DNA of 64,000 bases. It comes from Pontederia crassipes. Its lineage: Eukaryota; Streptophyta; Magnoliopsida; Commelinales; Pontederiaceae. Positions within the stretch are counted from its first letter, which is position 1. Every line of letters starts with the position of its first letter. Where the stretch lies: positions 23,502,874 to 23,566,873 of the forward strand of contig CM060195.1 in NCBI GenBank assembly GCA_030549335.1, in the 5' to 3' direction. A program made the translations under genes and the position numbers. The notes under the pieces were generated by a model. The model was not told the DNA's origin. It saw nothing but the letters and a program-made list of their open reading frames with translations, and did not search any database. Positions 1 to 64,000 of the stretch are shown here, piece after piece.

Positions 1-557
1 ATAGATCGGTTCATCGTGTCCGGCGGCGGGATCTGCCGTTAGCGGCCAGATCCGGCGCCTGGCGGCCGGATCTAGCCGCCAGCGGTCGATCCGGCTGACA
101 GGCGACCTTATTCGATCGTCGGGCAGTCGGATCGGCCGCCAGCGGCCGGATCATCGGATCTGGCCGCCAGCTGTCATATCTGGCGTCTGGCGGCCGGAGG
201 AGAGAGAGAGAAAGAGTTAGGAGAGGGGGAGACTTGCCGGAGGAGTCGGAGTTGCTGCCGTCGCCGTCGCCGTGAGAGAGAGGGAGAGGGTGTCGAGCGA
301 GGCCGAGGCGTGAGATGGTGAGAGAGATGGGAGAGAGAGAAAGTCGCGTGTGAAATGAATGAAAAAAATGGCCGGCGGATTTATATAGTGAATATAAATC
401 GGGTCAGGTCCGGGTCGGATATTTGCACTCCAGACTCGATCCTGACCCGAAACCCACCGGGTTTTTGACCCGGGCCCGGATTGTCTTGTCCGGACTGGGT
501 TTTTTACCCGGTTTTTCGAGTCGGTGCGGTCCGGGTCGACCCGGACCGTGCTCAGCC
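1..557. repeat. GC-rich degenerate repeat ending in a possible hAT-type transposon terminus
   Basis: Bases 1-205 are a degenerate reiteration of GGCCGCCAGCGGCCGGATC-like units. Bases 380-557 are rich in GGGTC/GACCC and end in the complement of TAGGGCTGAGCACGGTCCGG, which resembles hAT-like terminal sequences of plants. The other terminus would be left of the window, so no target duplication can be tested. The open frame on the minus strand here is low-complexity and is not called a gene. Confidence 0.35.
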
Positions 558-1161
558 CTATAAAGAAGTAAAGCACACATTCTATAAAATATTTATGGAA
601 TTGTGATTAAATAAATATTGCATTTGCCCCGGCTATGCCTTAAAAGTGGTGCTTAGCTAAACTAGCTCATCAAAATAATTTATAAACAATTATGAAGTTA
701 ATAAATATGTCCTTGGGAATTTATCCTAAATGACCAACAAACAAATGAAAAGCAATAAATTTAAAAAATATTAAATAATATGAGAGAAGAAAGAAAAAAT
801 ATCAGTCATTATGTGAGCGAATTAATACCAACATGATAAAATTCATTGATAATCTTGAGGTTAACATTTCACAGTCTGAAATTCATTTTTATCGTATTCC
901 TCGTATATTATCTTATTCGGATAACTCAAGACATAGTTCTTAAGTGTTGTATCGGTTGTTAAACTATCAAAGCCTCATACTTATTCAATTTTCAATTTTT
1001 TTTATTATTGAATCTATTGAATTATGGCTTGCTTGTGCTTTGCACCAAATCAAATATTGACTATAGAGATCACTCTGACTTCTGTTGTGATGTCCCTAAA
1101 ATTCACTCCACAACATGTATTGCAAGTGGATCTTGAGTGGTGTTACTTGGGAAAATGATTG
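558..1161. other. AT-rich intergenic stretch, nothing recognised
   Basis: No open frame with family character, no RNA gene and no clear repeat was seen. It lies between the GC-rich repeat and the first copy of the repeat module that starts near 1,162. Confidence 0.5.
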
Positions 1162-1628
1162 ATGTACAATACCATAACATTCAAATATAAATGATACATA
1201 AGAAATAGAAAGATATATAACACAATCCGTAATTCATGACTAAGAATAAAGAATCATAGTAGAATAAGTTTTGACGATACACCATAATCTATAATGTTCT
1301 TCCTCGTAAATGATATTTATCATAAACATAAATTCATAATAAAGCTTGTAGGTTAATAAATCCATTACCATACTAGTCACAAACATAAAAAGACCCAATA
1401 TCATAACATTCAAATATAAATGATACATAAACAACAGAAAGATACATAAAACAATCCGTAATTCATAACTAAGAATAGAGGAATCATAGTAGAATAAGGT
1501 AGTGCCATGGTGGAAGGCCCAATATCATAAAAAGACTTGAGTTTTGACGATACACCATAATCTATATATAATGTTCTTCCTCATCGTAAACATAAGTTCA
1601 TAGTAAAGCTTGTAGGATAATAAATACT
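1162..1628. repeat. Repeat module copy A, left half, with an internal direct duplication
   Basis: The stretch from GATGTACAATA reappears from about 12,911 with clear but imperfect identity. Inside copy A, the segment at about 1,166-1,313 is repeated at about 1,400-1,592 (both carry ACAATCCGTAATTCAT and TTTTGACGATACACCATAAT). The right half of copy A resumes at 11,967, after the Gypsy element that split it. Its origin is unknown; it adjoins LTR-like sequence and may be part of the old LTR element described at 13.2-20.8 kb. Confidence 0.55.
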
Positions 1629-4057
1629 TGTAATGGCCTGCTCTTGACTTCTTCAAATAAAAAAAAATGGAACAAGGAGAATCGGTCATCTCCCACGCCC
1701 CCACGACCGATTCTCTCTCCCCATCCTCTCTCCCACTTCCCCCATGACAAGGAGAGGGGCAACAGAGAGTATAAGAGGGGAGTGGGGTGGACTCCTACAC
1801 CCTTGGGGACTCTCCCACTAGGCCACCACAACTCCACTCTCCCTCCTCTGCTCTTCGTCTTCTTCTCATGTATTATAATTACACCACAACTACACCCTCG
1901 CCGGCCAAGAACGTTCGGAAGCAGAAGAACCAACGACAACCACTTCGGTGAAACCAGCGATCGGAAAAGAAGTACCCTAAACTTGTAAATGCCCTAGACG
2001 ATAAAAGGTTGATCATTTCCTGTGTATTATAATTCCATTATGACCTTGAGACCTTTAGCAACAGTTTTCATGTTGAAACCATCACAATTCAATGGTCGAA
2101 AGTCGGCCGAAAATGGAAAAGACAATCGGCGGCCTTGTTTCATCCGCGAAATCGGTCGACCGATTCTGTAAGATCGGTCGACCTATCCGTCGAGAACCAT
2201 GTCGACCAGATTGCCGGTCGACCGATCCCACGCGATTGATCGATCGATCCGTCGAGAGTCCGCCAATAACTGTCGATTGCCGGTCGACCGATCCCACGCG
2301 ATCGGTCGACTGATCCGGCAAAAGTCCGTAGAGAACATATGCACAGAATCAGTCGACCCAGGTCGACCTATCCTGCGAGGCACAGACGTGTACCAACGAT
2401 CGGTTGACCGATTCATAATGAACGGTCGACCAGCTCGGTGCACAGAGCGTTCGACCAACTCGGTGCACAGAGTGATCGACCGGTCCATGGAGCGGTCGAT
2501 CGGTCCCACAATAGCGGTCGACCAGTCCACTAGGAATGGTCGACCAGTCCAGAGATAAGAAGGATATTGGATCTTGAGATAAAAGATGAAAATACCCTTG
2601 TGGGCCAACCCACTTAGTTGGCCCAAACTTCGACTGGCTCACCTAAGGCCATGTCCAATATAGTAAGGCATGTGATGGATTTTTCTTTCACAGAAAGGGG
2701 ATCCGACTTTATCCCTTTTTCTGAACTATGATTCCAAATCTCACATACGATAAAAAGATAAATAAAGTACAGATGAAATAACGGGATAGCTACGTGCCGC
2801 CCAGAGTACAGAGGCCAACATGTGGGTATTAATATCCCCACCACGATCAACGTCATGAGGTGGATAATAAATAATAGCCCCACTATGACGGTATTACAGA
2901 GACAAAGAAGTGGCAGGTAGCTGGACTGAGGAGACAGTGCAGCTACTGGTCTTAACGACCACTACTCCTGGATCACAGGCCCTCTCCAACATATATTCCG
3001 AATGGGTCTCTAGTGACCACTGTTCCTAGGGTGCAGGTCCGCTCCCACCTGTATTCCGAAAAGAGTATGCCTTCCCTTTCATGGGCATCCTGACTACACA
3101 GATGCATAGAGGCACCTCTAACTTCCCAACTTAATCAAGTCCAGCTCACATAGGATAACGAACTTCAAGGACTTTATAGTAATGTAAAAAAATAGTATCA
3201 CACATAATAAAGTAAAACATGGTGATGTATAACAGAGTAAAGTATGGTAAAATAAAGTATAACACGGTAAAGTATTATATTACAAAGTACAGTAAAGCAT
3301 GTTAAAGTAATGTACGACAAAGTACAGAGCATGCTATAGTAAAGACAAAGCATAGTTAAAGTAAAGTACATAATATGGTATAGTAAAGACAAAATATTAT
3401 CACAGTACAAAATAGAGCAATGTATTGATATGGTAATGAACAAAGTATAGACATAGATAAGTATTGCCCATGGCCCACTGTGATCGAGGCATTGAGATCA
3501 ATGTAAAAAAAAGTGTTCTATTGATCACCCTTTATTATTGTTGATCTGAATCTGATTATCATTTTATCGTCTATATATCTATGTGTACTGGACGTTTAGC
3601 TCACGGGTATTCCATGCCCCTGTATTGAGATTTTGCAGGTGAGAATCCTACCTAGGGAGGAGATGGATGGTGCAGAGCTCAAGGATAACCGCACATGACT
3701 TGCCAAGCCCAAAAGTTTTCTGCTCTTTTGTTTCTTTATTTGAATTATGAGTTCTAGTATTCCAGAGATACTGTGACTCTCTCTCCTTTGATATTCGTAC
3801 ATGTGACCATTTGCTTAGATTATTCGAATTATCTGAACTTTTCTCTTTCCGTGAAGGATTCCATTAAGTATTGACATCTTTGATTTTCCAATGATTTCTT
3901 TCGTAAAACCTTTCTTTCATTTATTTCTTTATTATTTCTATTGCCACGTGGATCATTTGTTGACTGGTCAAAGTCAAATAAGCAATAGGCAATGTAGCGC
4001 TCCCTTGGTCAATCTGACTACTGACGTGATAGAAGGATTGATTTTGGGGGCGTTACA
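1629..4057 (+). repeat. 5' LTR of the Gypsy fossil
   Basis: 2,429 bp. Landmarks shared with the 3' LTR, in order: a C-rich block near 1,690-1,850, a cluster of GTCGAC palindromes (about 2,090-2,560), a run of AAAGTA-like short repeats (about 3,180-3,440), and the terminus GGGGGCGTTACA. Confidence 0.85.
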
Positions 4058-6500
4058 GTTTGGTATAGACCAAAGCATCATGAGTTCATAGTAGAGTATA
4101 GACCAAAGCATTGCCATTATTATTCATAGAATCTTATTGCCTTAAATGTAAAAGTCATGTGAAAGCATCCTGAGCAACTGCGACTCCACTCCTCAAGTAA
4201 AAACTGAGTAAATCCCTCATATAGATTCTTCTTACATTATTGAGTTAACTCATTCTCATAGATACCTTCCCAAAGAAGAATGCATCAACCAAATGGTAAG
4301 TTGGAGGGCCAGAATGTTGAGGGGATCCAGCATCCTCCACCCTAACCAGAATGATAGGAATAGCTTCCTCCCCCATGTACCATACAAGGGTTATGGAAAT
4401 TGAAGTCATTGACCTATAACGGCGAAGGAGAAATTGACGTAGCCGAACAATGGATAGACACCATGGATGACAAGTTTGAACTATTGGATTGCCTAGAACA
4501 CAAACAAGTGATATTTGCCGCCGATACCCTCACCAAGGATGCAAAGGACCGGTGGAAGGCGACCAAGGCGACTGAGTTCGCAGATGTCAGGGTTGTTCCA
4601 TGGTCAGAATTTTGGCGATAGTTCGAAGCACTTTTCTTCCCTACTTTCTAGAGGAGGTTAAAGCAGCAGGAATTTTTAAACCTGACATAGGGGACGATAA
4701 CTGTGTCTCAGTATTTGACTAAATATATTCGTCTTCAAAAGTATTCGAAGCTGACCATGGATGAGTTAGAGAAAACCAACAGCTTCGTTGAAGGGTTGAA
4801 TCCGAGCCTGATAACTCAAACACGGCCCAGCAACTGCAAGACATTAATTGAGGCAGTGCAGTTGGCCACAATGATGGAAAGTAATCAACAAGAGTTGCAA
4901 CAGTTCAGAAGAGACAACTGGAAGTGGGGCAGGGTTCACAGCAATAGCAATTCCGAAGGAACGACCACCATCAACAACAACGGGATAACCGTCCCCGATC
5001 GTATCCAGCTCCTCAACAATACGATCGCCCCCGATATAAACAACTGCCCCGCCAACCCCTACCACCTCTACGTCAACCTCAACAAGCACCACCACCACTT
5101 GATCGTGAATGTCACCTGAAGATAAAAGCATGTTTTCAATGTGGAGAAATTGGCCACATAACAATGAAATTGTCCACGGGGTGAACAACAAAGTGAAGGA
5201 AGACTTTTCAACTTAGAAGAGGACACTCCACAGAATGACACCGAAGTCATTCAAGGTACGCTCCTTGTAGCTTAGCTGCCCACAACTATTTATTTGATTC
5301 TAAAGCCACACACACATTTAGATCAGAAGAGTGTACTATTACCTTAGGGCTAAATGCCACGAACTTAGACCACAATATGACTATACTCACGCCACAAGAA
5401 GTCATACTCTCTATTGGGTATTTATCTGATGTCTCAATAAAGATAGGGAAAAATGAATTCTCCATAAATTTGTATAATGTAATATTGGGCATGGATTGGT
5501 TAATTGTCCATGATACTTTTATATTGTGCAATCAAAAGAAGAACGTTATCAGAACCCATAGTAAAAACAAGGTCACGGTCAGAGACATAATTTAGAAAGA
5601 ACCAAAAGATCATGGTGTCCACTATCAAAGCGCACAAATCTCTTCGGCAAAAATGTCAGGGATAACTGACAAGTGTTATCAATATCGAAGGACCTACTAA
5701 GACATTACAAGATATAGAAGTAGTGAAGGAATTCCCTAGTGTCTCCCCAGAAGACATTAGTGGAATACCACTCATGAGGGTGGTAGATCTCCATATTGAG
5801 TGGTACCCGGTACAACTCCGATTCCCAATGCTCCATACCGCATGGCTCCGGCAGAAAGTGAAAGTGTTAAAGACCCATATTCAAGAGTTATAGGACAAGG
5901 GTTCCAATATACCCAACATCTCACCTTGAGGCGCTTCGGTATTCTTCGTCAAGAAAAAACGTTGGCTCGTTAAGTCTTTGCATAGATCGTTTCTCTAGTG
6001 AAGAAAAAGGATGAAGTCGGCCCAGGGTCGACAGAAGGCTCATGCAGAAAGAGGCGGTGAAAGCATACCTTCAAGACTGACAATCAAGTTCTACTCCAAG
6101 TCTCATCGACTAAAGGAGTGATACGATTTAGTAAGAAAGAAAAGTTGAGCTCATAGTATGTGGGCCTTCGAAGTTTCAGATATGATCAAAGGCACAACGT
6201 GCAAGTTGGCTCTACTTCCGACATATTTCAGGGTACACAATGCCTTCTAGGTCTTATTGCTCCGAAAATATAGGCATGACCACGCCAACGTGATTCAAAT
6301 CGAGAAATCAAACCTTAAGAAGAATTTAACATATGAGGAGCAACCCACAGAAATATTAGAATATCAGGAAATTCATAGAGAAAATAAGATAGTGGCGTTA
6401 GTCAAAGTAGCATGGAAGCACCATCATAGGAAAGAAGCAACCTGGGAAGTAGAGTATGAGAGCCGCAAAAAGTTTCTCAGTTTTTTCGGTAAGCTCTAAT

Positions 6501-9404
6501 TGTGACGTCCTTCTACTCGTTTTGGCGCCGCAAGGGGTGAAACCGAAAATTCAATCGTTAAAATCAAATTCAAATCTTCAACGAAAACCAACGTTCCAAA
6601 AATCAACTAACACTAGAAATTTCTAAAAATTTTGGCATGACGTATGCGTAAATTCGTTCATGCGTCAAATACAACATTTATCCATAATTATTTACATCAC
6701 AGGCAATTTATAAAATTTAATATTTACATCACTGGCAGTTTATAATTATCAAATAATATGGGACTCAAGCCCAAAATTTCCAAACTATAAGAACATACGA
6801 GTTTTGTTCCAAAACTATTACACAAACAAAACATATCGAATGCCTGTCAAAATCCATTAAGGGACTCAAGTCCTTATCCAATTCCATGATAAGGACTCGC
6901 CCATATCCAGTTCCATGATAGGGACTCGCCCATATCGTCTTATCTATAAACCATGGAGCCTCGGCTCCCATCGACCAATTTAAATCCACAAGAAATAATA
7001 GGACACAACCCAAAATCATGCGGTGTCAAAATAACTGAAATCATAATAGTCAGTAAAAAAAATGATAAGTATCAAAAGAAGGAACACTGAGCCAAATACG
7101 CTCATTACAGGATCTCACACACTATCCTTTTTTGAATTTATACCCATTTCCAATCAACATGCAGTATATGTATTCCTTTCCTATAAACATTAAAGAAAAA
7201 GTGGTGAGCATGGATTAAGCTCAATGAGTTAAAACGACTACCTCAAGTATTAAAATCATCACGAAAATCAATATCTTTATTTTTAAGAAATATTCAAAAT
7301 ATTCTCTTATTCAAAAGGAACTCATTCACATAATGATCATGCAAAATGAATGTCATTTGTGCACATGCATGGTGAAAATCATATATATATAATAAGTTGG
7401 GGAATCATCATCAAACACGGATATCTATATCACTCATCAAACGAGTGCTTCTTCACCCACTTCTCGTGTCACTATATCTCCATAGGATGGTTGTTCTAAT
7501 TTCGTCCCTCGTGTCACTATATCGCCATAGGATGTTGAACCGCTCCTCGTGTCACTATATCGACACAGAGCTTGTTTCTTTTTTTTTTCATTCGATCCCT
7601 CGTGTCACTATATCGCCATAGGATGGTTGTTCTAATTCCATCCTTCGTGTCACTATATCGACACAGAGTGTTAAACCTGCTTCTCGTATCACTATATCGA
7701 CACAGAGCAAACCGGACACCAACCGGTCTACTCGGAGTTAGCCAATCCTCCGAGGTGAAAACACTCCGCCTTATCTGGGTTTTTATATGTAATGCACATG
7801 ATGCATGAATGCAATTTCCAAATAGAAGTTTATGATTAGAAACCATCATATAAACTTTTCTTTTCAAAGATCAAATATTCACTTCGATTTCACAAGGATA
7901 AACTTTGCCGAATTTCTAAAAGTCATAATAAAATGTCACAAATTATATGATGACACGCATATGAAACATACAAGTATATGAATATGCATGAAGGAAGCTA
8001 TCACGAAAATCCATTCCACATCGGGTGGAATAATGTCATTACTCCGAAGAGTTAAGAAATTCATATCATTTGAGATAAGTTCCCTCACCTTTGATTCCTT
8101 AGGTCTCAACTATCTTCCATCCGAATCTGTTCAAAGGAGAGAAATACCTATTACATTCATTTAAACTTTATTTAAGAACATAACCTTATCATTTAAGACA
8201 TTTATAACTTCTAGATATCATTTATCTTTTAATTCATTAATCACTTCATAATAATCCTTTCTAATGTCATCTTAGTACCTAGAGTTATAATTTATAATTT
8301 TCTTACCTAAGTTCATAATTAATGAACTATAACTATCATATGAACCAATTTTCATAAATCGATCATGCTTACCAATAGGGGTAAAGAAATATCCAACTAA
8401 TAGCACCATATTCAAAGCTCATCGGATAGCCACCTATCATGTCCAATTAAGCATATAATAATTCGAATTAAACCCTATAACCAATTCTTATTAAGTATGA
8501 AATTAAATATTACAAATAGTTTCGGCCACCAATCATCCTTACCATAATAATGAAACTACCCGCTCTTTAAATCGGAATCACACCTGTCGAATGACGAACG
8601 TTATCTTCTTCATTAGTAGCATAATAAAAGTAATTAAAAATCAATTTCATATTTGAAATCAAATTTATTGTGCATTTTCATTCTCTTACCAATACACATT
8701 GAGGATGAGTCGTCGAAAATATCACCCGATGATCGGAACCTGAACTTGATGAACCTACATATAATTTGTGATTAAATTTTCATACGGACAGCAACTTGAT
8801 GCATTTCTCCCTGATGTGAGCACCTACCATAACATCGTGGTGAGCTTGACCGGACTTCTCCGGCGGTTCGCCGGAAACGTCGTCGAAAAAGTTCGTCGGA
8901 AAACCCCCAAATCAGTCCTCTATGTATTTGGAACAAAATATGTTTAGAACCATTCAAAATGTTCCTAATCGACCTAAGAAAGATGTACAACTCACCAGGA
9001 GAGAGATCGGTGCAAATTGGAGCCAGAATCATCGCCGGAATCGTCGTCGGTGGATTTTCTATCTTCCTCGTGTTCTACCCTCGATGCGTCACCTACAGTG
9101 GACCGATCTTCTCCTACCATATGTCAAAATGTTCGTCTCATCGCGCTCTTTCCAATGACACCTCACACGCGAAAAATGGTGACCGAACGACGGAGATCGG
9201 AGCGCCGAAAGGTGGCATGGCTGAAGACGTGCTATAGTGCGCGCGGCGGCACTATAGCAGGTCGGGAGGTGGGGAGAGGAAGACATCTTCTCTCTCCACC
9301 TTTTCACGTATATATTTTTTTTTCTTTTTTCTGCCAAAAGACCAAACTGCCCCTCACTTTTAAAAATATTTATACCTTTATTTTTTTACCACTGGGGCGT
9401 TACA
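6501..9404 (+). mobile_element. Solo LTR of a second Gypsy-type element nested in the first
   Basis: 2,904 bp beginning TGTGACGTCC and ending GGGGCGTTACA, flanked by CTAAT and CTAAC (near-identical 5-bp target duplication). It lies exactly between the chromodomain-like end and the polypurine tract of the host element, where only a short spacer is expected. No coding domain was found inside. It holds a minisatellite at about 7,440-7,715. A solo LTR normally arises by recombination between the two LTRs of one element. Confidence 0.7.
7440..7715 (+). repeat. Minisatellite with a conserved TCACTATATCG core
   Basis: Six units sharing CTCGTGTCACTATATCG followed by CCATAGG or ACACAGAG, spaced about 38-52 bases apart. 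The variable spacers are pyrimidine-rich (for example GGTTGTTCTAATT twice). It lies within the nested solo LTR. Confidence 0.8.
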
Positions 9405-9454
9405 CTAACCTTGATTTAAATTCAAGGACGAATTTCTTTTTAAGGGGGTAGTGA

Positions 9455-9522
9455 TGTAGCGACCTACTCTTGACTTTTTCAAATCCAAAAAAAATATGGA
9501 ACGAGAGAATCGGTCATCCCCG

Positions 9523-9556
<34 letters not shown>

Positions 9557-11966
9557 CGATTGATTCTCTCTCCCCCCTCTCCCCCACTTCCCCCATGGCT
9601 TGTTCCCCAAGGAGAGGGGCGGCAGAGAGTATAAGAGTGGGAGTGGGGTGGACTCCTAACACCCTTAGGGACTCTCCCACTGGGCCACCGCAGCTCCACT
9701 CTCCCTCCTCTGCTCTTCCTCTTCTTTTCCTCCAGCGACCGGCGAACGAACAGAGCAAGGACTACTCGACAGACCCCTGCGCACCATAGCTGTTCGTGAC
9801 GTGTTCGTGAAGGCTTAGCATACACCCTCGCCAGCCAAGAACGTTCGAAAGCAGAAGAACTGACGACAACCACTCCAGCGAAACCAGTTATCGGAAATGA
9901 GGTACCTTAGACTCGTAAATGCCTTAGACGATAAAAGGTTGATCATTTGTTGCGTATTATAATTCCATTACGACCTTGAGACCTTTAGCAATAGTTTTCA
10001 TGATGAAACCATCACAATTCGACGGCCGAAAGCCGGCTGGAAATGGAAAAGATGATCAGCGGCCTTGTTTCATCCGCGAAATCGGTCGATCGATTTTGTA
10101 AGATCAGTCGACCGATCTTTCGAGAACCATGTCGACCGGATTGCTCATGATCGATCGACTAATCCGGCGAGAGTCCGTCGAGAACTATCGACCGAATTGC
10201 CGGTCGACCGATCCCACATGATTGGTCAATCGATCCAGTAAAAGTTCGCTGAGAACATCTGTGCAGAATCAGTCGACCGACCCTATTAGGAAGGTCGACC
10301 TATCCTGCGAGGCACCGACGCGTACCAATGATCGATCGACCGATTCATAATGAACGGTCAACCGGCTCGATGCACAAAGCGATCGACCGGTCCCACAATA
10401 ACGGTTGACTGGTACAGAGATAAGAAGAATTTTGGATCATGAGATAAAAGACGAAAATACCCTTGTGACGGATTTTTCTTTCACAGAAAGGGATCCGACT
10501 GTATCCTTTTTTCTGAACTATGATTCCAAATTCCACAGATGATAAAAAGATAAATAAAGTACAGATGAAATAACGGGATAGCTATGTGTCGCCCAAAGTA
10601 CAGAGGCAAACATGTGAGTATTAATAGCCCCACCACGGTCAACGTCATGAAGTGGATAATAATAGCCCCGCTGTGATGGTATTACAAAGACAGAGAAGGG
10701 GCAGGTGAGATAGTGCACCTACTGGTCTTAACGATCACTACTCCTAGATCACCATACTTTACTCTACTGGTCTCCCACTTGTGTTCCGAATAAGGAAGAC
10801 GTATTGATACACTCTTCCCCACGGGGGTTATATATGGATTACAAAGTATAATGCCAAAGAGACATGTAGCTCAACTGAGGAGACAGCGAATCTACGGGTC
10901 TTTAGTGATCACTGTTTCTAGGGTGCAGGTCCTCTCCCACCTGTATTCTGAAAAGTGTATGCCTTAGCATATGCCTTCCCTTTCATGGGCATCCTGACTA
11001 TACAGATGCATAGAGGCACCTCTAGCTTCTCAACTTAATCAAGTCGAGCTTGCATATGATAACGAACTTCAAGAACTTTATAGTAATGTAAAAAATGTAG
11101 TATCACACATAATAAAGCAAAGCATGGTGATGTACAATAGAGTAAAGTATGGTAAAATAAAGTATAACACGGTAAAGTATTGTATTGCAAAGTACAATAA
11201 AGCATGTCAAAGTAATATATGACAAAGTACAGAGCAAGATATAGTAGAGACAAAGCATGGTTAAAGTAAAATACAGAATATGGTATAGTAAAGACAAAAT
11301 ATTGTCGCAGTACGGAACAGAGCAAGGTACTGATATGGTAATGAACAAAATATAGACATGGATAAGTAGTATCCATGGCCCACTATGATCAAAGTATTGA
11401 GACCAATGTAAAAAAAAACAAGTGTTCTATTGATCACCCTTTATTATTATTATTGAGCTGAATCTCATTATCATTTTATCATCTATGTATCTATGTGTAC
11501 TGAACGTTTAACTCACGGGTATTCCATGTCCTGTATTGAGATTTTGCAGGTGAGAACCCTACCTAGGAAGGAGATGGATGGTGCAAAGCTCAAGGATAGC
11601 CACACATGACTTGCCAAGCCCAAAATTTTCGCTCTTTTGTTTCTTTATTTGAATTATGAGTTCTAGTATTTCAGAGATATTGTGACTCTCTCTCCTTTGA
11701 TATTCGTGCATGTGACCATTTGCTTAGATTATTCGAATTATCTGAACTTTTCTCTTTCCATGAAGGATTCCATTAAATGTTGACATCTTTGATTTTCCAA
11801 TGATTTCTTCCGCAAATCCTTTCTTTCATTTATTTCTTTATTATTTTTATTGTCACGTGGATCATTTGTTGACTGGTCAAAGTCAAAAAAGTAGTAGGCA
11901 GTCTAGCGCTCCCTTGGTCAATCTTACTGCCGACGTGACAGAAGGGCTGATTTTGGGGGCGTTACA
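9455..11966 (+). repeat. 3' LTR of the Gypsy fossil
   Basis: 2,512 bp, matching 1629-4057 along its whole length. It contains an uninterrupted run of 32 C at 9524-9555 where the 5' LTR has a short mixed C-rich tract. The GTCGAC palindromes (about 10,020-10,420) are more decayed than in the 5' copy. Confidence 0.85.
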
Positions 11967-12540
11967 GTACTAGTCATAAACATAAAAGACCCAAACGGTA
12001 AGGTTGACTTACTCCATGCGTAATCCACTAATTTATGACATTTTATGCATATTTATCTCATTATATTTAGTGTATATTTCATAATTTTATCATTGCATGC
12101 ATCTATTTTTATCTTTAGTTTACCTAAATAATTATTTGGGTCAAAATGTACCTATTTCTCATTGGTTTTATTTGAAAACTAATAAATAAAGAAAATTTGA
12201 TGAAATTCCTATGTTGACTAAAATTAGGTTACGTTCTTATTGAAATCCATGTTTATGGCTCCACACGATTTTCATCAAAGGTTATTTCGAGGATCAACTA
12301 CTACATGGGTTGTGTTAATGCACTGTTTAGTGACGTTGTTTAAAAACACAAGCAATGTTTCAGCAAAATTGGTCATATTCTATCTATGAGCTTAACATCT
12401 GGAAGCCATAGTTTCTACACCACCATGCAATATGGCTTGTGTTGCCTAAACATGGGCCATGTTGGCCGACATGCTAATCAACAAATACGCTTAAAAGTTA
12501 AGCAATCATAAAAATAGATTACTATAGAATATTGTTAGTT
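11967..12540. repeat. Repeat module copy A, right half, leading into LTR-like sequence
   Basis: Continues the module split by the Gypsy insertion: CATAAACATAAAAGACCC here matches CACAAACATAAAAGACCC in the unsplit copy near 13,185. From about 12,035 it runs into the LTR-like text seen again at about 13.24 kb and 19.56 kb (landmark ACCTAAATwATTATTTGrGTC). It fades near 12,540. Confidence 0.5.
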
Positions 12541-12910
12541 AAAAATCAATTTGAGAAGAATATAGAAGGATGTAGTTAAATCTAAGAAAGTAATACTAGT
12601 TTTTAATAAATATGTTGACGACAAATCATGCGATGAATGCTTGATTTATAGGACTTTTACTCATCAACGAGATGAAGTATATCTCAACAAAATGAAGTGG
12701 GAATGTGGAAATGTATACATATATTGGAGATGACTAGAGCTCTACAAATTCAATATAGAATTTCTATACATTTCTTGGGTGATTGTCGATAGGGTTTAAT
12801 ATTTATGCTACTCCTTTAAAGGAGTAGCACCATCATGCACCTATTAATCACTATCCGATATGTTATAGATGGTGGATTTATCAATTGAATATTTTTTATT
12901 CACTGTCCAT
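12541..12910. other. AT-rich spacer with a 24-bp perfect palindrome
   Basis: No gene seen. Bases 12806-12829 form a perfect inverted repeat, TGCTACTCCTTT and its complement, with no loop. The outer part (GGAGTAGCACC) resembles a MITE-like end, but no partner terminus was located. Confidence 0.45.
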
Positions 12911-15900
12911 CATTAATCGATGTACAATATAATAACATTCTAATGATACATAGGCAACGAAAACTTATATAAACCAATCCATAATCATAATTAAGAATGG
13001 AAGAGGCATAGTAGAATAAGGTAGTGTCATGACAGAAGGCCCAATGTCATAAAAGGACCTCAAGTTCTGATGATACATCATAATATATAATTGTTCTTCC
13101 TTGTGAAGGATATGTGAAACCTAATGTAAACATAAGTTCATAACAAAGACCGTAGACTAATAAATCCATAACCATACTAGACACAAACATAAAAGACCCA
13201 AACGGTAAAAGTGACTAACTCCATGTGCAATTCATTGATGTATGATGTTTTCTACATATTTATTTCATTCTATTTAATATATTTTCAAATTTTATCTATT
13301 TTTTTATTTTACCTAAATTATTATTTGAGTCAAAATCTACCTACTTCTCTTTGATTTTATTTTCAGAAATAATAATAAAAGGAATTTTGGAAAATAAATC
13401 CCACTATCTCAACTGAAAATAGATTGTGTTCTTATTGAAATCCGTGTTTCTGACTCAATTCACATCGAACGTTGTTATGAAGTTCAACTACAATATGGGT
13501 CGTGTTAATGTGACATTTAGTGACATACAATTGAATGATTAGATGATTTAAAACATAGGCCATGCTCTAGCAAAATATGTCGTGTTATGTTCTCTCTATC
13601 AGCTTAACGTCCGACAAATGCAATATCTACACCGCCATGCTAAATGTCTCATGTTCCTCAAATGCAGGCCATGTTGGCCAACGTGCCAATCAACAATTGT
13701 GCTCGGAAATTGTGTTCAACCCAACAAGAGTTGTGTTCTCTCACAAATATTGATATTGACTATATGATATTTACTTGGTGATGTCATAAAAACCTTAAAC
13801 GATCCCAATTTACATTACGAATCCACTTTTAAGTAATACAAGTCTATAGTTCAAAGTTCATTGCTAAGGCAGAGAGAGAGCCTATAGTCATCTACTCAAT
13901 AGAGATTTGTCTAGAGGAGTTCAAATTTCTACAAGAGCGTGCTTTTCATTTTTGGATCTTTTAGTCTCTTGTTTGAGCTCCCAGTTGTAATCATGAAGGT
14001 ATTTCCATCTATGGGTATAGTTCTAGTTAGGGTTAATTTTGTTGGAACTTTGGTAGACCTTTGAATAAGATTTATTATTTTATTTTTTTAATATGAATGA
14101 TAAGTTTAATGCTTTCTTCTGAGTGCTTAATTTTAATTGGTTAGTACTATTGAGTTGGTTCTTTTGAACTCTCTCAATTGATTATTTTTTTTGTTTTTGT
14201 TTATAAGCATTTCATATCACATCTTTATTTACTCGATTGAGATTTAGATATTTGTACATCATTAACTCGCTCAGTTGGAGTGTTTTTTTATATAGGATTG
14301 CATCATTAAACCATCTTATATAAAGTTCATTAGAGATTGATTATGTTGAATTGTCTCAATTTATTTTTTAGAAAAGATAGTTTGTCCATCTAGATTGAGT
14401 GTTTGTCTTTAAAATTTTGACTTTAGATTGGATCAATTTAGTCTTTGCTATTTTATTTTATTTTCAAAATAATTTTATGTGATTTTATTCTTCTAAATAA
14501 TTTAAGATAAAACATAAAGTTATACTACCTCTTACATCTATAAATTTGGCATCAATTATTTTGTGCCTTTGTTGAAAATATTTTTCATATTTTATCTTTT
14601 TTTATCTTATTTAGTTCCTTTTAATCTTAATATGACTACCACGTCTAGGAACATGGACATTACTATAATAAAATAACTGTGTTAAGTGTGGACTTATGTT
14701 CTAGACTTTAGGAAACATCTTTTTTGTTATATTTATTTTGATACTATCATATAGTGTTTCACCATTTTTTAGTTGTTTGATTTTTTAGGGATTAGCTTTT
14801 ATCCACAGCTTGCTTATCTTCAATGGAAAAAGAGAACAAGTCTAATAAACAACCCAATCCATATGAAGGTTGTAATAAAACAATGATCCAGGAAGAACAC
14901 ACAAGTTGGAGAGTCTTCAACATAAAAATTTATCCAAGTCGGCATTAATCTACAAAGAGGCTAAATTTCCATTGGCTCTGCCGACACATATGATAAGTAT
15001 GCTAATGAATAAATTCCCTATGCATGAGGAGGGAGTGCATTCCAAATATGAACAATCAAATTACTCATTAATGTAACAAAACACAAAGACAAATGTTGCC
15101 ATCAATTCATCGACCGATTAAAGGACCAAATTAAAGGACATGTTTGAATGATCCATATTTGTGATTAGGAAAAAAATGGCTTGCAATATCAGCTAATCCA
15201 CAATTTGAAATCCATTTAACACAATTGAAAGATCAAAGCAAAGTTTGTATGAAGTATCAACCTTCGCCACAACGATATGAGATTCAACAAAAGTTTGACA
15301 ACATGTGGGCCAAAGTTAAACTAGTGGGAAGTAGGAATTTTATCTTCTCAAATGACCAAATCTTATAAGGCAAGCATTCTAGGAAGCCCACGTGTGTCCT
15401 TATCATCACCGATAACCATATCCAAGATGATGGAGACCACAAAGATATTATTAAAGAAAACATGGTCTATAGAGCGGAGGATTAATGAGATAAGTGAATA
15501 TACAATAGGCGGTGCGAAGTCTAAAGGAGGAGCTCATTTTTGGAAGTATCACCTACTACCACCATTGTGTCTTTGAACCCACCGCCACAAAAGGACGGGA
15601 TTAGGCACCATCAACATCAATAATACTATCAACAACAAAAGCATCAATCTCATCCAAAGAATGGAAACCAAAGAGCTTAATAGTAGAAAATGCAAACTTT
15701 GAAATCAAGGGCAAAGCAAAAAAGTATAGAGGCAGGTGGTTGGATGTGGTTTTATCCACATTCGCTATGTCTCACCATGACAGTGGCATCGTGATCACAT
15801 CAAATAGTCTCAGTCACATTGTTCTTAGTTGTAAATTTCATTTTTGATTTTAATGCTACTTGTTTAGAAGTCTTATTAAGCTTAGAGTACTTTTATTAAG

Positions 15901-18900
15901 TCGATTTTTCATTTTTAGGTGGCTTTTATATTTTTACTTTAGGTCAAGTCTTAGTCTTTTGTATTATTTATAGTGGTTTTCTAGTCATGTAGGTTCATAG
16001 ATGGAGGAACATATTTCTGAAAAAAACATGATCGTGTTCACTATATCACATGCCCCATATTCTTTCAGGAGATTCTTGTTCAGGACTAAGGATGATGTGT
16101 GTTCTAGTGGACATGACCGATTTAGTCTCGATGGGAAACCTTGCTCGAACTTTATCAATTGACATTATAATCATAACAACATGCAACCAGTGGTCAAACA
16201 TGAGCCATGTTTCGTAGAACATGGTATGTGCTATCAAAGAATCTTGGATTTCTCGCTAAAAGGTCATCTACTGCATTGATGATGTGACCCTTATTTTTGT
16301 CAAGCCTTCAACCACAAGCATCGAACCGCTGGCCACACACTTCATCATTAGCAAACCCCTTTGAATGCCTTATGTCCATGCACGACCTCCACCATCATCA
16401 TTCATAGGTAGAATAGCGTGTTCTTTCGCTACATTCGATCACTCCAGTTGTCTTTACCAATGATCGTGCCATCTATCTCCTTCAGGCCAACCATCAGCTA
16501 GTCTTGACCACTCGCCATCTTACTACCACCCAAGAGAATTGGCGCCATCATCACCTTCGCCGATTGAGAATTGATGCCACTTGGTTTCTTCCATCTAAAC
16601 CATATGCTATTCATTGGTGGCCTCCACCTACATAATCTCATCCAACACTATCCTTCATTAGTCATCCATGACCATCTCCAACATTAATGTTATTCATTGG
16701 TGGCCTCCATCTTTGATGATAGCCACCATTTGCGATCTTGACCGGTCATCATATCCTCACTTGCCAACCGAGCACTAGCAATCATATTGGTGCTCAATCA
16801 CTAGTTGCGACATTGTTATGCCATTTCAATGATCGTCAGCTCGAGCAGCAATAATGGTCATCGCCAACTAATAGCTAAGACCATAAACTACATCTCCAAT
16901 GTTCATGGCCATCTCCAATTTTCTAGCCGATCAATGTCTTCATCCTCATCATCTGATTGTTGCTCACTAATAGCATACATCACTGCTGACACCCAAACGT
17001 TGCCCCCCACAAACATGGACTAGTGCACTGCTAGAAAAACCATAGGAAGAATCTAACATGGTCCACGCATGAAGAACATGGACCATTTCAAGAATGCAAC
17101 CCATGTTAATTATTTTGAAAATGGCTCATGTTGCTAGTATCAAACAGAAATGGGTCATTTTCTTTATTCATGCAGCCTATTCTTCATCCGCAGCAGCTCC
17201 CCTTCTTTTGCATGTTATCATGCCTAACTCACACAAACTTCCATTTGCCGTCAACATCCAGAGCGACATTTGAGAGGGCAAGTGGACATGTTTCACCGAT
17301 TTATGATTTCTCGATTGGATAATAATGTTTTTTGTGATGCAAATCAACGACAATATTTTCAAGCATTATCTGACATGGAATTGATGACTATCAAGTTTAT
17401 CTACCTAACCTTCACGAGGGAGGTTGGTATTTTGGATGACATTATGATGTTACTCAGCCGTATTGGGATGTCAGATTTTTAGATTCAGGGATACTTATGA
17501 CAGTTGCCTTGGAGTTTGTTAGTTACTTTGGGATGATCAACTTGGAGACTTCATGTCTTGGTCTACTCTCAAATTATCTTCATAAGAGTACAACATAACT
17601 TTGGGGCAGTTTTGTAGCTGTTTTAGCTTTCTTGATCCACCCCACTCTGGAGTTTGATGCACCAACATTTTGGAGGGCCATTATAGGAGAAACATGTATG
17701 ATATTAGCACAAAGGCCAATCAAATGTAAAATCCGATGTTTCATTACATGCATAGGATTTGATCCAACACTATTTACAACAATAGTGATAGTAAAAGCTC
17801 ATTGAATGAGATTGAACTCCTTCTTCGGGCCATGGTGGAGAAATACAAGTGAATGTGGGAGGAGTATCTTGCCACCACATTCCAAAAGCACATCAAGAAG
17901 AAAAGGGGGAGGATCATCATTGGAGGCCTGGTCACCTCGATTTCTCAACATTATAATTTATTTATTGGGTGCAATGTTGCTAGGCCAGCTTCTTTCTTAG
18001 AATTAGAAACAATGATTCATGTGAAATTAATCAAGACCAAGTGCAATGGGCTCTCTTTCATATATAGGAATTGTACCAAGATAATAGCTTGTTCGAACTG
18101 TGAGGATCACAATACTCGATAGGGCGAACCTATTTTACTTCCTCCCACTATCAGTAGCCACAACATACAAAATGCTGATGAGGAGGATAACAATGATGAT
18201 GAGCTTGAGACATACACACAAATTGATGAAGCTGGACTGTCATACTCAAAGCAGCCCCTACTTGTGACTCAAGAACACTACACACAACATGTTTATACGC
18301 CGCCTCTATCACTTGACCCCTTTATTGACTTTCATGGTCATTATTATCAGGTTTCTTTCAATGGGCTCTGCACAGACGTCACACCGATTGCACCTTACCA
18401 TGTTGGATTAATTCCTTCGGATTAACGTCATTGCCATAGGATCGTAATCAAATCTATCGCTTTGAGAGGCAGATCCAAGAGATTCATAAAGATGTTCGTG
18501 AGATACATCTGATGATGCGAAAATAGCATGACTATCATCTGAGCTAGGGGCACTGTGGACTTGGATTACCATGACTATCATCTCCATTGCCTTCAGCCTT
18601 CTAGCAATAGATTATCTTTGTATTTTTTTCTTTTGTTATTTCTTGAGTCCTTAATCATTTTCTCACTTTTGTACGCAAACTATATATGAATATTCTAGCA
18701 CTAAATACAATGTTCGCTTAGATTAAGTTTGAGAGAGTTGCATTTCATGCATGTCTCATATTTGTTTTATTGTATTACACTAGTATATTTGCTTATTTAG
18801 TACTTCAATTTCTTTTTTAGTATGTCTGCATTTCATGTTAAACCCAAAAAAACTGAAAAATACAAAATTTTCAAAAATACCATTCATCTTCATTTTCTCT

Positions 18901-20830
18901 TGTATTGTACTTTTTATTTGTTTTTTAAGTCAAAATTCAAGGACATCTTATTGACTTATGAAATTCTATGTTGTAATTTTATCATTGCATCACCATAGCA
19001 CAGAAAAAACTAATGAAGTCAAATATAACTATGATACTACAATTTCTTATCCAACTTGCTTTTATTTTGTTTAGATTGAATTGCAATAGTCTTGTTTTTT
19101 AATGCATTACGTACTTATTGAGATTTTGAAAAAAAAAGTATGAAAAAACTTTTTGAATAAAATAGTGGAGTAAAGATATTAACTCTATTCTCTAGCATCT
19201 TGGTGTGTTCGAACAATTAGATCGATAAGGATGTCCTGATGCCATCTTGTTTGGAAATATGTCAATTGAAAACCTAATTCTTGAATTGCTATGAAATAGT
19301 TAAAAAATAGTTAAGCTCAACTTGTGCTTATGTTTTCAATATCGATGATCTATACTTTTCTGGACTAAATTTGGAGGAGTTTAAATATGTTTGAGTATAT
19401 GAAATCCTATGAGATAGCCATAAATGACAAGTGAGAGATACTTTGGTGATGAATGTGTAAACTTAATAATGTTAGAAAAGTGTTAGTCATGAGATGGAGA
19501 ACCTATCATTTTAGTTTTGCCTTGAAGCTTGCTTGAGGACAAGAAATAGTTTATTTTTGTCTTTTTTTACCTAAATTAGTATTTGAGTCAAAATCTATCT
19601 ACTTCTCGTTACTTGTTTTTAGGAATAACAATAATCGAATGGTGAATTTTGAAAAATGTCCAACACGGCTAGTGTCGCCTGAAAAATAGGTCATGTTTCT
19701 ATTGAAGTCAGTGTTTTTGGATAAGCAAGATCCACATCGAAGGTCATTTCGAAGATCAACTACAACACGAGCCATGTTAATGTAACACGGTCATGCTTCG
19801 ATGATGCATAATTGAAGGAAGAATATTTGATGAAATAGTTTAAAATCATGGATCGTGCTCCAACAAAACAAGTCATGTTTTTTCTATTAGCTTAACTTTT
19901 AACGAAGGTAGTTCTACACCACCACACATAATGGCCCATGTTCCCAAAACATGGGCTTGTTAGACGATGTGTCAACCAATGAATATGCTCAAAAGTTGCA
20001 CCGCTATGCAACATGGGCGGTGTTCTCACATATATCGGAATCGATTATCGTGATATTTACTTGGTAACATAATAAAATACTTCCAGCCATGTGGTACAAT
20101 CTTCAATGATCTGAATTTACCGATAGTAGGCCTTCATACTTCTACTTTTAAATCATCCAATTTTAAAGTTCAAAGCCAATTGCAAAGAACCTCTGATCGT
20201 CTACTCAGTGGAGATTCATCTAAAAGAGTTTAGATTTTTTTCAAGAGTGTGCTATACATTTTTTTTATCTTTTATTCCCTTGTTTTATCTCTCTATATAA
20301 TCATGATGATCTTTCCATTTATATAGCAGAGGTTTAGTTAAGGTCAGTTTTGTTGAACTCTATTAGATTTTTTAATAACATTCATTGTTCTTGATTTGTC
20401 TGAATATGAGTGTTGAGTTTAATGATTTCTCCTCAATGGTTTATTTTAATAAGTTGGTACAAACTAGTTCTTTTGTACTCTATCAGCGAGTCGATTGATC
20501 TTTCGTTCTTTTTTATAAACATGTTATATCTCATCTCTATTTACTTGATTGAGATTTAAAGATTTGTGAATCATTACTCACTAGGTTTGTGTTTTTTTGA
20601 CACAGAATTTCTCCACTAAAATATCTTATCTAAATTTAGTTAAAGATTGATTTGGAGAATTATATCTATCTAATCTTTATATAAGGTAGTGAGATCATTT
20701 GAATTGAGTCATTTATTCTAAAGTGTCCTTTTCATCATATAATTCAAATTTATTTAATTTATCTTCAAGGAGGCAGTTAGTTACATTCTAGCATTATCTT
20801 ATATGTAATATCTTATTTATTCATTTGGAC
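12911..20830 (+). mobile_element. Old, large LTR element (Athila-like or LARD-like Gypsy), decayed fossil
   Basis: Two long related flanks, about 13,240-14,530 and 19,550-20,830, share many stretches in the same order (for example ACCTAAATTA.TATTTGAGTCAAAATCT, GATATTTACTTGGT and the TTTACT.GATTGAGATTTA block), consistent with a pair of LTRs about 1.3 kb long. Repeat module copy B (12,911-13,240) precedes the left one. The interior (14.5-19.5 kb) is mostly non-coding. Remnants at about 17,270-18,120 recall the poorly characterised ORF of Athila-type elements, and TTGCTTGAGGACAAG before the right flank is the wording often seen just before the polypurine tract of such elements. LTR identity is low (about three bases in four by eye), so it is ancient and many times broken. 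The exact ends are uncertain. Confidence 0.5.
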
Positions 20831-21539
20831 TTCAGATAAACTAGTCCTCATGGGTTCAATACTCTTCTAACTCTTTTTTACCTAATTCAATACTCTTGCT
20901 AGTATTTTGCTCTTACAAGCTCGTCATTGACCCATATCACTCCATACCTGCACCAAAAGAGGCGCAAGAGAGGCCCACATATCCTTAGTTGTATGTAAGG
21001 CCATAAACAATAACGATAACTTGCAATAAAAATAATGAAGTGGGTCAAAATATAACATTTGTGCATGATGATAAATATTGAAAACAATATTCAGTTATAT
21101 AACAAGGAAAGCCAATTGCATTATCTTTAGTTAATGCCCAATGGAATATCAATCAATGTCTGGCAATAACTATTGCAATAAATATTTTCATGTTCGATAA
21201 ACAATGAGATCAATGAATCCTAGCCTTTCTTGAAAAGTTGAAATCCAAATGAATTGGATGCATGTGATTAGTCATGGAAGGAATGAAGAAGAAAAAAGTC
21301 ATTTGGGGATATTCATACTTCATACTCTTGTGGCAAGTGTGAAAAAAGTCAACTAGTGAAAATGCATACTTAAGACTATTTGTGGTTAGTGTATATGTTA
21401 ATTTACTCACCATACAAGATAGTGCCACCAAATTTTTATTGCAAACACTATTGCATGCTTGAGCTACTTTGAAGCATATGTCACAACATTTTCATGACGG
21501 TACACAACCCAATCTATTCCATAACATCATTGTATACAA
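20831..21539. other. AT-rich intergenic stretch, nothing recognised
   Basis: Short chance open frames only; no family motif, RNA gene or clear repeat was seen. Confidence 0.5.
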
Positions 21540-22140
21540 TATAACGTCCAACTCTTGCAGGAATTATTAACAGTGATGCGATTGTGTGCCTTTTCTTGAG
21601 TTCTAGAAAACTCTCTTCATGCTTCGGCATCTCATTGAACTTTTCTCCCTTTTTGGTTAGCTTTGTCATGGGAGCAAAAAGCTTAGAGAAGTCCTTTATA
21701 AATCTTTTGTATTATCAAATCATATCATAATCGTCTCTCAATTTATCACAGCTTTTACTTTGGTTAAGTCAATTTGTGATGCATTCCTTTGATGCAATAA
21801 GAGTCAAGAACATTACATGCTCTAACCATAATTCACATTTGAAGAATTTTGCATAAGTTGATTTTGTGTGCAAAGTCTCTAAGATTAACTATAGGTAAAT
21901 GAATGTCAATTCACAAATACGGTAATAAATTTGTCGCGATAAGGCTTAAATATCTTGTTCATCAAATCAATAAATGTTCTAAGAGCAAAAGGCATAACAA
22001 AAAACTTGTATTTGACATACCTTAATATGAAAGTCTTCTTTGCTATGTCTTGATTAACTACTCAAATATCCACTTTTAAGATCAATTTTCAAGAAGCTGA
22101 TGCTAAATATAGCTGATCGAACATATCATCAAATGCAATG
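21540..22140 (-). mobile_element. Ty3/Gypsy pol fragment, fossil
   Basis: Minus-strand translation shows reverse-transcriptase wording (KFFVMPFALRTFIDLMNKIF followed by PYRDKF) and, to the left, the linker toward RNase H (FSKLFAPMTKLTKKGEKFNE). Only this part of an element is seen; no LTR could be assigned. Broken many times and old. Confidence 0.7.
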
Positions 22141-23446
22141 TAGAGGATACTTATTCTTGATGCGAAATATGGCTGCTCATATTATTCCCCGTTCGTTGTT
22201 TTAATTTTAAATTAGTCCCACGTGAATAAGTAACAAAAAAAAATATTATGTATATATAAAAATATGATCTTGAGTAGACATAATACGTTTTGACAAAATT
22301 GCAAAACTCGGATCATAACCGATAATATCACGTGTTGATAGAGTCACTCCATATGAACCTAAGTACATGATATGGGGTGTGACTCCTCAACAAGGATGTT
22401 GAATCTCTTACAAAGAGAATGATGCAAGAGACACAATTAGTGTTAGTCCCACATATATAAAATAACAAAAAATATGTTAGGTATATATAACAATATAATC
22501 TTCATAACAATATCAGGAATGTTTATATAGGGTGAGGTGCATCGAGTCTCCTAATGAGAGGAGAATGCACGAGTAGCCTATCGAAAGAATGTATGAAGCA
22601 TGTCTATTAATCCCGCATGCATGTTTGATAGATAGTGGAGTTCTTGGATGAACGGAAAGAAACATGTGCAATACCCAAAGTTTAAATCAGGGGTATTATG
22701 ATAGCAAACAATTCTCATAACCTCCTCCACCAATGATAACTTATTTCTCTCTCATCATACCACGGTTAAAAGCTTGAGAAAAATAAGAGAGCGTTTCTCA
22801 TGAAAGAAGGAACGGTAAATTGCAAGAAAACTTTTATATAACAAAGTTTCATACAAAAAACATCGATGCCCTAGCTGTCTAAATATTCATTTTCTTCCTT
22901 AGGTCAAATAACTATGACAGTTTTGGTCAAACAAATAAATATCCAATCAAGATAAAACTTGCTACAAAAACTGAAGAAGATTGCTTCATATTAAAATCAT
23001 GATAATAAGACTATGTATAAAAGAAATTCAGTTGTTTCCTAATACACAATAAAGGGGAAAACAACTGATCATTATTCAGAAATAAGATCATTCCAGACAA
23101 TGGGTCTTCATTGGAGATGACCCGAAAATTTTAGATAGACCGGAGATTGTAGATAATACAATATTCGTCCTTGACACTATAAGCAAATGACCTCATAAAA
23201 TCCTGAATTCTTTTAATTCCTGAAATTGAAGTACCGCATGCCAAGAAAAAAAAGGAAGCAGACTGATTTCTAATGGATTATTTAGAGTTCAGGCAGGCAA
23301 CCACATTATCCATCAGCAGACAGTACCTATGTTCACATATAAGAATTACCTTTCTTTCGGCTGTTTTTCATGATAAATTGTAATGCCGAGATATAAAAAA
23401 ACTTTGAAACAACCAAATTTCAAATACAGGGATTTATGTGAAAACT
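22141..23446. other. Intergenic region downstream of the PATROL1-like gene, with a short dispersed repeat
   Basis: Two related segments, about 22,205-22,260 and 22,440-22,500, share TTAGTCCCAC followed by a TATGTATATATAA-like tract. They may be scraps of an LTR. The part just left of 23,447 should hold the 3' UTR of the host gene, but no polyadenylation signal could be fixed. Confidence 0.4.
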
Positions 23447-23608
23447 TCAAGCAGCCGACTTGGGTATTTTGAATTGTTTCTTAAGGAATTGCGAGGCTTC
23501 AGAATCACTTCGGTGACATAATATTCTCAGAAGAGTTTTGGAGTCTGCACCAAACTTGCTCCTTCCACCTTGGGTGACATCTCTCAAGTCATCGATCAAC
23601 ACACGCGT
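23447..23608 (-). CDS. PATROL1: PATROL1-like terminal exon 20 (residues 780-832 and stop)
   Basis: 162 nt including TGA; acceptor ATCACAG. Encodes TRVLIDDLRDVTQGGRSKFG, then LCHRSDSEASQFLKKQFKIP and KSAA before the stop. The end of the protein is complete and close to family wording. A 3' UTR should continue leftward from 23,446. I could not pick a convincing poly(A) signal. Confidence 0.96.
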   Translation of the reverse strand, partial: TRVLIDDLRDVTQGGRSKFGADSKTLLRILCHRSDSEASQFLKKQFKIPKSAA

Positions 23609-26600
23609 CTGTGATAACATTACAAATTTCAAATTTGAGAAATGTCCAAAAGGCATACAACAAGTCAAAAGTTCAAGTCAAATTGAAAGAATTGGACCGA
23701 AGACTTTAAATCTGAAGTTGCAAAGTTCTCTTCATTCTAACACATAGGCAAGTTATGTCCAGAATGTTTTAGTTAATCTAAATTTATAGTGGACATCAGA
23801 TATTAATTTTAGATACAGATAGTCCCTGAATGAACGATTTCCAACTTTTCCGGGAAAGAAAAATGAGGGTTGCTGCTTAGATTCTATCACAGATGGTCAA
23901 CATGAAACATACGCATGCTGAGGGATATCATGCGTCCTGCCAAAAAAGTACCTACTGATGTTTATTGCCTTGCACATATGTTGGTTGACAAGACCGAACT
24001 AATCATCACACTGCTGCCCAATAGCACTATTATTCATGTTGTGTTTATATCCTTTATGGTCCAAAAACAATTACACAAATGCTTAAGAAAGAAAACAAGA
24101 TAATAATTGTTCAACCAAAGGACTTACAACAAAAATTAATAATAAAAAAACATAATGAAGTCCAGCACGAAATTCTTCCATGTGTAAGCAGGAGAAAATA
24201 GAATTGACTGGTATCATGGTTGACGGAGTGGATATATAGAGATAGGGAGCAGACTGGCCACGTCGGAGAGGATGCAACGGATCTTGGCAGTGGCTCAGTA
24301 GGAGGGCCAACCAATTCTTTTTTATGTTTTTCAATTTCTTAAGCCCAGACGATTTTCCACCTTTCTTCTTCAAGAAATTTTTGATGGTCCTTCAAAAGGA
24401 TACTTTTGATGTTTTCAGGCAATTCCCTTGCAGCAACTATGGTTTTGAAAGGACTAACCATTTCAATCTCTTTCTCATCATGGAAAAAAAGGTCTGCCAA
24501 ATGCAATATACCTTTTGATTGCCAAGTCTTCCCGAACAGACTTCACATAGTTATTTTTTTTCAAAAGTAGAAAGAATGAGCAGAACCTACTAGTCATCCA
24601 TGTACATATATATATGGGAAAAGGGAGCATGTAGCTCACCTGTGCACAGTATATATGTTGTGCACTCTCTGACCGTCGAGATCAGAACACGTGTCTTGAG
24701 ATTACCTAAAAGTTTGATTGTTTTCAACCATAGGATGAAAGTATGAATGCTTAATATTTTTTTATATTTAACTATGACTCAGCTTTAACTAAGGTTAACC
24801 CACCCATCCACCTTCTTTCCCCTCCTCCCTTCCTCAGTTTAGGCTTGAGGAGATATCTTGATCAGCATCTCTCTCTCTCTCAACCAGCGTGGCGAGATTA
24901 GCTCCATCATCGATTCGATCTGCACCTTCTTGACGCCAATGGCAAGAAATGAAAGAAGATTTTCCTTTCGCATGATGCTACTAACTAAATTTGTGAGTCG
25001 GATGCCATTCGATTAGGATCTCTGAGTCCGACGTTGTCATTGAACCAAATGTGTGCGTCCAGGATCATCTTTGATCCCAGTTGCGAATCTCTTGATTTCT
25101 TTTTCAAGGCAAAGTGGCATTGCCAATACTTTTTCTGGATTGATGCAGGAAATTGTTTGGAACTTGAGAAATTGAAGTGAACTGTGTTGTTAGTGTGTTT
25201 TGTATCATTCTGTTAATACTAATCTTGTATTAGTGTGTGGTGGTGGTGGTGGGTGGGTGGGGGGATGGCCTCTCCAGGGCTTATGCATCCACCAGGTGTT
25301 GCGCCTCAGCCAGCTCGAGAGAACTGAGGAAACGATCCTATCTTGAACGTGCTGCTAAGGAGGCACCAAGAGGAATGCACCAACGTCCTTGCCCCACCTT
25401 GCAATGCGGTGATCATTAATGTCTAGGGTAAGACACTGAAACCACCCCCGATCAAGGGCCTATGCATCCACCAGGTGTTGCGCCTCAGCCAGCTCGAGAG
25501 AACTGAGGAAACGATCCAATCTCGAACGTGCTGCTAAGGAGGCAAGGAATGTGCATCAATGAAGGCACGGAAACTGGTTGCACCGACGTCCCTGCCCCAC
25601 CTTGCAATACGGTGATCATTAATGTCTAGGGTGACATTGAAATCAACCACTACATCTCTGACAAGTGAGACATTGCTTTTAACAACGATTAGAATGATTT
25701 TTATGTAATAAGATTGACACATGAAAAAAAGTTGGTTCTAACATTAGTTCAGCAGCACGAGATTCTTTTTTGCTTCACTTTATTGAGTATTCACAACATA
25801 GATGTATTTAAGCAGTTTAGAAAAGAAGTGGCATGCATCTTTAGTTGAAGATTTTTTTAAGTAAATCAATAGTTAAATTAAACGGAAAAGCCTAGTTAGC
25901 TAACTCCTTTGATCAAGTCCTTTGGAGCTAACGATTCATTGTGCATCTTGGTTCTATCTTTGTAATTGTGGTCTACAACTGTAAGTGTAGTCTGAGAATA
26001 CAACAGCACAACAATACCTCATAACTCAGCAAATTGATGACAGGACGGACACGAGCCAGTAAGTTTTCGACAGTTCCCCGAGGCAACCCATCTCCACCAG
26101 AAATAAAAAATTCCTGCATGCCATGGAGAAAGAATATTTCCTTGAGGGGCAAAGAATCAAGAACAAATTTTAAAACAAGCATGATGTATTGTGTGTTCAT
26201 TAAAAATCTATTTCTTGAGATCCAATTACAGGAAACAAGTTTTTTCAAAAACTATAGGAAATAAGAACTAATGAGAATAAGCGGGATATAAGTTCTAATG
26301 ATATTAGATTAAACATGTTAGAAGGATAAAGATGTCCCAAGATAATGCTTAAACAGCTAAGAGCAAGGCTTCAAGCTTCATAGCAATTTACTACATTTTG
26401 CAAGATCAAGCACATATCAAGTTGAATAAACAATACAGACTTAAAATTTCAACTATAACCTACTACTCCAGCAAACAAATTGACATGAGCATGTTGATAC
26501 CTTTAAAACTTCAAGATCATCTTGTATTATCTTGGCATCAGTAGGTGTAAAGACTCGTGAAGGCCCTCCATCAAGAATTACACGCAATAACCCATCCTAA

Positions 26601-29600
26601 ATACAGAACATTATTTTACATGTGCTCCAAGATAAACGTCACTTCAGCTAAATCAAGTCTTACCAATGATGCTTGAAGTAGTCCTGTGACAATGCGATCT
26701 CTAAGCGGGTCAACAATAACATCACAAAGCTCATTTAGAACCTGCAAACAACTCAAAATATTGAATCCAATAAGGTTCCAGCATACAACATACAGTTGGC
26801 TTTTTATGTAATTATGATGTAACCTCTTTTGACCATTACTAAATCTGGATGTCTACCAAACTGATAATCATCCTTTCCATTCTCAAAATTAAGGCTCCAG
26901 AATTAATTAATACAACTTTGAAGACAACACTGAAAATCTAAAACTCATCTTGATATATGAAGAGCTTAATAAATAAGTTTAAATTTTGATCACATAAAGA
27001 TTGAAATACCAGAGCTTTCACCAGTCGTACTGTGCAAAAGACATACAAAAATTGAAAAACATAAAAAAGAAACTGGAAGAAAGAATGATAGAAGAAGAGA
27101 AGAAAAGAAAAACTCAAACGTAGATATCTTCACAGCTATATATATACATGGATGACAACTACAACTTTTGGTTGTCATCTTTCTTTCTCTTCAAAAATAA
27201 AAAAAAAGCTAGATAAAAATTGGAAGCGAATTCTGCATGTCTTTTAGGAGAGCGGAGATATCCCCAATCATAATCACTTCTAAACCTAAGTGATTGCGCT
27301 CCTCCTCTCTCTGTGATGTGGGCAACTTAGCAGCAAAGCAATGAGGTGATATTTCAGAATGGTAGATGCTACAATGAGAGCATCCTGGCTCATGCTTATT
27401 CCATGGTTGGCGAATGATCTGCTGGCTAACTGCCTATATATTCTGTAACCAGTATTTTTCTATATCAAACAATAAATGGATTGGATTGGATTGTTAATCA
27501 TTCTCTTTCCCATCCCAAAAAAAAATGGAATTGAGTTATATGGAGGTGTAAACCCAAAAGAAGTTTATATATGCCAATTCATGATTGGTTCAACACCTAA
27601 AGGTAGATGATCATTTAAATTATTTGATGATGTCATTATGGCACAGTCATATAAAATTACTTTACTTTTTAAATTAAAATCCACCATCATAGCTTAATCC
27701 AATTGTAGGTCTGGATGTGTAAATTTTTTATGGGTTTACGCATACATTTTTGTAATTGGAATCATACTTTTGTTACTAGATCCAAGCAAATTTCATGGAA
27801 ACATTTACTTTCCTCATCTATATAATTTATCATGCATGGCCAGAGAAGGAATAGTTTACCACATCAAGGCTTTCGACAAGTGGTTCCAACCGAGCTTGAG
27901 ATGCACTGTGCTTGTACAAATCATCAATGAATGGTTGCCTCAGATCCCAAAATATGATTTTTATTCCTGAAGAATCCATAAAGAGTATGTTAGTTATCTC
28001 AGAAAAAAAAACTATGGGCTTGAGAAACAACAGGAATTCTTACCTGCAAACTCACATAACCTATCGATAGCTGCATTCATATCTTTTCTGCTTCCGTCGA
28101 ATGCATTCATTTGATTTGTGTCAAATCTTCTAGATTTCTCACTCATTGATCGTCCTAGAAATATAGCACGAGAAATTCCCTCAAAAAAGGTATAGCAGAA
28201 AAGATTATGACTTGGTAAAAACATTACATAAAAAAATATATACTAACATCTGAACAACATAGAATGAGATACACCACAATCAATGTTTCCACTATAATTT
28301 TCAAGTACATTTTTTTAGAGGAATTTTCAAGTACATAGAAAGTTAAAAGCTCTTGGATGATGTTGTCATGTAAAAGAAAATGCAGAACCGTAAGAACAAG
28401 TATGGAGATCTTACTGATGGCGAAGTTGTCATTCTTCTTGCTTTTCCATCGAGCTTGAATGCTGTCTTCCAATTTAATTAACTGAGAAATAGCATACTGC
28501 AAGCGTAGTGGAGTCTTCTAAGTAACACATCTTCACAGTTAAATGTAAATTATAACAAATATATTTTTACTCTTGAGTACATGGATATGTCCATCTCAAT
28601 ATATGTATTATATGTTACTTGACCTTTTCACACCGATGATGGTAATGTCAAGATGAAAAGTGATAGGCATGAGGAATTCACAAAGAATCCAAATTTTCCA
28701 GGCACGTGGCAAACAATTGACCGGTCCCAGCCGAACTCCGCCTATATTTTATAGCCGGTCCCAAGCCCGGATAAAGGAGGAGGGTTGTGTTAGGCCCCGA
28801 CAGCCAACATAAAATCATGTCGAATCTTATGAACATGGATCAACGAATATATTGTGTTAATGCTAGGTCGTTACCCGTAAATAACGCGCTGTACAGCTCG
28901 GGTACAGTGATAAGAGAGCAAGAGCCGCTGCATCCTCGCCTGAATGCAGTGTTAAATGAGCAAGGGCTACCGCACTCTAATGGACGGAGGCGGTTAAAGA
29001 AGCTAGTTCATGAGACTAAGGTCAGATTAGGTTCTTGGAACATTGGGACGTTGAATGGGAAGCGCCTCGAGGTGGCACAAGTAATGGACCAGCGTAAGAT
29101 TAGTATCTTATGCTTGCAAGAAACTAGATGGGTAGGAGAGGGAAGTAAAGAGATTAGGTTAAATGGTTCCAAACTTTGGTACACAGGTAAGATAAATGGA
29201 AGGAATGGTGTTGGTATTATCGCGGATGCAGAATGGAGGAAGAATGTTGTGGAAGTTAAAAGGATTGAGGATCGAATCATATCCGTGAAAGTAATTGTTG
29301 GAAAGGAGACTATGAACATTATTAGTGCATATGCACCCCAAGTAGGAGCAGAATCACATCTCAAGGAGAAGTTTTGGGCAGATATGGAGGGTTTGATTGA
29401 AAGTATACCAACAACCGAGAAAGTTTATATTGGGGGAGACCTTAATGGACATGTTGGTAAAGAGGCAGGACCACATGCAAAGGTTCATGGTGGTTTTGGT
29501 TTTGGGGAGTTGAATGAGGAAGGACAAACTATTATTGATTTTTCTTTAGCATACGACCTTAAGATTATCAACACTTGTTTTAGGAAGAGAGAGGAACATT

Positions 29601-32600
29601 TAATCACATACAAAAGTGGAACTCATAGGTCTCAAATCGATTTTTTCTTGATAAGAAATACTGATAAAAGACGTTGCACTAATTGCAAAGTAATTCCTGG
29701 GCATGGGGTGACTACACAACATAGATTGTTAGTTCTTGATATGCAAATAAAATGTATAAAACCAAAATCCCGAACAGTTTTTGATCGAAAGATCAAGTGG
29801 TGGCAGTTAAAGGGGGAGAAGCGAGAGACTTTTAGAAGTAAGTTATTAGAGGAAAGTGTGTGGGAGTTAGAAGGAGATGCTAGTATCATGTGGAAGAATG
29901 TGACAAAAAATGTTGAAATGGTTGCTAAAGCCATTTTAGGAGAATCAAAAGGTTTTGGACCACGAGATAAGGAGACTTGGTGGTGGAATGAGGAGGTCCA
30001 AGAAAAGGTGCGTAATAAGAAGAATTGTTTCAAGGCGATACACTTGGACAATAGTTCTGACAATTGGGAAAAGTATCGTTTGGCGAAAAGGGAGGCTAAG
30101 AAGGCAGTTAGTGATGCTCGTGCTAAAGCATACGAGGGGTTTTATAAGGAGTTAGGGACAAAGGCGGGTGAACAAAGGATTTACAAGATTGCAAGGAACA
30201 AAGAGAAGGAGTCGAGAGATTTGGATCAAGTAAGATGCATAAAAAATGAAGTTGGCAAGGTTTTAGTTACTGAAGGAGATATTAAGAACAGATGGGAAGA
30301 GTATTTCTATAAGCTATTTAATGATGGATGTGAAGGTTCGCGTTGTGATTTGGAGGACTTGACAGTTAGCGAATGTGAGCTTAATAGGTCATTTTATCGT
30401 AGAATTAGAGTCTCGGAGGTTAGCGAAGCTCTTAAGAAAATGGAGAATGGTAAAGCCGTTGGACCGGATGGTATACCGATTGAAGTTTGGAAATGTTTAG
30501 GAGAAAAAGGTGTGTTGTGGTTATGTAAACTATTTAATGAGATTTTACGGTCGAAAAAAATGCCTGATGATTGGAGATTAAGTACATTAGTTCCTATTTA
30601 CAAAAATAAAGGGGATATTCAGAATTGTGCAAATTATAGAGGGATTAAACTTATGAGTCACACTATGAAATTATGGGAAAAAGTGATTGAGCATAGATTG
30701 AGAATGGAGACTAGTATTTCTGAGAGACAATTTGGGTTCATGCCAGGAAGATCCACTACAGAGGCGATTTATTTACTAAGGGGGATGATGGAGAAGTATC
30801 GAAGTAGGAGAAGAGACTTACATATGGCTTTCATTGACTTAGAGAAGGCGTATGATCGGGTACCAAGGGATATACTTTGGAAAGCCTTGCAAAAGAAGAG
30901 GGTGAATGTTGCCTACATTAAGGTAATACAAGATATGTACGATGGGGCATTGACTAGGGTTAGGACACCCGGAGGTGAGACAAATGAATTTCCTATAGGA
31001 ATTGGCCTACATCAAGGATCAGCTTTAAGCCCGTATCTATTTAACTTAGTTATCGATGCTATAACCGAGAGTATCACAGAGGAGGTACCTAAGTGCATGC
31101 TATTTGCGGATGATATAGTACTTTTAGCGGATTCAAGAGAAGAGATTAATACAAAATTGGAAATATGGAGAAATACGTTGGAGTCAAAGGGTTTTCGTTT
31201 AAGTAGGAATAAAACAGAATATATGCATAGCAATTTCACAAATAAACAACTTAGAGACGATTTGAAAGTTAGGTTAGGGGAGGATATAATTCCTCAAGTG
31301 ACAAAGTTTAAATATTTAGGATCAATTGTAAGACAAGATGGTGAGATTGATGACGATGTTAATCATAGAATTCAAGCTGGTTGGTGTAAGTGGAGGAAAG
31401 CCACTGGAGTTCTTTGTGATAGAAAAGTACCCAATAAAGTTAAAGGAAAATTCTATCGTACTGCTATAAGGCCAGCAGTGTTATATGGTAGTGAATGTTG
31501 GGCTATGAAGGGACAACATGAACGTAAAGTGGGGGTAGCCGAAATGAGGATGTTGAGATGGATGTGTGGTCATACAAGATTAGATAAGATTAGGAATGAC
31601 CATATACGTGAACGAGTCGGAGTGGCTCCTATTAGTGAGAAAATGGTAGAGAATCGTTTGAGATGGTTTGGTCATGTTCAGAGAAGACCATTAGATGCGC
31701 CAGTAAGAAGAGTAGATCAAATAATCTGGAGTCCGATTAAAAGAGGGAGAGGGAGGCCAAGGCGGACACTTGGCGAACTAATAGAGCAAGATCTATTGGT
31801 GAATAATATACCGAAAGGTTTGGTTACTAATAGAGTGGAATGACGTCGTATGATCCATGTAGCCGACCCCACCTAGTGGGATAAGGCTTTGTTGTTGTTG
31901 TTGTTGTTGTTGTGGCAAACAATTGACCAAGGACATAACATCTTAATAAACTAAAGATCCAGGATCAAATAAGCTACATTACACAAGGGCCCTGACCTTA
32001 CGATCATGTTATGCATGGGCTTACTAATATCATCAAGCTTATAAAAGTCCAACATCTTGATTTAATCTAGTGGGATGAGAGTAACATGACTGAAATGTTC
32101 AAGCCATTATTTCGAGAGATGCTCAAGGCATGAATGGGTCTTTTGAAAGATGAGCATTTTGAAGATCTTCTGACCTCATCTCCAGAATGACTAAAATCAA
32201 ATTGTAGGAAGCAAGAAGAAAGAAACCATTATTAATAATGGAGCATCATAATGGACATCTTTTTTTATGAGACAAATGATGATAACAAGTTTTAGGTAGT
32301 CAACTATTTTGTATTAAATGAAAGCCGTCCAATGTGTATAAAAGACAGAAAAAAGACAATAACTAGGGAATTTGAACTTCATTAGATGAATTCTCATTCT
32401 TAAACCTATCTGACAGTTAAGAACAAACTCACATGTAGAGTGTTTAGGCGCACACACAGTCGTGAAGTTGTCAATGCATTGATATTATATGATTTCTTGT
32501 CATCAGTTGTCAATCTGACTTCTGGAATTTCCTTCTTAACAAAAGATTTGATTCCAAGTTCTCTCTTGTAACGAGTGAGAGCAGGTTCAGGCGGTATCAG

Positions 32601-35600
32601 ATCCTCTTTGTTTACTGTAAAAACCACAGATCCCCATATAAGGACAGAAAACAAATATGACACTGAAAGTACTTACTTTTTTCTCGAGGAGAGTATAAGG
32701 ATACGAAAGGGAATGATAATATAGTTCTTTTATTTTGACAAAAAAGTAAATAGTTCAATCTGACAGAGATATCATTGGGCTTTAACCAGAACATGTGTGC
32801 TGAATTTTTGGGCTGCTATTCCTGTTTTTACTTCCTTTGTAATATGGTTGCTGGGTTTCTTCTTATCCTTCTGCTTTAATCTTCTGTAATATCTCAACAA
32901 TATTAATGAAACTCTGGATAACCACCATCTTGCTGGTTGTCCTTTCCCGTTTCAAAAAACATGATATCTACTAACATATGATTATAGCGAGCCTGGTAAG
33001 CATCATTTTTCCACTAGACTGATGGGGCAAACACATGGTTTCTGGATATGGCATTGTTTGAGTTGTTAAATGTCTCCAACTAAACTTGATGAGCTCAACG
33101 AAGTTGAAATAACTTGCCACTTCGACTTGAACTTTGGCTTCCCTGTGTTAAATGGGTGCCCGGATGTTCCAGCAATCAATTGAGTGCATGTCATCCAATA
33201 GAATGCATGACCTCTTTCTGTGTATATATAGACAATTAGGGAACTGAAACAAATGGTGGTAAAGAGAGCTATACTGACACAACATATATGAACGACTAAT
33301 CCAGTCCTATTCATCCTTTTCCCGTTAAGAGGTTATGTGATTTTATAGATGGAAGAAATAACTATTTGTTCTGAGAATTAATCTTCTAAAAAAGTCAAAA
33401 AATTGGAAGGTAAACTGATATGAACATTGGCTGTCCAATAGAGAACACGACAAAATGACACAAGGATGTAGATCCAATGAAACAGTACAACTAATGAACA
33501 GGCAGTACCATCAGGTGGAACCTGATTCTATCACAGCAAAAGCATTATTTCAACTAAAATAAGCTATGTATCAACCCATCTAAACCTTACTGATATTAAG
33601 CAAGATCTTCCACATCTACCCTAGGCAGCCTCTTCTGCTATCTCAAATAAAGGAGTTTCTCTTCTTCTTTAGAATTTGATTGTGTTTTTTTAGAGGATAA
33701 ATTTTATTCTGTTCTGTTTTATTTTGAGAGTAAACATTCGTGTTTCAAGTTACTATTTCCCTCAATCATGTTGGAGAGAAGTTGATCTCCCTCTCGCCAT
33801 GGAAACCAAACAGGGGAAGCTGAAATGGCCATCCCTCAGGTCTTTCTTTTTGCTTCTTCTAATTCCGTTCATTTGCTGTTTTGAAAATCATCTCCTTTGA
33901 TAACACACCCATGCCAGTGATAATGTCACTCCAATCCTCACTGATTACCAAGTAAAATTTGCACTTTTACATGATATAGAGGATGCTGATCAATGCTCAA
34001 GTACAGACCCCTCAAAACATGTTCAAGCACAAAATAATGAGTTAAATGTGATGAAATTCTGTGGGAAACAATAATAATATGCTTACCTAGCTTTTCAGTA
34101 ACGCTTTGAGCATAAACTTGAAATGTATTATCAAGCCCACGACAAAGGCTATTCATTTCACCAACTGTCATTGGCACTTTCAGAGCGAAAAATTGATCAA
34201 CAGTCTGCATTACATGATCAGCTGATAGTGGCTCAAATGTAATAATGCTGACAACAATATAAAATGCATTTGCATCTCTAATTATTGGCACACATGAAGG
34301 AAAAACGCCAGCCTGTTGTTTTTACCTTTTGAAGCTTTAGCTTTGCTCTAAATGTGCACTTATGAAAGTGCCACACCAAAAAAAAAAAGGTTTTCAGGTA
34401 AAAATTTTGATAGGCCAAAAATTGTTCAAAAATAACAGATGCAGACCTTCTCAAGCTAATCTACTATTCTCTTACCCTTCCTTTTGTGTATTTAGCTTAA
34501 CAATAAATGAAATAACAAATATGTTGACAAGAGATAAAAGTACATATTCCTCGAGTCCCCATGAAGAAGTATAATTTTTCAAAACTAATATCAGTGCAAT
34601 ACATCCTGAAAAGAAATGAGGATCTATGCATCTCTCTGCCATAAGCTGTTTGGTCAAGATAATCAATAAGTTATAAAAAAATTATCTTAGTGGACAAAAT
34701 GAGAAACTGAGTTCTCGAACTTGGTGGATGAAGTATGGGGGACATTCTTGGATTGCTCCATAATTCAGTGGTCGATACGGATGGTAGGAAATATCTTACT
34801 TTGACATTTCTTTATGTTGAATTTGTGTGCAAAGAAACGATAGATCATTAAGGGGAATATCTTGAATTAAACCACAGAGCAACTTCATCATTCAAACACA
34901 CATAAATCACAATTACAGCTGAAAGAACAAGTTGATTAAGGAACAAACCTCTTCAATGATCCTATAGACCTCAATGATGGAATTTCCATGACGGATCTGA
35001 GGTGATATAGGCTCCCACGTCTACAAAAGAGGATTCCTTAAACCACTTAGCATATGGAATGTGAAACAGATATTTTGCCATGAACCACAGTTCTCATGTG
35101 ATGTGCAATTAAACACCACTAGCCAATGCAAACCCGTAAAGGTACTTATACAAATTGTTCAAGCTACATGTAAAATAATCCTAGTAATAAAAAGATAAAA
35201 AGTAGAATGCTACAATGGAAAGCAAAAACCGCATGCTCACAGGAAAAAGAACAGCAATGCCCATAAAGAACAAGATCAAGAACCCCTGAATGCATTTCGA
35301 ACAAACTACATACTAATAATGCCTTGAATCCTACCCCAACTGGAAACCATCTAGACCCAAGACACTCCGAAGTAAAAGGCTTCCTTGCACTATGTGTTAA
35401 TAATGCCTTGAATCCTGAATTGATTTATTTCCTTATAACGAGATAGGTGTCCTAATTTTGAGGGATCAATTTAGAGTCCCAATCGGTATGAAATTCTACA
35501 TCGGCTTAAATTTCTCGGTTTTTTCTTTGGTGTGTAATAACTCATACAGAAATCCTAACACTACGACTGAAGAATTTAACATCTTAAATGAAAAGGATAC

Positions 35601-38600
35601 CAAAAAAAGTAAGAAAACATTTGCAGCCCATAACAATTAAAGCATAACAAAAAGTACCCATAATTGAAGCTGTAAAACTCATGAAAACTGATTAGTTGTC
35701 ACATCATAGTCAAGATAACTGCTAGTCACAATAACAAAATGTCGGCCCATTTAGATGATCATTTTCATAAAGTATAGACCTTACCTCTTGTTGAATGGCC
35801 CTCTTAACCCATCGTATAATTCTGTCAAGCTGTGAATTCACCCAACGTAAAACCAAAGTACTGGATATCTTTTCAACCTAGAAGGGAAGACAATAGCAAA
35901 CAGATTGAAATACTGTGCAGGAAATTTTCTTAAAGAATGATATAGCAAAAACATTGAACACTAATTTATTTGGAATTTCCTTTGGAAAGAAATATTATTT
36001 GGAATTAAATAAACCTTTCCATACCAATCAACAAAAATAACCCATTAATAACCATGGAACATTGATATCTGTAATACTACATGTATTTTACCCCTTAAAT
36101 CACATATTAGAGAAGCATTTTTTTTAGCAGAAAAAGGATGACTACCAAAGTTGTGGTTGTCATCCAGCAATGTATATAAAAGTATGGGGAAATGTACAGG
36201 TGTGAGCTCTCGAAGAAGGCAGCAAAAGGTGACCAAGGTCACAATAGAAAAAACTAGCCAAAACCCTACTCTCTAATAAGAAATGAGATGTGGTACACAA
36301 CACGCTCAAGCTGACATCGCTCTCCACAAAAAATAATCCGGTTGCGCTGAAGCCAAATGGCCCAGGCACCGGCCAAAAAGGTCATCAACGGCGCTCGCCA
36401 ACTTTGTCTCAAACGCAACATGCTCCGAAAGATCTGCCACATGGACTCTGGATCTGACAGAAAAATGGTCGCAATGGTAGTCTGATGCCATATGCCCCGA
36501 GATGTGGGGCAATCGAAAAAGAGGTGAGTGATGTCCTCGGCTGACTCGCTGCAAAAGACGCATGAAGTGTCACTGTGTGGTGCCCAACGCGCCCTATAGG
36601 TCCTGGTAAGAAGCCGTCCGCGCCGTAAAAGCCAAGCAAAGATCTTGAGTTTAAGCCGTACCCGAGTACGCCAGAGGAGTCTACAATCCGTCCTGAAATC
36701 CTCTAGTAGCGTAAGGGTGGGAAGAAAGCGAATGTAGAGACTACACACTGAGAACAACTCTGATAGCCAAACCCATCCATCTGACCTAGATTGGTCCGGG
36801 GGTATCCCGACCAATCGCTGGTGAAGGGCCAGTAAGTCTGTGGAGCGCTGATTTGACAAATGTGCTCTAAAATGTGGAGACCAAGCACCAGAGCCCGACC
36901 CCCCCCTCCCCCCATGGACCAGGTGTCCGCAACCGTCGCCTTAGGGAAAGTCGAGAGGGCCTAAAGTCGGGGAAAAACCTCTGCCATAGGGCCACTAGCT
37001 ATCAAGGCATGCCGCCAGAAGGAGAAATCCGTCCCCGAGTCAAGGGATGGAACCATAAGGGTGCGGACCCGCGACGCCATGGCCGCTACACTACGCTACA
37101 TTGGATAGGGCGATCGATCTAAAGTCCTCAACATGCTCTGCCAGGGTGAGCTTCAGGAGCAGGAACAACAAGAATCGGTTGAGGCACTCAAAGCACCAAT
37201 TCCTATCAGTGAACTCCCGAATCACTGCGACAACATCTCCCATCAATGGCCAAAACTCCCTATAGAAAAAGACGAGAAGACTATCAGGGCCATGGACTGC
37301 CTCACTATTGAGGTCCTGAAGAGCCTCAAAAATCTCATCCTCCGTGATCGTCTGTATCAGTAATGATGACTGTGTGTCGCTAAGTGAGGAATGTCACCAA
37401 GAGCCCACCGCCAAGGGCTCAACGGCTGCCACCGAGATGTGGAGCGGAAGTAAGAAGTGATGGACTCCCCAATGTGCTGACGGTCAGTGATCCGTTGCCC
37501 CTGTATCACGAGCTGCTCAATCATGTTAGCCCTCCGACAAGAGCTAGCATATGTGGAAAAACCTAGTGTTGGCATCCCCCTCCTGGAGTCAGATCTGTCG
37601 GCATCGCTGCCTCCACTGGGTTTCCACTATCATGTCCTCCATCTAAATCATCTCCTGTGCGCGTTTGCGCTCATCCATCTCAGAGTCTATGAGATGACGG
37701 GAATCCTCCGTGCAGTCCATCCGAGCTATGACCCCTAGGGCGTCCATCCTACGACGAGCTCGATCCTCCCTGATCCGCCGATGGTGCTGACAGAGGAAGG
37801 AGTGCAAGCTGGACAGGCGTGTCACCAATGTCCTGGCTGCGGAATCCGAGGGCGCCACCCTACGCCACTGGTCTTCACTAACTGTCGAAACCCGTCCTCC
37901 AAAAGCCATGAAAGCTCAAAGTGGAAAAGTGAGGGCAGTGTCTCATCGTCGTTGGACCTCCATAAGAGGGGGGTGTGGTCTGAGAACAGACGAACAAGAG
38001 CCTGAACATCCGCCAGCCGGTGGGCCTCCGCGAGCTCAAGAGAGCCAAGAAAACAGTCGATCCTTGATCTGGCAGTCAGTGCAGTTGTGCTCCTCCATCT
38101 GAATCTACAATTGGTGGCCGGGAAGTCAACTAAGGACTGTGAGTCAATGAAATCACGAAACTCCTCCGCACCCCGGTCCCTCCCACGACGTCTGACTGGC
38201 TAGTCCTCCATGTCGAGGGTGACATTGAAGTCGCCTCCAATCAGCCACTGAGCATCGGGAAGGTGGGCGCGTGCCTCTCGAAGCTCCTCCCACAACGTAC
38301 TACGCAGGGATGCCGAACAGGGTCCGTAAACGTAGGAGATAAGGTAGTCGATGCCATCCCCTGGCCTCAGCAGATGGGCCGTCACCGAGAAACGGGCTGT
38401 CCAAGAGTCAACTACTGACAAAAGATCAGCAACCACCTCACTGCCCCACAGCATGCAAAGAGAGATGCCCCCAATCTGAGCCCAAATCCCTAGGCTGCAA
38501 TCTGTCAACTTGGTCTCCTGTAGAAGGGCCACGTCCACGTCCCACTCTCGAAGGTAGCGGCCCAAAGTCCACCGTCTCCCAGGGTCACCTAGCCCCCGTA

Positions 38601-41600
38601 CATTCCAAGTAAGGACCTTCATCGGAACTGCATTGTTCCCCTGACTGAGTGGACCTCCAACCACCTCTGACCGAAGGCGGGCCCAACGGCGTGTATGTCG
38701 CAACCCGGCCGTGCCAGCCACGAGGCAAACATCCTCATCATCATAACCGGGCAGGAGTGAACATTCTGCTGATGTAAAAGTCGCTGCTGGGCATGGGGTG
38801 CCCACGGGGGGCAGCGACGCAAATCGACAACGGTGACCCCGATCATGGGTATCCGACATAAGGGCCTCGTGCGTATCTGCTTGTGAGTCCAATGTCCCTA
38901 GTCTCAACAGTAGTGGCGGAGGGTAGTCCAGCAGCAAGTGTGGCGGTGGCGAACTCGAGGTGGCCGTGGTGCGCCTTCGCCTACGGCGGTAGTGGTGAGT
39001 AGCCGTGGCGGATGAGAGAGGCAGTCATGATGACGACGGGGAGGGCGGGATGGTGTCTGATCTCCTGGAGGATGTCGGCGACCATCGGAAGCATTTATGC
39101 TTCAAAGACTACCTTTATACATTTATTTCATTTCTACATGAACTATTTCTTCCAATTGGTGATACTTTGGCAAATAAAAGTCGGAAGTGAAAACTAAGGC
39201 AACATGGGTTAGTATCCTTTTTCAGTCATCCTTTTACCCTAAAAAGAATATACACAAGAATTGTCTTGCCATTTATACATCCATTACATCTCAGGCTTTT
39301 GGATCTTGTAGATACATTCTGGGACTTTTTCTCATGACACCCTCAGCAGAACAGACAACGGGCAGCTCCTTTAGTAGATGATAGCTGAAATGTACCTTCT
39401 GAAAAGATACCTTCAGGGGAAGGCATGGCACATGTCTGGAGGAGAGAAAGTTATGTAAAATCTATGATCCAACTTTGTTGGTGGGTGGCAGGTGGATGGG
39501 GAACGTCTTTTACAATCAGAGATCCACTTTTGGGGTAAAATGAGCCAACACAAATGAAGAAAGCAAAGGAGGCCAAGAGGCTTTAAAGCTGGACTCCTAC
39601 GATTGGTTTTCTGATCTTTTATGGGGTTTCATTTGAAGGACTGTAACATGCATGCTTAGATGAATTTAGTGATGCTGGATTTGATGTTATTTGGATTTTA
39701 ATGGGTAGACTTCAATTTCTATAGTTGGGTGTACCTAGAATTGATCTTATTACCAGATTTTCAAGAACCTGGTGCTTTATGAATCAGTTTGTTTAGTTCT
39801 CATTTTATGGACCATGATTTCTTTTCTTTTCTCTCTTTTTTTTTTTTTGAGAAATATGGGCCATGATTTCTCTTGTACCATTCTCTACATTATGTCAAAT
39901 TACTTATTAAATGTTGACTGAGAAATAGTGATTCCTATTTCCTAAGCAGATTTTTGTTTTTCTTCTTTTTTTCTTTTGGAGAGAGGAAGGGTGACTACAG
40001 AGTGTGGTACACATTCACTTGTAATTAACTGAAAAGGAGAAATGCACAAGTCTGTATCAGAGCACTGGTAAAAAAGATGAGTGGTCGCTTGAGATTGAAT
40101 TTACTTGGGTGTGTAGCTAAGAGATTAACACCCTTTTAACATGCTCTAGTGCGCTGCGAGGATATGGGCAATTTACGAAGGTTCTTTCAAAGGTAGACTT
40201 CTGCAAGCACTAGACTGAGAGATCCCGTTATCAAATAACCTGCAATGAGCTGAGAAGATGTGTTTGGAGGTTTTTTAAGGACTGAACAAGGAACACCCTA
40301 TTGCTAGAGGAGTTTGGGGATTCTCCAGGGTCCATTGGACATATTTGAACCAATGTAATGAGGATACTTTCAATAGGATGAAACAGAATCTTCATCCAAC
40401 CAAGTGTAGCTTAGCTAGATGTCGGTACATTTTCAAGTCCAATACCTTATCCCTGTTCATTTGTTCTCTATAATCCGATGGCTAGAGTAATTCCATGGTC
40501 AACCCCCTGTTCTGATATTCACTTCTTCTTCTTCTTCTTCTTCTTCTATTTTTGAGGAAATTTTGGAATTAATTTCTTATTGTCTATCAAAACATTTTTC
40601 ATCTCCTAGTTCATTTACAGATTCTATCTTATTCATGAGTATTGTAAATATGATTTGACCAGCTCAAAGATATAAGTTAATGCAATCTTAAGGAAATCCA
40701 AATGACAACTATCTGTTGTGCAATGCCATCTAAGACAGAAGATAAATCCATTTGTCGTGATTTTTTTTTCAAATGAAGGAAGCAATTAGAAAATAGATAA
40801 AAAAATATAGCCTACAACTGATGGATCCCCATTGTTATTTTTCTTAAGCCTTCGTCTGATGGATCCATCTTTTTGTTTAGGAGGATGCGGACTAAAATCT
40901 TGGAAAGTGACTTCCAGAGTGTTTTAACTTCGATAAATATTAGCTTTGGAGGTTCCAACTCAAACTAATGCCAACAAAAAAGAATCATAAGTAGAAAAAA
41001 GAGAAGAACATCAAAAGGTTCTAACCTGATATAGAGATAACCTTTTTTTGCAATGAATATCTAAGCCATCCTCTCCCACTGCAGAAGCAATGACTGACAT
41101 AATATATTGCTCAAGACTTTCAGCTGCTGGAAAGACGGATACCACATCTTCTGTAAGATGTTCAGCATGATCAAGAAATGGTTTCTGAAAAAAGAAATGA
41201 TATTTTTATATCTTTCCGAGTGATATAATATTAAACAGCATTGAATCATTAACTAATAGATCCATATATTAGAATAAGTGGATCTCTACTTACCAACTTT
41301 GCCCCATAAAATTTGTGTAGCAAAGAAGCGGAAACAACTGCTGCTTGTGGGTTCCATTGTGATAAAATTGGTACAAAAATGGTTGTCTCTTTCTTCAGAA
41401 GTTTCTTCATCTCTTCAGCAAGACATGCCAAAACATGTTCATGCCGTGTATCTGCCTTCAATTCAGTAGCATGTGTAACCTGTTGATAACGAAATAACAT
41501 GAGATTTATTATCTAACGTCAAAAGAATATCAAATAGAGGCAGCAAAACTGAAAAGCTAATGCTTCTCCAACAACCCATAAGAAAAAACATATGAAAATT

Positions 41601-44600
41601 TCATCATGGAAAAGCAAATATCCAAAAGTAGAATACATTTGCTGGATATGATTTGGAACTGCTGCTAGATATTTATTTCTTCTCAAAAAAAGATATTTAT
41701 TTCTTCTAACTTCGTTATACATGTTATAGCTTGCCAATGACTTGAAGAGGGACAAAAATATGCTCTTCACCTGACCAGTTTGGAAACTTAGGGTTCATTT
41801 CTTATGACAATGACGAGAACAATAAGGAACAACAAACTTTTTCTTTTCCTTCAAGATAAAATATTTCATCCTTTGAGAGTATTATCGAGAATAAATGATC
41901 ACTAGCTGAACATACTAAATTTCTACTTATTTTCCATCTCAATTCATGCGCATATAAGTCCTGAAATGTTCGTATTATGATAATTATGCTTAATCTACAT
42001 GCATTTATCTTCTCAGCATAATATATCCTACGTGTGCACATTTGAACTGAATGATATATTGATTTAGTTCTTATTTGTCTAATATTCATTTGAGAGTTTG
42101 ATGCTTGCTGTTCATATTATTTCAGCTTCCAAATCAAAGTTAAAAGATAAGCATTCTGCTGGAAAAGGGGGAGGGGGGACCACTACAAGCTGCCAAAAGC
42201 AAAAGCAAAATCATGGAATGGAAGGTTCTCATCAAGATCAAAGGGTGATGAAATGCCATATAAAAGGAGGGATTCCAAGAGAAGAAAGGGGGCAGCCACC
42301 ATTTTTCAGGATTCTGCACCTTGGAGCTGAAGGAAGGAGATGAAGGGGCCAAGAGGAAACATCAAGCTGATTCTTCTACCTACTGTTTTCATAATGTTTT
42401 TGATTGAGTTTCTCCTCTGTTTTGTATTGATTTTAACATCTATGAGGAGCTAAATCTTAGCTCTCCTAGAATAGGGTAATAGTCTAGTTTTAATTATGGA
42501 TGGATGATGAACTCCAGCCCTGTAACATGTGCTCCATCCTCTCGATGACCAGGGTCCATACACGGGAGCCAATGTGATGATCTGGAAGTGGAAGACCCAG
42601 ATATGTGATCGGCAAGGAGCCGATCGGAGTACAGAGCTCACAAAATCAGATGGAATGGAAGGTTCTCATCAAGATCAAAGGGTGATGAAATGCCATATAA
42701 AAGGAGGGATTCCAAGAGAAGAAAGGGGGCAGCCACCATTTTTCAGGATTCTGCTGAAGGAAGGAGAGGAAGGGGCCAAGAGGAAACATCAAGCTGATTC
42801 TTCTACCTACTGTTTTCATAATGTTTTTGATTGAGTTTCTCCTCTGTTTTGTATTGATTTTAACATCTATGAGGAGCTAAATCTTAACTCTCCTAGAATA
42901 GGGTAATAGTCTAGTTTTAGTTATGGATGGATGATGAACTCCAGCCCTGTAACATGTGCTCCATCCTCTCGACGACCAGGGTCCATACACGGGAGCCAAT
43001 GTGACGATCTGGAAGTGGAAGACCCAGATATGTGATCGGCAAGGAGCCGATCAGAGTACAGAGCTCATACGCACATTGGTCAGCCTCCTCAGAACCATGC
43101 TGAAAGGAATGAATGATGATTTAGCATGGTTGATCTGGAGGGCCGTCGTCGCACCAAAGAGCTCCACCAAAATGGTCACTCGTCTAGCCTGTTGAGTCAA
43201 GCCCTCTATGAAGAAGATGGTGCCATCCGCATACTACAACAAAGGGACCAAGCCCCCGGTAAACCCTTTGAACAAACCAGTCTCACATGCAACCAGAGTA
43301 CATCTGGTGAGAGCGTCAACAGCAAGCACAAAGCGCAAGGGGCGAGCAGGCAGCCCAATCGAACTCCCCTCTGAGGCTGTAACCGTCTGTTCGCCTTCTC
43401 CCCGTTGACTAGGACCGAGAAAGAAACGATAGTGATGCATCGCTTCATCCAAGTGATCCAAGTCGCAGGGAAGCCTCTAACCTGTAATGAATGCCCCGAT
43501 TGCTGGTCCTCCTCCATTGCGCAATGATCTCAGAAGCGATGGCTCGACCCTGAATGAAAGCTGACTGTGCCGGATGGATGAGCTGAGGGAGCACCTCTCA
43601 AAGCCGATTCGTCAGTATCCGAGCCACCAGTAGGTAGATGGCATTAGATATGGCAATCGGCCCGAAATCCTCCACACGCTCTACTGGGTTGCGCTTCATG
43701 AAGAGTAGGAATCGGTTGAGGCGCTCGAAGCCCCGATTCCCACTCGTGAACTCCTGGATGGCCGCCATGACATCCTCTCGAACCATATGCCAGAACTCAC
43801 TGTAGAAGAAAACGGGGAAACCGTCAAGGCCCGGGGAAGCCTCTCCATTGAGGTCACCTAGAGCATCGGTGACCTCTTCTCTGAGATGGCCTATGACAAC
43901 AAAGAACACTAAGCATCAGCAAGACAAGGAATGTCCCCTGGGGGCCATCTCCATAGTGCTGAGGGCGGCCGCCTGTAGAAATCCCGGAAGTAGGAACCCA
44001 TGGCCGACCCAATGTCATGGTGGTTGAGCCTGCCCCTGAAACTCCAGATGATCAATAATGTTCGCTCGCCACCGAGAGCTCGCATAAAGATGGAAGAACC
44101 TAACGTTGGCATCTCCTTCCTAAAGCCAGGTCTGTCGGGAGTGTTGCCTCCACTGGATCTCCACAATCCAATCCTCGAGTTGGATGGTGGGCTGAGCGGC
44201 CCTCCGCTCAATCTCCTCATGGTGAGGTGGCGAGAGTCCACCTAGTCAAGCAGGGTGATGGTGCCCACAGTCCGACGTCTCGCCCTGTCCTCTAGTGATC
44301 CGCCACCAACTGTCGAAAACCATCCTCCACCATTTGAAGCTATAGTTCGTGGCCAGAAAGTCGACCAGCGACGGGGCATCAATAAAATCTCGAAACTCCT
44401 CTGCACCCGATGGGGCGATCTTCTATATCAAGAGTGACATTGAAGTCACCTCCAATCAGCCATCAAGAATCAGGGAGAAGGGAGCGGACTCTCCGTAACT
44501 CCTACATAATGCCCCAAAGAGAGGCCGAGCACGGCTTATAGACGCAGGAAAGGAGGTAAGAACCACCATACCTCCGGGATAGCAAATGGGCTGACAAAGA

Positions 44601-47600
44601 GAACCTGTCTGTCCAGGAATCCACCAAGGTGAAGAGATCATCCTGCCATCCAATGATGCAACAACCAGACTGACCCACCGCATCCAAGGAGATTGCTGAG
44701 ACAAACGCAAGCCCCCAATCTGGCTCTAGAGAGTCTGAGAGCAGTCGACTAACTTCATCTCCTGGAGGAGGACCACATCCGCTTCCCATTCTCTAATGTA
44801 CCGGCCTAGTATTCGTCATCTCCCAGGATCACCAAGGCCCCGCACGTTCGAAGTTAGGATCTTAAAAAAGACACCGTGTCGCCGCCCCGGGCACTCTGCC
44901 CATCATCCTTTGTCAGCCTCGCGCGTCCCGAACGAGGCTGCAATAGCAGACGGTGAAGAGGCCGGCGGACCAGCAGGTATCTACGTCGCCGGCGCATGTG
45001 GCGGAAACCAGCGGCAGCAGCCACCGCCTGGACCTCCTCAGCGTCCCTGTCAGCCAAAGGCTCCTGCTGACTGGCGGCACCTTGTGGTGCGTCCGGAGAA
45101 GACTGCGCAGTCGACAGAGATACTGTCGGTGTCGGGGTGGGCTCCGGTGGCGTCGCTGCAGTGGGGGAGCAGTGGCGGTGGTGATAAACCCGGGCTGGGT
45201 CCCGGCACGGGCCTGCGGACTGGCAATGATGAGAGTAGACGCCAATGGGGAAAGGCTTGTGGTTTGCGGTCGCTGCTGGCCGCCAGCAGGGGGCGCCGAT
45301 GGTGGAGTTCTGGCCGGGGACCAGTGGAGAGTTGAAGCGGAGTGGGGAGGGAAGTGAGGTGGGTGGGAGTCATTAGGAGGTGGTGAGCCTGTGGAAGAGA
45401 CCAAGAGGGTGGAGAGTAGGGAGTTTGTGGGATGGCGTTGCAGAATCACCGGCTGGCTGTCGTGACTGAAGGAGATGCCGGCAGCATCAACAGGCGGGCG
45501 GCGGATGGATCTGACGGGTGTGGGGGCTGAGTGAGTGCGCCCGAGTCGCGGTCCGGTTCACCCTTGCGTCCGGGTGCGCTCAGAATGTTGGTGTGGCTGG
45601 ACAGGGGATCAGGTTCAGGGGACTTATGTTGGGTTTGATTGTGGATTTGGATGGGGTCAGGTGAAGGATCAGGTGGGGGAATTCGGATTGACCGGGGTGG
45701 AAGATGAGGGGTTAAGGTGGCATTGAGCGCGGGCCGGGTGTGACTTTGGGCGCGGCCGGATGGGCGAGTGTGCGAGTTTGCAAGAGTTATGCTGGCTATG
45801 GGATACAAACAAAGTCAAGGGGATCACACGTTATTTATTAGCCACTCTTCTTTTGAAATATTACAGTCCTCTAGTGTATGTTGACGACATAATTGTTACA
45901 GGGTACGATGTTAAGGAACAAGAAGCCTTGAACAAATACTTGGCTATGGAGTTTGAGATTAAGGCATTGGAGAGGTTGAAATATTTTCTTGAAATAGAAG
46001 TTGTTCATTCTAGGAAGGGAATTTTTATCTCCAAACAAAAGTATATCACATATTTTCTCAAACAAATTGACAAAACAACATGCAAACCAACCCCATGGAT
46101 CCTAATCTTGAACTTGGAACAGCAAAGGAAGATGTTGCAGTAAATATATAAATGTATCAACAACTTGTAGAAAAACATCTTTTCTTTTTTTGATAGTGTG
46201 AAGGATGGGAGCCAAATGCCCCCATCCAAGTTTATTAACTGATAAAGTCATATCTTACAACAGGGATTACAATGACAGCATGCCACTCCCTCAACAATTG
46301 ATAAGTGTGCGCTGTAATGCTATCCACATAGCAATTTTTACCTCGAAAGACACAATTATTGTGTTGGCACCGGATGGACCTGAAGTTTAGTGGCATAGCA
46401 CGCCAGCGTTGCAAGATATAGTAGTTTTTTTTTAGAAGAAGGATGACCACCAGGGTTGCGGTTGTCATCCATCTATCTATACATATATATATGTATATAT
46501 ATATATAATGTTGTCGAAAAAGTGCACGTGTAATAACTCTGAAAGATCATAAAAAAACTCCAGGCTAGCTAAAACCCCACAAAACTCTGATAAGAAAGGA
46601 GATGTGGTGTACAACACGCTCAGGATGACAGCTCTCCAAAAAATGATCCGGTTGTGCTGAAGCAAGATGGCCACAAAAGTCACCAGTGGCGCTCTCCAGC
46701 CCTATCTTTGACGTATGAGTCCCTGATGTCTGCCACATGGCCTCTGAGTCTGAAGGAAGAAGGCTCGCAATGCTCGTCTGTTGCCAGATACCCCGGGATG
46801 TCGGACAGCCGAAGAAGAGATGGGGGACGTCCTTCGCCGACTCGCCACATAGCACACACGATGTGTCAATGTGCGGTGCCCATCTCACCCTGTAACTCCT
46901 TGTGAGGAGCCGACCGCGCCGCAGAAGCCACGCAAAAATCTTGACCTTCAACAGTACTCGAGCGCGCCAGATGAGTCTGCGGTCGGTCCTAAAATCATCT
47001 ATCAAAATGGTGGTGGGGAGGAAGTGGATGTAGAGACTCCGCGTGGAGAAAGACTCCGAAAACCCCCTCCTAGAGCGGTCCGAGCGTAGACCTGCCAGCC
47101 AAAAACACTGTGAAGCGCTGATCAAATAGGTGTGTACTGAAAACGGGTGACCAAGAGCCAGAACCCCCCCCCCCTCCCTCTATCCTGGTCTCTGCTACTG
47201 TGGCCTCGGGAAATGTCGTCAAAGCCCAAAGGCAAGGGAATGCCTCTGCAAGCGAGTCCCCAAGGGAGGGCGGACTCGTGGGGCCGTAGCTGCCACTCCC
47301 CGCCAAAAGGACGAGGCTCCGCGAAGCAGGATGATTCCCAAGTCCCAAGATAGGTCCACCCCATTGCAGGTAAAGAAAATCGTGCGCCAAAAGTTGTCCT
47401 CTAATCCCATTATCCATTTGAACCACCGAGCTAGGTTCTGGGCTAGGAGAACTTAGTTGCCACATCGGAGATCCTGAACCCCCAAGCCTCCCTGGGAAGT
47501 GGGCCGGTAGATGCTACCCCAATCGACAAGGTGGTCGACAAGATGAACTCCTCGATGCTCAACCTAGAAAAATTTGCTCCTGAGTGAATCAAGTCGTCTG

Positions 47601-50600
47601 AGTACCTGAGTAAAACTAACATATATAATTTGTCGGTAATGCCGAGATAACTGATCATAGCAAGATGAGACGGCCCTCGCATGATAGAAGACGTGAGCCC
47701 TAGCCGTGAAGTCTGTGCTCCATGCGCTCAATGACCGAAGTCCAACCCCTGGAGGTGATATGGCAGTTAGAGAGAGGAAGTCCCAAGTAGGTGATTGGGG
47801 GGAGTTGTTCGGGGTGTGGATGTGGGCCGCGCATCAGTCTGCCAGTAACCTTGCCAAAGGGGATGAATGATGACTCGGCATGGTTGATCTGAAGGCCGGT
47901 CATCGCACCTAATAGATCAACGATAATCGTGGCTCGACGAGCCTCCTGCTCTGAGCCCCCAATAAAGAAGACAATGTCATCCGCATACTGAAGGAGGGGA
48001 ATGAGGCCCACGAAAGAGGCCCGCCTCGTAGGAGGCCTAAGTGCATCCGGCGAGTGTGTCAAGCATGGGTGCCAGGGGGCAACCCTATCGGACCCCTCTC
48101 TATGGCTGGACCCACTCCCCTGATCATGCCCTATTGACGAGGACCAAGAAAGAGGCGGAAGTGATGCACCGATTCATTCGGGCAATCTAGGTCGCTAGAA
48201 AGCCTCTGACCTGTAAGGCATGCCATAAGAAAGACCATGACACTGTATCATAGACTTTGGAGAAGTCGACCTTTCATAAGAAGGCTTGAGTGGTGGTCCT
48301 CCAGTGAGCGATGACCAGCGATGTAATTGTTATGGATCTGCCCTGAATAAAAGCTGACTGTGCAGGATGAATCAATGCTGGAAGTACCTCACGAAATCGA
48401 TGCACCAAGACCCGAGCCACCAGAAGATAGATGGTATTGGATAGGGCGATCGGTCAGAAGTCCTCAATCCACTCCCCCGGGGTGCACTTCGGAAGTAGGA
48501 ATAGCAGGAATCGATTGAGGCGCTCAAAGCCTCAATTCCTATATGTGAACTCCCGAATCACTGCAACAACATCGTCTTGCACCAATGGCCAAAACTCCCT
48601 GTAGAAGATAGGGAATCCATGGTCCCGAAGGGCCTTAGAAATCTCATCCTCCATGATCACCTATACCAATAATTATGATTGTGTGCTAGTGAGTCGGGGG
48701 ATATCACCAGGGGCCCACCGCCATGGGCCCAGCGGCGACCGTCGAGAGACTTGTCCACTCCATATTGTAAAGAGCGCCAAAATTGACCCTAGAGGATCTT
48801 GCTTTTGCCAGACTTATTGTGCCATTTGACATCCAAAAAACATATGGTCAATGTCCGTCATTGGAGTACCACAGAAAATTCATGAAGTCCATCGTGATTT
48901 GAACCATTGTGTAGGCAGTCATTGTTGTCTCAAGATCCACAAAAAGATTTAAATCTTGTTGTGTAGGCAAGTCTGACCGGCTGTAGTTCTGCCACGGCCT
49001 TGCCTTCATCCATAGCCAGGCCCTGCACCGTACCTGTCTCCAAGTTCTGCACTGCCGCGTCCAACCCTTGCAGTTTGTGATCCAGCAAGTCGACGTGCCT
49101 CTCCAGCTGAACCATGGGATCAATAGATTGTGATCTAGTCCTCTTCTTCTGCCCGCCGCCATTACCATTGATGTCATTGCTTCGCAAACCTTTGCTCTGA
49201 TACCACAATGTCACGCCCTTAGTTTCCTTACTCGAAAACCTGTGTGCGGCCTTAACTTCTTCCTCTGCAAAGTCGCTAAGTCAGCCTCTCCTTGTTACAT
49301 CTTTGCGATGGTAACTATTCAATACTCAGAATGCACAACAATTCACAATGTAGAAGAACTCACACTTAAGGGGGAAAAGCAATTGTATTCACTCGTCAAA
49401 ATAGGACGAGTACATGAATATTTATACAAGAAAGGGTGTGGCAGTTTACCACCCTTGTTTAAATTACAAATATATGCCCGCCCAAGCCAAGTGCCCACCG
49501 TGGTGCCCCTTCGCTGCAAAAACCCCCACATGGCCCCACGCCCTTCTTCATGGGAGAACAATGGTCTGATGATCTTCCCGCCATCCTCAGTTGCCAGGAA
49601 CTCCTTAACCACACAGCAAGCTCCGCAGCCTCCCGCCATGGTGTCGTGTCCATCATGCTGTTGTTTCGCGCCACCGCACGTCCCAACCGCTCCTCGCGCC
49701 AACTCCATGTCCCAAAGTCTTCCTCCCTGAATAATCTCCTGGACAAACAGCCTACACGCTGTCTCTCATCATAGATAACCGTTTGGGACGATTGGATATG
49801 TACTGGGACGGTATCACCCCTCATGCCTGCATGGCCGTTGGTTCGCACCACCTGCGCGCCACAACGTTCCAGGCATGTCTGTAGACATAACCACTAGTCC
49901 CAAACTCTTGACAAGGCTCCTGCTCGATCCCTGTCCACCGGATTGCCGAAGCTCTCTTGGCCCAATGCCCAGATACACTTGGGGACACAACATGGCGGGG
50001 TGCATGGTGACCGGTAACCCTCGCCGGTAACCGTCATAACTGTCACTTGTAACTGTCACAGCCTAAGGGGGGTCATGACACATGGCTCAAGGTATGTGTG
50101 TACTTTGGTTGAGGATCATTCCTCAAGATTTGAAGATTATGTGTGAAGGCCCTATTAAACTCTTATGAAACAACAAATCTGCAATTAATAATGCTCACAG
50201 TCCAGTACGCCATGATTGGACGAAGCACATTGCATCTGATGTGCACTTATCAAAGAGAGCGGACTCATATGTACACCTTATGTGCCTACACATAGTCAAC
50301 TCCTTTAAGTCCTTACCAAGAGTTTAAGTAACCCAAGTTTACAAGCTATTGTATTCAAGCTGGGAATGGAGAATACCTATTCACACGCTTGAGGGGGAGT
50401 GTGAGAATCATATGCAAGATTGATTAGTTATTTAGGAAGTTTCCTTTTCCGTAATATATTATGTTTACTAGAAATAGTGTGCATAGAAAAATTTCCTATA
50501 TCCAACAGGTTGTTCGATAATTATGGGATTTGATATCAGCCTTTCAGATTTCATCTTTCCTAATATGTCTGAGTGTTCAAGATTTATATATCAGTGGTCG

Positions 50601-53600
50601 TATAGTTAGAAAATAAGAAAAGCCTAGTACAATTTTCCACACAAACCCTACCTTTATGACTATGAAACCAGATGATGGGAACAAAATCACAATTCTGCCC
50701 CTCGAAAAAAAACATCACACTTCCCACTCTAATAAAAAATGAATGTGATGTACAATAGCCTTCATGGCTTATGGATCATTTTGTTCACGTAACACGATCA
50801 ATATTGCTGGCGAATACAAAAACAAGCCTAGAGCCCAAACCAATTTTAACAAAAGAAAAATCTTACCCTTGCGAAAGCACTTTTAATCGAAGAAGAAATG
50901 TATGCCTCAACTTGCACCCCATCAATAGAATCCATCACCTGTATGAAAAGAACTAGTCAATCTGGATATTGCACAAACAACAACAACAAAGCCTTATCCC
51001 ACTAGGTGGGGTCGGCTACATGGATCAACAAAGCCTTATCCCAAAAAAACTGATTTATCCCAATAAATTGTCTTGAAGTGTATAAAATAATTTTCTAACT
51101 GTATTTCTTTTCATAAAATAGCTCTTTCACTCCTAATTTAACAAAGGGCATTGTGTACCAAAGTGGATAGATGGAGACGAGAAAGTCAACAAAATACCAA
51201 ATCAATTACGTGTTGTTTGTTTAGGGGAAAAGGATGACTAGAGAAGGTTAGTCATCCAAGTATACATATATATATGGACTTCCAAATTGTACATATGAAA
51301 CCAAATCAATTATTACTATGAAAAAGGAAATTTAGAGGATAAAAAATGCACAACAAAGACTGTCATTTCTGAATATGGAAGTAGCATAAAATACCAAGCT
51401 AACAAAGGTTTCAAAGATTTATAGGGATTAAACATAGCTTGAAGATATAACATGTATATAGTTTACAAAGATCTTGGCGTACAAAGAGTAGCATTAAAAA
51501 GGGATGGGCATACCAAATTGTAGTTTCATAAACTGCTCATGCAAATTTTTTTAGGGACATCAGGATTCAACAATCGAACAATGTTTGAGGGCGAAAGATG
51601 CTGCAATGAAGCTCCATTGTGCATGGCATGCTCTCCTTCTCCATGCCGAAAGGATTAAAAGAGAGCTTGACATGATTGATGCCTAGCTCATACACCTCGC
51701 CGAACACACAATTATAGAACAGATGCTGAATATCCTCCTCTTCAACACCACATAGACCACAAGAAACGTAAACATGTCTTAACACAATGACCCTGTCTCC
51801 GGCGAACCCCGCCGGCGGCTCCACCTTCCCCGCCTCCGGCAGTCCCTGCCGGCGGCGCCACTCCACGCGGACGGCTCCTAGCGTCCGCCTCCACCATGCA
51901 CCGTAGAGAGGTGCGCTCCCTTGATGGCTGGACCACCGTCGCACGCACGAGTGATACCCGCGGCCGGCGCCAACCATCGCCTCACTGTTTCAGGTGCCTC
52001 GCAGCAGGTCACCTTGCGCGTTTCTGCTCCGGCCCGCTGCGCTGTCTCCGGTGCAAGGGTGAAGGTCACCAGAGGTCCGCCTGCCCCCGTGCAGTGCCAG
52101 ACCTATCACCTCGCCGCGCAACTCCCCTTCAACTGCGCCCCCACCAGCTGTCAACCTCTCCATCCCCTGGTCACCTGAGATCCAGCGCGGCGTGGACCTA
52201 CTCAACGGATGCATCATCGGCGAGGTTACCGACGCCTCTCCGGACCTGACGGTGCTTCGCTCGGCCGTCGTCGCTAGCGTGGGCGTGTCACCGCCATTCC
52301 ACCTGTCTCGAGTATCGCCGGGGCTTTGGCTTCTCATCCCGGGATCAGAGCAGCAGCGTGACGCCCTCCTAGCCTCCCCGACCAACATCCCGCAGCGCTC
52401 CCAGGTCAGGTGGCGACACTGGAAGGCCGACGACGGAGCAACGATGACACTGCCTGGAGTCCGTCGGTCTTTTGACATTCTCGGTTTGCCATTGCACCTC
52501 CAGCGACCGGAGATTGCACTGGCAGTGGCAAGACTCATCGGCAACCCTGTTGCGGTCGCTCTCCCTGTGCTCGGGTCGCCGGACCTGTCGATCTCCTCTG
52601 TCGAAGTCGAAGTTCCCCCTGGTCGTCCGTTGCCGACGGCAGTTGTTCTCAGAGTGGGCGCCGGCAGTTTCCTTCTCCACCTGCAGCCTTCCCAGCGCTG
52701 TGCTTCGTGGGCGGAGGTGGTCGCCGGTGGGAGAGCCTCGCCGGCCCAGTCGTTGCTGGCGTCAGCGAGCAGGGCGGAGCAGTCTGCTGCAGCTGGCGAT
52801 GCAGGCGACGTACAGTGCGTGTCGAGCAGGCGTAGGAGCAGTACGCGGACTTCCCGCAACCAGGATCCGAAACCCCCAGCTCAGACCCGATATCCCCCAT
52901 CTCAGACCCGAAACGCCCAAGCCACGACCCGCCTCTCAATCCTAACCCGATACCAGACACCACCCTCCTCCACCCAACCCACTGTACCCAACCGCCTTCG
53001 TGCCCGGTCCGAGCCGCCGATCCGGGATCCTAACCCAGATCGGTCGGCCTCCTCCCCCTCTGAACTCGCCCCCTCCTCCGGCCAGCCGCCACACATTCTC
53101 CGGCGATCAGCCACCGCTGCCTCATCCCCACCCCCTTCACGACCATCGCACACCACTAACCAACCCTCAACACCACCTCTTTCGCCCCACACCCGATGCC
53201 CCTCGCCTGTACTCGCCGCCAATGCTGACTGCAACATGGTCGCCGGCGAAGCTTTCGCCGCCACCCCCCGCCACTATCAGCGCCGGCGACACAACCCTGC
53301 CGCCACGCCCCCGCCAACACAGGAACAGCCGCCGCCTGCGCAGGGCTCGACTGATGCCTCTGCAGCGGAGGAGCCGCTCATGGTCGAGCCTACCCCGCCG
53401 CCAGCTTCTGCTCAGCCTCCGATGACTGGCGTCACTGCAGCGGAGGAGCCGCTACTGGTCGGGCCTGCCTCGCCGATGTCCGGGGTGCTGGTCTCGCCGG
53501 CAGGGGCCACTGCAACAGAGGAGCCTCTACTTGCTGGTAGGATGGAAGATGACATTTTGGAGGTGGCAGCAGCTGCAGGCCTGAGGCATTCACGACGGCG

Positions 53601-56600
53601 GTCATGCCCACGACCTGAGCTGGATCGTGGGGTGGCTCTTCACTTGCCTCTGCGGTCATCGCGGGGGGACCACAGGAGAGGCCTGACGTTGCACTGTGAC
53701 TCAGGCATCCTGGAGGGCGAAGCAGTAGTGGTTCCATGAAGATCCTCACATGGAATGTGCGGGACCTGGGCGACCCCGGAAAGCATCGGACCTTGGGTCG
53801 TTACCTCATGGAGTGGGAGGCCGACGTTGCCCTTCTACAGGAGACCAAGCTGACTAATTGTAGCACAGGGATTTGGGCCCAGATCGGGGGGCCCCGCATG
53901 TCCGAGCACCTCTCTCTCCATGCGGTGGGCCAGTCGGGAGGCTGCATCATCGGATGGTGGGCTGAACTTTTCTCTCTTGAGGAGTCCTGGACGGCCAAAT
54001 TCTCGTTTACCGCTCACTTACGGACCCGGGCAGCGAGTGGTGACTACCTCTTTACATGTGTTTATGGCCCCTGCTCGGCATCTTTACGCAGCGCCCTATG
54101 GGAGGAGCTCCGGATGGCACGCTCCCATCTCCCGGACGCTCGGTGGCTCATCGGAGGCGATTTCAATGTCACCTTGGACATGGATGATCGCCCCATTCGA
54201 CGACAGGGGAGAGATACCGGAGCAGAGGATTTCAGAGACTTCATTGACTCGCAGTCGTTGGTCGATTTTTCGACCTCCAACTGTAGGTTTACATGGAGGA
54301 GCACAGCGAGGCCGACCGCCAGATCACAGATTGATCGTTTCCTTGGATCACTGGAGCTAGCAGAGGCACATCAGATGGCTACGTGCAGGCCTTAGACCGA
54401 CCGTTCTCGGATCACCCCCCCCCCTCATGTGGCGGTCTAATGACGGTCGGGTGCAGCGCTAACTCTTCCGCTTTGAGCGCTCTTGGTTGTTGGAGGAGGG
54501 CTTCCGTCAGCTGGTGACGGAGCACTGGCAGAGTGTGGCGGCATCTGACTCCGCAGCTAGGACGCTAGCATCTCGCCTTGATAGCTTGCGTTCCTTCCTC
54601 TGTCAGCACAGACGCCAGATCCAGGAGGACAGGTCACGGCGTAGGGTGGATGCCTTAGCGGTGATTGCTCAGATGGATCGCTTGGAGGACTCTCGCCACC
54701 TCACCGATGCGGAGGTCGCCGAGCGCAAACGCGCTCAGGATACCATCCAACTGGAGGACCGGATAGTGGAGACCCAGTGGAGGCAGCGCTCCCGGCAAAC
54801 CTGGCTTCAGGAAGGAGATGCCAACACTCGATTTTTCCACTTGTACGCGAGCTCTCGCCGGAGGGCGAACAGGATCGAGCGGATTGAGGTGCAAGGCCAG
54901 CGTGTCTCCGGTCACCACAGCATCGGGACGGCCATTACCTCCTACTTTCGGGCGTCCACTCGGCGGCAGACACCGAGCCCTTGGCGTTGGGCCCCAGGGG
55001 ACATCCCCGCCTTTCTGATGCTCAGTCTTCTTTGTTGATGCAGGCCATTACTGAGGCGAGATTACTGAGGACCTTCGGGACCTCAATAGCGAGGCTGCTC
55101 CGGGCCCTGATGGCTTCCCAGTTTTCTTCTACTGGGACTTTTGGCCGGTGGTGCATGAGGATGTCTTGGCTGTCATCCAAGAGTTTACCTGTGGGAATAG
55201 GGGCTTTGACCGCCTCAACAGGTTCCTTTTATTCCTACTTCCGAAGCGCACCCCGGCGGAGAGAGTGGAGGACTTTCGACCGATTGCCTTATCCAATGCC
55301 ATCTACCTCTTGGTGGCCCGGGTATTGACGAACCGGCTTCGAGAGGTACTTCCGGAGCTGATCCATCCGGCGCAGTCAGCTTTCATCCAGGGCCGTTCCA
55401 TCACCAATAGCTACACCATCGCCTCTGAGATCATTGCACAGTGGAGGACTACTTGCTGTGCTTTTCTATGGAAGGTTGACTTCTCCAGAGCATATGACAC
55501 TGTCTCATGGCCTTTTCTTTGGCATTCTCTACAGGTTAGAGGCTTTCTGGAGACTTGGATTTCTTGGATGAAGCGTTGCATCTCTACCGCTTCATTCTCA
55601 GTCCTAGTCAATGGCGCGAGGTCGGGTGACTGGGTGCAGCCGCAGAGGGGGGTTCGACAGGGCTGCCCCCTAGCTCCCATGATTTTCGCCCTAGCTGTCG
55701 ACGCGCTCACCAGATGCACCCAGGCGTCTTGTTCGGCTGGCCTCTTCCGCGGCTTCGCCGGGGGCCTGGTTCCTCTCCTACAGTACGCCGATGACACATT
55801 ATTTTTCATCAAGGGCTCTGAGCAAGAGGCTCGACGTGTAGCCATCCTTGTGGAGCTTTTTGGCATGACAACTGGACTTCAGATCAACCATGCCAAGTCC
55901 TCTTTCATTCCTTTTGGCATGGTTCCCGAGGAGGCTGCACGATGTGCGGCTGAGCTTCACACGCCGACTAGTTCCCTACCGATCGCCTATTTGGGCCTCC
56001 CACTTTCTGACTGGCATATCGGCTCCCAGGGTTGGACCCCAGTCATCGAGCGCATGGAGCAAAGACTCCAGGGTTGGAGCTCGCATCTCTTGTCCAGTGG
56101 AGGCAGGCTCATCCTCCTCCGCTCAGTCCTCTCGGCACTTCCGACATATTACATGACGGTCCTTCGGGCACCTGCTCAGATTCTTCGCCGCATGGATTCT
56201 TTGAGGAGCAGATTCTTTTGGCAGGGTGGTGGTTCTGATCGCCGAGGTGTTCACCTTGTCGCATGGAGTAGCGTTTGCCGTCCCACCTCCCAGGGAGGAT
56301 TGGGGGTTCGCGATCTTCGCTATACAAACTGGACTCTCCTAGCCCGGTGGGTGAGGCGGATCATGGGGCCAGAGGATGGTCTATGGCAGGCGGTCTTCTT
56401 CACTTGCTACGGACATGACTTATCATGGGAGTCGAGGACTATTTTGCCTCGCGGGGCCTCATCTTTCTGGCGGGGAGTCTGATTCCGAGGATCCAGCCTC
56501 TCATGACCTCCACATTAGGCTCCGGGTTGGATTTCTCCTTCTGGCGTCATGGCTGGCTCCCCCGAGACTCACTCGCCGTGGCTTCCCCCGCCTTTATGCC

Positions 56601-59600
56601 TTGGCGGCACAGCCCGACGCGACAGTGGCAGAGTCCTGGTCTGAGGATGGGGGCCCTGGATCTTGGACGCCTCTCTTCAGATCAGCCCTCTCGGACTAGC
56701 GTTTTACCGACCTCTTGGCTCTTCACCAGCGGATTGCCTCTTACCGCCCTGTCCACTCCAGACATGACGGCTGGATATGACTTTCGGAGTCTTGGTCAAC
56801 ACGTAGCATCTACATTCGCTTTCTCCCCAACATGGGGGCATCGGAGGACTTCAGGATGGATTGCAGGCTTATCTGGCGCTCCAGGATACCGTTGAAAGTC
56901 AAGATCTTTGCTTGGCTCATGCGGTATGGCAGACTTCTCACCAGCAGGTACAGGGCGAGATGGGCGCCTCATACCGACACGTCTTGTGTTTTGTGCGGCG
57001 ACGCTGAGGAGGATATCGCCCACCTATTTTTTGCATGCCCGACAGCTCGTGACATCTGGCGGCGGACGACTTTTGGGGGTCTTCTCCCCCCCGATTCAGA
57101 GACCTTGCGGCAGTCGTTTCGGGGTTTGGCCCGTCGGAGATATTCGTGGAGAGCACCTTTGGCGTCTTTTTTGGCCGGCTCTTGGGCTATCTGGCTCCGG
57201 CGCAACCAAGTGATTTTTTGTGGGGAGCGATGTCACATTGAGCGGATTGTACACCACATTTCCTTTCTTCGGGAGTGGGGTTTTGGTTAGGAGGGATACT
57301 TTTCCACTTTTTGTCGCTCCTTAGTTGGAGCTCACTTTTATACATGTTTCTCTTTACATAGTTATATACATACCTGGATGACAACCAGATGGTTGGTCAT
57401 CCTTTTTCTCCTCAAAAAAAAAAAAAAGATGCTACAATGAGAATATAGTGAACCACATAATTTTTTGGTTAGACACTCGTTTAAGGGTAGGAGTATGTTT
57501 CCTCTTTTTTGTTTTGGCACTCTTTTTTTTGGTGCCCGAACATGTACAATTATAGCTTTTGATTCAATACAAGTTGAAGGCTACTAAATTGGGTATCCAT
57601 CCTTCCCTGTTTCAAAAAATATAAAAGGATGGCCTTCCTGTGAAATTGAAATAATCTTGTAACTGAAGATAAATGTAGGTGCAGACCTGCTCATTTTCTT
57701 CAAGCAAAATTCTTCGTGTAAGTAATGCAATAGTGAGCATTTCTTCCATCATTGTTGAGCCCTGCAAAATTGTATATGTGCTCTATATAAAAAGTAAAAT
57801 AAATGAAACTCGAAGAACTAATTTTTTTCTAAAGAAAGCACAAAGATAGGCAACAATTCAGCAAAGAAGATATGTTCAAACTAAACTAAGGCATGTGTAC
57901 ATAAGTATGCTTACATGAATGAATATATATAAAATACATAATTAGTAAGAATAAGACAATCTCTCCATGAATGTAAGTTCAACACATTAAAGACGAACAA
58001 AGCATGATCCAAATTTCATGATAGCGTAAGAGATTTATAATCCTAATCAATGATTTGCTCAAAATTTACAGTTCAAAAAAGCAAGTATTGATCCATGACA
58101 ATAATGCCTTTCCAAATCAACCAATGACATGTCATGAAAAGTTCATGACTTTTGGAATGTAAAATTGAGCAGCAACATAAAACATCAAAGCATGATAAAC
58201 ATCTCTCTTTCTTCTCGAAAAAAATAAATAAATAAACACATGAATCTCTCAAGAAAGAACATATGATAACTCAAATTAAAAGGTTACATCTAGATTGTTT
58301 TCAGAAGGAGGTTACATCTAGATCCTAATAGCATCTCCTTTCATTACAAATTGACAAGAAATTGTCTTTGTCGATTCCATGTAATGCCTAGATGTATTAA
58401 CCTTAGGCCTTCCTCGAAATTATCCAACACATTTCATATAAAACTAGAAGTTCACTCAAGCATGGAAATACTAGCAACCAGTTCTTTTATACAGGTCAAA
58501 CAATTTGATAGAAAAAGAAACTTGTTAGAAGATGGCAGGCTTCTTTCATAGCTAAAAAGTTTCACTACATAACTAAGCCCAATCCACAACACTAGTAAAA
58601 TTGATTGCCTCTGAAAAACTAATTAAAATAACCACAAGTACATATAGGCAAATCTTTCCAGAGTTGTCAAACTTTCAAGTACTAAAATTGCATTTATTTT
58701 CAGTAAACTCATTAACTATAGATTCTTCCTCGCCATCAACAGCAAAATAGGATCTAAGTCTACTCTGCCCATATGTTCTTATGAAACTCAAGAAAAAGTA
58801 TTCTTTCTTGCAGCAAAAACAGCAAGTTTCATACTGCCATTTGAAATAACATGACAGATGCAAGAGCCTTTTTCATTTCTTGGATTGAAATATATAATAA
58901 GACTACATTCTCTAAAGCTAATAGTCATGTGCTTTTTCATAAACTTAAATGTCTAGAATGAGAACCCAGTCCAATCAAAAAACTGGAACAAAAGATAACT
59001 ACAAAGTCCTAATATTTCATTTATCATTATATTCAGACTCAGTTTTCTTAGGAAACCTAGTCATACCAGTATTGAACCTAAAACTTTTCCAGCTTGTTGG
59101 TCTTTTCTGTTTTTTTATTTTACACATCCCCACCTTGAGAAATTACCATTAGAACTTTGGTTTAACAAATTTACAAATGATAATATCAACAATGTGCACA
59201 AAGAGATGAGCATTTGCAAACTTAGGTCTCCATAGCATGAATAGTCAGATGACAAAAAACTTAAGTAGTCAATGGCCAAAAAGCTGATAAAACCTATGCC
59301 AACTAATAATAAAAAGAGTTAAACCTCTGGAAAATGCAAATGGTAATCTCCAAGCTTTTTATCAGCCCATCCCTGGATTGGTGACAAGAAAGATTGGAAG
59401 AATGTGAAATCTTCACCATCAACAGAGGAACAGAGGCTTTTCAAGTGCAACCTTTCTTGTGGACCCCGCTGCTCTTTCAGAGGTATTTTCCTCAAATGGT
59501 GAATAACATATTGCAAGATCCCCTGTTCACCTGTAATGACAAACTAATTTTGAAGAGAACAAAGGTTAGGAAGTCAAATAGCTTAAACAAAGAATATAAC

Positions 59601-62310
59601 ATCACATGCCAAGAAAGAAGTTGAGTGGCTGTGAACTTGTGATGCATTAACATGTATCTTCATTCCACACATGTAGCAACTCGAAGAAAGTACAAATGAG
59701 GATAATTTGCACCATATACAGACATAATGGTCTCATTCATGCGACAAAGAATTTTCCATTAAGATCTACAATTCAAAATGATTGGACATTCCTTGTCTCG
59801 AAGCTAAAGAATCTCAAGAAAAACTGAAGGATGGGTCACATGGATGCAGCTACAAGAATCTCAGATATGCAAGAGGCTGATTCTATTATGCTAACTTTCA
59901 AATGCTAGTGGATTAAACAACAAAGAACAAGCATTAGCCTCTGTCAAAAAGCATTTATGATGTGAACTCCGAAGGATTGAAAGGGCAAACCCTGTGCACA
60001 AAGCATTTTGTGGCTAGTGAAGTAGAGAGAGGAAGCATATGTGAGTATTGCATTGACTAACAGTTTCTTACATACTCAAATTTGTGACCTTCGGATATCA
60101 AGGTGTGAAGGCAGCTAAAAAGTCAATAATCTTATTCTTGATAGTTAATGGGTAGGGAAAATGCATGTGCCAAGAAAAAGAACTTGAAAAGAAAGAAGCT
60201 GATGATGTACAAAATTATTTGTTTCAGGAAAAACACAACTTTTGGAATGTAAACTCATTTTGTAGATAACAATTTTGATTCTGAGTAAACTTTAGACAAG
60301 ATAGTTTAAGGACAAAGAGAATTATTTAGATGTGACATTGAGAATGTCAGAACAAAATTAAAAACCGCAACAAATAGACATCATGATAATGTTGCATTGA
60401 CAGACAGCTTCAAACAGATTAGCGTCAGAACAAAGGTGGCATCCTTCAGCCGTTTTTGTGAGGAAATAAAGGATGAACTATTGAGCCTGGGCAGTCATTT
60501 GATTTTTCTTTTTAGAAAACATTTGATTTGTATTAAAACTCAAAACTGGTGAAATGTATAAGAAATTAGGGAGCATCCTTCAGTTTATGGAACAACTTGT
60601 GTAATACCACAAATATGAAGATTTAATTGCATAATACGTACTTCCAAAAATCCTGAATAGCAAAAACATCATGGAATATAACTAAGAACCATTAAGTTTA
60701 GCAATGTTTTAGGATACTAGCAGCATTTTAATCTGATGAGGGCGTATCATTACTAAAACAGAAAAGTAAGCTTTGCACTTTCACAGTTAGTTAACACTTC
60801 GAACATTTTTCTGAGGGGTAAAAGGGTGCTAAGGAGAGTTGGTCATCCATATGTGAAAGATGCACAAGTTTAATCATAGAACAAAAATGAACATAGAAAT
60901 GAAGTTACAGAAAGGGATCCTTGTTGCCACTGAATCCAAATGACCAAAAAACTGCCAAGGGCTGAAGTTCTATCGTTTATCTCAATACTATACAAATCAA
61001 GGAATATTTGTCATAGAAAATAAACTGTACTAGGTAAAAATGAACAAGAATCAAAATTATGGGTGTTATAAAGGTTGCACGGCTAGTGTGCCTTTACAAG
61101 TTATTCACTCTTATTAAATATATAACAACACGGGAAAATATAAGTATCCAAATTCTTTTAAGATCAAATGATGAAACAATTTCAACTGAATTCTTTTCCA
61201 AAAAAAATGATGAAAAAATTTTAACTTATCATATGATCCTTTTTTATTCTCTTTTCTTTTTGGAGAAAAGGATGACTATTGAGATGGGACAGAAATCCAG
61301 TTTTGTATTAAAATTCCAAGTAAATGAAAATGTACAGGTGTCTATGAAAAACGAAAGAAAGGCCTACCCTCTTATTTTCCTTTTAGTAATGGAGATTTCC
61401 AAATAGTACCTGTCGAAACAAAACCCACGCATAGCATGTGTCATGCATGGTCTCCGTTATGCCTAAAGTTTTCCATGTTGACTTTAGTAACTCAAGTATT
61501 TCCTCCACCTCCTGATGTGATCGAACAAATGCCAACATTGATCAATAAATCAGTTTACAACATATAAATGTTCAAGAAAGAATTGTTGAATCCTTGGTGT
61601 TCAGAATACAGAACAGCAGGGCTACCTCTGTAAGTTTTCCCTCGTTCAATATGTCAAAGACACTGGAGAGCATTTTCTCATAGAGTTTGACATTAAGGTG
61701 ATATCCATCAGCCCAATGGCATACTTCACCAGTTAGATCACCCCGGGCTGGTCTTTCAGCTAGAGATGTAGCAATTTCCCTAAGAGCTCTCAAACACTCT
61801 GCACGTTGAATTTCAGCAGCTGATTGCTGAAGTGACTGGAAAGGAATTTATACTAGAAATATGAACATCAATTTACAAAGACGGAAAAAGAATCGAAAAA
61901 AGAAAACATAGATGCAAAATCTACAAACTTAACTAGGGTCCAGAAAAGTTTTCACCTCAGACTCTTCAATCTTTCTCAGAAGATTCCTCAGCTCATTGGA
62001 CTTTCGTGCAGATTCCCCAAAACCAGCTACAGAATAGTTAATAAGACCTTCTTCTAGCATATTTAACTGCATAAAACACATAGCAAATTAACAGTATAGT
62101 GTTGCAATAATCATTCATTATGTTATTAGATCAAAGAATTACCTGCCTCTTTTGCCACCTCAGAAATGCTTTCTTGTCAGAGAATTCTGTTTTTGAAACA
62201 CAACACAGCAATTCTAGTGGAAGCAAGAGATTATCCATTCGCTTCCCTACTTTACCCACAAGAGCATTAAGTAAACCTTGTCTTGTTCGTATATCCATAG
62301 TCTCTGAAAT
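23447..62310 (-). CDS. PATROL1: PATROL1-like protein unc-13 homolog (DUF810/MUN domain), 20 C-terminal exons; 5' end beyond the window
   Basis: Joined exons, 5' to 3' on the minus strand: 62310-62143, 62066-61956, 61835-61626, 61511-61410, 59543-59325, 57761-57687, 50938-50867, 41479-41294, 41184-41026, 35877-35785, 35020-34949, 34204-34087, 32614-32433, 28496-28415, 28154-28044, 27966-27860, 26741-26664, 26596-26501, 26113-26018, 23608-23447. They total 2,499 nt, giving 832 residues and a TGA stop. Every border is GT-AG and all phases fit, with no internal stop. Recognisable family stretches include GDLTGEVCHWADGYHLNV, KEQRGPQERLHLKSL, VDQFFALKVPM, GLPRG and the C-terminal LCHRSDSEASQFLKKQFKIP. 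By position in the family, MHD1 lies at about residues 375-515 and MHD2 at about 620-730. Arabidopsis PATROL1 (about 1,100 aa) is a cytosolic Munc13-like factor that moves the AHA1 proton pump to the guard-cell plasma membrane. Roughly 270 N-terminal residues, the promoter and the 5' UTR are outside the window. The lineage (PATROL1 rather than the few-exon DUF810 paralogues) is inferred from wording and exon number. The coding frame looks functional. Confidence 0.93.
23609..26017 (-). other. Intron 19 of the PATROL1-like gene
   Basis: 2,409 bp. Apart from the L1 endonuclease scrap at 25.27-25.69 kb, I see only AT-rich sequence, a CT-rich stretch near 24,870 and a TGGTGG microsatellite-like run near 25,235. 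No hidden exon was recognised. Confidence 0.6.
25270..25690 (-). mobile_element. L1 endonuclease fragment with a tandem duplication (intron 19)
   Basis: The minus strand reads DFNVTLDINDHRIARWGRDV, the GDFN region of the L1-family endonuclease also seen at 54.15 kb. Part of it is duplicated head to tail: GGGCTTATGCATCCACCAGG starts at 25,277 and GGGCCTATGCATCCACCAGG at 25,455, period about 178. 5' and 3' ends of the LINE are missing. It lies in the same orientation as the host gene. Confidence 0.75.
26018..26113 (-). CDS. PATROL1: PATROL1-like exon 19 (residues 748-779)
   Basis: 96 nt, phase 0/0, acceptor ATGCAG, donor GTATTG. Encodes EFFISGGDGLPRGTVENLLA and then RVRPVINLLSYE. The GGDGLPRG loop is a PATROL1-family hallmark. 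Confidence 0.96.
26501..26596 (-). CDS. PATROL1: PATROL1-like exon 18 (residues 716-747)
   Basis: 96 nt, phase 0/0, acceptor ATTTAG, donor GTATCA. Encodes DGLLRVILDGGPSRVFTPTD and then AKIIQDDLEVLK. The 67-bp intron before it is the shortest in the gene. Confidence 0.95.
26664..26741 (-). CDS. PATROL1: PATROL1-like exon 17 (residues 690-715)
   Basis: 78 nt, phase 0/0, acceptor TTGCAG, donor GTAAGA. Encodes VLNELCDVIVDPLRDRIVTG and then LLQASL (MHD2). Confidence 0.95.
26742..27859 (-). other. Intron 16 of the PATROL1-like gene with one or two LINE tails
   Basis: 1,118 bp. It holds a plus-strand L1 3' tail at about 27,133-27,212 and a weaker LINE-like tail with poly(A) near 27,420-27,525. The rest is AT-rich with no recognised feature. 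Confidence 0.55.
27133..27212 (+). mobile_element. L1 3' tail only (hairpin plus poly(A)), extremely 5'-truncated
   Basis: TATATACATGGATGACAACT, then the complementary arm GGTTGTCATC, a CTTCAAAAATAAAAAAAAA tail and possible imperfect flanking repeats AGCTATATA and AGCTAGATA. The order matches the end of the long L1 at 57,360-57,424. Confidence 0.65.
27860..27966 (-). CDS. PATROL1: PATROL1-like exon 16 (residues 654-689)
   Basis: 107 nt, two bases of a split glycine codon in, phase 0 out. Acceptor TTCAG, donor GTAAAC. Encodes IKIIFWDLRQPFIDDLYKHS and then ASQARLEPLVESLDV (MHD2). Confidence 0.95.
28044..28154 (-). CDS. PATROL1: PATROL1-like exon 15 (residues 617-654)
   Basis: 111 nt between split codons. 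The acceptor TTCTAG at 28,155 was chosen over TTTGAG about 25 bases further upstream because only it fits the carried-over base and yields an arginine joining RSMSEKSRRFD, as in the family. Contains FDGSRKDMNAAIDRLCEFA, the start of MHD2. Confidence 0.92.
28415..28496 (-). CDS. PATROL1: PATROL1-like exon 14 (residues 590-616)
   Basis: 82 nt, phase 0 in, one base (A) carried over. Acceptor TTGCAG, donor GTAAGA. Encodes YAISQLIKLEDSIQARWKSK and then KNDNFAI. Confidence 0.93.
28817..31843 (+). CDS. RTE LINE polyprotein: AP endonuclease and reverse transcriptase, 1,008 aa
   Basis: The first ATG of the open frame is at 28,817 (the frame is open from 28,787 but without an earlier ATG). Endonuclease from about residue 70: LGSWNIGTLNGK, LCLQETRW, GGDLNGHVG (about 205) and SQIDFFL, ending in TQHR where L1 enzymes have SDH, as is usual in RTE. 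Reverse transcriptase: NGKAVGPDGIP, the AFIDLEKAYDRVP motif (about 670), LHQGSALSPYLFNLVID and the catalytic FADD (about 763). The C-terminus has the conserved YGSECW and RWFGHVQRR blocks. No ORF1 precedes it. No frameshift or stop is seen over 3 kb. The enzyme nicks target DNA and copies its own RNA there. Confidence 0.95.
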   Translation: MSNLMNMDQRIYCVNARSLPVNNALYSSGTVIREQEPLHPRLNAVLNEQGLPHSNGRRRLKKLVHETKVRLGSWNIGTLNGKRLEVAQVMDQRKISILCLQETRWVGEGSKEIRLNGSKLWYTGKINGRNGVGIIADAEWRKNVVEVKRIEDRIISVKVIVGKETMNIISAYAPQVGAESHLKEKFWADMEGLIESIPTTEKVYIGGDLNGHVGKEAGPHAKVHGGFGFGELNEEGQTIIDFSLAYDLKIINTCFRKREEHLITYKSGTHRSQIDFFLIRNTDKRRCTNCKVIPGHGVTTQHRLLVLDMQIKCIKPKSRTVFDRKIKWWQLKGEKRETFRSKLLEESVWELEGDASIMWKNVTKNVEMVAKAILGESKGFGPRDKETWWWNEEVQEKVRNKKNCFKAIHLDNSSDNWEKYRLAKREAKKAVSDARAKAYEGFYKELGTKAGEQRIYKIARNKEKESRDLDQVRCIKNEVGKVLVTEGDIKNRWEEYFYKLFNDGCEGSRCDLEDLTVSECELNRSFYRRIRVSEVSEALKKMENGKAVGPDGIPIEVWKCLGEKGVLWLCKLFNEILRSKKMPDDWRLSTLVPIYKNKGDIQNCANYRGIKLMSHTMKLWEKVIEHRLRMETSISERQFGFMPGRSTTEAIYLLRGMMEKYRSRRRDLHMAFIDLEKAYDRVPRDILWKALQKKRVNVAYIKVIQDMYDGALTRVRTPGGETNEFPIGIGLHQGSALSPYLFNLVIDAITESITEEVPKCMLFADDIVLLADSREEINTKLEIWRNTLESKGFRLSRNKTEYMHSNFTNKQLRDDLKVRLGEDIIPQVTKFKYLGSIVRQDGEIDDDVNHRIQAGWCKWRKATGVLCDRKVPNKVKGKFYRTAIRPAVLYGSECWAMKGQHERKVGVAEMRMLRWMCGHTRLDKIRNDHIRERVGVAPISEKMVENRLRWFGHVQRRPLDAPVRRVDQIIWSPIKRGRGRPRRTLGELIEQDLLVNNIPKGLVTNRVE
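31894..31911 (+). repeat. (TTG)n tail of the RTE LINE
   Basis: About six TTG units directly before the right target duplication. The same end, read on the other strand as (CAA)n, closes the RTE scrap at about 50,975. Confidence 0.9.
31929..32432 (-). other. Remainder of intron 13
   Basis: 504 bp of AT-rich intron after the RTE. A segment near 32,256-32,350 (poly-T, then TTTTGTATTAAATGAAA) may be a minus-strand LINE tail of another family. Nothing else recognised. Confidence 0.4.
32433..32614 (-). CDS. PATROL1: PATROL1-like exon 13 (residues 529-589)
   Basis: 182 nt, enters with two bases of a split valine codon and leaves in phase 0. Encodes NKEDLIPPEPALTRYKRELG and ends with TTSRLCVRLNTLH. 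The intron after it carries the RTE LINE. Confidence 0.95.
32790..32959 (+). mobile_element. L1 3' tail, 5'-truncated (intron 12)
   Basis: Carries the family hairpin in variant form, GGATAACCACC paired with CTGGTTGTCC at 32,916-32,942, then TTTCCCGTTTCAAAAAA. It lies antisense to the gene. The 5' limit is a guess. The rest of intron 12 (32,960-34,086) is AT-rich with nothing recognised. Confidence 0.6.
34087..34204 (-). CDS. PATROL1: PATROL1-like exon 12 (residues 490-528)
   Basis: 118 nt, phase 0 in, phase 1 out (a lone G completes a valine codon with exon 13). Acceptor ATGCAG, donor GTAAGC. Encodes TVDQFFALKVPMTVGEMNSL and CRGLDNTFQVYAQSVTEKL, the end of MHD1. Confidence 0.95.
34205..35784 (-). 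other. Introns 11 and 10 (around exon 34949-35020)
   Basis: 744 and 764 bp, AT-rich. The A-run near 34,378-34,389 is unremarkable. No repeat family or extra exon was recognised. Confidence 0.5.
34949..35020 (-). CDS. PATROL1: PATROL1-like exon 11 (residues 466-489)
   Basis: 72 nt, phase 0/0, acceptor TTGTAG, donor GTTTGT. Encodes TWEPISPQIRHGNSIIEVYR and then IIEE (MHD1). Confidence 0.94.
35785..35877 (-). CDS. PATROL1: PATROL1-like exon 10 (residues 435-465)
   Basis: 93 nt, phase 0/0, acceptor TTCTAG, donor GTAAGG. Encodes VEKISSTLVLRWVNSQLDRI and then IRWVKRAIQQE (MHD1). Confidence 0.94.
36266..36859 (-). pseudogene. L1 ORF2 C-terminal zinc-binding domain (zf-RVT)
   Basis: 198-codon open frame ending the ORF2 of the intron-9 L1. 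It has LKIFAWLLRRGRLLTRTYRA, the C-x2-C...H...C cluster CVFCSESAEDITHLFFDCP, and FLAGAWAIWLQRNRIIFCGE. It matches the plus-strand copy at 56,832-57,290. Confidence 0.8.
38200..38937 (-). pseudogene. L1 ORF1 end fused in frame to ORF2 endonuclease
   Basis: Open frame running from ORF1 wording (CLVAGTAGLRHTRRWARLRS) straight into ORF2 (MKVLTWNVRGLGDP, LLQETKLTD, GGDFNVTLDMED). In the copy at 51.6 kb the two ORFs are in different frames with an ATGA overlap, so this fusion probably comes from a small indel rather than an original design. Confidence 0.7.
39097..41025 (-). other. Rest of intron 9
   Basis: About 1.9 kb AT-rich. A weak minus-strand L1 tail may lie at about 39,960-40,020 (pyrimidine run, then GGGTGACTACAGAGTGTGGT). 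A (CTT)n microsatellite is at about 40,525-40,548. No exon seen. Confidence 0.45.
41026..41184 (-). CDS. PATROL1: PATROL1-like exon 9 (residues 382-434)
   Basis: 159 nt, phase 0/0, acceptor TTTCAG, donor GTTAGA. Encodes KPFLDHAEHLTEDVVSVFPA followed by AESLEQYIMSVI, the start of the MHD1-containing region. Confidence 0.95.
41294..41479 (-). CDS. PATROL1: PATROL1-like exon 8 (residues 320-381)
   Basis: 186 nt, phase 0/0, acceptor CAACAG, donor GTAAGT. Encodes HEHVLACLAEEMKKLLKKET, then FVPILSQWNPQAAVVSASLL and HKFYGAKL, matching the family block that precedes MHD1. Confidence 0.95.
42210..43066. repeat. Recent 437-bp tandem duplication: LTR-like promoter module plus L1 fragment
   Basis: Copy 1 runs from about 42,213 to 42,645, copy 2 from about 42,651 to 43,066. 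They are almost identical, differing by a 12-bp indel and a few substitutions. Each unit has a non-L1 part containing CATATAAAAGGAGGGATTCC (TATA-like) and CATCTATGAGGAGCTAAATC, followed by about 130 bp of L1 reverse transcriptase on the minus strand. The non-L1 part looks like an LTR, but its ends were not proven. Confidence 0.75.
42936..45773 (-). mobile_element. L1 LINE, truncated at both ends (intron 7)
   Basis: Minus strand from the right: proline-rich end of ORF1 (about 45,770-44,880), ORF2 endonuclease (about 44,860-44,400; GCCIIGWQDDLFTLVDSWTD), the middle linker (44,240-43,910) and reverse transcriptase (43,900-42,936; GNRGFERLNRFLLF and QPQRGVRLGCLLAP). It stops where the duplicated LTR-like module begins, so the 3' end is absent. 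Many frame breaks. Its right end abuts the Copia fossil, which it appears to have entered or replaced. Confidence 0.8.
46190..46424 (-). mobile_element. LINE 3' fragment of another family
   Basis: Minus strand ends ...AAACTTGGATGGGGGCATTT, GGCTCCCATCC, then an A-rich tail at about 46,190, a typical plant LINE ending. Its 5' side is cut by the L1 tail that starts at 46,425. No coding motif is left. Confidence 0.55.
46425..48757 (-). mobile_element. L1 LINE, 5'-truncated (intron 7)
   Basis: Poly(A) at 46,425-46,433 and the family hairpin GGATGACCACC...GGTTGTCATCC at about 46,441-46,474. ORF2 parts: zinc-binding domain (46,565-47,125; CVLCGESAKDVPHLFFGCP), reverse transcriptase including QYADDIVFFIGGSEQEARRA (47,700-48,060) and upstream parts to about 48,757, where PWRWAPGDIP-type wording is the last trace. 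Several frame breaks. Confidence 0.8.
48758..48880 (-). mobile_element. Scrap of a different L1 (zinc-binding domain)
   Basis: Minus strand reads FCGTPMTDIDHMFFGCQMAQ, the C-x2...H...C region of an L1 ORF2 tail, less related to the family found elsewhere in the window. Both ends are lost. Confidence 0.55.
48881..50080 (-). mobile_element. Partial LTR retrotransposon (probably Gypsy): one LTR, primer site and gag start; fossil
   Basis: LTR at 49209-50080 (872 bp; minus strand begins TGTCATGACCCCCC and ends GGGCGTGACA, with a TATAAATA box near 49,425). Directly after it on the minus strand is TGGTATCAGAGC at 49194-49205, the tRNA-Met primer-binding site of plant LTR elements, then gag-like helical sequence to about 48,900. 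CATGG at 50,081-50,085 may be one half of the 5-bp target duplication. The rest of the element and the second LTR are not in the pile. Inserted into the Copia fossil. Confidence 0.75.
49194..49205 (-). other. Primer-binding site (tRNA-Met type)
   Basis: The exact 12-mer TGGTATCAGAGC lies just inside the LTR edge, the usual position and wording for plant LTR retrotransposons. Confidence 0.8.
50476..50866 (-). other. Rest of intron 7
   Basis: 391 bp between the recognisable end of the Copia LTR and exon 7. It may hold more decayed LTR. Nothing firm. Confidence 0.4.
50867..50938 (-). CDS. PATROL1: PATROL1-like exon 7 (residues 296-319)
   Basis: 72 nt, phase 0/0, acceptor ATACAG, donor GTAAGA. 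Encodes VMDSIDGVQVEAYISSSIKS and then AFAR. This small exon is stranded between a 6.7-kb and a 9.4-kb intron, both filled with retroelements. Confidence 0.9.
50975..51041 (-). mobile_element. RTE 3' end only, extremely 5'-truncated, with a repeated edge
   Basis: (CAA)n and then GCCTTATCCCACTAGGTGGG, GTCGGCTACATGGATCA, the exact complement of the 3' end of the RTE at 31.85 kb. About 15 bp (ACAAAGCCTTATCCC) recurs immediately after, as if two tail starts were joined. It lies beside exon 7. Confidence 0.8.
51222..51290 (-). mobile_element. L1 3' tail only (intron 6)
   Basis: GGGGAAAAGGATGACTAGAG, the opposite arm GGTTAGTCATCC and CATATATATATGG: the L1 family hairpin in antisense, with no coding part. 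Confidence 0.6.
51610..51785 (-). mobile_element. Antisense L1 chimera forming the 5' leader of the inserted L1
   Basis: On the minus strand, zinc-binding-domain wording (CGLCGVEEEDIQHLFYNCVF) is directly followed by reverse-transcriptase wording that normally lies upstream of it (LGINHVKLSFNPFGMEKES). It lies inside the target duplication of the plus-strand L1, so it arrived as part of the same insertion, probably by template switching during reverse transcription. Confidence 0.65.
51896..53739 (+). pseudogene. L1 ORF1 (RNA-binding, two zinc knuckles), one frameshift
   Basis: Starts MHRREVRSLDGWTTVARTSD. Two CCHC knuckles (C-x2-C-x4-H-x4-C) follow: CFRCLAAGHLARFC and CLRCKGEGHQRSAC, about residues 31-64. 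The frame changes near 52,090-52,110, then runs open from before 52,192 to 53,739. The second part has an RRM/DUF4283-like region (HWKADDGATMTLPGVRRSFD) and a long proline/serine-rich linker, ending in EVAAAAGLRHSRRR and a TGA that overlaps the ORF2 start. ORF1 proteins coat LINE RNA. Confidence 0.8.
53736..57290 (+). pseudogene. L1 ORF2: AP endonuclease, reverse transcriptase and zinc-binding tail, broken
   Basis: Starts MKILTWNVRDLGDPGKHRTL at 53,736. Endonuclease 53,736-54,420 has LLQETKLTN, GGDFNVTLD, QIDRFLG and SDH. Reverse transcriptase 54,490-56,482 has RPIALSNAIYLL, QRGVRQGCPLAP and the catalytic QYADDTLFF at about 55,780. The zinc-binding domain 56,832-57,290 has CVLCGDAEEDIAHLFFACP. 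A stop and a frame change lie near 54,390-54,430 (beside an 11-C run), with further frame changes near 55,030-55,150 and 56,430-56,830. Length is typical for plant L1. Confidence 0.88.
57441..57622 (+). mobile_element. LINE-like 3' tail directly after the L1 (intron 6)
   Basis: TTTGATTCAATACAAGTTGA, then GGGTATCCATCCTTCCCTGT and TTCAAAAAA, similar in layout to the tail at 32.9 kb. No coding part. The ends are uncertain. Confidence 0.4.
57687..57761 (-). CDS. PATROL1: PATROL1-like exon 6 (residues 271-295)
   Basis: 75 nt, phase 0/0, acceptor TTGCAG, donor GTCTGC. Encodes GSTMMEEMLTIALLTRRILL and then EENEQ. The intron after it (6.7 kb) holds the near-full-length L1. Confidence 0.92.
57762..59324 (-). 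other. Intron 5
   Basis: 1,563 bp AT-rich. A 14-bp phrase GGTTACATCTAGAT occurs twice near 58,283 and 58,309. No element or hidden exon recognised. Confidence 0.5.
59325..59543 (-). CDS. PATROL1: PATROL1-like exon 5 (residues 198-270)
   Basis: 219 nt, phase 0/0. Two acceptors are visible. AAATTAG at 59,544 keeps the frame and restores FVITGEQGILQ; the nearer TTACAG would break the phase with exon 4, so the former was chosen. Contains KEQRGPQERLHLKSL and LSPIQGWADKKLGDYHLHF. Confidence 0.93.
60805..60860 (-). mobile_element. L1 3' tail only, diverged
   Basis: GAGGGGTAAAAGGGTGCTAA, then GAGTTGGTCATCCATATG: the L1 family tail in antisense, with one hairpin arm decayed. Confidence 0.45.
61240..61345 (-). 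mobile_element. L1 3' tail, variant
   Basis: CTTTTTGGAGAAAAGGATGA on the plus strand, then TTTTGTATTAAAATTCC and AAATGTACAGGTGT. The same AATGTACAGGTGTGAG phrase is found in the L1 at 36.19 kb, linking both to one family. Confidence 0.55.
61410..61511 (-). CDS. PATROL1: PATROL1-like exon 4 (residues 164-197)
   Basis: 102 nt, phase 0/0, acceptor CATCAG, donor GTACTA. Encodes EVEEILELLKSTWKTLGITE and ends CYAWVLFRQ. It joins in frame to FVITGEQG of the next exon. Confidence 0.94.
61626..61835 (-). CDS. PATROL1: PATROL1-like exon 3 (residues 94-163)
   Basis: 210 nt, phase 0/0, acceptor TTCCAG, donor GTAGCC. Encodes the highly conserved block SLAERPARGDLTGEVCHWAD followed by GYHLNVKLYEKML, one of the best family signatures in the gene. 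Confidence 0.95.
61956..62066 (-). CDS. PATROL1: PATROL1-like exon 2 (residues 57-93)
   Basis: 111 nt, phase 0/0, acceptor ATGCAG, donor GTGAAA. Encodes LNMLEEGLINYSVAGFGESA and then a charged helix ending KIEESE, as in other PATROL1 proteins. The 76-bp intron before it is typical of the compact introns in this part of the gene. Confidence 0.92.
62143..62310 (-). CDS. PATROL1: PATROL1-like exon 1 in window (residues 1-56)
   Basis: Phase 0 at both ends; acceptor ...CTCAG on the right, donor GTAATT on the left. It encodes ISETMDIRTRQGLLNALVGK followed by a leucine-rich helix (LLLPLELLCC) and ends WQKRQ. The start of the exon lies mid-protein, so upstream exons must exist to the right. None was recognised between 62,311 and the L1 at 62.8 kb. 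Confidence 0.92.
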
Positions 62311-62815
62311 CTGAGAATAAAGAACCCAAAAGAATAATAGAATGTCAAGGCTAGATATGGAAATTCAGGAGCTCCTATAAGGAAATTTGCTTGCTTAGAA
62401 ACTTATATGAAAATAAGTGAACGAACAATATTTTCACAAAACAGAAATTTCTGGATACTAAATAATTAATAAGCATTCCCCAAAATCTCATATATAGAGC
62501 ATGACATTTACTACATGAGACCTCAAGGGCCTCAGATATCGTGCATTTTGAAATCCAAGATTCAGAGAGCTGCTATCTTTACCTCTTATTTTCTGCCCAA
62601 GTGCATATTATGATTAGGATTTTGTAAATGGGATGTCTGAATGTCTTGAATACTAAAGAAATTACAAGATTAACGTTAAAACATTAACATTAGATTAAAA
62701 ATTCTTAATCGAAGAAGATGATAAGTGGGCACATGAAACATTTCTCTGAAGTCTAAAACTGCACCAGCATGCAGTGGTCCACTCTTGGTACCTCTCAGAA
62801 AAAAAAAATTTTTTA
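62311..62815 (-). other. Intron upstream of exon 1, left part
   Basis: 505 bp AT-rich, with no recognisable exon of the preceding PATROL1 segment. Confidence 0.45.
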
Positions 62816-64000
62816 TTTTTTTTGGGAGAGAGAGACAAAAGGATGACTACCAAATTGTGGTGTCATCTTGTATATATTACTATAATATTTCAAACTGTAC
62901 AATGCATGCTCTTGGAGAGAGACTGAAAAAGGAGAAAAGTGTGGAGAAATTACCCGAACCCCCACTCGATTAAGAAAAGCGACACAGTTCCCCTCAAAAA
63001 AAGAAAAGAGACATAGTGAACAATGTTCTCAACATGACACCTCTCAGCACAAAAATGACTTGGTTACGCTGGAGCCATGTCTGGCCACCAAAAGCACCCT
63101 CCAAATCTGGCTGCTGCCTCCAAGGCCTCGAAGTGACTGCCAGAACACCTCAGGCGCTGAAAAAGAGACATTCAATAGGTGTATCCGTCTCCATACCTCT
63201 TGAGCCATGGTGCACTCGAGGAAAGGATGTGTGATGTCCTCTTCAACTACGCCGCTTAATGCACAAAATATGTCAGTGCTGGATGCCCATCTCACCTATG
63301 GACTCTAATTAGAAGCCTGCTATGCCACACGAGCCTGGCAAAAATCTCAACTGAGGGGCACGTGATGACGCTAAATAAACCTGCAATCGGTCCTGAATAT
63401 GGTCAAGCTGTTCGGAAGGAAGCAGAGATATCGGCTGCAACCCAAAAAAGTGTTTTGAGAGCCAAACCCACCCATCCAACCTTGATGCATCTGGCAGAAG
63501 CAGTGCAATCTGCTCATGGTGGGTTAAAAGCTCAGAGATGCATCTGTCAGAGAAAGAGGAACTGAAGAGGAGGCTCCAAGATCAATTGCCCAGCCCGCCG
63601 GACTCAGGCCATGCAGCAGCAACAGGAATATCAAGGGTCGCCACTAAGGCCTACAGTCTGGGGAAAGCCGCTGCCAACAAACCCCTAGGGGGCCACTTAT
63701 GCTGCTAAAAAGAATGTTTCACCAGGGCTGAGTGAGGCCACTGTGAATGGACACTCCAAGACAATCCCTGTCATGGCATCTAAAGAAGATAGTGCGCCAT
63801 AAACTGTCATCTTGTCCCATGATCCACTCAACCCACCACACCAAGAGGGCCCAATTAGTGCAACAGAAATCCTGACCTCCAAACCTCCCTACATTGTGGA
63901 GTAACGGTGCTTTGCCATGCCACCAGGTAGATACCTCGTTTGTCAAGGCCACCCCCCTGCCAGAGCTACTCCGCGAGGAATCCAACCGCCTCTCAACCTG
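62816..64000 (-). mobile_element. L1 LINE, 3' part; continues beyond the right edge
   Basis: Begins with a T-run (poly(A) of the minus strand) and the hairpin GGATGACTACCA...TGGTGTCATC at about 62,841-62,867. It continues with the ORF2 zinc-binding domain (63,044-63,295; CALSGVVEEDITHPFLECTM) and more ORF2 to the edge (VEWIMGQDDSLWRTIFFRCH at about 63.8 kb). Several frame breaks. The 5' part is outside. Confidence 0.8.

Follow-up and report, generated by a model that had tools for sequence, protein, structure and literature searches.

RTE-clade LINEs of plants carry a single ORF, measure ~3.2 kb, and end in a short microsatellite-like tail. SIDEs, which keep both ends of one non-LTR element and have lost its ORF, have been described as rare derivatives of LINEs, with examples in R2, CR1, and trypanosome elements (PMC3414825, PMC6740152). 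In the passages on Drosophila, R2 SIDEs and R2/R1 hybrid SIDEs carry an HDV-like ribozyme and are site-specific, and five SIDEs are traced to four origins, with DNA recombination favoured by the authors (PMC3414825). Persaeus, a CR1-derived SIDE of Lepidoptera, is described in the corresponding passages as having at least four origins and a 5-bp direct repeat bordering its break (PMC6740152). A twister ribozyme at RTE 5′ ends is mentioned in a 2020 review as 'in preparation', without data in that passage (PMC7761336). SIDEs from RTE elements or from plants were not found in the literature that we searched.

The family described here resembles the R2 SIDEs in having a 5′ ribozyme, here a predicted one, fused to a non-LTR 3′ end, an arrangement held to be mobilized in trans in the relevant part of PMC3414825, but the predicted ribozyme is a twister, and the family has many young junctions and a fixed 5′ break. 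Persaeus is likewise a high-copy, internally deleted LINE with a variable 5′ break point, yet it belongs to CR1 and the passages on it in PMC6740152 describe no ribozyme, whereas microhomology in the present family is at most in weak excess. As in the passage of PMC7761336 on RTE twisters, a predicted truncated twister (type P1, RF03160) lies at a LINE 5′ end, with a presumed role in 5′ processing; unlike in that passage, the predicted cut matches most best-matching 5′ ends and SIDEs carry the motif.

The window, the whole stretch of 64,000 nucleotides that was analysed, contains on its plus strand an element at 28723-31911, a private 5′ extension included, antisense to its host gene (e-coordinates are window positions minus 28722). 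It is flanked by the only two sites of the 17-mer GTGGCAAACAATTGACC in the window, at 28706..28722 and 31912..31928, which bears out the perfect target duplication reported in the initial annotation; the first G of GTGGCAAACAATTGACC may equally be part of the tail, which leaves a length of 16 or 17 bp for the duplication. One frame is open to 31843, for 1,018 codons from a GTG at 28787 and for 1,008 from the first ATG (28817..31843, plus strand). The first ATG is absent from SIDE copies of the older haplotype, which makes the in-frame ATG at 28835 (AACATGG; e113) the likelier start. The frame encodes an APE-type endonuclease domain (Exo_endo_phos, 29030..29665, Pfam E 1.9e-7) followed by a reverse transcriptase domain (RVT_1, 30611..31327, Pfam E 1.6e-37) with its FADD box at 31103, and contains QETRW, YIGGD, YAPQ, and SQIDFF, which we take to be endonuclease motifs. 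A TGA stop (31841..31843), a predicted 3′ hairpin (AGCC..CCCAC cta GTGGG..GGCT, 31861..31888), and a tail of the form TTTG(TTG)n (31888..31911) complete the plus-strand element. These features confirm the observation made in the initial annotation. Anatomy and domains together indicate an RTE-type LINE, as had been proposed: a single ORF with AP-type endonuclease then reverse transcriptase, ~3.2 kb, with a short simple-repeat tail and TSDs that vary, a minority of loci having no convincing script-found TSD. A PDB search lists L1, R2, and other reverse transcriptases. From the plant RTE clade, in which we place it by anatomy, the family differs in two respects, a predicted twister at the 5′ end and abundant production of SIDEs.

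The element lies within an intron of a PATROL1-like gene, between minus-strand frames at 32409..32672, upstream in the gene (PF25761 E 1.6e-10, profile 90-167), and at 28015-28242 (E 0.017, below the cut-off, profile 191-225), so the antisense intronic position first proposed is supported. Of ten minus-strand frames tested, five match PF25761 (TPR_PATROL1) in order, two above the Pfam cut-off and three below it. The next exon sequence or sequences (28015..28517, minus strand) were assigned by PF25761 and by eye, with frame 28227-28517 having no PF25761 match and its exon status judged by eye.

The window element is best read as a young and almost intact copy from a plant RTE LINE family that is very abundant. 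It carries three private substitutions in 3,166 bp against the 35 full-length copies compared, itself among them, and on this divergence the insertion is young, in line with the recent date first suggested. Among the 40 of 2,831 candidates scored, at least 39 copies besides this one match it at 99-100% identity over about the full length and have different flanks. A hidden frameshift is unlikely, because the same frame is open in 28 of the 35 full-length copies, 26 with 1,013 codons and two, the window copy among them, with 1,002 (counted from the e113 ATG), and a length of 3,166 bp is common to most. The description 'intact' has to be qualified at the C-terminus: where 26 of the 35 copies read TGG and continue for 11 codons, the window copy has TGA and lacks WRRMIHVADPT. 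The suggestion that it may be a source element found no support among these copies. The closest of the 34 others differs at 11 positions, none of the 34 shares a private substitution, and no offspring was detected. An isolated recent insertion, possibly a source and otherwise unremarkable, agrees with the youth, open frame, and perfect TSD of the element, but we consider it very improbable: this is one among thousands of copies, shorter at its C-terminus than 26 of 35 and with no offspring among the 34, and 'otherwise unremarkable' is refuted by the family counts and SIDEs set out below.

The family 5′ end was placed by 40 full-length alignment rows, including that of the window copy. Most (31) start at query base 11 or 12, and the family therefore begins at 28734 (e12), with a body at 28734..31911 on the plus strand; the start is base 7 in six rows and bases 16 and 19 in two more, and the window copy alone reaches base 1. 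Of the six base-7 starters, five were read, and all five carry a 5′ repeat that stops at e11. Preceding the family 5′ end is the private 11-nt extension GGTCCCAGCCG (28723..28733, plus strand); none of the 39 other full-length rows covers query 1-6. The type-P1 twister match (Rfam RF03160, 28729..28788, plus strand) scores 56.7 bits (E 2.4e-11, covariance model), below the gathering score of 67.2, while twisters of sister copies reach 69.1 bits and 12 of 62 scored places exceed the gathering score (68,074 first-look candidates). The motif occurs in 20 of 20 loci scanned and in none of 14 control genomes. We placed the predicted scissile bond at 28733|28734 using the U-A-A of the Rfam alignment and the cleavage position (U-A) given in the pertinent passage of PMC6154101. 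The −1 base at this cut comes from the insertion flank and in the window is G instead of U. The predicted cut, just before e12, coincides with the 5′ start of most best-matching copies, and the twister may be self-cleaving. In that case the RNA should start at 28734 rather than 28723. Rfam scans of 28600-32000 (E up to 10) and of the 20 loci (E up to 0.1) list twister-P1 alone, and the 5′ part is LINE sequence, which rules out a tRNA-, 7SL-, or 5S-derived SINE.

Genome-wide pattern counts, allowing up to 3 mismatches and with a reversed-pattern control of 0 every time, give 24,509 3′ ends and 12,244 5′ ends, against 1,389 copies of the ORF-start segment e134-183 and 4,558 of e2664-2713. The ratio of 5′ ends to ORF starts is ~9, a figure that may be too high should the ORF have diverged more quickly than the 5′ end. 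The initial annotation had started from the premise that plant copies are mostly 5′-truncated, which misses the main fact. Among the 62 exact 5′ ends that head the list for C1, a sample that requires 51 exact bases and is biased towards young copies, with some classed by eye, 48 are ORF-less SIDEs and 11 continue into the ORF (48:11), with two stubs and one unclassified. Six of the 11 were verified as full length, one with a nested SIDE; the stubs join the TTG tail directly, with no 3′ part.

These SIDEs are mini-elements of ~150-220 bp in which both ends come from the LINE and the ORF is gone: the 5′ end, likewise carrying the twister motif, runs to a sharp stop at e124-131 and resumes at a variable point near the ORF end. 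TSDs of at least 10 bp are kept by 21 of 28 auto-called SIDEs (a tally leaving out the AT-repeat L083 and the nested L089) and measure 13-21 bp where found, the signature of units inserted by target-primed reverse transcription. Junctions were mapped in 50 SIDEs, of which 37 with ≤6 mismatches furnish the statistics; among the 50 are L088 and L089, two sightings of a single element outside the 37, and L053-L056, picked for closely paired ends. A further 11 5′ matches were set aside by script (six SIDEs whose 3′ anchor was altered or missing, two stubs, one nested element twice, and one cut by the locus end), and 14 of 100 listed junction strings have no exact mapping. In 35 of the 37, taking the rightmost position, the 5′ junction falls within 28846..28853 (e124-e131), while the 3′ zone is diffuse (31809..31853, e3087-e3131; both plus strand). 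Splicing of the LINE RNA would remove the ORF and retain both ends, but we give it almost no credence, and it is ruled out for most junctions, which shift base by base with no GT-AG pattern: inside the deletion edge, GT follows e131 only and AG precedes only 2 of 19 listed 3′ positions.

The 37 well-mapped SIDEs have 28 distinct junctions. In the youngest haplotype, 15 SIDEs (13 mapped; L090 and L091 read separately) have 14, and SIDEs therefore arise repeatedly; the single shared position carries different 3′ alleles. If 20 lineages were equally common, finding all of 15 junctions distinct would have p 0.0006. These data weigh against SIDEs being ordinary propagating non-autonomous elements, in which some tens of masters would have arisen by rare internal deletion (through DNA repair or single jumps) and been multiplied through co-transcription, twister cleavage, and the LINE enzyme in trans, with junction diversity reflecting many old masters. 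So do the recurrence of some junctions across young, middle, and old haplotypes and the two stubs that lack a 3′ part altogether. Propagation nonetheless has a share in the family. Junction 125/3121 stands to 126-128/3118-20 at 8:32 in the young haplotype (exact match) and at 462:229 in an older one (up to 1 mismatch). Junction class is thus associated with haplotype (Fisher p 5e-9), so one SIDE lineage or more has expanded and some SIDEs are not of the first generation. The 462 older copies lie within 1 mismatch over 58 bases, and this multiplied class rules out a pure de novo origin of every SIDE and suggests mobilization in trans by the LINE partner. SIDEs also retain the twister and 3′ end, requirements held for R2 SIDEs in the passages of PMC3414825. 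As an account of the whole, however, we think propagation unlikely.

We give an even chance to a mechanism in which the RNA is trimmed by the twister and the reverse transcriptase, having begun at the 3′ end, often moves over to a separate 5′ RNA piece. The twister would cleave LINE RNA immediately before e12, leaving a trimmed 5′ end. The ORF protein would then insert the element at staggered nicks; its target-primed reverse transcription would begin on the TTG tail and 3′ hairpin. Many events that regain a 5′ end would skip the ORF: ~0-100 nt of 3′ sequence would be copied first, and the cDNA would then continue on a 5′ piece ending at e124-131, through to e12, yielding a twister-capped SIDE with no ORF. 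The step we favour is a template jump by the reverse transcriptase onto a held or protected 5′ fragment, whose end might lie at the border of a ribosome positioned on the e113 AUG, which is 11-18 nt upstream of the stop, or might be set by protein protection of the 5′ domain. Shuffled sequences fold as well as the 5′ region tested (MFE z −0.53), which speaks against a strongly folded domain ending at e131, pseudoknots such as the twister's being outside the model; 5′-3′ RNA end pairing as a bridge is equalled by 141 of 200 shuffles. With both at chance level, no modelled RNA structure accounts for the sharp stop.

Mean microhomology is 1.16 against about 0.8 for uniform break points (p 0.03-0.05), with 4 or more bases in 6 of 37 junctions (p 0.003-0.014), a weak excess that fits a jumping enzyme. 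Against shuffled partners there is none (1.03 against 0.98; 5-95% 0.68-1.30), so microhomology is a minor help at most in driving junctions. Untemplated bases are common in template jumps; they were called in 0 of 37 junctions, under scoring that penalised them, which counts to that extent against a jump. Alternatively, the 5′ fragment (e12-e124/131) may be ligated to a 3′ fragment before insertion, by plant tRNA ligase or an RtcB-like activity. The 5′-OH end left by a twister would be a natural substrate, and ligation would also explain the tandem e12-e30/36/37 repeats on 11 of 98 5′ ends, which abut exactly A12, the predicted twister product, and which we would read as second jumps. The lack of excess against shuffled partners agrees with ligation, a recognised route to U6/L1 chimeras in the passage of PMC13174262 concerned. 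The weak excess over uniform break points speaks against it, a running enzyme accounts at least as well for the breadth of the 3′ zone and for stubs whose junction is within the TTG tail, and nothing in the sequences points to 2′,3′-cyclic-phosphate ends at e124-131; we regard ligation as rather improbable.

More tentatively than the template switch itself, we propose that SIDE making is built into the insertion reaction of this plant RTE: the enzyme would hold, or the ribosome spare, e12 to ~e127, reverse transcriptase would normally cross there from the 3′ end, and LINE output would be mostly gene-less and twister-tipped. In this plant LINE, SIDEs are the commonest product among the 62 exact 5′ ends read, and a near base-sharp acceptor point can be measured thousands of times within one genome. 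How non-LTR enzymes regain a 5′ end and what purpose many plant twisters serve thereby become testable largely by sequence. If SIDE making is indeed built in, SIDEs would account for many orphan twisters of plant genomes, and their junctions would be a footprint, written by the genome, of an enzyme or ribosome on LINE RNA.

We identify a plus-strand element at 28723-31911, bracketed by two copies of GTGGCAAACAATTGACC, a sequence with no further occurrence in the window. Its open frame (28787/28817 to 31843) matches Exo_endo_phos and RVT_1 in Pfam, and it terminates in a TTTG(TTG)n tail, all of which bears out the initial annotation of a young RTE LINE between target duplications. The antisense position proposed for it, intronic within a PATROL1-like gene on the minus strand, also holds: ten minus-strand frames were tested, and five give ordered matches to PF25761 (33941-34321, 32409-32672, 28015-28242, 26619-26852 and 25976-26251; two above the Pfam cut-off, three below). 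This gene is also the basis for assigning the DNA to a plant. The same gene region carries minus-strand zf-RVT and Exo_endo_phos frames at 36269-36940 and 38203-39024, remnants of a separate LINE, probably L1-type. Several long plus-strand frames at 52063-57287 resemble another LINE, with RT-like and endonuclease-like stretches judged by eye.

Comparison with full-length relatives (35 copies: 30 drawn from the 40 best matches, and five from one genome contig, C1) supports a recent insertion, as judged from sequence divergence: over 3,166 bp, the window copy has three private substitutions, and it differs from its nearest relative at 11 positions. In 26 of the 35 copies the frame runs for 1,013 codons when read from the ATG at e113 (e-numbers are window positions minus 28722); in seven it is broken earlier or lacks this ATG. 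In the remaining two, the window copy and locus L022, it ends at 1,002 codons because TGA replaces TGG at e3119-3121. The description of the copy as intact is thus correct for the catalytic domains, but its protein stops 11 residues short of the usual C-terminus. AACATGG is the better start context, making the e113 ATG a better start than the first ATG (e95), which is missing in short internally deleted elements (SIDEs) of the older haplotype. The window copy also has 11 bases ahead of the family 5' end, e12, and none of the 39 other full-length matches covers all 11. Taken alone, the window copy is a well-supported but unremarkable young LINE that has lost a little of its C-terminus.

Its relatives are distributed differently from a truncation series, where numbers should drop from 3' to 5'. 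Across the genome (1.13 Gb, 43 contigs), with patterns of 50-51 bases allowed as many as 3 mismatches and reversed-pattern controls giving 0 every time, we counted 24,509 3' ends, 4,558 matches to e2664-2713, 1,389 to the ORF start (e134-183) and 12,244 5' ends. Matches to the 5' end outnumber those to the adjoining ORF start about ninefold, a ratio that faster ORF divergence could inflate; the excess stems from SIDEs, which join the two ends of the LINE and have lost the ORF. Of the 62 exact 5' ends that come first in the C1 listing, with some classes assigned by eye, 48 are SIDEs, 11 run on into the ORF (six verified full length, five followed over 290 bases only) and two (L075, L097) are stubs of about e12-e130 joined directly to the TTG tail without other 3' sequence; L088, interrupted by a nested SIDE, was left unassigned. 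SIDEs lie within other family copies at L031 and L088/L089. Target-site duplications of their own of at least 10 bp flank 21 of 28 automatically called SIDEs and were not found at that length in five others, the AT-repeat L083 and the nested L089 being left out.

The family 5' end is a predicted twister. The Rfam type-P1 model (RF03160) scores 56.7 bits (E 2.4e-11) over 28729-28788, short of the gathering score of 67.2, and matches 20 of 20 loci scanned at 58-67.6 bits, two exceeding that score. Genome-wide, 12 of 62 scored places pass it (best 69.1 bits; 62 scored of 68,074 first-look candidates), and none of 14 control genomes gives a type-P1 match. A review (PMC6154101) describes twister cleavage at U-A, followed in env22 by another A, and regards stem P1 as dispensable for cleavage; an element starting inside P1 fits this dispensability. 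The U-A-A of the Rfam alignment would place the predicted scissile bond at e11|e12, and 31 of 40 full-length matches start at e11 or e12. Six start at e7; the five of these that were read each have a repeat ending at e11. The base preceding e12 (A 30, T 26, G 16, C 15; n=87 5' ends) is supplied by the insertion target, so predicted cleavage may depend on the flank.

Fifty SIDEs were mapped, and the junctions described here are those of the 37 that have no more than 6 mismatches, taking the rightmost position where bases were shared. The 5' break falls at e124-131 in 35 of these 37 (outliers e117 and e138), the 3' break is spread over e3087 to e3131, and 28 junctions are distinct. One short-junction class pattern has 6,404 exact matches genome-wide (control 0); the first 100 listed include 41 different strings, 86 mapping to 22 break pairs and 14 without exact mapping. 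Fifteen SIDEs from the set of 62 5' ends belong to the youngest haplotype, and they have 14 different junctions by position, and the two sharing one (L052, L081) differ in their 3' alleles. SIDEs include both TGA-type and TGG-type 3' alleles, as do full-length copies. For the 37 junctions, microhomology shows no excess over shuffled partners; it is slightly above uniform break points (mean 1.16 vs about 0.8, p 0.03-0.05), reaching at least 4 bases in 6 of 37 (p 0.003-0.014). A GT-AG pattern was absent from SIDE junctions, and base pairing between the two RNA ends shows no excess.

This diffuse donor and sharp acceptor form the pattern expected if reverse transcription, having started at the 3' end and run a variable distance, crossed onto a discrete piece of 5' RNA at that piece's 3' end. 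The AUG at e113 sits 11-18 nt upstream of e124-131, a spacing roughly that expected for a ribosome's leading edge; a ribosome there is one possible cause of a piece ending at e124-131. Protection by bound enzyme, as for R2 5' RNA, could be another. A serious rival is that two RNA pieces were ligated before insertion, favored by the 5'-OH end that twister cleavage leaves. Tandem repeats of the first 19-26 bases (e12-e30/36/37) precede e12 in 11 of 98 5' ends examined (26 nt in L008, L014, L015, L020, L022, L032 and L091; 25 nt in L053 and L087; 19 nt in L038 and L093), suggesting that another template was used or that the enzyme jumped back. At 50979-51046 (minus strand), a partial family 3' end (GGGATAAGGCTTTGTTG) is joined directly to a second 3' end that carries a TTG tail, an arrangement suggestive of the enzyme passing from one to the other.

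Some SIDEs have also multiplied by themselves. Two junctions number 8 and 32 exact copies on the young haplotype, each a small share of its 1,155 occurrences, full-length copies included, and 462 and 229 on an old haplotype with up to 1 mismatch (61 of the 229 exact; the 462 all exact among the roughly 100 matches listed). These frequencies differ between haplotypes (Fisher p 5e-9; mismatch limits are unequal, and exact counts go in the same direction), which rules out every SIDE arising anew.

The literature describes SIDEs of R2 and R1 (PMC3414825) and of CR1 (PMC6740152, citing trypanosome and mosquito SIDEs), and PMC7761336 refers, as work in preparation, to a truncated, active twister within RTE 5' ends. 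Searches on SIDEs, non-autonomous RTE elements, twisters with retrotransposons and RTE template switching returned no report of plant or RTE SIDEs, weak evidence of their absence given that subscription papers lie mostly outside their coverage. What is unusual here is the family: a plant RTE capped by a predicted twister, with thousands of ORF-less copies and a nearly fixed 5' break.
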